Shown here: positions 1 through 32,455 of the stretch, one piece after another
Layout of the letters: each line of letters opens with the position of its first letter
How positions within the stretch are numbered: the first letter of the stretch is position 1
Translations under genes and position numbers: made by a program
The notes under the pieces: generated by a model
Databases searched by the model: none
What the model saw: the letters and a program-made list of their open reading frames with translations, nothing else
Told to the model about the DNA's origin: nothing
Assembly: GCA_021801765.1 (NCBI GenBank)
Contig: JAJYXO010000015.1
Span: forward strand, 1 to 32,455
Length of the DNA stretch: 32,455 bases
From: Microcaldota archaeon
Lineage (GTDB): Archaea; Micrarchaeota; Micrarchaeia; Micrarchaeales; CABMGC01
Direction: 5' to 3'

Positions 1-3000
1 TTTTGATGGCAACAGCCTTTCGCTTGAGGATACGATAAACCTTGCTTACACTAGCGGCCCTGGAGTGCAGCTGCCTTCCTCTGCTCCTGGAGCTTCAGCC
101 CAAGGACTCCAGGCTACGCTTAACATAGCATCTTATCTTGAGAATAATGGCTTATATGGGGTTGAATTGCCATGGGTAAGTAGCGCAGCTTCCAATCAGA
201 ATGGTAATTTTGACCAGCAGTCGTTCCATCATCCATTAGGTATATATGACGTAAATGGGTATCTTTATGTTCTTGACAACTGGCATGGTCTGATAGGCGC
301 TAACCCAGGTATAAGAGTAGTTTCAAGTGGTGGAGTATTCTTCAACATGCTCGTCTTAAGGGTTTTTAACTCATCAGGATCTAATTTGCCGATGAGCCCA
401 TCATTCATACCTGATATGTATCAGCAGGAGCAATGCCAACAGCCGCAGGATATTCAGAATTATGAGTGTGTTACTTACAGTCATACGGCTATGCCTGCGA
501 GCGACTGCCAGCCTGGATGCACTCCCCAAATAGGCACATGTGGAGTAGGAGGGGAGGTCTCATTTTCATGCGTTGGAGATAGCACCGGAGAGCAGACTTA
601 TTACAGCCTCGCAGCTCCTGGATTTTTTACAAGTAACACCTACCCCCCATATGGATGGATACTATCTGCCAATGTTTTGCCGTGGAATCATGGAGCAGGG
701 GCAGGCGAAGCAGAATCAACTAGCTTTTGTGTGGAAGGATGCACATATGGACCCCAATACACTTCGTATGGAGGATATGCGCCCATAGGTCCGCCAGTAA
801 TTGGGGAGCAGTGCTTTACGATAAAATCGTTATTCGGAATTACAATACCAACCAATTTGTTTTGCTACTCTCCGCAGGTAGGAGGAGTTGGGTTCTCGGT
901 AAATTATAATTATACTGCAGATTTTATCTTTCCGACGTCTGGGCAGGCAAATACATATGGCGAGCTTCTCTTTGCAGATGCCGGAGTTGAGAATTATACA
1001 AAACTTTTTAATGGAACTGCAGGTTATACCTGTTATGTGGATCAGAAGTTGGGCGTCTTGCCTACAGGTGTTAGCGGACCTCAACTTGCCACGCCTTGTC
1101 ATTACTCATCTGAGATTGCCAAGACAGTAAATTCATTGAGTCCTCCGATATACACAGCATATGATCCATTCGCTTATATGGAATCCGCAGGGTCAAGTGA
1201 GTTCTTCAATTACCAAGATCTCTTCGGATCTGCTTTTACCGGAGCCTCAGGCGCTCCGCAATCAGTTGCAAATAGCATATATAGTACGCAATGCATACAG
1301 GAGCTTCAGAATGGAAATGTGCCTTCCGCTTGCCTTCCTAAAGGCAGCCAGCCTCTGCCGCAGGTAGGCAGCATAGATGTGACAGGAGCATTAGGGAGCG
1401 CAGGATCTGCGACCCTGAGCCCGCAGACCAACACAGGCGCATCCCCTGTGGAGCTGAACAGCCAGATAAGTGGATATCTGATGGTGCCATATGATTACAC
1501 TTATACGCTTTCACAGAACTGGGACTTTGGGGCAGGCTCATGGGTTGGCGCATGCCCTCCTAATTCTACATGTGTCTGCCCGGAATACAACAAGCCATCC
1601 ACACAGACTACAACAAAGGTCTTCACTTACGCGTTTATCGATGCGCAATCGAACGAGCTGAGCGCAAATGTAGAGGGAGGCGATACATACTTACAGTACC
1701 TAGGCTCAAGCGGGAATTATTATGTGCCAAATCTCACAGACATAGGAAGCTACATAAGCCCGCAGATAATGCTAAATGTGCAAAACAACAGGGCCTTCGG
1801 AAGCGTTTATGTAAACGATACCCTGAGCCCTTATACGAATAAGCAGGTGGTAATTAATGCGACAGACCAGCTCCAGTACCAGGTAGTGGATAATAAAATA
1901 GGCGGACTAAGCTACGAGACAATAGAGAGCCTGCCTTATGGGCCTTACAATGGAGTTGAGTACTCTCTGCTAAGCAATCCCACAGCTGCAAATGCCCATA
2001 CCGGGTTTTCATATCAACAGAAGTCAAATATAGATTCAGGCAGTCCGGTGGTAGTGACCCTCTTCCAGTGGTACAAGGACATAGTGTACAATAGCCCGCT
2101 CAACCTGTTCATAAACAGCTCAAGCTACAAATACGGACCTGGGGATGAATTCACCGCCAACCTGATGGGATATCAGCGATTGGTTTATGTCTTCAGGGAT
2201 AGTTTCAATAATCTTATCTACGCGCCGCTATCTGTAGACATAGCCAATATAACATCAGTAAACCTCAATGTCACTCCGGTAGTTGATATAAATAACGCCA
2301 ACTCAACTACTCTTTACATCAACGGAACCGCGGGATACTACGAGCCATTAGGGAATTTCATACCGCTTAAGGGAGGGCAAATTTACCTTTATTACGATGC
2401 AGACATAAATTATGTGGGATATAATGTAAAGGATGGGCAGGCAAACACGGCGAATGCGCTTCTCTGCGCTTTTGGAGGGAGCAATCCAGAGTACAGCAGC
2501 ATGGTACCTTCTGATTGCCAGCCTTCAGACCCTGTATACACAGGACTCCAGGACAACTCAGGTACGACTACATACTCGCCATCATACAATTCGCTAGGTG
2601 CATGCGGAGCACCGCCCAACAGCCTGTTGACTGCACCTAACCTTGATTGCAATATATATGGAAACGACGGCAATAGGCAAATACCAAGCTCATGCAGCAG
2701 CGTGGTGATGCCAGACGGTTCGGTTGAGAGCAGATACTGCAGCCCTATATACAGCAACGGAACAGGAACCTGCACTTCGCAGCTTGGGCTCATAGGAACT
2801 GCAACTACAAATGCGATGGGATTCTTCAGCTACAATACGATGGCATGTGGAATAGGAGGAGTTACGGTACTTGCGAAATATTACGGATATCCAGGGCCTG
2901 AGCCCATTCAGGCAAGGCAATCCTTCCTGGCGTCATCTGCAGACCCTGCAAGCGAAGAATACACTGCTTTCAATGTGCTTAACTATTACTGGCTGCCTAA

Positions 3001-3142
3001 CCAGACGCAGGAGAGCGTACAGATAGGCCTCGCCGAACTGGGAATCGGCAATGTAGGGGCCGTAGGATTAGCAGCCGCAATCCTTCTGATCGGCGGCATT
3101 ATTGTCTTAACTATTTACCTGAACAGGAGGAGCAAGGCGTAG
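1..3142 (+). CDS. Giant cell-surface protein, C-terminally anchored (5' end outside window)
   Basis: The reading frame is open from base 2, so the gene starts before the window; a GTG at 65 is only an internal valine. About 1046 residues are visible. The first part contains an NHL-like beta-propeller segment (FHHPLGIYDVNGYLYVLDNW). A Cys-rich region follows (CQQPQ, YECV, SDCQPGCTP, GTCGVGG), then long Asn/Ser/Thr/Tyr-rich beta-type sequence with many N-x-S/T sequons. It ends with one transmembrane helix (AVGLAAAILLIGGIIVLTIY) and a short basic tail (LNRRSKA). This is the architecture of a secreted archaeal envelope protein displayed outside the cell by a C-terminal anchor. The many cysteines suggest extracellular disulfides. 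The partner or ligand is unknown. An S-layer component or an adhesin are both possible. Confidence 0.85.
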   Translation, partial: FDGNSLSLEDTINLAYTSGPGVQLPSSAPGASAQGLQATLNIASYLENNGLYGVELPWVSSAASNQNGNFDQQSFHHPLGIYDVNGYLYVLDNWHGLIGANPGIRVVSSGGVFFNMLVLRVFNSSGSNLPMSPSFIPDMYQQEQCQQPQDIQNYECVTYSHTAMPASDCQPGCTPQIGTCGVGGEVSFSCVGDSTGEQTYYSLAAPGFFTSNTYPPYGWILSANVLPWNHGAGAGEAESTSFCVEGCTYGPQYTSYGGYAPIGPPVIGEQCFTIKSLFGITIPTNLFCYSPQVGGVGFSVNYNYTADFIFPTSGQANTYGELLFADAGVENYTKLFNGTAGYTCYVDQKLGVLPTGVSGPQLATPCHYSSEIAKTVNSLSPPIYTAYDPFAYMESAGSSEFFNYQDLFGSAFTGASGAPQSVANSIYSTQCIQELQNGNVPSACLPKGSQPLPQVGSIDVTGALGSAGSATLSPQTNTGASPVELNSQISGYLMVPYDYTYTLSQNWDFGAGSWVGACPPNSTCVCPEYNKPSTQTTTKVFTYAFIDAQSNELSANVEGGDTYLQYLGSSGNYYVPNLTDIGSYISPQIMLNVQNNRAFGSVYVNDTLSPYTNKQVVINATDQLQYQVVDNKIGGLSYETIESLPYGPYNGVEYSLLSNPTAANAHTGFSYQQKSNIDSGSPVVVTLFQWYKDIVYNSPLNLFINSSSYKYGPGDEFTANLMGYQRLVYVFRDSFNNLIYAPLSVDIANITSVNLNVTPVVDINNANSTTLYINGTAGYYEPLGNFIPLKGGQIYLYYDADINYVGYNVKDGQANTANALLCAFGGSNPEYSSMVPSDCQPSDPVYTGLQDNSGTTTYSPSYNSLGACGAPPNSLLTAPNLDCNIYGNDGNRQIPSSCSSVVMPDGSVESRYCSPIYSNGTGTCTSQLGLIGTATTNAMGFFSYNTMACGIGGVTVLAKYYGYPGPEPIQARQSFLASSADPASEEYTAFNVLNYYWLPNQTQESVQIGLAELGIGNVGAVGLAAAILLIGGIIVLTIYLNRRSKA

Positions 3143-3143
3143 G

Positions 3144-3263
3144 TCAGTCTTCGTCGTCGAAATCTTCGTCCCAGTCTTCTTCGTCGCCTTCGTCTTCGTC
3201 AAGGTCTTCTTCGTCTTCATCCTCTTCTTCGTCTTCGTCCTTTGTGTCTTTCTTGTTGGCCAT
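3144..3263 (-). CDS. Highly acidic 39-residue microprotein
   Basis: ATG at 3261-3263 is preceded, on the minus strand, by AAGGTGA, a good ribosome binding site about 5 bases upstream. Further upstream is a TATA-like TTTAAATAA. The product begins MANKKDTKDEDEEEDEDEED. In total 28 of 39 residues are Asp or Glu, and the only bulky residues in the acidic part are Leu21, Trp31 and Phe35, in a tail resembling DEEDWDEDF. The codons alternate GAC/GAT and GAA/GAG, as expected of a real gene rather than a simple repeat. Its stop lies one base past the stop of the convergent surface protein. I do not recognise a family. The acidic W...F tail is loosely reminiscent of DSS1/Sem1 or of acidic tails that bind basic partners, but the composition is too simple for this to count as homology. 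Confidence 0.72.
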   Translation of the reverse strand: MANKKDTKDEDEEEDEDEEDLDEDEGDEEDWDEDFDDED

Positions 3264-3304
3264 TTTCTCACCTTCCTAAAAGGCAAATACCTATAATTAG
3301 ATAA

Positions 3305-3313
3305 TTATTTAAA
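3305..3313 (-). promoter_or_regulatory. TATA-like box for the acidic microprotein
   Basis: TTTAAATAA on the minus strand lies about 45 bases upstream of the ATG at 3263. Initiation about 25 bases downstream would leave a leader of roughly 20 bases carrying the ribosome binding site. A second A/T box on the plus strand (about 3324-3334) would serve the divergent DUF92 gene. Confidence 0.5.
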
Positions 3314-3365
3314 CCTATATCGCAATATATTTTACAAGAAGGTGCTCTTCCTCCTTTTTGATAAG

Positions 3366-4040
3366 ATGAGAACGTTTCTTACCTTAGATTTTCGCGCTTT
3401 GGCGCTTGCCATAGTGATAGGTTTAATAATCTTCTTTGCAGGGGGACAGATGGGGTGGTTTTTCTTAGCGGTGATTCTCTTCTTTCTTGTGCTCTCCGCA
3501 GTTGTTACAAGAATAGGCAAGAAGAGAAAGGTCAGGCTTGGAGTCTATGAGGAGAGCAGAGGATGGAAGAATGTCATATCCAATGGCATTGTGCCGGTGG
3601 TTATTGTTGCTCTCTTCGCATTTTACCCTGAATCTGCAGGAAAAGCAGCAAGCTATGCAATTATTGCCGCGTATATATCTAGCGTTGCAGCCATAACTGC
3701 AGATAAGTTCTCTAGTGAGTTGGGAGTGTTAGGTAATGTTCCACGCATGATATTCACATTTAGGAAGGTGAAAAGGGGAGTGTCAGGAGGCGTCACTGGT
3801 GTTGGGTTGGCTGCTGGCTTGGTTGGAGCTGCTCTTATTTCCACGTTTGGTGTGGCATCAGGTATAGGTTTTGCCTCCTTATTTGCAATAACTACGTTGA
3901 GCGGGCTCGCTGGAGATGTTGTAGACTCTGTCGCAGGGTATTTTGAAGAAAAGGGGTTTGGCAGCAAGTATACGTCGAACATAGCTGCAGCGGTGGCAGG
4001 GGCAGCTATAGGAGGATTTCTTTTCCTTTTGATAGCGTAG
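3366..4040 (+). CDS. DUF92 family integral membrane protein
   Basis: The 224-residue protein is strongly hydrophobic with about six membrane segments. It shows the DUF92 (PF01940) signature: a SRGWKNVISNGIVPVVIVAL segment, then AAYISSVAAITADKFSSELG, then RKVKRGVSGGVTGVG. The family includes plant VTE6, a phytyl-phosphate kinase, and archaeal members are thought to act on polyprenyl phosphates. A lipid-precursor role here is inference. The frame could open at GTG 3342, but a TATA-like box at about 3324-3334 would place the transcript start near 3354, so ATG 3366 is preferred. It is convergent with the PAC2 gene, 37 bases from its stop. Confidence 0.85.
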   Translation: MRTFLTLDFRALALAIVIGLIIFFAGGQMGWFFLAVILFFLVLSAVVTRIGKKRKVRLGVYEESRGWKNVISNGIVPVVIVALFAFYPESAGKAASYAIIAAYISSVAAITADKFSSELGVLGNVPRMIFTFRKVKRGVSGGVTGVGLAAGLVGAALISTFGVASGIGFASLFAITTLSGLAGDVVDSVAGYFEEKGFGSKYTSNIAAAVAGAAIGGFLFLLIA

Positions 4041-4077
4041 TGTTACTGCTTCATGCGCTGCGTGCGTAGGTTGAAGG

Positions 4078-4842
4078 TCATCGGATATAAGTGACATTCT
4101 CCTTTGTCTGGAGCCTGTGCTCGGGGCTTTCAGCGGAAAGTTCTTCCATATCCTTTATCATCTTCTCCGTTTCCTTCTTTATGCGATCTATGTTATCAAG
4201 GTTTATATCTACGTTTAGCACCTTCTTTAGCACTTCAAGCACGCTCCTTGCTGCATTGGCATCGATGTCAAGCATTCCTGTTTCGCCCATTATGCATGCA
4301 CCTTCGATTCCAAAGCTCTTGGAAAGTGCAGGTATTATGCCTGCTGAACCCCAAATGGATCCTTGCGTCTGGCCAAATAGGATTCCTGCCTTCTCAAGGT
4401 ATTCCTTTATTCTCCTGCTTGCTGCAGAGCCGAAGACGCGGGGATTGCGTATGTACTGGTTGCCTGCGCTGTAGCCGCCTATTGTGTATATAGTCTTTCC
4501 TTTGAGCTTCTTGTAGAATTTCACTATTCTCTCGTTTACAACGTACTGCCCCCTTGGCGTGCCGGCTTGGGAATCTCCCAACAGGAGTATTATACTCTTT
4601 CCATTCTTGTTCTGGAAATGATAGAACCTGTTGCTCACCATTCTCATGCCTCCATTTTTTGTCATTATTACCTGATGAGGGAAATAAGTGGAATAGAGTA
4701 CTGCAAATTTCTTTGCGTGGAATTCCCTCCTTAGATGCTCCCCTACAAGGCTGCCGACGTTCCCTATGCCTGGCAAACCAACCAGAAGTATAGGGTCATT
4801 TAGCTTCTCTTTCTTGTTGTAACGTATTTTTGTTGTCTTCAT
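4078..4842 (-). CDS. PAC2 family protein (proteasome assembly chaperone-like)
   Basis: This 254-residue protein has the PAC2 fold signature: an N-terminal DPILLVGLPGIGNVGSLVGE segment after the first strand, a GGYSAG motif near the middle (IYTIGGYSAGNQY), and a C-terminal helical tail rich in Lys and Glu. Archaeal members (PbaA/PbaB-like) are implicated in assembly or capping of the 20S proteasome; the family is PF09754. It is the last gene of the operon, starting two bases after the aIF2-alpha stop. GAGAGG inside the end of the upstream gene serves as ribosome binding site. This pairing with aIF2-alpha is common in archaea. No active-site residues are expected. Confidence 0.88.
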   Translation of the reverse strand: MKTTKIRYNKKEKLNDPILLVGLPGIGNVGSLVGEHLRREFHAKKFAVLYSTYFPHQVIMTKNGGMRMVSNRFYHFQNKNGKSIILLLGDSQAGTPRGQYVVNERIVKFYKKLKGKTIYTIGGYSAGNQYIRNPRVFGSAASRRIKEYLEKAGILFGQTQGSIWGSAGIIPALSKSFGIEGACIMGETGMLDIDANAARSVLEVLKKVLNVDINLDNIDRIKKETEKMIKDMEELSAESPEHRLQTKENVTYIR

Positions 4843-4844
4843 GT

Positions 4845-5603
4845 TTATGGCCTCTCACTCTTGAGGGCGAAAGATAATATTTTGGAATACTTCTCCAGCT
4901 TCTTCTGCGATTCCTTTATTCTGCTCTCAGCCTTAGGATAGCTGGAGTCTTCGGAAGTTAGCTTGTATCTGGGAGCGCCGAGATAGAGAACATCAACGCC
5001 TGAAGATTCTACTGATCCGAGGGCTTCTTTTATAGTATTTATATTGCCGCTCTTTGGGTCAGAAGATTTGAGTTCAAGAGTATATGATACCACATATCTC
5101 TTTGGTTTTATGTTTTTAGCGACTATGTCCTGTAGGGCGCTTCTGAGCTTAGGATCTTTTACACCAGGCATCTCCCCGGTCTCAACTATTGAGTTTATGA
5201 GCTCGTTGTATGTTTGGAAGTGAGATGCTATTTCGATCTTTAGCTTTTCTTTTTCAGAGTTTAGTCCAGATGATGCGACAGCCTGTTCGAAGAGCTTTTC
5301 GTACCTTTTCTCAAGGCTATATTCTGTTGTCTTGTTGCTCTTCTCCTTTGAGGTTGCTTTTTTGAGAGAGATGTCCACTGCCCTTTTTGCCGGATCTACA
5401 GATATTACCTTCGCAACGGTATTCTGCCCTTCTTTTATGAATTCGTGTATGTTCTTTATCCACCCTGTGGAAATCTCAGATATGGGCAGATATGCGTCCA
5501 TGTGGTATTCTACCAACTCGCAATATGCGCCATGCTGCATTATCTTGCTTACTTTTATAAGCACAAGTTCTCCGTTGTTAGGGAGGTTTTTCTTCAATAT
5601 CAT
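4845..5603 (-). CDS. Translation initiation factor aIF2 subunit alpha
   Basis: The alpha subunit of aIF2 helps the heterotrimer bring initiator Met-tRNA to the small ribosomal subunit. The N-terminal S1/OB domain is clear (residues about 10-85: GELVLIKVSKIMQHGAYCEL, then AYLPISEI, then AKVISVDPAKRAVDISLKK). A helical middle domain and a C-terminal alpha/beta domain (VVSYTLELKSSDPKSGNI) follow. At 252 residues it is slightly shorter than usual (about 260-270). The serine phosphorylated in eukaryotes lies in this region in homologues, but I do not assign it here. The start is four bases after the eL44 stop, so the genes are probably translationally coupled. The adjacent operon leader carries an initiator tRNA just upstream. 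Confidence 0.93.
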   Translation of the reverse strand: MILKKNLPNNGELVLIKVSKIMQHGAYCELVEYHMDAYLPISEISTGWIKNIHEFIKEGQNTVAKVISVDPAKRAVDISLKKATSKEKSNKTTEYSLEKRYEKLFEQAVASSGLNSEKEKLKIEIASHFQTYNELINSIVETGEMPGVKDPKLRSALQDIVAKNIKPKRYVVSYTLELKSSDPKSGNINTIKEALGSVESSGVDVLYLGAPRYKLTSEDSSYPKAESRIKESQKKLEKYSKILSFALKSERP

Positions 5604-5607
5604 GCCC

Positions 5608-5889
5608 TTATCTCTTTATCTCTATTTTTTTCTTAGTCCTCTTCCTAAATACCCTTTCTTCGCTCTTCTTACATGTTTTGCACTCAACCAGTATCTTCTG
5701 CCTTTTGCCTAGTTTTTTAGGGTGTATTTTAAGTTCTACGCTGCCAACATAGCCTTTGATGGCGCGCTCGTGCCTTCTTGTTGCTTTCCCAAGGCTTCTC
5801 TGTCTGCCTTTTGATGCTAAGGAAACCGTATGGGGGGTGTGCTTGTTGCAGTGCGAGCAGTATGTGTTAATCTCTTTCGCTATTTTCAT
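5608..5889 (-). CDS. rpl44e: Large-subunit ribosomal protein eL44
   Basis: This 93-residue basic protein has the eL44 zinc ribbon: Cys11-x2-Cys14 near the N-terminus (TYCSHCNKHT) and Cys70-x2-Cys73 (VECKTCKKS). The conserved RRQR/KATRRHERAIKGYVGS core lies between them. It sits near the E site of the large subunit. The ATG is preceded by AAGGTGA five bases upstream, a strong ribosome binding site overlapping the end of the GINS gene. In many archaea eS27 lies between eL44 and aIF2-alpha; here the gap is four bases, so eS27 is not in this cluster. Confidence 0.95.
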   Translation of the reverse strand: MKIAKEINTYCSHCNKHTPHTVSLASKGRQRSLGKATRRHERAIKGYVGSVELKIHPKKLGKRQKILVECKTCKKSEERVFRKRTKKKIEIKR

Positions 5890-5899
5890 TGCTTCACCT

Positions 5900-6355
5900 T
5901 TAATTTATTGTTTCTCCTATCTTGTTATTAAGCATATATGCTAGATCTTCGGTGTTGTCCGTTTCGATTATCTGGTTTTTGGAATACGGCCCAAGCCTCC
6001 TGCCTCCGGGGGTAAGAAGCTCTGGAACCTCGGCTATTATCCTTATTTTTTTAATCTTGCCATGGGCTTTTGGACCCACGAGTTCTCTGGCTCTCTTGTA
6101 GAGGTCTTCGTCTTCTGTCGGAATAGGCTGTGGAAGCTGCCTGCCATACGCCGCATATACCAATATCTTCTGCGCCCTTTTGGCAACTAGCGCATCTAGC
6201 ATTCTCTGTGCGTTGTTCTTCTGCTCTTCTTTTATCTTTTCTAATATTATTATGCCGCACTGTTTATAAAAACCTGCCGGGAGCTGGAGCAGTTCCCCGG
6301 TCTTCTTCTCAGCATTCAGCCTGCTGAATATTGATTCTAAACTTTCTTCGGCCAT
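5900..6355 (-). CDS. Probable GINS complex subunit (Gins51/Gins15-like)
   Basis: The frame can be extended to 6466, but the extra N-terminus is hydrophobic and unlike the family. The ATG at 6353-6355 (MAEESLESIF) gives a 151-residue protein and lies about 36-45 bases after a TATA-like box. The sequence fits the GINS A-domain: LLQLPAGFYKQCGIIILEKI, then the helix RMLDALVAKRAQKILVYAAY with the conserved R..KIL, then an acidic EDEDLYKRARELV. A small C-terminal B-domain follows (IRIIAEVPELL, GPYSKNQIIETDNTEDLAYML). This order, A then B, is that of Gins51. In archaea GINS links Cdc45/RecJ-like proteins to the MCM replicative helicase. Recognition is by pattern, so confidence is moderate. It leads the operon with eL44. 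Confidence 0.65.
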   Translation of the reverse strand: MAEESLESIFSRLNAEKKTGELLQLPAGFYKQCGIIILEKIKEEQKNNAQRMLDALVAKRAQKILVYAAYGRQLPQPIPTEDEDLYKRARELVGPKAHGKIKKIRIIAEVPELLTPGGRRLGPYSKNQIIETDNTEDLAYMLNNKIGETIN

Positions 6356-6390
6356 AGGCACACAGGGCTCATTTCCACTATTCGCTTGGT

Positions 6391-6400
6391 CTATTATATA
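6391..6400 (-). promoter_or_regulatory. TATA-like box for the gins51-rpl44e-aIF2alpha-PAC2 operon
   Basis: TATATAATAG on the minus strand lies about 36-45 bases upstream of the ATG at 6355, giving an expected transcript start near 6369 and a leader of about 14 bases. Further A/T-rich candidates exist at 6411-6429. Confidence 0.45.
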
Positions 6401-6425
6401 TAGCACTATATTAATTAAATAAATA

Positions 6426-6456
6426 TAATAAAAGCAGCAAATCTTTGCTTTTATTA
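6426..6456 (-). terminator. Inverted repeat between tRNA-Met(i) and the gins operon
   Basis: TAATAAAAGCA and TGCTTTTATTA form a perfect 11-base inverted repeat around a 9-base loop. It sits 17 bases past the 3' end of the initiator tRNA and is followed on the minus strand by the T-rich ATATTTATTTAATT. A terminator for the TFE/tRNA transcript is plausible. It could equally be a site for a DNA-binding protein in the next promoter. Confidence 0.4.
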
Positions 6457-6473
6457 GTGGAAACAAAGGGCTA

Positions 6474-6548
6474 TAGCGAGGGGTGGATTTGGACCACCGT
6501 TCTCCGGGTTATGAGCCCGGCGGGCACTCCTGGCTACCCTACCTCGCT
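6474..6548 (-). tRNA. tRNA-Met (CAT), initiator type
   Basis: The minus strand folds as a complete cloverleaf: acceptor AGCGAGG/CCTCGCT (7 of 7 pairs), discriminator A, anticodon stem CCGGG/CCCGG with loop CTCATAA, and T stem GGTGG/CCACC. The A1:U72 first pair and the three consecutive G:C pairs closing the anticodon loop are the initiator hallmarks of archaea. The T-loop is TCCAAAT rather than TTCAAAT, so position 55 is C and cannot be a pseudouridine. CCA is not encoded. The 5' end directly follows the TAA of TFE with no spacer. The next gene downstream on this strand is gins51, and the operon includes aIF2-alpha, which binds this tRNA. Confidence 0.93.
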
Positions 6549-7187
6549 TTAAGCGTTAAGAAACGCAAGAGCTTCGCTTCTATCCAGCATTTTCATATCC
6601 TTTCCGCATTCGCATTTGAATTCGGCTTCAAATGCCGCCTCGAACGGGAAAATTACCTTCTGTGTCTTATAACACGCGTTGCAAATGAAAAAATCGTTAC
6701 AGTTGTCAGGTAGTTTTCCCTTACTGCTGTTCTTGTTAACGCCCAGTTCCTTATAAAACTCAACTATGGCTTTCTGGTCTATGTGCCATTTGAACGTCAA
6801 CCATCCTTTTTTATCCTTATTAACTTCATACCTCACAATACCGTATCCGTTCAGGGCGTTGAGCATGCGCCTCGCTTCGTTTATCTTCATTCCGAGTTTC
6901 TCAGATATCTTCTCGTCTATCTGCGGCCCCGCCGAGAGAAGATCTAACATTTCCTCAACGCCTGTTCCTATAGTTCTAGACACGTATCCTGTGAAAAGGC
7001 TATCGGAAAGTATTTCCTTCAACCTTCCTCTGGACTCCTGCTCTTTCTTTACAACTGCTTCTGCAGCCTCCTTCTTTGCCTTGAGTTTCACCAGCGCTGC
7101 TTTCTTCGCAGGTTTCCTGCTTGCCTTTGCCTCAACGTCGCGTTTCCTACCCGAAACCCCTCCTTTTGGTGTTTTTTTTGTTGTCAA
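6549..7187 (-). CDS. tfe: Transcription initiation factor TFE, alpha subunit
   Basis: TFE, the archaeal TFIIE-alpha homologue, stimulates promoter opening by RNA polymerase. After a Lys/Ala-rich N-terminal extension of about 50 residues, the winged helix lies at about 55-140 (GVEEMLDLLSAGPQIDEKI, then MLNALNGYGIVRYE). A zinc ribbon follows with Cys169-x2-Cys172 (ICNACYKT) and Cys192-x-Cys194 (FKCECGKDM). The second pair is C-x-C rather than the usual C-x2-C, as if one residue had been lost. The start is a TTG at 7185-7187, since no ATG lies closer to the conserved domain; a TATA-like box lies about 45-55 bases upstream. The basic N-terminal extension is unusual for TFE and may bind nucleic acid, which is inference. 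The stop codon abuts tRNA-Met. Confidence 0.88.
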   Translation of the reverse strand: MTTKKTPKGGVSGRKRDVEAKASRKPAKKAALVKLKAKKEAAEAVVKKEQESRGRLKEILSDSLFTGYVSRTIGTGVEEMLDLLSAGPQIDEKISEKLGMKINEARRMLNALNGYGIVRYEVNKDKKGWLTFKWHIDQKAIVEFYKELGVNKNSSKGKLPDNCNDFFICNACYKTQKVIFPFEAAFEAEFKCECGKDMKMLDRSEALAFLNA

Positions 7188-7230
7188 GCGATCGCCAATA
7201 TATAATTAGACGCTATTATATTGTACATTT

Positions 7231-7240
7231 AGATATAAAT
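7231..7240 (-). promoter_or_regulatory. TATA-like box for TFE
   Basis: ATTTATATCT on the minus strand lies about 45-54 bases before the TTG at 7187 and would give a leader of roughly 20-25 bases. The stretch 7241-7417 between here and tRNA-Lys holds no convincing gene. A 17-codon frame at 7271-7324 has no supporting signals. Confidence 0.45.
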
Positions 7241-7417
7241 ACTTTGTTATCGTGGGCTTGTAATTTGTCGATGAACACACAACCTGTTGAAGATTCTACG
7301 CAAAAAAGTCCACAAAGCACATAAACGCAAACATGTGGCTTCAAGATGTTCGTCATGGGGATTGTCGCTTGTAATTATAAAACGCAAGGGAACAGCAACG
7401 CCCACAGTCACATATCA

Positions 7418-7492
7418 CGGGCCCGGTGGGATTTGAACCCACGACCTGCTGGTTAAGAGCCAGCCACTCTGACCAATCTGAGTTACGGACCC
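7418..7492 (-). tRNA. tRNA-Lys (CTT)
   Basis: The minus strand gives a full cloverleaf: acceptor GGGTCCG/CGGGCCC with one G:U pair, D stem ACTC/GAGT, anticodon stem GCTGG/CCAGC with loop CTCTTAA (anticodon CTT, reading AAG), and T stem GTGGG/CCCAC with a normal TTCAAAT loop. The discriminator is G. There is no intron and CCA is not encoded. It stands alone between TFE and gyrB. Confidence 0.96.
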
Positions 7493-7537
7493 ACGCTACT
7501 TGCAAAATCAACCGCTACAAAACAAAGCCAATGTTCG

Positions 7538-7553
7538 TTGCGAAAGCTCGCAA
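7538..7553. repeat. Short perfect inverted repeat upstream of tRNA-Lys and gyrB
   Basis: TTGCGA and TCGCAA are perfect inverted repeats around AAGC. The repeat lies in the 216-base gap between the divergent tRNA-Lys and gyrB, which otherwise contains only A/T-rich promoter-like sequence. It could be a hairpin or a protein site; there is no further evidence. Confidence 0.3.
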
Positions 7554-7668
7554 TCAGCGTTTATTATCTATTATTTACATTAATAAGCCTTCCTAAACTG
7601 CATTTATGCTTTAATCACTATGTTGTATTTTATTGGTTTTTTCCTTGTTTAAAGCATACAAAGCAAGG

Positions 7669-7677
7669 TTTATAATC
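7669..7677 (+). promoter_or_regulatory. TATA-like box for gyrBA
   Basis: TTTATAATC lies about 32-40 bases upstream of the ATG at 7709. Initiation about 25 bases downstream would give a very short leader or a leaderless mRNA. Confidence 0.5.
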
Positions 7678-7708
7678 ATTAAAATATCTATTATTAGCGT
7701 TGATCTTG

Positions 7709-9616
7709 ATGGGCCAAGAAACCGACTATAATGCATCTAAAATCCTTGTTCTCGAAGGCGCTCAAGGGATCAGGAAAAGACCTGCCATGTATATAGGATC
7801 CACAGGCGCTGCGGGCGTTCTCCACCTGCTATACGAAGTGATAGATAATGCCATAGACGAGGCGATGGCTGGCTATTGCAAGAATATAAACATACGCCTC
7901 TACCAAGACAACTCTACAGATGTCGCAGAGGTAAGCGACGATGGCAGAGGAATACCTATAGACACGATGCCCAGGTACAACAAGAGCGCGTTGGAGATTA
8001 TAATGACCACCCTGCATAAAGGCGCGAAGTTCAACAGTGATGTATACAAAATATCCGGCGGCCTTCATGGCGTGGGGCTTACTGTAGTCAATGCACTTTC
8101 GGAATTCACCGATGTCAAGGTCAGGAAGGATGGCAAGGAGTACCTTCAAAAGTTCAGCAAAGGCGTCGCAATTTCACAGCTAGAGGCGATAGGGGAAGCA
8201 GAAGGCACAGGCACAACCATAACATTCAAGCCAGATTCTGAGATATTTCACATCACCACGTTCGACTCCATGGTGCTTAAGGAGCGCCTGCTATACACGA
8301 GTTTCCTGAACAAGGGCATACGCATAACCTTGGTAGACGACCGCGAAGGGCAGCATGACGAGAGCGTATATTTCTCAGAAGAGGGGATAGCTGACTTCAT
8401 CCGCTTCCTGAACAAGGACAAGGAGACCATAACTGGAATAGTTCGATCCAAAAAGCACGAAGACTCTACCGTCGTGGAGTTTGCGATGCAGTATAACGCC
8501 GGATACGACGAGGCCTTTCTTTCATTCGTCAATGCCATAAAAACCGGAGAAGGCGGCACGCACGTCTCCGGATTTCGAACAGCACTCACACGGGCAATAG
8601 CAAATTACATTTCCAAAAGTCCCTCAGGATATAGGGATATCAGGATAACCGGAGAGGACGTTAGGGAAGGCTTATCTGTAGTTCTCTCTATCTTCATGCA
8701 GAACCCAGAATTCGAAGGCCAGACAAAAGAGAAACTAGGAAATTCTCATATCAAAACTCTAGTGGAAACCGAAGTCTATTCCCAGATTTCACGATACTTC
8801 GAGGAGCACCCCCAAGATGCCAGAGCGATAATGGAGAAGGTTATAGGTGCAGCAAACGCCAGAGAGAGTGCAAAAAAAGCAAGGGAGCTGTCCAGAAAGA
8901 GAAGTATTCTTGATGATTCGGTACTGCCTGGAAAACTCTCAGACTGCACAGAGAGCGACCCAGAAAAGACAGAGATTTTCATAGTAGAAGGACAAAGCGC
9001 CGGAGGCTCCAGCAAGGAAGGCAGAGACCGCAATACACAAGCCATACTTCCACTAAGAGGCAAGATACTCAATGTAGAAAAAGCAGGATTTGAAAGGATA
9101 TTCGACAATGCAGAGATTAAATCAATGATCGCCTCATTCGGTACTGGAGTAGGCGAAGGATTCAACCCAGAGAAGGCGCGATACAAAAAAATAATAATAA
9201 TGAGCGATGCCGATGTAGATGGAAGCCACATACGAACCTTGCTCCTTACATTTTTCTACAGGTATATGAAGAGGCTTGTTGAGCTTGGATATATCTACAT
9301 CGCGCAGCCGCCGCTATTCAAAGTGTCAAATGGCAAGAACATTTCATACTGCTATAGCGATGACGACCTCAATATAAAACTCAACGAGTTGAAAGGCGAT
9401 GCAGAAGTGCAGAGATACAAGGGCCTCGGAGAGATGAACCCCGAGCAGCTATGGGAAACTACCATGGATCCTGAGAGGCGAATACTCAAGAAAGTAATGA
9501 TAAAGGACGCGCAGATTGCGGACAGCCTCTTCTCCATACTCATGGGGATAGACCCCGCACAAAGAAGAAGGTTCCTGCATGATCATGCGGAGCAGGTTAA
9601 CTTCCTCGATATATAG
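7709..9616 (+). CDS. gyrB: DNA gyrase subunit B
   Basis: This is the ATPase/TOPRIM subunit of the type IIA topoisomerase that introduces negative supercoils. The GHKL ATPase signatures are E43-VID-N47 (EVIDNAIDEA), DDGRGIP at 77-83 and GGLHGVG at 117-123. The TOPRIM domain shows EGQSAGGSSKEGRDR from E427 and DADVDG at 500-505, then YKGLGEMNPEQLW, so the catalytic acids E427, D500 and D502 are present. The usual EGDSAGG reads EGQSAGG. A TTG at 7700 is in frame, but ATG 7709 is preferred given the TATA-like box. At 635 residues it is compact, lacking the insertion of enterobacterial GyrB. It lies seven bases upstream of gyrA. Archaeal gyrases of this type derive from bacteria. Confidence 0.97.
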   Translation: MGQETDYNASKILVLEGAQGIRKRPAMYIGSTGAAGVLHLLYEVIDNAIDEAMAGYCKNINIRLYQDNSTDVAEVSDDGRGIPIDTMPRYNKSALEIIMTTLHKGAKFNSDVYKISGGLHGVGLTVVNALSEFTDVKVRKDGKEYLQKFSKGVAISQLEAIGEAEGTGTTITFKPDSEIFHITTFDSMVLKERLLYTSFLNKGIRITLVDDREGQHDESVYFSEEGIADFIRFLNKDKETITGIVRSKKHEDSTVVEFAMQYNAGYDEAFLSFVNAIKTGEGGTHVSGFRTALTRAIANYISKSPSGYRDIRITGEDVREGLSVVLSIFMQNPEFEGQTKEKLGNSHIKTLVETEVYSQISRYFEEHPQDARAIMEKVIGAANARESAKKARELSRKRSILDDSVLPGKLSDCTESDPEKTEIFIVEGQSAGGSSKEGRDRNTQAILPLRGKILNVEKAGFERIFDNAEIKSMIASFGTGVGEGFNPEKARYKKIIIMSDADVDGSHIRTLLLTFFYRYMKRLVELGYIYIAQPPLFKVSNGKNISYCYSDDDLNIKLNELKGDAEVQRYKGLGEMNPEQLWETTMDPERRILKKVMIKDAQIADSLFSILMGIDPAQRRRFLHDHAEQVNFLDI

Positions 9617-9623
9617 TGTTTAG

Positions 9624-12023
9624 ATGCCCAAGATTTTAGATGTTGTTTTAGAAGACGAGCTGCAATCGAGTTACATAGATTATGCAATGAGCGTAATCAT
9701 AGGCAGGGCTATTCCTGAAGCCAGGGACGGGCTAAAACCGGCGCAGAGGCGAATACTCTACGCGATGTATCGCATGAACAACCTTCACGGCCAACCTACA
9801 AAGAAAAGCGCCAGGATCGTGGGGGAAGTCATTGGAAAATTCCATCCTCACGGCGACATTGCAGTCTACGACACTCTTGCCAGGATGGCCCAGGACTTCT
9901 CAATGAATCATACGTTTGTAGAAGGCCAGGGAAACTTTGGGTCAGTTGACGGTGACCCCCCAGCTGCGATGAGATATACTGAAGTCAGGTTGAGGAAAAT
10001 AGCCGAAGAAACATTGGATGGTCTTGAACAGGAAACCGTTGATATGGTGCCTAATTTTGACAACACTGAGAAGGAGCCGTGGGTGCTTCCTGGAAAGGTA
10101 CCTGCGCTTCTTATCAACGGAGCATCAGGTATAGCTGTTGGAGTAGCTACAAGCATACCCCCACACAACCTCAACGAGGTATGCGATGCGATAGTGTACA
10201 AGCTCAGAAATAAAAACGCGTCACCAGAAGATATAATGAATATAATCAAAGGGCCTGACTTCCCAACCGGTGGAATTGCGCTAATGTCACAGGCAAGCGC
10301 TAGCGGATATTTACACGGCAGGGGCCAGATGAGGATAAGAGGGAAGGCAGATATCGATGAGAAGGAGGAAAAGATAACTATCAAGGAGATACCATACAAT
10401 GTAAACAAATCTCAATTGATACAGAGCATTGCGTCCCTAACCCGCGACAAGAAGATAACTGGCATACGGGACATCAGAGATGAGAGCGATAGAAAAGGCA
10501 TGGGCATAGTCATCGAGCTAAAGCACGGAGAGAACCCAGAACAGGTGCTAAACCAGTTATACAGGCATACGCAGCTTGAAGTCACATACCCTATAATAAA
10601 CCTGGCCATAGTCGGCAAAAGCTTAAAGAGCTTAAACATACTCCAGCTGATAGACGTTTTCATAAGCCACCGTACAGAGGTCATACTCAACAGGAGCAAA
10701 TACGAGCTCAAAGTTGCCAAGGAGAAACTCCATGTGACTGAAGGCCTTCTCAAGGCGATCGCCAATATAGATGCGATAATAGCGCTTATACGATCCAGTT
10801 CAGAAACAAAAGAGGCGAAAGCGAAGATTACTTCTGGCTTCGGCCTCTCAGATAAGCAGGCAGACGCAATATTGGAGATGCGGCTCAGCAGGCTTACGAA
10901 ACTCGAAGATGATACGCTAATGAGGGATAAGGCCGAGCTGGAATCAAGAATAAGGTACCACACCGAGGTCATAAACAGCATGCATAAAGTAGACGAAATA
11001 ATCGCAGAGGAGACCTTGGATCTCAAGAAGAGATACGGAAGACCGAGGAGGACGGAGATAGCATACTCAGAAGGCAGTGCAGAAATAACAGACGAGGATA
11101 TGATAAGCAACGAGAGGGTCACCGTCATACTTACTTCCGGAGGCTATGTGAAGAGAATGGCCACAGATGTATACAAGGAACAGGCCCGTGGGGGAAAGGG
11201 CGTTATATCCATAAACCTCAAAGAAGGCGATTACGTAAAGCAGATAATAACATGCAACAAAAAGGATTACCTCATATGCATCTCAAACAAAGGCAGGGCA
11301 TACTGGCTAAAGGCATATAACATACCGGAAAGCAGCAGATACGCAGAAGGCAAGGCAATAGTTAACCTTTTGAACGTCTCAGAAGAGAGTATAATAAGCA
11401 TACTCGACATCAAGGATTTTGCAAGCTCAAAGATAGCCTTCCTTACCAAAAACGGCATTGTGAAAAAAACTGATGCATCACTCTTCTCAAAACCGAGATC
11501 TACTGGCATAATAGCCATTAGCCTTGCGGAAGGCGATGAGATAGTAGATTCGATAATCTACCAATCAAAGGCATTCCTCTTCATAGTCACTGCAAATGGC
11601 AAGTCGATAAAGTTCAATGAGGAATCCCTCAGGTCTATAGGCAGGACAGGTATGGGGGTCAGGGGAATAAGGCTTACCAATGACACAACAAGAAACATAA
11701 TAGCGGCAAACAATAACGAGAGCATACTCACCATAACTGAGAATGGATTCGGAAAGATAACTCCAATGGAAAAGTATCGCGATCAGAGCAGGGGAGGAAA
11801 AGGCGTCATCAATTTGAAGACAAACTCCAAAACCGGTAAAGTTGCAAAGGCGCTGAGCATCAGGAGCGAGAAGCACATAATACTGATAAACTCCAAAGGA
11901 ATCAGCATAACAATACCTGCCGAGTCAATAAGGATAACTGGAAGGGCCGCAAGCGGCGTAAGGCTGATGAAAGTGCCTCAGGGATCTAAAATCGCCGATG
12001 CCAGGCCTCTGGAAGAGGAATAG
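9624..12023 (+). CDS. gyrA: DNA gyrase subunit A
   Basis: The 799-residue protein has the catalytic breakage-reunion domain with Tyr118 in AAMRYTEVRL and the GKFHPHGD motif upstream. In the quinolone-determining region, HPHGDIAVYDTLARMAQ has Ile79 at the position of E. coli Ser83, while the acidic residue equivalent to Asp87 is kept (Asp83). The C-terminal half is the repeated beta-pinwheel domain that wraps DNA. The gyrase-specific box is recognisable but not the classical QRRGGKG: it reads QARGGKG (YKEQARGGKGVISI), and a later blade has the similar QSRGGKG. The pairing with gyrB and the box together favour gyrase over topoisomerase IV. Translation is probably coupled to gyrB. Confidence 0.97.
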   Translation: MPKILDVVLEDELQSSYIDYAMSVIIGRAIPEARDGLKPAQRRILYAMYRMNNLHGQPTKKSARIVGEVIGKFHPHGDIAVYDTLARMAQDFSMNHTFVEGQGNFGSVDGDPPAAMRYTEVRLRKIAEETLDGLEQETVDMVPNFDNTEKEPWVLPGKVPALLINGASGIAVGVATSIPPHNLNEVCDAIVYKLRNKNASPEDIMNIIKGPDFPTGGIALMSQASASGYLHGRGQMRIRGKADIDEKEEKITIKEIPYNVNKSQLIQSIASLTRDKKITGIRDIRDESDRKGMGIVIELKHGENPEQVLNQLYRHTQLEVTYPIINLAIVGKSLKSLNILQLIDVFISHRTEVILNRSKYELKVAKEKLHVTEGLLKAIANIDAIIALIRSSSETKEAKAKITSGFGLSDKQADAILEMRLSRLTKLEDDTLMRDKAELESRIRYHTEVINSMHKVDEIIAEETLDLKKRYGRPRRTEIAYSEGSAEITDEDMISNERVTVILTSGGYVKRMATDVYKEQARGGKGVISINLKEGDYVKQIITCNKKDYLICISNKGRAYWLKAYNIPESSRYAEGKAIVNLLNVSEESIISILDIKDFASSKIAFLTKNGIVKKTDASLFSKPRSTGIIAISLAEGDEIVDSIIYQSKAFLFIVTANGKSIKFNEESLRSIGRTGMGVRGIRLTNDTTRNIIAANNNESILTITENGFGKITPMEKYRDQSRGGKGVINLKTNSKTGKVAKALSIRSEKHIILINSKGISITIPAESIRITGRAASGVRLMKVPQGSKIADARPLEEE

Positions 12024-12030
12024 GGCCTAT

Positions 12031-14757
12031 CTAACGCTTCCAGAATCTGCTGTTTTTCACAAATGTCTTCTGCGCCTGTATTATCTCTGCAACAAAATCC
12101 CTTGGCTCGCGCCGCAACAATCTTAATATCCTCGCCGCAGTGGAAATCCCTATTCCATAAGCCAGCAATGCAACCAATGCTCGGCTCCCATAAACTGAGA
12201 TTAGCCCTGCCTCTCTGAACATCTCTTCGCTCTCTTTGCCCTTCTTCCTTTTTCCCTTCAATTTATCCTTCATCATCAGCCTGTATCTTTCAAGGTCTCT
12301 CACTACCATTGTGCTGCCGCACCTCTTGCACCTGATATTCTTATCTGCTTTAATACTCACGGTTTCATAAAATTCATAACTGCAATAAGTACAAAGAAGC
12401 ATCACGCTGCGCTCCTTGAACTTTTCTTCAAACTGTGTTATCTCCTCTTCCTTAGGCGGGCCCATTTTTGAGAATTCTATATATTTAGTAACGTAGGCCC
12501 GCATCTCTCTTGTGAAGGGAGAATCGGAGTAACGATATTCTACCAAAATCCTATCGGATTTTAGCGCTTCTGCAAATTTTGCAACAGTTTCAATGTCTAT
12601 ATAATTTTTTTGTATATCCCTAATCGCTTCGCGATATATTGGCGAATCCTTGTAAAACCCCATAAGCCTATCAATCATGCTCTTTGTAAGCACAGCCTTC
12701 TTATCTGCCACTCCGAAAAACTTTGCTATCTGCGCAAACTTGTACCTAAAAAGCTCAGTTTCCTCTACAAACTCAACGCCTAGTTTCACCTTTTTCAGCG
12801 AGCCTATCGCCTTTTCAATGTCAGGTTTCTTTGCCGAGGCGCTATAGTCTACTATTATGGAATACGGGGTAGCCCTGAATGTTATGTTGCGCAAGCCCAT
12901 GAGTCTGTGCAGAATCCTCGCAAGGAATTCATTGCCTAGTTTTCCCAACGTTACATAGATGATTGCATAATCATCAAGATCCTCTATGACTACTTTACCT
13001 GCAGAAGGCACGAAGTACTTGTTCTGAGATGCGATAAAGGATAGTACCTTCTCCCTGCATCCCCTCTCCATAAATGGGAACTCTCCTCCCATCTCTATCA
13101 TATTGACTGTGGAATTAGCTATTTCATACGGCACAGGTATATCTTCCCCTTCCCAATCAGGTATCGCAGCTTCAATCTCTGATGACCTCTCTACCCTTAC
13201 CACATCATCATCTATGCTTACTACCCTCCACGGCACCCCTCTAGTTACAAATACTGATCCCTCATCAAGGCTGCTATACACAAATTTGTCGTCTAAGACG
13301 GAAACTATTTTATTTCTGACTATGTCCTTAACACTAAACTTATGTGCATCAGGTATTACGCTTATGTTACTATAGAAATACTCCAAGCATCTGCCTCCTG
13401 GCTTGACTATATGGTCTGCAATGGTTAAGAGGCGCAGGCCACGGGCAAACTCAAGCACAACATCAAATTCCCCTTTACTAATACCTGAGTACGGGGCAGA
13501 TGATTTTATTAGCCTAAACATCTTCTCATCATTTATACCTGAGTATTCAATGGCAATGGCGCACATCTGGTTCACTAAGACATCAAGTGCCCCTCGCTCC
13601 ATCCGATATCCTTCGAACCTGCCTTTGACAGCGCTCTCTATCACTGCTGATGATTCTACTGCATCTATAATCCCAGATACCAATATCTCCCCTCTGGCTA
13701 TCCCGCGCTCCGAGTGCCCTCCCCTCCCTATCCTTTGCACGAAGCGGGTTGCTTGCCTTGGCGAACCGTATTGCACCACCCTATCTATCTCTCCAACATC
13801 TATCCCAAGTTCCAGGGAGCTCGTTGCAACCACGCATTTTACCTCTCCATTCTTAAACCCATCTTCAACCTCTAACCTCTCCCTTTTTTCCAAAGAACTG
13901 TGGTGTATTGCTATCCCTCCGAGGCGATCAGTTTTGTCAAGTTGCATCAACCTGCTGCCAAGCATCTCCGCCAGCTTCCTTGTGTTTGTAAACAATATCG
14001 TCTGCTTTGATTCACTAACTATCTCCTCTATTCTTTCTATCCTTGCCATCGCTGCCTCGTCAACCCCCGCCGTGCGCATGAACTCTCTATGTCCAGCTCC
14101 TGCTCTCTCTGGCATCTCTACCTTAACCTCAAACTTTTTCATGCCCTCGGATTTTATATGCTTGTATTTTTTGCCGTTGAACATAAACCTAGATATCTCC
14201 TCTACATTGCCTACCGTCGCACTTATGCACACGCGCTGATATCCTGGAGCTATTGCTTCAAGCCTTTCCATTGCAACTGCAAGCTGGGCACCTCTTTTAT
14301 TGTGGTACAGCTCGTGGACTTCATCTACAATGAGCACTTTTAGCCTTGACAGCGAATTCCTCATCCTTTCAGAAAGGAAGAATCCTTGCAGGCTCTCAGG
14401 GGTTGTTATAAGGAGCTGCGGAGGCTTCGCAGCCTGCGCCATTCTCTCTGACTGGCTGGTATCCCCGTGCCTTACTGCAAGGCTTACTCCAACTTCCTTG
14501 CATATCCATTCTAGCCTCTTCATAAGATCCCTATTGAGGGATCTCAGCGGCGTCACATAGATGGCATTCACGCCTGCTTTATCATCGATGCCTATTAGCA
14601 TATTTATTATAGGGAGCATTGCAGCCTCTGTCTTCCCGCTGCCAGTCGGCGCTGTAATTATGCAATCAAAACCCTCCTTAACCTGCCCAATCGCAAGGGA
14701 TTGTATCTCTGTAAATCCCTTGTACCTCTCAAGGAAAATAGAATATGCGTCTTTCAT
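12031..14757 (-). CDS. Lhr-type superfamily 2 DNA/RNA helicase
   Basis: The 908-residue protein has all helicase motifs: Walker A APTGSGKT (36-43), TPLRSL (motif Ia), TTPESL (Ib), DEVH at 145-148 in the Lhr-typical DEVHELYHNKRGAQL, the SAT motif (CISATVGN), FTNTRK, and SSLELGIDVG followed by QRIGRGGH. The region after the two RecA domains matches the Lhr core (winged helix and beta-barrel). Near the C-terminus a Cys4 zinc module is visible: Cys789-x2-Cys792 and Cys810-x2-Cys813, then a basic stretch. Lhr proteins act in DNA repair and RNA metabolism; the subfamily is not certain. It follows the surface-protein gene by 23 bases with no clear ribosome binding site. Its stop faces the gyrA stop only seven bases away. 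Confidence 0.93.
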   Translation of the reverse strand: MKDAYSIFLERYKGFTEIQSLAIGQVKEGFDCIITAPTGSGKTEAAMLPIINMLIGIDDKAGVNAIYVTPLRSLNRDLMKRLEWICKEVGVSLAVRHGDTSQSERMAQAAKPPQLLITTPESLQGFFLSERMRNSLSRLKVLIVDEVHELYHNKRGAQLAVAMERLEAIAPGYQRVCISATVGNVEEISRFMFNGKKYKHIKSEGMKKFEVKVEMPERAGAGHREFMRTAGVDEAAMARIERIEEIVSESKQTILFTNTRKLAEMLGSRLMQLDKTDRLGGIAIHHSSLEKRERLEVEDGFKNGEVKCVVATSSLELGIDVGEIDRVVQYGSPRQATRFVQRIGRGGHSERGIARGEILVSGIIDAVESSAVIESAVKGRFEGYRMERGALDVLVNQMCAIAIEYSGINDEKMFRLIKSSAPYSGISKGEFDVVLEFARGLRLLTIADHIVKPGGRCLEYFYSNISVIPDAHKFSVKDIVRNKIVSVLDDKFVYSSLDEGSVFVTRGVPWRVVSIDDDVVRVERSSEIEAAIPDWEGEDIPVPYEIANSTVNMIEMGGEFPFMERGCREKVLSFIASQNKYFVPSAGKVVIEDLDDYAIIYVTLGKLGNEFLARILHRLMGLRNITFRATPYSIIVDYSASAKKPDIEKAIGSLKKVKLGVEFVEETELFRYKFAQIAKFFGVADKKAVLTKSMIDRLMGFYKDSPIYREAIRDIQKNYIDIETVAKFAEALKSDRILVEYRYSDSPFTREMRAYVTKYIEFSKMGPPKEEEITQFEEKFKERSVMLLCTYCSYEFYETVSIKADKNIRCKRCGSTMVVRDLERYRLMMKDKLKGKRKKGKESEEMFREAGLISVYGSRALVALLAYGIGISTAARILRLLRREPRDFVAEIIQAQKTFVKNSRFWKR

Positions 14758-14780
14758 AATGTCTACTATTGGCCTAGCGC

Positions 14781-16382
14781 CTACACTATTGTTGCAGTTC
14801 CGTTGGTTTCTATATTGGCCCCTCCTTCTGTATAATTAAGGGCCAAATGGAGATTAAGTCCTGCAAGCAGGCCGGTGAGCCTGGTGCCATAATTATAGCA
14901 ACTTGCACTGACATTTGCAACTTCTCCACCTAGAATAACTCCTGATAGCCTGCTCACATTCGCCTGCCCAGCCTCATAGCATGAGATGCTGTCAAGTTTG
15001 ATGGTTTGGTTGCTCTGGCTACGCAGAGAGAAACTTATGGTGCCATTGTCAAATATTGCGTTTGAGCAGGCAAATCCTTTTATAACACAAACATTCCTCA
15101 CTTCAGGTGTAAAGTTCAATGATTGGCCGCCAAAACCAAGGGCAAGTAATATTCCTATATTCTTGCTTGCTTGATCTAGCACCATGGAGACGTTGACAAG
15201 TGCAGAAGCGCTGACATTAAGGCCTTTAACATACTCTGTAGTCCTGACTAGCGAAAGGTTGCTTATGCTGCCTGATTTGTCCAATACATACGAGCTGCAG
15301 TAGTTTATGCCATTGAAACTGTCAAGCACGCCATAGCATCCACTGTCATTCACTACTCCCTTATTGCCTACGGATGCGAAGATAATTGATTTGTTAGATA
15401 CAAAAAGCCTGCCATAATCGTATGAACCTGCCGATACCGATGTGAAGTTTCCTATTGTTCCGGTATCTATTGCGTTTATTCCTGTGAAATTGAATGCGAA
15501 ATCAGATGCACCGTGTGAAAATTTCATTCCTACTATCTCATTGCAGGTGGTGCTACCTTCAGCAGCCAGGCTCTTCGTCCACCCCCCAGAATACCAACTG
15601 CAGAGCGTGAGGTTTTTGCCCAGGCTCGCATAAGCTATGCTCATGTTACCTACAGTTTCGTTAACTACATTAGCTCCTTTGCCTATTGCAGCATCGGCGA
15701 CGATGCTTGGCTTTATAAAACCGCTGAGCCATACCGAGGCCAGCGTCTGGTTTGAATACACTGCGCTCACAGCTTTTATGCTGTTTAAGTACGGCAAGCT
15801 AAGGTTCAACATCGGATATAGCAGGCTGTTTAGGTTCTTTATCCTAGTAAGCGAGAATCCGCCTTCGCTGTAATTTTCATAAAGATAAGATGAAACTGCA
15901 TATCCTAACGCACTCATATCTGATTCATTATATGCGATTGGATCGCCAGGCATCAGTTCTGAAGGTGAAGCGTTATCGATTCTTAGAACCTGAAGGTCAA
16001 ATCCATCGTGTGTGAGGTTCCTGTCACCTATGTTGTAAAGCCTGCCAGGGTCCGCCACAGCAGTAATATTGTATAATCCCGGATACTTGCCAACGTAAGT
16101 GAAGTTAAACTCCGCTTCTCCATGCCCAGGCACGGATACTCTGTACACTCCTGAAAGCGTGCCGTTGACGAACATTCCAATGCTCATGTTCCTTATCTGA
16201 CTCCCTCCTAGGTTGGATACCACTACGGGTATTACCGTGCTGTTGAACTCATATATGCTTGATTGATGGCCGCCAAGCCTGACTGAAATAGCAAGGCTAG
16301 GGCTGTAAACATATCTGAAATAGACTGAAACTGCAGCTATGGCTATTATCAGCAGAGCCCATAGGTAAGGTTCTTTCTTCAT
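14781..16382 (-). CDS. Membrane-anchored, sequon-rich extracellular protein
   Basis: The 533-residue protein has an N-terminal membrane helix (about residues 7-24, WALLIIAIAAVSVYF) without a clear cleavage site, so it is probably a signal anchor. A CARDB-like beta-sandwich follows (about 28-115: TVIPVVVSNLGGSQIRNMSI, EAEFNFTYVGKYPGLYNITA). The rest is a long beta-rich region with more than 20 N-x-S/T sequons and several Cys residues. No enzymatic motif is visible. The start ATG overlaps the stop of the upstream winged-helix gene (ATGA), so the two are translationally coupled. Exposure outside the cell is supported by the anchor and sequons; its role is unknown. Confidence 0.8.
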   Translation of the reverse strand: MKKEPYLWALLIIAIAAVSVYFRYVYSPSLAISVRLGGHQSSIYEFNSTVIPVVVSNLGGSQIRNMSIGMFVNGTLSGVYRVSVPGHGEAEFNFTYVGKYPGLYNITAVADPGRLYNIGDRNLTHDGFDLQVLRIDNASPSELMPGDPIAYNESDMSALGYAVSSYLYENYSEGGFSLTRIKNLNSLLYPMLNLSLPYLNSIKAVSAVYSNQTLASVWLSGFIKPSIVADAAIGKGANVVNETVGNMSIAYASLGKNLTLCSWYSGGWTKSLAAEGSTTCNEIVGMKFSHGASDFAFNFTGINAIDTGTIGNFTSVSAGSYDYGRLFVSNKSIIFASVGNKGVVNDSGCYGVLDSFNGINYCSSYVLDKSGSISNLSLVRTTEYVKGLNVSASALVNVSMVLDQASKNIGILLALGFGGQSLNFTPEVRNVCVIKGFACSNAIFDNGTISFSLRSQSNQTIKLDSISCYEAGQANVSRLSGVILGGEVANVSASCYNYGTRLTGLLAGLNLHLALNYTEGGANIETNGTATIV

Positions 16383-16849
16383 CTCATTCCACTTTTTGTT
16401 TTAAGTTCTCTTACGACTTCTCCAACGCGCCCAGAGACATCCCTGTAAAAGCTTTCTAACATTGCGGAGATCCATACCTGGGCATCGAACCGGTCTCCGA
16501 AGCTCGGGGGCTTTAAATAAAACTTTCCCTTTTCGTTCTCCACAAAGCCCATTCGCTTCATGCGAAGTAGATGGTACCTGAGCGTCTTCTCATTTATTTC
16601 TTCCCAGTTGGTATTTATATATTCTATCATTTCCTTGACGCTCGGATCTTTCTGCAGCACGAACTGGAACTGTATCATGGCATCCAAAACAGCTACCGAC
16701 CCTAGCCTTGACTCCCCTGGGTTTATTATCCCCAAAGATAGCGCAAGCCATCTTATTGCAGATCTTCTAGTCTCCAAAACCTCCTTATTCAACCTGAGGC
16801 ACCTTATGGTGAGCTCCTTCTCTATCAGCGCAGATTCATTAAGTTCCAC
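16379..16849 (-). CDS. Winged-helix DNA-binding protein
   Basis: The 156-residue protein has a predicted winged helix at about 70-125 (VKEMIEYINTNWEEINEKTL, then YHLLRMKRMGFVENEKGKFY). The recognition helix and wing are followed by KPPSFGDRFDAQVWISAML and a helical tail. The N-terminal half is helical (ELTIRCLRLNKEVLETRR). It is a likely transcription regulator, but I cannot name the family. The start is a GTG at 16847-16849; there is no ATG nearby, and an A/T-rich box (about 16867-16880) lies about 20-30 bases upstream, so the mRNA may be leaderless. It overlaps the sequon-rich surface gene by four bases and may control it. Confidence 0.72.
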   Translation of the reverse strand: MELNESALIEKELTIRCLRLNKEVLETRRSAIRWLALSLGIINPGESRLGSVAVLDAMIQFQFVLQKDPSVKEMIEYINTNWEEINEKTLRYHLLRMKRMGFVENEKGKFYLKPPSFGDRFDAQVWISAMLESFYRDVSGRVGEVVRELKTKSGMR

Positions 16850-16903
16850 GTAAATTCTATTGCAGGCTAATATTATTAATGTTGCAGTAAAGCACAGCCG
16901 TGG

Positions 16904-17566
16904 TCATTGCTGCTCATCTACCAACCCCATCAGCGAATTGAAAGCCCTCCCTGTATCGCCCTCGCGTATTATGAACGTCAGCTCTGTGAATGTGGAGACT
17001 ATCTCTACAATGTTTATATTATTCCAGCTAAGTGCTTTTATTAGCATATATATTGCACCTACTTCCCCTACTGCCTCCTTTGGAATCTTTACTGTTACAG
17101 ATGCAAGCTTGCCTATGGTATTAGCCTCTACAGCCTTCCCGAAAAGCTCTCCAATTTTTACCTTATATTTCGAATTGGATAATATGGTTATCTCATATAA
17201 CCCTTGTGTAACAGTAAGGAAATCGCCTTTAGAGAAATCCACAATCCCATAAAGCTTCGGCACGCTTCTAAGCGAGCTTTCAGTTCTCGGAACTGTAAGT
17301 TCGAATATGCCTGATTTTACAGTTATGTCCGATCCTTTGAATTTTATTGGCGTGGTGCCAACAAATCCTCCTTTAAGGCTTTCTCCGAGCCTCCTCAGCG
17401 CCATAATTATCGCTGAGAGTTTCACCCCCCTTCCTATCTCATTCTCCACGTCTGGTTTCAACAACTCCGCGAGGTATGAATAGTTCACTATCTCTGTGGC
17501 TAGCGCTTCTTCCAGAAACGGCCTCTTCTCCACTATCTCCGCAACTGCCCTGGCGACGCTTGGCAT
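16904..17566 (-). CDS. ACT-domain regulatory protein
   Basis: The 220-residue protein carries an N-terminal helical region with HTH-like character (LATEIVNYSYLAELLKPDVEN, LSAIIMALRRLGESL) and C-terminal ACT-like modules. The end (YMLIKALSWNNINIVEIVST, then FTELTFIIREGDTGRAFNSL) is the characteristic ACT strand-helix pattern seen in aspartokinase. ACT domains bind amino acids, so a ligand-sensing role is inferred. ATG 17575 is possible, but GGAGGT touches it directly and lies nine bases before the second ATG at 17566, which is therefore chosen. It is divergent from the GNAT/M20/DapF cluster, and lysine as ligand is a guess from context. Confidence 0.72.
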   Translation of the reverse strand: MPSVARAVAEIVEKRPFLEEALATEIVNYSYLAELLKPDVENEIGRGVKLSAIIMALRRLGESLKGGFVGTTPIKFKGSDITVKSGIFELTVPRTESSLRSVPKLYGIVDFSKGDFLTVTQGLYEITILSNSKYKVKIGELFGKAVEANTIGKLASVTVKIPKEAVGEVGAIYMLIKALSWNNINIVEIVSTFTELTFIIREGDTGRAFNSLMGLVDEQQ

Positions 17567-17587
17567 AATATCCATACCTCCGCAATG

Positions 17588-17650
17588 TTTATAAGCACTA
17601 TGTTAATTTATAACCATTATGTTAACATAGTAACATTAAGTATATATAGT
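17588..17650. promoter_or_regulatory. Divergent promoter region with repeated TTAACAT motifs
   Basis: A palindrome TATGTTAACATA lies at 17618-17629. The half-site CTATGTTAA recurs at 17598-17606 and TAACATT at 17631-17637. TATA-like boxes are TTATAAAC (minus strand, about 17588-17595), TTTATAA (about 17607-17613) and TATATATAG (plus strand, 17641-17649). The spacing of motif copies around both promoters suggests an operator for a dimeric regulator controlling both the ACT gene and the GNAT cluster. Confidence 0.5.
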
Positions 17651-17655
17651 AAAAG

Positions 17656-18690
17656 ATGCCTATCCTACTTAACGTTGAGATCATGAGCATTAGTACAACC
17701 AGCACAAGAGTGTTGCAAGCTAAAAATAGCGCAGCATCAACGCCTTCGAGCATAGGCCCGATAGGCAGAATAGAAACAGAAACTCAGTTAACTTCGCAAA
17801 GAAGAAAAGGCTTCATTACTACAGTGATAGCCACTGAGCAAGATGCGAGAGACTTCGTAGATAACATTTTAAGAAAAGAGCTCAAGGGAATCACCGATTC
17901 TGGAGAGATATCCAGGCTAAACCTGCGCGTCATTGCAAATTCAGAATTGCTAAATAAAGGCATATTTCCAAAAGATCTTATAGAGGCTGTAATAAAACTG
18001 AACTGGCCGAATACAAATGATGCATATTCAATAGTTTACTTTGGATACAATAACGCAGGTAGGTCCATTGCCAAATCCGAGCGCACAAGCTTTGAAACCT
18101 CAATAAAGACACTAATGCCATCATCGCGCCGTGAGGATGTCACAACATCTGAAAAATTGCACACGGGAATTACATTCAAAAGAGCAACGGCAGAGGAGCT
18201 CATCCAATCGCAGCAAGTTGCAGTTCTAAACATGCTGAATGAACATTTTGGATATAATACTTCAGAAGCAGAGTCAATAATACGGGATTCTAGATACATC
18301 CTATTTGTTGCAATAGGCGAAAAGGGAGATGTAGCCGGGATGAGCATGGGGGAGGAAGCAACCATATACACGAACACTGGCAATAAACTCAGGATGATAG
18401 AAATAACGAATGGGGCAGTAATTCCGGAATACGGCGGTAATGGGCTATATGCTTCAATCTCTTCAGCGCTTATAAGCTATCTAGCCAAAGACCTTGATAT
18501 CGACCTTGTTTATTCTGAGTCCAATCTGGAAAGACCAACCCTTCTGAAAGCAATAGGGCAGCAGGGAAGGCGATATGCAGGCATCTTGCCTAACAATTCT
18601 GTTGTTGACAATGGCTTCAGGTCAATGGTGGTCACATATCTCACGCGCGAAGATTTAAACCAAATCACACTGAGCCAAATGAAAAGATGA
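17656..18690 (+). CDS. GNAT-like N-acyltransferase with an extra N-terminal domain
   Basis: The C-terminal half (about 172-330) has the GNAT pattern: FKRATAEELIQSQ, YILFVAIGEKGDVAGM, then VIPEYGGNGLYASISSALIS (motif A, acetyl-CoA binding, with Gly where the usual Arg/Gln-x-x-Gly-x-Gly/Ala has Arg). YSESNLERPTLLKAIGQQG and AGILPNN then follow. The end of this pattern resembles AblB-type beta-lysine acetyltransferases, but this is a similarity of pattern only. Residues 1-165 do not match a family I know. ATG 17656 or ATG 17683 could start it; the TATATATAG box favours the second. It lies one base before the M20 gene, so it is most likely in the same transcript as dapE-like and dapF. Confidence 0.7.
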   Translation: MPILLNVEIMSISTTSTRVLQAKNSAASTPSSIGPIGRIETETQLTSQRRKGFITTVIATEQDARDFVDNILRKELKGITDSGEISRLNLRVIANSELLNKGIFPKDLIEAVIKLNWPNTNDAYSIVYFGYNNAGRSIAKSERTSFETSIKTLMPSSRREDVTTSEKLHTGITFKRATAEELIQSQQVAVLNMLNEHFGYNTSEAESIIRDSRYILFVAIGEKGDVAGMSMGEEATIYTNTGNKLRMIEITNGAVIPEYGGNGLYASISSALISYLAKDLDIDLVYSESNLERPTLLKAIGQQGRRYAGILPNNSVVDNGFRSMVVTYLTREDLNQITLSQMKR

Positions 18691-18691
18691 T

Positions 18692-19834
18692 ATGTTGAGC
18701 GCAAAAGATATACTCTCGAAGATGGTTGCTATAAATTCAACCTTCCCTAACGAAGGCAAATTAGGCGAATACATATGCAGGCTGCTCAAAAGCCAGGATT
18801 TCAAAGTAAATAAGCAATATGTAAGCCCTGGAAGGTTCAATATCTTCGCAGAAAGAGGTTCAAGAGGCAGGCCGTTGCTCTTTTACGGCCATACTGATAC
18901 TGTACCTATATATGGAGATTGGAAAACAGACCCTATGAAATTAACGAAGAAAGGAGATAAACTCTTCGGTTTGGGCAGCTGCGACATGAAAGGGGGAGTA
19001 GCTGGAGTCTTAGAAGCCATAAACCACATAAACAAAACTCGCCGCATAAAGCTACTATTCTGTGTTGACGAAGAGAATATTTCAAAAGGCGTATACGAAG
19101 CAATAAAGAGAAGGCCGTGGTTTAATGACATTTCATTTGCAATATGCGTAGAGCCTGGGCATTCTGCGCATCAAACAGGCGGAGAGAATACCATCACTGT
19201 GGGGAGGAGGGGCAGGGTTATAGTCTGTGTTGATATAATCGGCCTATCTTCCCATGGCGCAAACCCTCAGAAAGGAATAAATGCGCTTGAAGAAGCATCT
19301 AAAATAGCCCTTTCTATAAAAAAATTCAAGCTAACAAGGCATCATGGGCTGGGCAAGGAGGCGGTTTTCGTAAATTGCATAGAAGGCAGGTCAACGAGCC
19401 TATCCGTACCTGATAGGTCACATATGGAAATAGATGTGCAACTGGTCCCTCCAAACAAACTAGACAGCGCAAAAAGAAGAGTGGAAATGTTGATAAAGGA
19501 GCTATATAAAACCGGCAAGCTTAACAAAAGAACCAAAACAAATGTTTATATTAAAAAAAGAGAGACGCCTTACATAAACCCGTATGTAGGCGATCTGAAA
19601 AACCCCAGTTTCAGGTCTATACGGAAGATAATAGAGGATAATTTCGGCAAAGCATTGATTAACTACGGCAGCTCAGTGGCGGATGACAACATAATCCATG
19701 ATAAGCTTTCCGTTCCTATTATAACCCTTGGCCCTTCTGGAGGCAACATACATACTTCTAATGAATGGTTATCTGAACGAAGTCTTGAAAGGATAACATC
19801 TTTGTACGAACAGATAATAAATAACCTTAAATAA
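18692..19834 (+). CDS. M20 family deacylase, DapE/ArgE/LysK-like
   Basis: This 380-residue metallohydrolase of the M20 family removes acyl groups from acylated amino acids, such as succinyl-diaminopimelate. Metal and catalytic residues are all visible: His67 and Asp69 in YGHTDTVP, Asp98 in GLGSCDMKGG, Glu127/Glu128 in VDEENIS, Glu154 in CVEPGH, and His354 in GGNIHTSNEWLS. The dimerisation-domain motif SSHGANPQKGINALEEA is intact and supplies the active-site His across the dimer. Substrate cannot be told from sequence; next to DapF, N-acyl-diaminopimelate is the best guess. It follows the GNAT stop by one base and precedes dapF by nine bases, where GGGGGG serves as a likely ribosome binding site for dapF. 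Confidence 0.88.
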   Translation: MLSAKDILSKMVAINSTFPNEGKLGEYICRLLKSQDFKVNKQYVSPGRFNIFAERGSRGRPLLFYGHTDTVPIYGDWKTDPMKLTKKGDKLFGLGSCDMKGGVAGVLEAINHINKTRRIKLLFCVDEENISKGVYEAIKRRPWFNDISFAICVEPGHSAHQTGGENTITVGRRGRVIVCVDIIGLSSHGANPQKGINALEEASKIALSIKKFKLTRHHGLGKEAVFVNCIEGRSTSLSVPDRSHMEIDVQLVPPNKLDSAKRRVEMLIKELYKTGKLNKRTKTNVYIKKRETPYINPYVGDLKNPSFRSIRKIIEDNFGKALINYGSSVADDNIIHDKLSVPIITLGPSGGNIHTSNEWLSERSLERITSLYEQIINNLK

Positions 19835-19843
19835 GGGGGGAAA

Positions 19844-20695
19844 ATGCAAAAAACAAGGTCGCCTGATGTTAAAAAAGCGGAGTTGAGAATAGCCGCAGCC
19901 GAAGGCTGCGGAAACAGATTCATTATAGTTGACAGGCTTAAAGAACTGGCTAGGGGAAGCCTTACCGGCAAGGCGCGGGCTTCTTTGGGTAAAACCCTTG
20001 GTGAGAAATTCCCAGCCACCGATAGTATATTGCTCATATCAGCACCAAAATCAGAGACAGCATCTGCTATGATGCGAATTCTGGAAAAAGACGGCTCAGA
20101 ATCCGATATGTGCGGCAATGGCATAAGATGCGTAGCAAAATATCTAAGGGATGCGCATGCGTTTCCGGAAAGCATGCTCATAGAAACAAAAGCAGGAATC
20201 AGAAAAGTAGGGCATACCAAAGGCAATACATATGCAGTTGAAATGGGGAAGGTCGCCGTAAATATACGTCCGATATTTGAAACGCAGATTAACGGCACAA
20301 GCAGAAACGTATACTTTGCAAACAGCGGCGAACCGCATGCCGTAATATTCTTGACTGATGTATCTAAATTAAACATAGATAAAATTGGTAGACAAGTAAG
20401 AAGAAATCCAATTTTCGGAGCAGGTGGATCCAACGTCAACTTTGTCCAGATCATAAATGAAGACACAATACGTGTAAGAACATACGAACGCGGTGTGGAA
20501 GGCGAAACCGAAGCATGCGGAACCGGAGCAACCGCATCCGCAGCTATGGCTGTTAAGCGTGGCATTGTGCATTCCAAAATTATAAATGTAATCTGCAACG
20601 GCGGGGTCTTAAAAATAACATATGATGGTGTTAACGCTATTCTAGAAGGCCCTGCAAATGTATTTCAAACCAAGGATATACTGCTAAATCTATGA
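19844..20695 (+). CDS. dapF: Diaminopimelate epimerase
   Basis: DapF interconverts LL- and meso-diaminopimelate, the last precursor before lysine. The two catalytic cysteines are present: Cys90 in SDMCGNGIRC and Cys225 in EGETEACGTGATAS, each in its family motif. NSGEPHAVIF and GSNVNFVQ are also typical. The N-terminal motif usually written GxGNDF reads GCGNRFIIVD, keeping the substrate Asn but replacing Asp by Arg. There is a short Lys-rich N-terminal extension, and the length (283) is near the family norm of about 275. The ATG is preceded by AAGGGGGG four bases upstream. Part of the GNAT-M20-dapF cluster. It is convergent with the second M20 gene, 33 bases away. Confidence 0.93.
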   Translation: MQKTRSPDVKKAELRIAAAEGCGNRFIIVDRLKELARGSLTGKARASLGKTLGEKFPATDSILLISAPKSETASAMMRILEKDGSESDMCGNGIRCVAKYLRDAHAFPESMLIETKAGIRKVGHTKGNTYAVEMGKVAVNIRPIFETQINGTSRNVYFANSGEPHAVIFLTDVSKLNIDKIGRQVRRNPIFGAGGSNVNFVQIINEDTIRVRTYERGVEGETEACGTGATASAAMAVKRGIVHSKIINVICNGGVLKITYDGVNAILEGPANVFQTKDILLNL

Positions 20696-20728
20696 TTACT
20701 GCAAAACTCAATAGGACAAATGCCTTAT

Positions 20729-21862
20729 TTATCTCCTAACCCTCTCAAGGAATGTCAGATACATGTTGGTTATCTTGCTCAAACTATCTGCATCTACATA
20801 TTCGTCAGCAACATGTCCTGTCCCTTCCGGTCCCCAGGTAATCACTGGTATGCCTAATGTCGCTATAACATTATCGTCTCCTACTGATTTTCTAATAACT
20901 GTACTTAGTGTTCTCCCTGTGGATTCTCTTATTACACCTGATATAATATCCATGTATGGCACATTGTCAAAACTGTAACTTTCCAGATAAGGCGTTTTTC
21001 TTCTCTTTATATTTATGCTATCTAATTTTGCATCTAACATAATGCTGAGTCTACGCATGACGCTTTCTATAGAATCCTCAGCTCCTATTATGGCTTCAAC
21101 TTCTGCACTTGCATTTCCGCAAACACTCATACCAACCGATTCGCCTTCTATCTTCCTCAATTGAACTACGGTATCTTTAGAATCAAACATCTTATCTCTA
21201 GAAGCATAAAGCTCCACAGAAAACTCAGACAGCTTCATTATTGCATCTACGGCATCTCTATATCTCAAAATATGCTCAGGTTTACCGATGAATTTAACTT
21301 CGTAAACAGCTCTGCCAGTTCTTCCTACTGCAACTTCATTCACTCCGAATCCCAAACCTGGCTCTGCAGATATCACCAAGTCTACGCAATTAAAAAAGAC
21401 TCTATTTGCGCCAATCGCCTTCCATGCGCCTTCAGATATGTTCTCCTCATCAGATGCCAAAAATATTTTCACATGGGCATTGGTTCTTTGCGATGCGTCC
21501 AAGAATGCAGCTATGCCTCCCTTCATATCTCCTGCTCCTAGGCCATACATCCTGCCGCTATTCTCTGTCAATTCGAAGGGATCTACTGACCAACCCTTCT
21601 TGTTTACCAAAGGTACGGTGTCCATATGTCCATAGAACAGTATTGTTGGTTTTCCTGCTCCTTTTTCGGCAAATATATTCAACCTACCCTTTGCATTATC
21701 TATAATCTGCGTAGTTACTGCAAACCTTCTCTCTGAAAGGAAATTCACCAGCCAGCTACCTATCTCTGATTCATTAGGGTAAACCGATGGTATTCTTACC
21801 AAACTCCTTAGCACATTTCTATAGTCAACAAATTCTCCCTTATTGTTGCCAACTCTTTCCAT
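20729..21862 (-). CDS. Second M20 family deacylase, DapE-like paralogue
   Basis: This 377-residue paralogue of the M20 gene at 18692 keeps all metal and catalytic residues: His79 and Asp81 (YGHMDTVP), Asp112 (GLGAGDMKGG), Glu139/Glu140 (SDEENIS), Glu167 (SAEPGL) and His350 (GTGHVADEY). In the lid domain, the usual S-x-H-G-x-x-P motif is replaced by FIGKPEHILRYRDAVDA, so the His that completes the active site across the dimer is missing or displaced. It may act on another substrate. It lies 16 bases after rps10, in the same direction as tuf, and so is probably co-transcribed with translation genes. Its 3' end converges with dapF. Confidence 0.87.
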   Translation of the reverse strand: MERVGNNKGEFVDYRNVLRSLVRIPSVYPNESEIGSWLVNFLSERRFAVTTQIIDNAKGRLNIFAEKGAGKPTILFYGHMDTVPLVNKKGWSVDPFELTENSGRMYGLGAGDMKGGIAAFLDASQRTNAHVKIFLASDEENISEGAWKAIGANRVFFNCVDLVISAEPGLGFGVNEVAVGRTGRAVYEVKFIGKPEHILRYRDAVDAIMKLSEFSVELYASRDKMFDSKDTVVQLRKIEGESVGMSVCGNASAEVEAIIGAEDSIESVMRRLSIMLDAKLDSINIKRRKTPYLESYSFDNVPYMDIISGVIRESTGRTLSTVIRKSVGDDNVIATLGIPVITWGPEGTGHVADEYVDADSLSKITNMYLTFLERVRR

Positions 21863-21878
21863 AAACGCAATTCGAGTT

Positions 21879-22187
21879 TCAGCTGCTTAGCGTCATCTCT
21901 ATCCTGACTGTGTCCGGAACAGGTATCCTCATTATCTGCCTAAGTGCCTGCTCTCCCCCGTATATCTCAACAAGCCACTTATGGATCCTCATCTCCCACT
22001 TCTCATAGGTGTGCGAGCCATCCCCGCATGGAGTCTTCCTTGTAGAGATCTTCATCCTTCTTGTAGGAAGGGGTATCGGTCCCTTGTACTTTATGTCCCC
22101 TGCCTTCGCTATCTCCACTATTCTGACTGCAACGTTGCGCGCATCGCTCTTGCTCCTGCTTATCAGCTTGATCCTTGTTGATGGCAT
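21879..22187 (-). CDS. rps10: Small-subunit ribosomal protein uS10
   Basis: The 102-residue protein shows the uS10 core: MPSTRIKLISRSKSDARNVA, then YKGPIPLPTRRMKI, SHTYEKWEMRIHKW, and a terminal VPDTVRIEMTLSS. The frame can be read upstream to 22229, but those codons lie inside tuf and the family begins at MPSTRIKL, so ATG 22185-22187 is chosen. It is four bases past the tuf stop. The tuf-rps10 order is the standard archaeal one. Confidence 0.94.
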   Translation of the reverse strand: MPSTRIKLISRSKSDARNVAVRIVEIAKAGDIKYKGPIPLPTRRMKISTRKTPCGDGSHTYEKWEMRIHKWLVEIYGGEQALRQIMRIPVPDTVRIEMTLSS

Positions 22188-22191
22188 GGAG

Positions 22192-23457
22192 TCACTTCTT
22201 CGTAACATCGAGGACGACTCCTGCAGCAACAGTCTGTCCCATATCCCTTATCGCAAACCTCCCCAGGTGGGGAAAGTCCCCGTATTTCTCAACAACTATC
22301 GGCTTGGAAGGCTTTACTCTTATTATCGCCACATCCCCGTTCTTTATGAACTCTGGGTTCTTCTGGAGCGTCTGCCCTGTCTTCGGGTCCTTCTTCTCCA
22401 TTATCTCAACCACTGTGGCAGCTATCTGCGCAGTGTGTATGTGGAAAACAGGCGTATATCCTGGAGCTATTGCAGTAGGGTGGTTTATTACCACTATCTG
22501 CGCAGTGAATTCCTGTGCAACAGTTGGAGGCGAGCTAACAGGCCCTACTACATCTCCCCTCCTCATGTCCTTCTTATCCACTCCCTTAACATTGAACCCT
22601 ACATTGTCTCCGGGCTCCGCCTTCTGCAGTTGCTGGTGGTGCATCTCTATGCTCTTTATCTCTGTCTTCACCCCGCTAGGCATTATTATCACCTGGTCCC
22701 CTGGCTTCATCACTCCTGTCTCCACTTTGCCAACTGGGACAGTCCCGAATCCTGCTATGCTGTAAACGTCCTGTATCGGGAGCCTTAGCGGTTTGTCAAC
22801 TGGCTTCTCTGGCACCTTGAACGTGTCAAGCGCTTCGAGAAGAGTAGGCCCATTGTACCACGAAAGCTTATCTGATTTTGAAGAAACATTTGCCCCTTCA
22901 AGTGCAGAGTAAGGCACAAAGAGCATCTTGCTAACATCGTATCCAACGGTCTTTAGCAATTCGCTGACTTTGTTTTTTGCCTCATCGTACTTAGCCCTAT
23001 CATAATTGGCTGCATCTATCTTGTTTAAGCCTACAACCACCTGGTTTATACCAAGCACTTTTGCAAGGTATGCGTGCTCCCTCGTCTGAGACTGCACTCC
23101 ATCAACACACGAAACAACGAGCACTGCGGCATCCGCCTGGCTTGCTCCTGTTATCATGTTCTTTACAAAGTCCCTGTGTCCTGGTGCATCTATTATTGTG
23201 AAATAGAACTTCGGGGTCTGGAAATCCCTGTGCATTATGTCTATGGTTATTCCCCTCTCCCTCTCTTCTTTCAGTTGATCCATCACAAAGGCAAATTCGA
23301 ATGTAGGTCTGTTGTATTTTGCAACCTCATCCTTTATCTTCTTCATATCCTGCTCGGTTACTGCCTTTGTATCATAAAGCAACCTTCCAACTGTAGTCGA
23401 CTTGCCGTGATCTATGTGACCTATAAAGATCAAATTCATGTGTGGTTTTTCTGCCAT
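22192..23457 (-). CDS. tuf: Translation elongation factor aEF1A
   Basis: aEF1A brings aminoacyl-tRNA to the ribosome. The 421-residue protein has the GTPase motifs GHIDHGKST (13-21, with Ile in place of the commoner Val), [10 protein letters not shown] (switch I end), DAPGHRDF (G3), NKID (G4) and a YSA loop (G5). The C-terminal barrel domains show the conserved [14 protein letters not shown] and [27 protein letters not shown]. The ATG is preceded by AAGGTG about six bases upstream. A TATA-like box at 23526-23534 lies about 70-77 bases upstream, leaving a leader of about 47 bases. It is the first gene of the tuf-rps10-M20 operon. Confidence 0.98.
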
Positions 23458-23525
23458 TCTTACACCTTAGTAGAAACTAGCCAACAGCGAAAGCTGATAG
23501 CGCAGTTAATAACATCTCGGAAAAC

Positions 23526-23534
23526 ATATTTAAA
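23526..23534 (-). promoter_or_regulatory. TATA-like box for tuf
   Basis: TTTAAATAT on the minus strand. A box this far upstream allows a leader long enough for the AAGGTG ribosome binding site before ATG 23457. Confidence 0.45.
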
Positions 23535-23623
23535 CCTTTGCGAAAAGCGACGTATCTACCAACAAATAGCTCAAAAGCCCATGGCAAGTAGATTCGCAGT
23601 TCTAAGAGAAACAATACCTAATC

Positions 23624-23631
23624 GATATAAA
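23624..23631 (+). promoter_or_regulatory. TATA-like box for the Sm-like gene
   Basis: GATATAAA lies about 36-43 bases before ATG 23666, giving an expected leader of about 12-15 bases. It shares the 208-base divergent region with the tuf promoter. Confidence 0.4.
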
Positions 23632-23665
23632 TCTATCTGTGTCATATTAGTGCAACGGTGTATTA

Positions 23666-23899
23666 ATGACTGTGACAGAGAGGCCATTTGATTTATTGAA
23701 TAAATCAATAAGCAAACAGGTACTGATAAGATTGAAGAACAACTCTGAGATAAGGGGCAAGGTAACATCCTTCGATGTCCATATGAATATAGTTTTAGAT
23801 GGCGCAGAGGAAGTTGAGGACGGCGGCAGTGTCAAATCCAAGTTAGGTACCATACTGCTCAGGGGAGGGAATATCCTTTTCATATCACCTGTGCTATAA
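23666..23899 (+). CDS. Sm-like (Lsm) archaeal protein
   Basis: This 77-residue protein is a single Sm fold. Sm1 is visible as RPFDLLNKSISKQVLIRLKN, then SEIRGKVTSFDVHMNIVLDGAEE. Sm2 is KLGTILLRGGNILFISP, with the conserved RG. Archaeal Sm proteins form heptameric rings that bind U-rich RNA and are linked to RNA turnover and tRNA maturation. It is immediately followed, 12 bases later, by tRNA-Ala and may be co-transcribed with it. Confidence 0.93.
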   Translation: MTVTERPFDLLNKSISKQVLIRLKNNSEIRGKVTSFDVHMNIVLDGAEEVEDGGSVKSKLGTILLRGGNILFISPVL

Positions 23900-23911
23900 C
23901 GCGTAAGCTGT

Positions 23912-24015
23912 GGGCTCCTAGCGCAACGGTAGCGCGCCTGCATGGCATGCAGGAGGTTGCGGGTTCAAAATGATTTCTTGGAAAGCCAGGAAGTATGAAA
24001 ATCCCGCGGAGTCCA
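23912..24015 (+). tRNA. tRNA-Ala (GGC) with a 32-base intron in the T-loop
   Basis: The cloverleaf is acceptor GGGCTCC/GGAGTCC with discriminator A, D stem GCGC/GCGC, anticodon stem CCTGC/GCAGG with loop ATGGCAT (anticodon GGC), and T stem GCGGG/CCCGC. The T-loop is interrupted: TTCAAA then 32 bases (23970-24001) then T. Central helix TTCA/TGAA, with 3-base bulges AAA (5' side) and AAT (3' side), makes a bulge-helix-bulge joined to a 7-pair hairpin TTCTTGG/CCAGGAA. Cutting each bulge after its second base joins TTCAAA to T, giving a normal TTCAAAT loop and a 72-base tRNA. CCA is not encoded. Confidence 0.93.
23970..24001 (+). other. tRNA-Ala intron, between T-loop positions 59 and 60
   Basis: The intron runs from A at 23970 to A at 24001. 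Its hairpin is TTCTTGG, loop AAAG, CCAGGAA. The outer part of its helix next to the 5' bulge has mismatches, so the motif is a relaxed bulge-helix-bulge on the intron side. It belongs to the non-canonical class of archaeal tRNA introns, which lie outside the anticodon loop. Confidence 0.88.
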
Positions 24016-24021
24016 CAAATT

Positions 24022-24366
24022 CTATCGCATCCTTGTTCTACTACTCTGTACTTTTAGTGCTGTACCTCTTAGCCATTTTAGATAATTGTCGCTGCCTTTC
24101 CATATTCTGAAGGAGATTATTTCTGGAACTTCATAGCTATGGGCAGATATTATCTCCTTCTCTATTTCTTCGTACAGAGCCGCAGCCGCTTTTACAATGC
24201 ATATCCATTCCTTTTCCTTCACAACCTTTCCATTCCACATGAACGTACTCTCTACGGGTCCTAGGACCTGTGCGCACCCCGCAAGGCCTGACCTAACCAG
24301 GCGGTCAGATATATGCATAGCCTCCTTCTTCAAACGTACCGAAGTGAAAATCTGTACGAATTCCAT
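24022..24366 (-). CDS. cutA: CutA1-type divalent-cation tolerance protein
   Basis: The 114-residue protein follows the CutA pattern: ISDRLVRSGLAGCAQVLGPV, then STFMWNGKVVKEKEW, AHSYEVPEIISFRI and YLKWL. CutA forms trimers and binds divalent metals such as copper in some species; its cellular role is unclear. Position of ATG 24366, about 20 bases after a minus-strand TTTTATTTG box, suggests a leaderless mRNA. It is antisense to, and starts seven bases beyond, the end of tRNA-Ala. Confidence 0.9.
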   Translation of the reverse strand: MEFVQIFTSVRLKKEAMHISDRLVRSGLAGCAQVLGPVESTFMWNGKVVKEKEWICIVKAAAALYEEIEKEIISAHSYEVPEIISFRIWKGSDNYLKWLRGTALKVQSSRTRMR

Positions 24367-24433
24367 AATTACTTCTTATTTGGAAACAAATAAAAGCATC
24401 CATGGATAAAACCAGTCTGAAGCGTGCTGCATA

Positions 24434-24727
24434 ATGGAATACAACAACAGGAGCATAGTGATAAAGGAACTCATAGGCTTGCGAGCGAAGGTTATCCTGT
24501 CATCAGATGCTTTCCAGAAGGGCATCTCAGGAGTGGTAATAGATGAAACGAAGAATGTAATCGTTATAGACGATGGGAAAGTTTCAAGGCGTGTAATTAA
24601 AAAAACCGCAACATTCAGGTTCTATTCTGGAAAGAGGTCTTTTATAGTAGACGGCAGGGAAATAAACTTCAGGCCAGACGAGCGAACTGAGAAGGCCATG
24701 CGGTTCTACAGGCTAAGGCATCCATGA
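24434..24727 (+). CDS. rnp1: RNase P protein component 1 (Rpp29/Pop4 homologue)
   Basis: Rpp29 is a protein subunit of archaeal RNase P, which trims the 5' leader of tRNAs. The 97-residue protein has the Sm-like barrel and family signature: LIGLRAKVILSSDAF, GISGVVIDETKNVIVI, TFRFYSGKRSFIVDGREI and FRPDERTEKAM. In archaea this gene normally lies between uL29 and uS17 in the ribosomal cluster, which fits its position here, although uL29 and uS3 are not upstream. RNase P here also has to process the initiator tRNA that abuts TFE. Confidence 0.9.
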   Translation: MEYNNRSIVIKELIGLRAKVILSSDAFQKGISGVVIDETKNVIVIDDGKVSRRVIKKTATFRFYSGKRSFIVDGREINFRPDERTEKAMRFYRLRHP

Positions 24728-24735
24728 ACTGCTCG

Positions 24736-24763
24736 TGCCGCTAAGCCAGCCATTAACCCGGCA
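24736..24763 (+). repeat. Small inverted repeat after rnp1
   Basis: TGCCG (24736-24740) and CGGCA (24759-24763) pair around an 18-base loop, just after the rnp1 stop in a GC-rich stretch unlike the surrounding A/T-rich intergenic DNA. It could be an RNA element or part of a transcript end; there is no further support. Confidence 0.25.
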
Positions 24764-24808
24764 GCAAGCCCATCGCGCAGACAAGGTATGTTTATATTCC
24801 TTTACATG

Positions 24809-24820
24809 TATTATTTATAG
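24809..24820 (+). promoter_or_regulatory. TATA-like box ahead of the ribosomal protein operon
   Basis: TATTATTTATAG would place transcription start near 24840, about 80 bases before the uS17 ATG. A second candidate, TTTATATTC at 24791-24799, lies upstream. Confidence 0.4.
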
Positions 24821-24851
24821 CGATTACTCTGCTACAGAAAGATCACATGCA

Positions 24852-24879
24852 CATCGCATGCGGCTGCGGCGTGCAGATG
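24852..24879 (+). promoter_or_regulatory. Leader hairpin before uS17
   Basis: CATCGCATGC (24852-24861) pairs with GCGTGC (24869-24874), a bulged A, then GATG (24876-24879), around loop GGCTGCG. Ten pairs, mostly G:C, form a stable stem near the 5' end of the predicted transcript. Archaeal leaders this long are uncommon, so it may be a ribosomal-protein autoregulatory site. Confidence 0.35.
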
Positions 24880-24919
24880 CACGGCAACATGGGTAATAAA
24901 GCAAAAAATCGTTGGTTAT

Positions 24920-25204
24920 ATGGAATGCACCGATATACGATGCCCAGAGCACGGGAGCCTGAGTACCAGGGGTATGCATATGGAAGGCATCGTTGTAAGC
25001 TCAAAGGCCAAGAAGACAGTAATAGTGGAAATAGATTATACTAGATACATATACAAATACGAGAGATATCTCCGAAAGAGGTCCAGGATACCTGCACATA
25101 ACCCAGATTGCATTGGCGCAAAAGAGGGCAATGTGGTACGCATAGCGGAAACCCGAAGGCTCTCAAAAACAAAATCATTCGTTGTTACTGGTATAGTAAG
25201 GTGA
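24920..25204 (+). CDS. rps17: Small-subunit ribosomal protein uS17
   Basis: The 94-residue protein has the archaeal uS17 N-terminal motif (DIRCPEHGSLSTRG) followed by the OB-fold (EGIVVSSKAKKTVIVEIDY, KYERYLRKRSRIPAHNP, GNVVRIAETRRLSKTKSFVV). It binds 16S rRNA early in assembly. ATG 24920 is the only standard start in frame, but it has no ribosome binding site. The family usually has more residues ahead of the Cys motif; these are readable upstream in another frame, joined through an A-tract (see finding). The stop is followed closely by uL14, whose ribosome binding site GGTGA overlaps it. Confidence 0.9.
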   Translation: MECTDIRCPEHGSLSTRGMHMEGIVVSSKAKKTVIVEIDYTRYIYKYERYLRKRSRIPAHNPDCIGAKEGNVVRIAETRRLSKTKSFVVTGIVR

Positions 25205-25209
25205 AGCAT

Positions 25210-25614
25210 ATGAAAGGCATAGGATCAAACATAATGAAGACGCTCGTACCCGGTGCAGTGATAACCTGCGCTGATAATAGCGGTGCATACACTTTCAGAA
25301 TGATACACCTGATAGGCAAGGGCGGCGGAGGCAGGCACGGAAAGCTTGCTGCCGCAGGAATAGGAGATATAATATCTGCCAGCGTCAGGAAAGGGACATC
25401 TGCGTATCTAAAGAAACCAGTGCGTGTGGTAATAATAAGGCAGAAAGCATCGATACGAAGGGCAAACGGCATGCGCATAAAGTTTGAGGATAACGCTGGT
25501 ATAATGGTAAACGAAGAAAACCTGCCTGTAGGCACAGAAGTAAAAGGTGCAATGGCAAGGGAGGTAGTTGAGAGATTCGTGAAGGTGGCAGGTGTTGCAG
25601 CAAGGATAGTCTGA
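25210..25614 (+). CDS. rpl14: Large-subunit ribosomal protein uL14
   Basis: The 134-residue protein carries the uL14 signature: VPGAVITCADNSGAYTFRMI and GGGGRHGKLAAAGIGDIISA, then VRKGTSAYLKKPVRVVIIRQ and the terminal VVERFVKVAGVAARIV. The frame extends to 25108 inside uS17, but ATG 25210, five bases after GGTGA, fits the family start. Near the factor-binding site of the large subunit. Confidence 0.96.
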   Translation: MKGIGSNIMKTLVPGAVITCADNSGAYTFRMIHLIGKGGGGRHGKLAAAGIGDIISASVRKGTSAYLKKPVRVVIIRQKASIRRANGMRIKFEDNAGIMVNEENLPVGTEVKGAMAREVVERFVKVAGVAARIV

Positions 25615-25619
25615 TAATC

Positions 25620-25979
25620 ATGGAGAGTTCAAAACCAAGAAAGCAAAGATTTATGCGATATAACGCAGAGATGCACCTGAGACAGAAGTTCGCACATGCA
25701 CATGTTTCAAAAGAACTAAGAGCAAAACTCAGCATAAAGAAGAAGAGCATACAGGTCAGCGCTGGTGACACTGTGAAGATAATGGCAGGCGGGAACGCTG
25801 GAAAGAGCGGCAAAGTGAACAGAGTGGACCTAAAGAAATCAAAGCTCTTCATAGAAGGCGTCTCAAGGAAGACATCAAAAGGAAAGGAAACGATGCTGCC
25901 AATAAGCATATCTAACACATATATAACAGATCTTAACCTAAATGACAAGCTCCGCAAGGCGAAGCTTGGCATAGCATGA
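25620..25979 (+). CDS. rpl24: Large-subunit ribosomal protein uL24
   Basis: The 119-residue protein has N-terminal KPRKQRFMRYNAEMHLRQKF and then the KOW motif GDTVKIMAGGNAGKSGKVNRVD. It is an early assembly protein of the large subunit. It starts six bases after the uL14 stop, with no strong ribosome binding site, and probably depends on coupling. Confidence 0.95.
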   Translation: MESSKPRKQRFMRYNAEMHLRQKFAHAHVSKELRAKLSIKKKSIQVSAGDTVKIMAGGNAGKSGKVNRVDLKKSKLFIEGVSRKTSKGKETMLPISISNTYITDLNLNDKLRKAKLGIA

Positions 25980-25986
25980 TGATTAT

Positions 25987-26664
25987 ATGTCCAACAAAGG
26001 AAACAACAGGCATGTAAAGAGGCTCGTATCTGGAAGGTACGCTGGAGTATATAAGAAAGAATCAAAGTATCTTGCCAAGCCAAACCCCGGCAGACATACC
26101 CTCGCATCGAGCATATCACTATCCACAACACTCATTGAGAAACTGCATTTGGCATCAAGTTATAGGGAAGCAAAGGTTGCAATAAATAGCGGCAAGGTCA
26201 CTGTAAACGGAAAGGCGGCCAAAGATCCGCATATGGCAATAGGGTTCGGAGATGTGATAAGCGTATCAGGTACTAACTCTGCTCATAGAGTAACTATAGG
26301 CAAGCATAGTTCATTCGCAATGGAAGAAGAGAAGAACGGATCAAATCATGCATCTAAAGTAATTGGAAAGTATCTTGCAAAAAAAGGCAAAGTGCTTATA
26401 AGGCTGGGCAACGGCGATACAATAGAAGGCAAGAAAGAGGTATCTGTGAATGATTCCGTAGTATTCGATGGCAAGAAGTTATCGAAAATAATAAAGATGG
26501 AGAAGGGTGCAAATTGCCTAGTGATAAGCGGCACGCACGCATCGGAGACTGGCGTTATCAAAGAGATAAAGGCTGGCAGCGCAATAGTGGATCCGACGGT
26601 GCGGATTAGTTCTGCAGGCAAGGAATTTGAGACGCTGCTGGACAACGTTATGGCAACAGAGTGA
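25987..26664 (+). CDS. rps4e: Small-subunit ribosomal protein eS4
   Basis: The 225-residue protein begins with HVKRLVSGRYAGVYKKESKY. An S4-like RNA-binding domain follows (YREAKVAINSGKVTVNGKAAKD), then a central RNA-binding region and a C-terminal KOW-like end (ANCLVISGTHASETGVIKEI). The order uL24-eS4-uL5 is the archaeal standard. At about 225 residues it is near the short end of the family. Confidence 0.95.
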   Translation: MSNKGNNRHVKRLVSGRYAGVYKKESKYLAKPNPGRHTLASSISLSTTLIEKLHLASSYREAKVAINSGKVTVNGKAAKDPHMAIGFGDVISVSGTNSAHRVTIGKHSSFAMEEEKNGSNHASKVIGKYLAKKGKVLIRLGNGDTIEGKKEVSVNDSVVFDGKKLSKIIKMEKGANCLVISGTHASETGVIKEIKAGSAIVDPTVRISSAGKEFETLLDNVMATE

Positions 26665-26668
26665 TCCG

Positions 26669-27172
26669 ATGGGAATGTCTGACATATATCTTGACAAGGT
26701 CGTAATAAACATAGGCATAGGTCCAGAGGAGAGTGGCGCAGAAGGCGCGAAAGCATTGATCAAAAAACTCAGCGGACACGAAGCTGCTCCTACATTCTCC
26801 AAAAAGAGAGATCCGGAACTTAAGCTCAGGAAAGGCCAGGTCATAGGCGCAATGGCAACCCTCCGCGGCGCAGATGCAGAGAGCATGCTCAAAAGGGCGC
26901 TAGATGCAAACGGCAACCTAATACGATCCAGCTCTATAAGTAACAACTCCCTTAGTTTCGGAGTTAAAGAGTACATATACTTCTCCGGAGTCAAATACGA
27001 TCCAAAGATAGGCATATTAGGGATGAACATCAACGCCGCTTTCACAAGAAAGGGAAGGAGAATTGAACTCAGAAGAAGGGCATCTTCAAAGATGGGCAAG
27101 AAGCATAGGATTATAGGCAAGGAAGCAATACTTTCCTATCTCAATAAATATAATGTTAAAATAGAGGAATAA
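26669..27172 (+). CDS. rpl5: Large-subunit ribosomal protein uL5
   Basis: The protein shows the uL5 start [20 protein letters not shown], then [16 protein letters not shown] and [20 protein letters not shown]. It binds 5S rRNA. ATG 26669 and ATG 26675 are both possible; both lie after GAGTGA at the eS4 end. I give the first. About 167 residues, the archaeal norm being about 170-180. Confidence 0.95.
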
Positions 27173-27173
27173 G

Positions 27174-27332
27174 ATGAAGGTTGGTTTTGAAGAGAAGCTC
27201 AAGGGAAAAGGCACAAGGAAGTGCAGGATATGCGGAAATCCGCGCGGATTGATAAGGAGCTACGATCTCCATGTATGTAGGAGATGCTTCAGGGAATCTG
27301 CAAGGGATCTTGGATTCGACAAATTTTCGTGA
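27174..27332 (+). CDS. rps14: Small-subunit ribosomal protein uS14 (zinc type)
   Basis: A 52-residue basic protein beginning [20 protein letters not shown]. The zinc site is Cys17-x2-Cys20 and Cys35-x2-Cys38 ([15 protein letters not shown]), the archaeal form. ATG 27174 overlaps nothing, is one base past the uL5 stop, and is preceded by GAGG about seven bases upstream. Confidence 0.96.
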
Positions 27333-27336
27333 TCGT

Positions 27337-27717
27337 ATGGATATGCTTTCAGATTCATTAAATAAGATAAAAGTGTATGAAAACAGGGGCAAGTACGAGT
27401 GCATTGTCAGTTCAACAAAGTTAGTAAAATCCGTACTTGAGACTATGAAGAAGAACAACTACATAAAAGACTTTTCTGAATTCAAAGATGGCAAGTTCAG
27501 CAAAATAAAGATAACGCTTTCCAAGAAGATAAATGACATAGGTGTGATAAAGCCTAGGCATGCTGTGAAGGTAGACGATTATCGCAAATACGAGACTAGG
27601 TACATACCCAGCAGGGATTTCGGAATACTCATAGTTTCGACTCCAGCAGGCATAATGACCAACAAGGATGCGAAAAGCCTGAAATCAGGAGGCAGGCTGC
27701 TTGCCTATGTATATTGA
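27337..27717 (+). CDS. rps8: Small-subunit ribosomal protein uS8
   Basis: The 126-residue protein has the uS8 pattern LSDSLNKIKVYENRGKYECI and the C-terminal IVSTPAGIMTNKDAKS, with GGRLLAYVY. Starts ATG 27337 and ATG 27343 are both plausible. The longer reading into uS14 is rejected because the family starts at about this MDMLSDSL. Binds the central domain of 16S rRNA. Confidence 0.95.
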   Translation: MDMLSDSLNKIKVYENRGKYECIVSSTKLVKSVLETMKKNNYIKDFSEFKDGKFSKIKITLSKKINDIGVIKPRHAVKVDDYRKYETRYIPSRDFGILIVSTPAGIMTNKDAKSLKSGGRLLAYVY

Positions 27718-28250
27718 TGATTAACATGTACGAGATAAAGATACCTGTGGGAGTGGATGTGACCCTTTCAGATTCAACCCTTACTATAAAAGGCAAGCTC
27801 GGATCAACATCCAAGACTATCAACACCAGGCTGGTATCAATTGGCATAGACAAAGGGAAGATGACTATCGGACTCACGTCCAACAAAAGATTCGCCAAAA
27901 AGGCAGCGCTCGCTGCAAAGGCTCTGGATACTGAGCTCTCCGGAGCCATTGCAGGTGTAGAAAACGGAATCGAGAGAAAAATGGTTGTTTTCTACGCCCA
28001 TTTTCCCACTACAATAGAGATTAAAGGTGACAAGATCCTGATAAAGAATATCTTCGGAGAGAAGGTGCCCAGAATTACAAGTATAGTTGGAAGCACCAAA
28101 GTTGAAGTAAAAGGCCAGGATGTCACTGTGAAGGGCGTTGATCCTTATGACGTAGGTCAGACAATAGCTAACATACGCGGCATCTGCTTCGCCCGCGGCA
28201 ACGATACCCGCGTCTTCCAGGATGGGATATATCTGGCAAAGGAGGAATGA
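27717..28250 (+). CDS. rpl6: Large-subunit ribosomal protein uL6
   Basis: The 177-residue protein has the duplicated uL6 fold: YEIKIPVGVDVTLSDSTLTI and, in the second half, VPRITSIVGSTKVEVKGQDV and VGQTIANIRGICFARGNDTR. ATG 27717 overlaps the last base of the uS8 stop, but ATG 27726 (MYEIKIPVG) fits the family start better; either is possible. It ends where eL32 begins. Confidence 0.94.
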   Translation: MINMYEIKIPVGVDVTLSDSTLTIKGKLGSTSKTINTRLVSIGIDKGKMTIGLTSNKRFAKKAALAAKALDTELSGAIAGVENGIERKMVVFYAHFPTTIEIKGDKILIKNIFGEKVPRITSIVGSTKVEVKGQDVTVKGVDPYDVGQTIANIRGICFARGNDTRVFQDGIYLAKEE

Positions 28251-28602
28251 TTATACGCAGAAAAAAAAGCATCCAACGTTTGCAGTTCCAAATTATGGTG
28301 CAAAAAGCAGAAAAAGGGTAAAGGACAGATGGAGAAAACAACGCGGCATAGACAACAAGAAGAGGATAAAGAGAAGTGGATACGGCGCTGAGCCAAACAT
28401 AGGGTACAAGAATGCTTCGGAAGTAAGGCACCTGAGGTCCGACGGTACGATGGAGAATCTTGTACACAATGCGGCAGAAATGAAAGCATGTGTCGGAGTA
28501 CCTGGAATATCTGTGAGACTATCTTCCACACTCTCAAAGAGGAAGCGAGCAATAATAGTCAAGATGGCAGAAGATAATGGCATAAGAGTAGTAAATTGGT
28601 GA
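28222..28602 (+). CDS. rpl32e: Large-subunit ribosomal protein eL32 (start uncertain)
   Basis: The eL32 core is clear: KSRKRVKDRWRKQRGIDNKK, then GYKNASEVRHLRSDGT and the terminal SKRKRAIIVKMAEDNGIRVV. The only standard in-frame start, ATG 28222, lies 29 bases inside uL6, and the added residues (MGYIWQRRNDYT) do not resemble the family. An ATG at 28247, overlapping the uL6 stop (ATGA), gives MIIRRKK but is out of frame with the core by one base, with an A8 tract (28261-28268) in between. So the true N-terminus may require slippage or a base correction. Coordinates follow the frame of the core. Confidence 0.8.
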   Translation: MGYIWQRRNDYTQKKKHPTFAVPNYGAKSRKRVKDRWRKQRGIDNKKRIKRSGYGAEPNIGYKNASEVRHLRSDGTMENLVHNAAEMKACVGVPGISVRLSSTLSKRKRAIIVKMAEDNGIRVVNW

Positions 28603-28606
28603 AAAA

Positions 28607-29101
28607 ATGACGGTAAAATTCGCAAAGAGGGCTGCAGGGGAGTTACTTGGAAGAGGAGAAAGTTCCATACGCATAAACACAAATTCCATTGAAGACGCCA
28701 AAAAGGCAATGACAAAAGAAGATGTCAGGAAGATGATAAAGGACGGCGGCATCTTTGCGATCAAGGAGAAGCACAACCTGAGCTACGGCTCAAAGCTCCT
28801 CAAGAAGAGGAGGGAAAAAGGAAGGAGGCGCGGCGCTGGAAAGCGCAGGGGAACTCACAAGGCTAGGGCTGGAGAACCTTGGATGAAGAAAGTTAGATCT
28901 CAGCGTGAGTTTCTCAAGGAGCTCAGAAGCTCCGGAAAGGTTGACGGTGCCACATTCAAGAGATTTTACTCGCTTATACGCGGAAATGTCTTCACTGACA
29001 AGAAATCAATGTTGCTTCACCTAAACGAACAAGGGATAAAATTCAGCGATGATGAAGTAGCTGCCATAAACGAAAGGATAAGGAAGAGGTGGAATGAATG
29101 A
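28607..29101 (+). CDS. rpl19e: Large-subunit ribosomal protein eL19
   Basis: The 164-residue basic protein follows the eL19 pattern: AKRAAGELLGRGESSIRINT, then MTKEDVRKMIKDGGIFAIKE and RRRGAGKRRGTHKARAGEPW, with a helical C-terminus. ATG 28607 is four bases after GGTGA of the eL32 stop region. Its stop overlaps the uL18 ATG (ATGA). Confidence 0.95.
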   Translation: MTVKFAKRAAGELLGRGESSIRINTNSIEDAKKAMTKEDVRKMIKDGGIFAIKEKHNLSYGSKLLKKRREKGRRRGAGKRRGTHKARAGEPWMKKVRSQREFLKELRSSGKVDGATFKRFYSLIRGNVFTDKKSMLLHLNEQGIKFSDDEVAAINERIRKRWNE

Positions 29102-29655
29102 AAGGCATAGATTTCAGGAGAAGGAGAGAGTCGCTTACGAACTACAAGAAAAGACTTGCGCTTGTCAAGAGCGGCGCTGAAAGGGTAGTGATTAGAAAAT
29201 CCAATAAGGCGATAATAGGTCAGACTATCAAATACAGCGAAAATGGAGACATCGTAACTGCAAGGGCCGATTCGCATGACCTGCAAAAATCCTTCGGCTG
29301 GCCTTCCAGGGCAAACAAGCCAACAGCATATCTAACAGGAATGCTACTCGCCAAAAAGGCACCTAAAGGCAATAAAGGCTTCATACTTGACATAGGTCTA
29401 AGCTCTTCGGTGAAGAACTCGATACCTTTCATCTTCGCAAAAGGATGCATAGATGGAGGAATGGATCTGAAGGCAAACCTGAATGTAGACGAATCAACAT
29501 ACAATTACTCTGACGTATCGTATGCTAAGAAACTGAAGGAGTCTGCCACAGATATGTATACTAGGCAATATGGCTCCTATATAAAAGAGAAGAAGGAGCC
29601 AGAATTGCTACACGCTTTATTCATGGAGGTCAAGGAAAAAATAGCAAAAATGTGA
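29098..29655 (+). CDS. rpl18: Large-subunit ribosomal protein uL18
   Basis: The 185-residue protein binds 5S rRNA with uL5. Signatures include RRRRESLTNYKKRLALVKSG, the middle GWPSRANKPTAYLTGMLLAK and FILDIGLSSSVKNSIPFIFA. It overlaps eL19 by four bases and is translationally coupled. Confidence 0.95.
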   Translation: MKGIDFRRRRESLTNYKKRLALVKSGAERVVIRKSNKAIIGQTIKYSENGDIVTARADSHDLQKSFGWPSRANKPTAYLTGMLLAKKAPKGNKGFILDIGLSSSVKNSIPFIFAKGCIDGGMDLKANLNVDESTYNYSDVSYAKKLKESATDMYTRQYGSYIKEKKEPELLHALFMEVKEKIAKM

Positions 29656-29659
29656 TATT

Positions 29660-30286
29660 TTGGAAGAAGCATATGAATGGAAACCAAGGACAAAAGTAGG
29701 GGAGATGGTAAAAGCAGGCACGATAAGAAGCATAGAAGAGATATCTGCAATGGGCAAAACAATAAAGGAGGTAGAGATAGTAGACATGCTCCTGCCTAAT
29801 CTTCAAGACAAAGTGCTCGAGATAATCTCTGTTCAGAGGATGACTAAGAACAACAGAAAGCAGAAGTTCAGAGTCACGGTAGTTGTAGGTGATAAGAATG
29901 GGCATGTAGGCCTCGGTGTAGGTAAGGACGTTGAGGTAAGACCTGCAATAGAATCCGGGATAAGAGATGCAAAAAAGAACATGATATCCGTTAATCTAGG
30001 CTGCGGCTCTTGGGAATGCAGTTGTGGCACCAAGCATACACTGCCGCTCACCATACGGTCAAAATGCGGAAGCGCACAGATAATACTAAAACCGGCGCCA
30101 AGAGGGGTAGGGATAGTCGCCGGTAAGACGATAAAAAGCATGCTTGAATTGGCAGGAATAGCTGATATATGGACTTATGCCAGAGGAAGGACCCGCGATG
30201 TATATAACGTTGCTCTAGCAACGCACAAAGGCCTGAAGGCTGTTTCAGAGATCAAAAACTCCGAAGCGCTAAATCTGCCCTCATGA
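29660..30286 (+). CDS. rps5: Small-subunit ribosomal protein uS5
   Basis: The 208-residue protein has the uS5 signature NRKQKFRVTVVVGDKNGHVG, then IILKPAPRGVGIVAGKTIKS and IADIWTYARGRTRDVYNVAL. The start is a TTG at 29660-29662, six bases after GTGAT. It is the last gene of the cluster: uL30, uL15 and SecY, normally next in archaea, do not follow. The intergenic stretch that follows has a T-rich run. Confidence 0.95.
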   Translation: MEEAYEWKPRTKVGEMVKAGTIRSIEEISAMGKTIKEVEIVDMLLPNLQDKVLEIISVQRMTKNNRKQKFRVTVVVGDKNGHVGLGVGKDVEVRPAIESGIRDAKKNMISVNLGCGSWECSCGTKHTLPLTIRSKCGSAQIILKPAPRGVGIVAGKTIKSMLELAGIADIWTYARGRTRDVYNVALATHKGLKAVSEIKNSEALNLPS

Positions 30287-30325
30287 CATTGCTCATCCTA
30301 TCGCAACTCCCTTTCCAGAATCACA

Positions 30326-30337
30326 TCTCTTTTCTTT
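30326..30337 (+). terminator. T-rich run after uS5
   Basis: TCTCTTTTCTTT lies 40 bases past the uS5 stop with no hairpin. Archaeal termination uses such oligo-T stretches. The remainder of 30287-30418 holds only the next promoter. Confidence 0.4.
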
Positions 30338-30371
30338 ATAGCGCCACAAATATCTAACTATTCAGCAAAGG

Positions 30372-30381
30372 TTTTTAAATA
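30372..30381 (+). promoter_or_regulatory. TATA-like box for the surface protein at 30419
   Basis: TTTTTAAATA is centred about 42 bases upstream of ATG 30419, giving an expected leader of about 17 bases. Confidence 0.45.
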
Positions 30382-30418
30382 TGACGCTCATTAGCTATTA
30401 AAACAACATGGTGTATTC

Positions 30419-31231
30419 ATGACAAGGACACTTGAAATTACAGGCATAATAGTCCTGATAATAGTGATAGCAGCAATCGCATATTTCGCATTCATTTACA
30501 AAAGCGCTCCTCAAACGCAACCAAGCCAAACTGCCCCTCAGACGACACAGTCTGTAGCGCCTGCCAACACAACATTGCCTCAAACTTCTAATATTACAGA
30601 GTTCACTCCATTCAGCCGTAAGGAAATTAACATAAGTTCAAAAGAAGGCGCAAACCTATCAGTAACAGCTCCTGACGGAGTTAACATAACGGTCCATATA
30701 CCTGTGGGTACATTCGCGCTGATAAATAATGTTACACATTCAAACTACACATTTACACTGGCTACATTTAACATCAAGAACCTTGGAAATCCAGCAGGAT
30801 ACGCAAACCAGAGCCCTGCATATGGCTTCGCCTTCGAAGTTGACGGCCAGATAACGCCTACTATAGATTTTACCAACAGCACCAAAGCCCCAATGCCGCT
30901 TACCACTACCGCAAAATACCCTGACACATGGGGAAGCTGGGCATTCCTTGGTGGAGAGTTCAATTTATCCAGCGGCATTTATTCCGGCGGAAACTATGTG
31001 CTCCAGAACTCGTGGTCATATAACTCAATATCAGGAATCATGACCAACACCCAGTTCTACAAACCTATAATGTGGGTCTTCACCATAGGACCTGCGCACC
31101 AAACTGTTGTTACTATAGTGAATAAAACAACTACCTCTACTGAATCTTCTAACACAGTCAACGCTACAGCAACAAACACAATGTCTCATAACACTACTAC
31201 AACAGCTTCAGGGGGGTATAACTACGGTTGA
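30419..31231 (+). CDS. Extracellular protein with N-terminal signal anchor
   Basis: The 270-residue protein has a membrane helix near the N-terminus (about 7-27, ITGIIVLIIVIAAIAYFAFI), then a Pro/Gln/Thr linker. The folded domain is about 60-230: GVNITVHIPVGTFALINNVT, YGFAFEVDGQITPTIDFTNS, YPDTWGSWAFLGGEFNLSSG, SWSYNSISGIMTNTQFYKPI. A Thr/Asn-rich tail ends in GGYNYG. Many N-x-S/T sequons suggest glycosylation. The same domain occurs in the neighbouring convergent gene. No family known to me matches. Confidence 0.8.
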   Translation: MTRTLEITGIIVLIIVIAAIAYFAFIYKSAPQTQPSQTAPQTTQSVAPANTTLPQTSNITEFTPFSRKEINISSKEGANLSVTAPDGVNITVHIPVGTFALINNVTHSNYTFTLATFNIKNLGNPAGYANQSPAYGFAFEVDGQITPTIDFTNSTKAPMPLTTTAKYPDTWGSWAFLGGEFNLSSGIYSGGNYVLQNSWSYNSISGIMTNTQFYKPIMWVFTIGPAHQTVVTIVNKTTTSTESSNTVNATATNTMSHNTTTTASGGYNYG

Positions 31232-31320
31232 TTTCCTGTTTGAAACTGAAGCTGTCTAAAAATTGTAGCTGATTCAGGTTTTTGCCAGAACCCGGCGTTG
31301 CCCGCGCCCTCTGCGAGTTC

Positions 31321-32455
31321 TTAAGTTTCCTGCCCTACTTCATACTGTACTTTTTTCTTTGAGCGCATTATAACTGCGCCAACAATTATTATGACTGCAA
31401 TTATTCCTACAATCACGGCATAGGAAGCCGAAGGCGGCACCCCGTATCCCTGCGACTGCACTATAACTGGCTTCGCCTTCGATGCGTTCTCTGCCGCAGT
31501 AGCATTTGTATTCTGTTTACGTATCTGGAAGATCCATATTGCAGATTTTGCAAACTGTGTATTTGTAATAATGCCGCTACTGGCGTTGTAAACCCATTTG
31601 TTCTCCGATGTGTAATTTCCACCGTTGTATGCCGTTCCATTAAACGAACCTCCGAGTAAAGCCCATGTAGTCCAGGTCTCTGGGTATGGCGCAGTTGTTG
31701 CTATAGGCATCTCTCCTCCAGTAGAATTAACGAATGATATCGAGGAGTTTATCTCGCCGTCAACTTCAAAAGCGAGTCCATACAATGGGAACATTGTAGA
31801 ATTTGGCGCAGGAAACCCACTGCTTAGTTTGAATGTCGCTATCGTAAAATTATACTCGGAAAGCAGCTTTGTCGCATTTTGCAGCTCAGCATATGTGCCT
31901 GGGCTTATTACGGCATCAATCTTTGAACCGTCAGGAGCTTTGACGTTCACCATGCCTCCAGTTGCAGCATTCACCTTCAGTGTGTTGTAAGAGTACAATG
32001 TAAGATAATGTGGAGCTTCAATTGCCTTTTGGCCTTGGGATGAAGCATTCTGACTAGGTTTCGGAGCAGGAACTACATGCAGCTCTAATGTGGCATTTGC
32101 CGCGGGATCGTTTCCGCTGGCGTTCAGTATTACATTATACGACATTGGAAAGGTACTGTTGCCTACTGTTATAGTGGCCTGTCCACCGAATGTCGGATAC
32201 CCCGAAGGATAGTCAAGGAAGACATCTATCTTATCTGCAAGCAGCTCCGCATTATTCACCACGTTTATATGTGTCTTTCCATAGCTCCCTCCAGACAAGC
32301 TTACTGTGTACCCTACACCCAAAGATCCCCCTTGAACTACAGTTGCATTTTGCAGTTGGAATGTAATTGTAGATGAACCTGTGCCGTTGGGACTTCCGTA
32401 TTGGGCCCGAAGCACTCCCAAGATCAATATGGAGATGAACGCTGCAGTTCTAGCG
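31321..32455 (-). CDS. Paralogous surface protein, C-terminally anchored (5' end outside window)
   Basis: The frame runs open to the window edge, so a TTG at 32425-32427 is probably internal. Upstream residues (ARTAAFISILILGVLRA, then QYGSPNG) form a hydrophobic signal peptide with an A-x-A-like end, suggesting cleavage before Gln. A beta-sandwich follows (about 20-110 from the visible start), a Pro/Ser linker, and then the domain shared with the gene at 30419 (YGLAFEVDGEINSSISFVNS, YPETWTTWALLGGSFNGTAY, IITNTQFAKSAIWIFQI). It ends in a C-terminal membrane helix (ASYAVIVGIIAVIIIVGAVI) and a basic tail. It is convergent with its paralogue across a 89-base gap with no recognisable element. Confidence 0.82.
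   Translation of the reverse strand, partial: ARTAAFISILILGVLRAQYGSPNGTGSSTITFQLQNATVVQGGSLGVGYTVSLSGGSYGKTHINVVNNAELLADKIDVFLDYPSGYPTFGGQATITVGNSTFPMSYNVILNASGNDPAANATLELHVVPAPKPSQNASSQGQKAIEAPHYLTLYSYNTLKVNAATGGMVNVKAPDGSKIDAVISPGTYAELQNATKLLSEYNFTIATFKLSSGFPAPNSTMFPLYGLAFEVDGEINSSISFVNSTGGEMPIATTAPYPETWTTWALLGGSFNGTAYNGGNYTSENKWVYNASSGIITNTQFAKSAIWIFQIRKQNTNATAAENASKAKPVIVQSQGYGVPPSASYAVIVGIIAVIIIVGAVIMRSKKKVQYEVGQET

Follow-up and report, generated by a model that had tools for sequence, protein, structure and literature searches.

A BHB-type intron in the T-loop of a tRNA-Ala(GGC) gene, in a micrarchaeal genome encoding a predicted epsilon-2 splicing endonuclease

The contig analysed here (the window, 32,455 nucleotides of a Micrarchaeota archaeon) carries at 23912-24015 of the forward strand what is almost certainly a functional tRNA-Ala(GGC) gene, whose BHB-type intron at position 59/60 would be cut by the resident epsilon-2 endonuclease and whose exons would be joined by RtcB. 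An essential tRNA that is apparently missing is present, interrupted in its T-loop. When the unspliced window was given to ARAGORN, the tRNA-Ala(GGC) was missed and only tRNA-Met and tRNA-Lys were called; the same was found with Rfam at the gathering cut-off. A permissive Rfam scan of the locus gave 23.8 bits, which is below the threshold, and placed the 3' end wrongly. Micrarchaeal tRNA counts, and the completeness and codon-reading claims drawn from them, are too low when default ARAGORN or Rfam is used.

Anatomy of the locus

The gene consists of an exon of 58 nt, an intron of 32 nt and an exon of 14 nt, with the junction at 59/60. Its layout is GGGCTCC TA GCGC AACGGTA GCGC G CCTGC ATGGCAT GCAGG AGGTT GCGGG TTCAAA [ATGATTTCTTGGAAAGCCAGGAAGTATGAAAA] T CCCGC GGAGTCC A, where the brackets mark the intron. 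The 5' exon (23912-23969, +) holds the 5' strand of the acceptor, the D arm, the anticodon arm with the anticodon GGC at 23944-23946 (+), the variable loop, the 5' strand of the T-stem and T-loop bases 54-59. It matches intronless relatives at 100% over bases 1-58 and folds as a cloverleaf once spliced. The intron occupies 23970-24001 (+), and the 3' exon (24002-24015, +) provides T60, the T-stem 3' strand CCCGC, the acceptor 3' strand GGAGTCC and the discriminator A73. Removal of the 32-nt insert leaves a predicted junction that reads ...GGGTTCRAATCCC..., and in the spliced 72-mer ARAGORN called a tRNA-Ala(ggc) whose stems are all paired and whose acceptor has the Ala-specific G3:U70 pair. 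The identity and anticodon given in the original prediction, which was made from the letters alone, are thus borne out.

The tRNA is preceded by an ORF of 77 aa (23666-23899, +), Sm/LSm-like by inspection, which ends 12 bases before it, and is followed by a convergent gene of the CutA1 family (24022-24366, -; Pfam PF03091, E 2.6e-28). Just downstream lies a gene for RNase P subunit p29 (24434-24727, Pfam PF01868), which heads a ribosomal protein cluster. Two adjacent ORFs of this archaeal genome, at 7700-12023 of the window, resemble, by inspection, subunits B and A of DNA gyrase.

The insert in relatives

As a query, the spliced 72-mer was run against 148 genomes from the genus, family and order to which this genome belongs; inserts were scored by a sliding mismatch count, and orthology was judged by sequence identity. 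The EF-1alpha gene adjoins the tRNA in the window and was not near it in the relatives examined, which ruled out gene neighbourhood as an orthology anchor. About half of the order's genomes match the spliced query only through base 58-60, after which an insert follows. Of the 110 tRNA-Ala(GGC) genes read in the order, 39 are intronless; in the other 71 this site is occupied by an insert with a length of 13-48 nt and a median of 30. In four relatives (G062, G068, G071, G076) the intronless gene is identical to the predicted spliced product at 72/72 bases, which agrees with the TTCAAAT loop that splicing had been predicted to restore. The sequence and length of the insert vary freely, while the YGAA and the 3-nt bulge are retained; in the sister species (G001) the tRNA body is 98% identical over 59 bases and the intron can hardly be aligned.

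These observations bear on the idea that the mature RNA retains the insert and so has an enlarged T-arm. The insert does form a stable hairpin, but its length range of 13-48 nt, its lack of sequence conservation outside the splice motif, and the existence of intronless orthologues with a normal T-loop make this reading next to impossible, and it was rejected.

Splicing of the gene is also favoured by its copy number. The genome assembly, which is 77% complete, has a total of 828,196 bases on 62 contigs. A second intact tRNA-Ala(GGC), which the original prediction had named, together with non-expression of this locus, as evidence against it, was searched for and none was found in the assembled genome, although a copy may lie in the missing part. 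In three single-contig relatives that bear the intron, no other Ala(GGC) was found among the matches. In 13 genes of the window, 34% of the Ala codons are GCC or GCT. In archaeal decoding the GGC tRNA is their reader, and an unspliced tRNA could not serve them. Given the single-contig relatives and this codon usage, the gene must work.

The rival view, that the locus is a pseudogene or a gene newly broken by a small insertion while another tRNA does its work, draws on the destruction of the T-loop by the insert and on the chance that the other copy is absent from the 77% complete assembly. It is rejected as highly improbable: the exon stems are all perfect, the exons equal those of intact relatives, the same site is filled in 71 genes spread over two families with a conserved splice motif, and the single-contig relatives are without another Ala(GGC).

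For 53 genomes of the family, a tree built on EF-1alpha requires at least six changes of intron state. Intronless genomes (G024; G062 and G056; G042) are nested within well supported intron-bearing clades. The exactness of the intronless genes makes loss of the intron by clean excision the simplest reading for the nested genomes, and gains are possible too. A positive role for the intron has also been considered, such as protection of the T-arm, a common integration site, against mobile elements or a part in the timing of tRNA modification. Such a role would be compatible with splicing and is no alternative to it. The location of the intron in the tRNA's 3' half, its persistence across the order through these changes of state and the many tRNAs affected speak for it; the repeated exact absence in close species shows that the intron is dispensable, and we regard the role as unlikely. 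Together, the 71 intron-bearing and 39 intronless versions form a natural data set on intron gain, loss and recognition by a broad-specificity endonuclease.

Junction and splice motif

The window by itself leaves the junction ambiguous by up to 3 nt, with an unchanged spliced product, because the first exon and the intron each end in AAA. The relatives settle the position. In 14 of them the last base of the intron differs (the ends read AGT, ATT, ACT or TAT), and only a junction at 59/60 restores the RAAT of the intronless genes. The junction is therefore 59/60, and the 32-nt intron of the original prediction is found at that site.

The central helix is formed by TTCA (T54-A57, exon; 23964-23967, +) and TGAA (intron; 23996-23999, +); its four base pairs span the exon-intron junction. 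It is flanked by two 3-nt bulges, AAA on the 5' side (AA/A, 23968-23970, +) and AAT on the 3' side (AA/T, 24000-24002, +). From the geometry and the junction analysis, cuts are predicted after 23969 and after 24001. Pairing of T54-R57 with the intron's YGAA gives four pairs in 60/71 introns and three in the remaining 11/71, whereas the full four-pair helix (TTCR/YGAA) arises in 1.8% of shuffled inserts. Base 57 and its intron partner covary in tRNA-Ala(GGC) (A:T 51, A:C 0, G:T 2, G:C 11; Fisher p 1.0e-10, a significance inflated by the kinship of the sequences). Over a set of 94 distinct T-loop introns from many tRNAs the counts are A:T 75, G:C 11, A:C 6 and G:T 2 (p 1.2e-8, likewise inflated by kinship).

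Directly behind the bulge, an inner helix averages 3.4 pairs in the 71 introns against 0.7 in shuffles. It ranges from 0 to 11 pairs across relatives, is short or absent in about one third and is missing in the shortest introns (13-16 nt). In the window, the pairs T-A and G-U behind the 5' bulge are followed by an A/G mismatch before a 9-pair hairpin, ATTTCTTGG-AAAG-CCAGGAAGT (23973-23994, +), which was found by folding. When the complete precursor is folded to minimum energy, the central helix stays open; the case for this helix is a comparative one. With the central helix open in that fold and a weak start of the helix behind the 5' bulge, the motif of the window appears to be a relaxed, not a strict, BHB. 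The predicted helix and bulges stand, and their description is refined accordingly. Across the relatives, the motif appears to span strict BHB to BHL.

Splicing enzymes of the genome

A three-unit (epsilon-2) endonuclease had been predicted in the same genome, and a gene for a protein of 384 aa was found there (G000:C45; L228:234-1388). Residues 11-384 of the protein align to residues 14-387 of 4FZ2 (ARMAN-2 EndA; also PDB 9W2K) with an E-value of 3.8e-149. Two stretches each of PF01974 and PF02778 were recognised, corresponding to C- and N-terminal domains. The catalytic Tyr, His and Lys of ARMAN-2 and the specificity-loop residues Y160 and K161 are conserved in the alignment. By homology, the protein is assigned as a full-length counterpart of the ARMAN-2 three-unit (epsilon-2) splicing endonuclease, of the alphaN-alpha-betaC type. 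Loop residues Y160 and K161 of ARMAN-2 EndA were reported to aid the cleavage of BHB and BHL substrates (PMC12397907). A gene for the ligase RtcB is also present in the genome.

A route to the mature tRNA can be proposed from these genes and the motif. In the precursor, the intron's 3' end region would pair with T-loop bases T54-A57 (TTCA/TGAA), and the helix so formed would stack on the T-stem. The endonuclease of this genome, presumably a homodimer, would cut once in each 3-nt bulge, after 23969 and after 24001, its specificity loop permitting relaxed motifs away from the anticodon. RtcB would then ligate the exons and restore the loop TTCAAAT. We infer that the gene is transcribed, cleaved at the predicted bonds and ligated in this way.

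T-loop introns elsewhere in the genome and the phylum

At least three further tRNAs of the genome have T-loop introns. Inserts at 59/60 were found in Ser(CGA), Ser(GGA) and Leu(CAA), each of which yields a tRNA by in-silico splicing. The tRNA-Ser(CGA) (G000:C27; L225/L318, -) has a T-loop intron of 29 nt and an intron of 15 nt in the region of the anticodon stem and loop; the tRNA-Ser(GGA) (G000:C42:4842-4895; L326, -) has one of 41 nt and another of 12 nt at the canonical 37/38; the tRNA-Leu(CAA) (G000:C53; L224/L327, +) has a T-loop insert of 14 nt with a weaker central helix (2/4 pairs). A loose T-loop intron pattern gave 18 matches in the own genome and 18 in the control, i.e., no enrichment. 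Its matches served only as a list of candidates, each of which was assessed on whether the T-stem paired and on the outcome of in-silico splicing.

Some other tRNAs of the genome were noted along the way. Two copies of tRNA-Leu(TAA) (L222 and L223; G000:C9, C25) have similar extra sequence in the D arm, probably D-loop introns. Another locus (L227; G000:C10:9050-9224) looks like a tRNA-Trp(CCA) with a long intron that contains a TGATGA-like box; archaeal pre-tRNA-Trp introns with such boxes guide 2'-O-methylation. Two tRNA-Ile(TAT) genes (L017 and L018; G000:C23, C35) of equal score and length represent either duplication or assembly redundancy.

Of 295 genomes searched in the phylum, 130 (98 in the order, 32 outside) match the strict signature GGGTTCRAA N9-39 YGAAAATCCC, and its reversed control had 0 matches in the 295 genomes. 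When 30 signature loci were spliced, 27 were called as tRNAs, compared with 2 unspliced. Isotype calls include Arg, Lys, Ser, Ala, Gly, Leu, Pro and Asp; where a second, long intron is present, some of the calls are unsure. It seems somewhat more likely than not that the Micrarchaeota hold a phylum-wide, fast-changing population of 59/60 introns in many isotypes, which are repeatedly and exactly absent from close relatives and which the epsilon-2 enzyme makes possible. If true, these introns would be the DPANN counterpart of the intron expansion in Thermoproteales and would hide tRNAs from standard annotation. The original prediction was right in placing the intron at 59/60, an unusual position; the intron is no rarity here, being one of a set of T-loop introns found across the phylum.

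Comparison with known systems

Archaeal BHB tRNA introns at 59/60 were reportedly described by Sugahara et al. (2008) and Chan et al. (2011). For T-loop introns across the Micrarchaeota, no account was found in the literature searched; Fujishima et al. (2011), which lay outside that search, reportedly treats the ARMAN endonuclease and its tRNA introns. Introns at 59/60 and broad-specificity epsilon-2 enzymes have already been published, and the intron of the window is a further case. Archaeal introns at 59/60 have been listed (PMC4090602), BHB motifs in the T-loop and the breadth of the epsilon-2 enzyme have been reviewed (PMC6379350), and tRNAs with multiple introns were noted in ARMAN-1 and ARMAN-2 (PMC4033280). 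Non-canonical introns can be handled by tRNAscan-SE 2.0, whose models were trained on other phyla (PMC8450103).

The known archaeal BHB introns at 59/60 share with the present one the position, the central helix of 4 bp and the two 3-nt bulges, and they are substrates of the splicing endonuclease, as predicted here. The earlier examples come mainly from Crenarchaeota and Nanoarchaeota, whereas this one lies in a tRNA-Ala(GGC) of Micrarchaeota and is common across the order. The closest parallel on the enzyme side is ARMAN-2 (Ca. Micrarchaeum acidiphilum), whose epsilon-2 enzyme has the same architecture and loop residues as the resident enzyme and accepts introns with relaxed BHB or BHL motifs (PMC12397907, PMC6379350). 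The permuted tRNAs of Thermofilum pendens, which are joined at 59/60, use the same T-loop splice site; there, however, the halves of the gene are inverted, whereas here they stand in normal order and are separated by an intron (PMC3218864).
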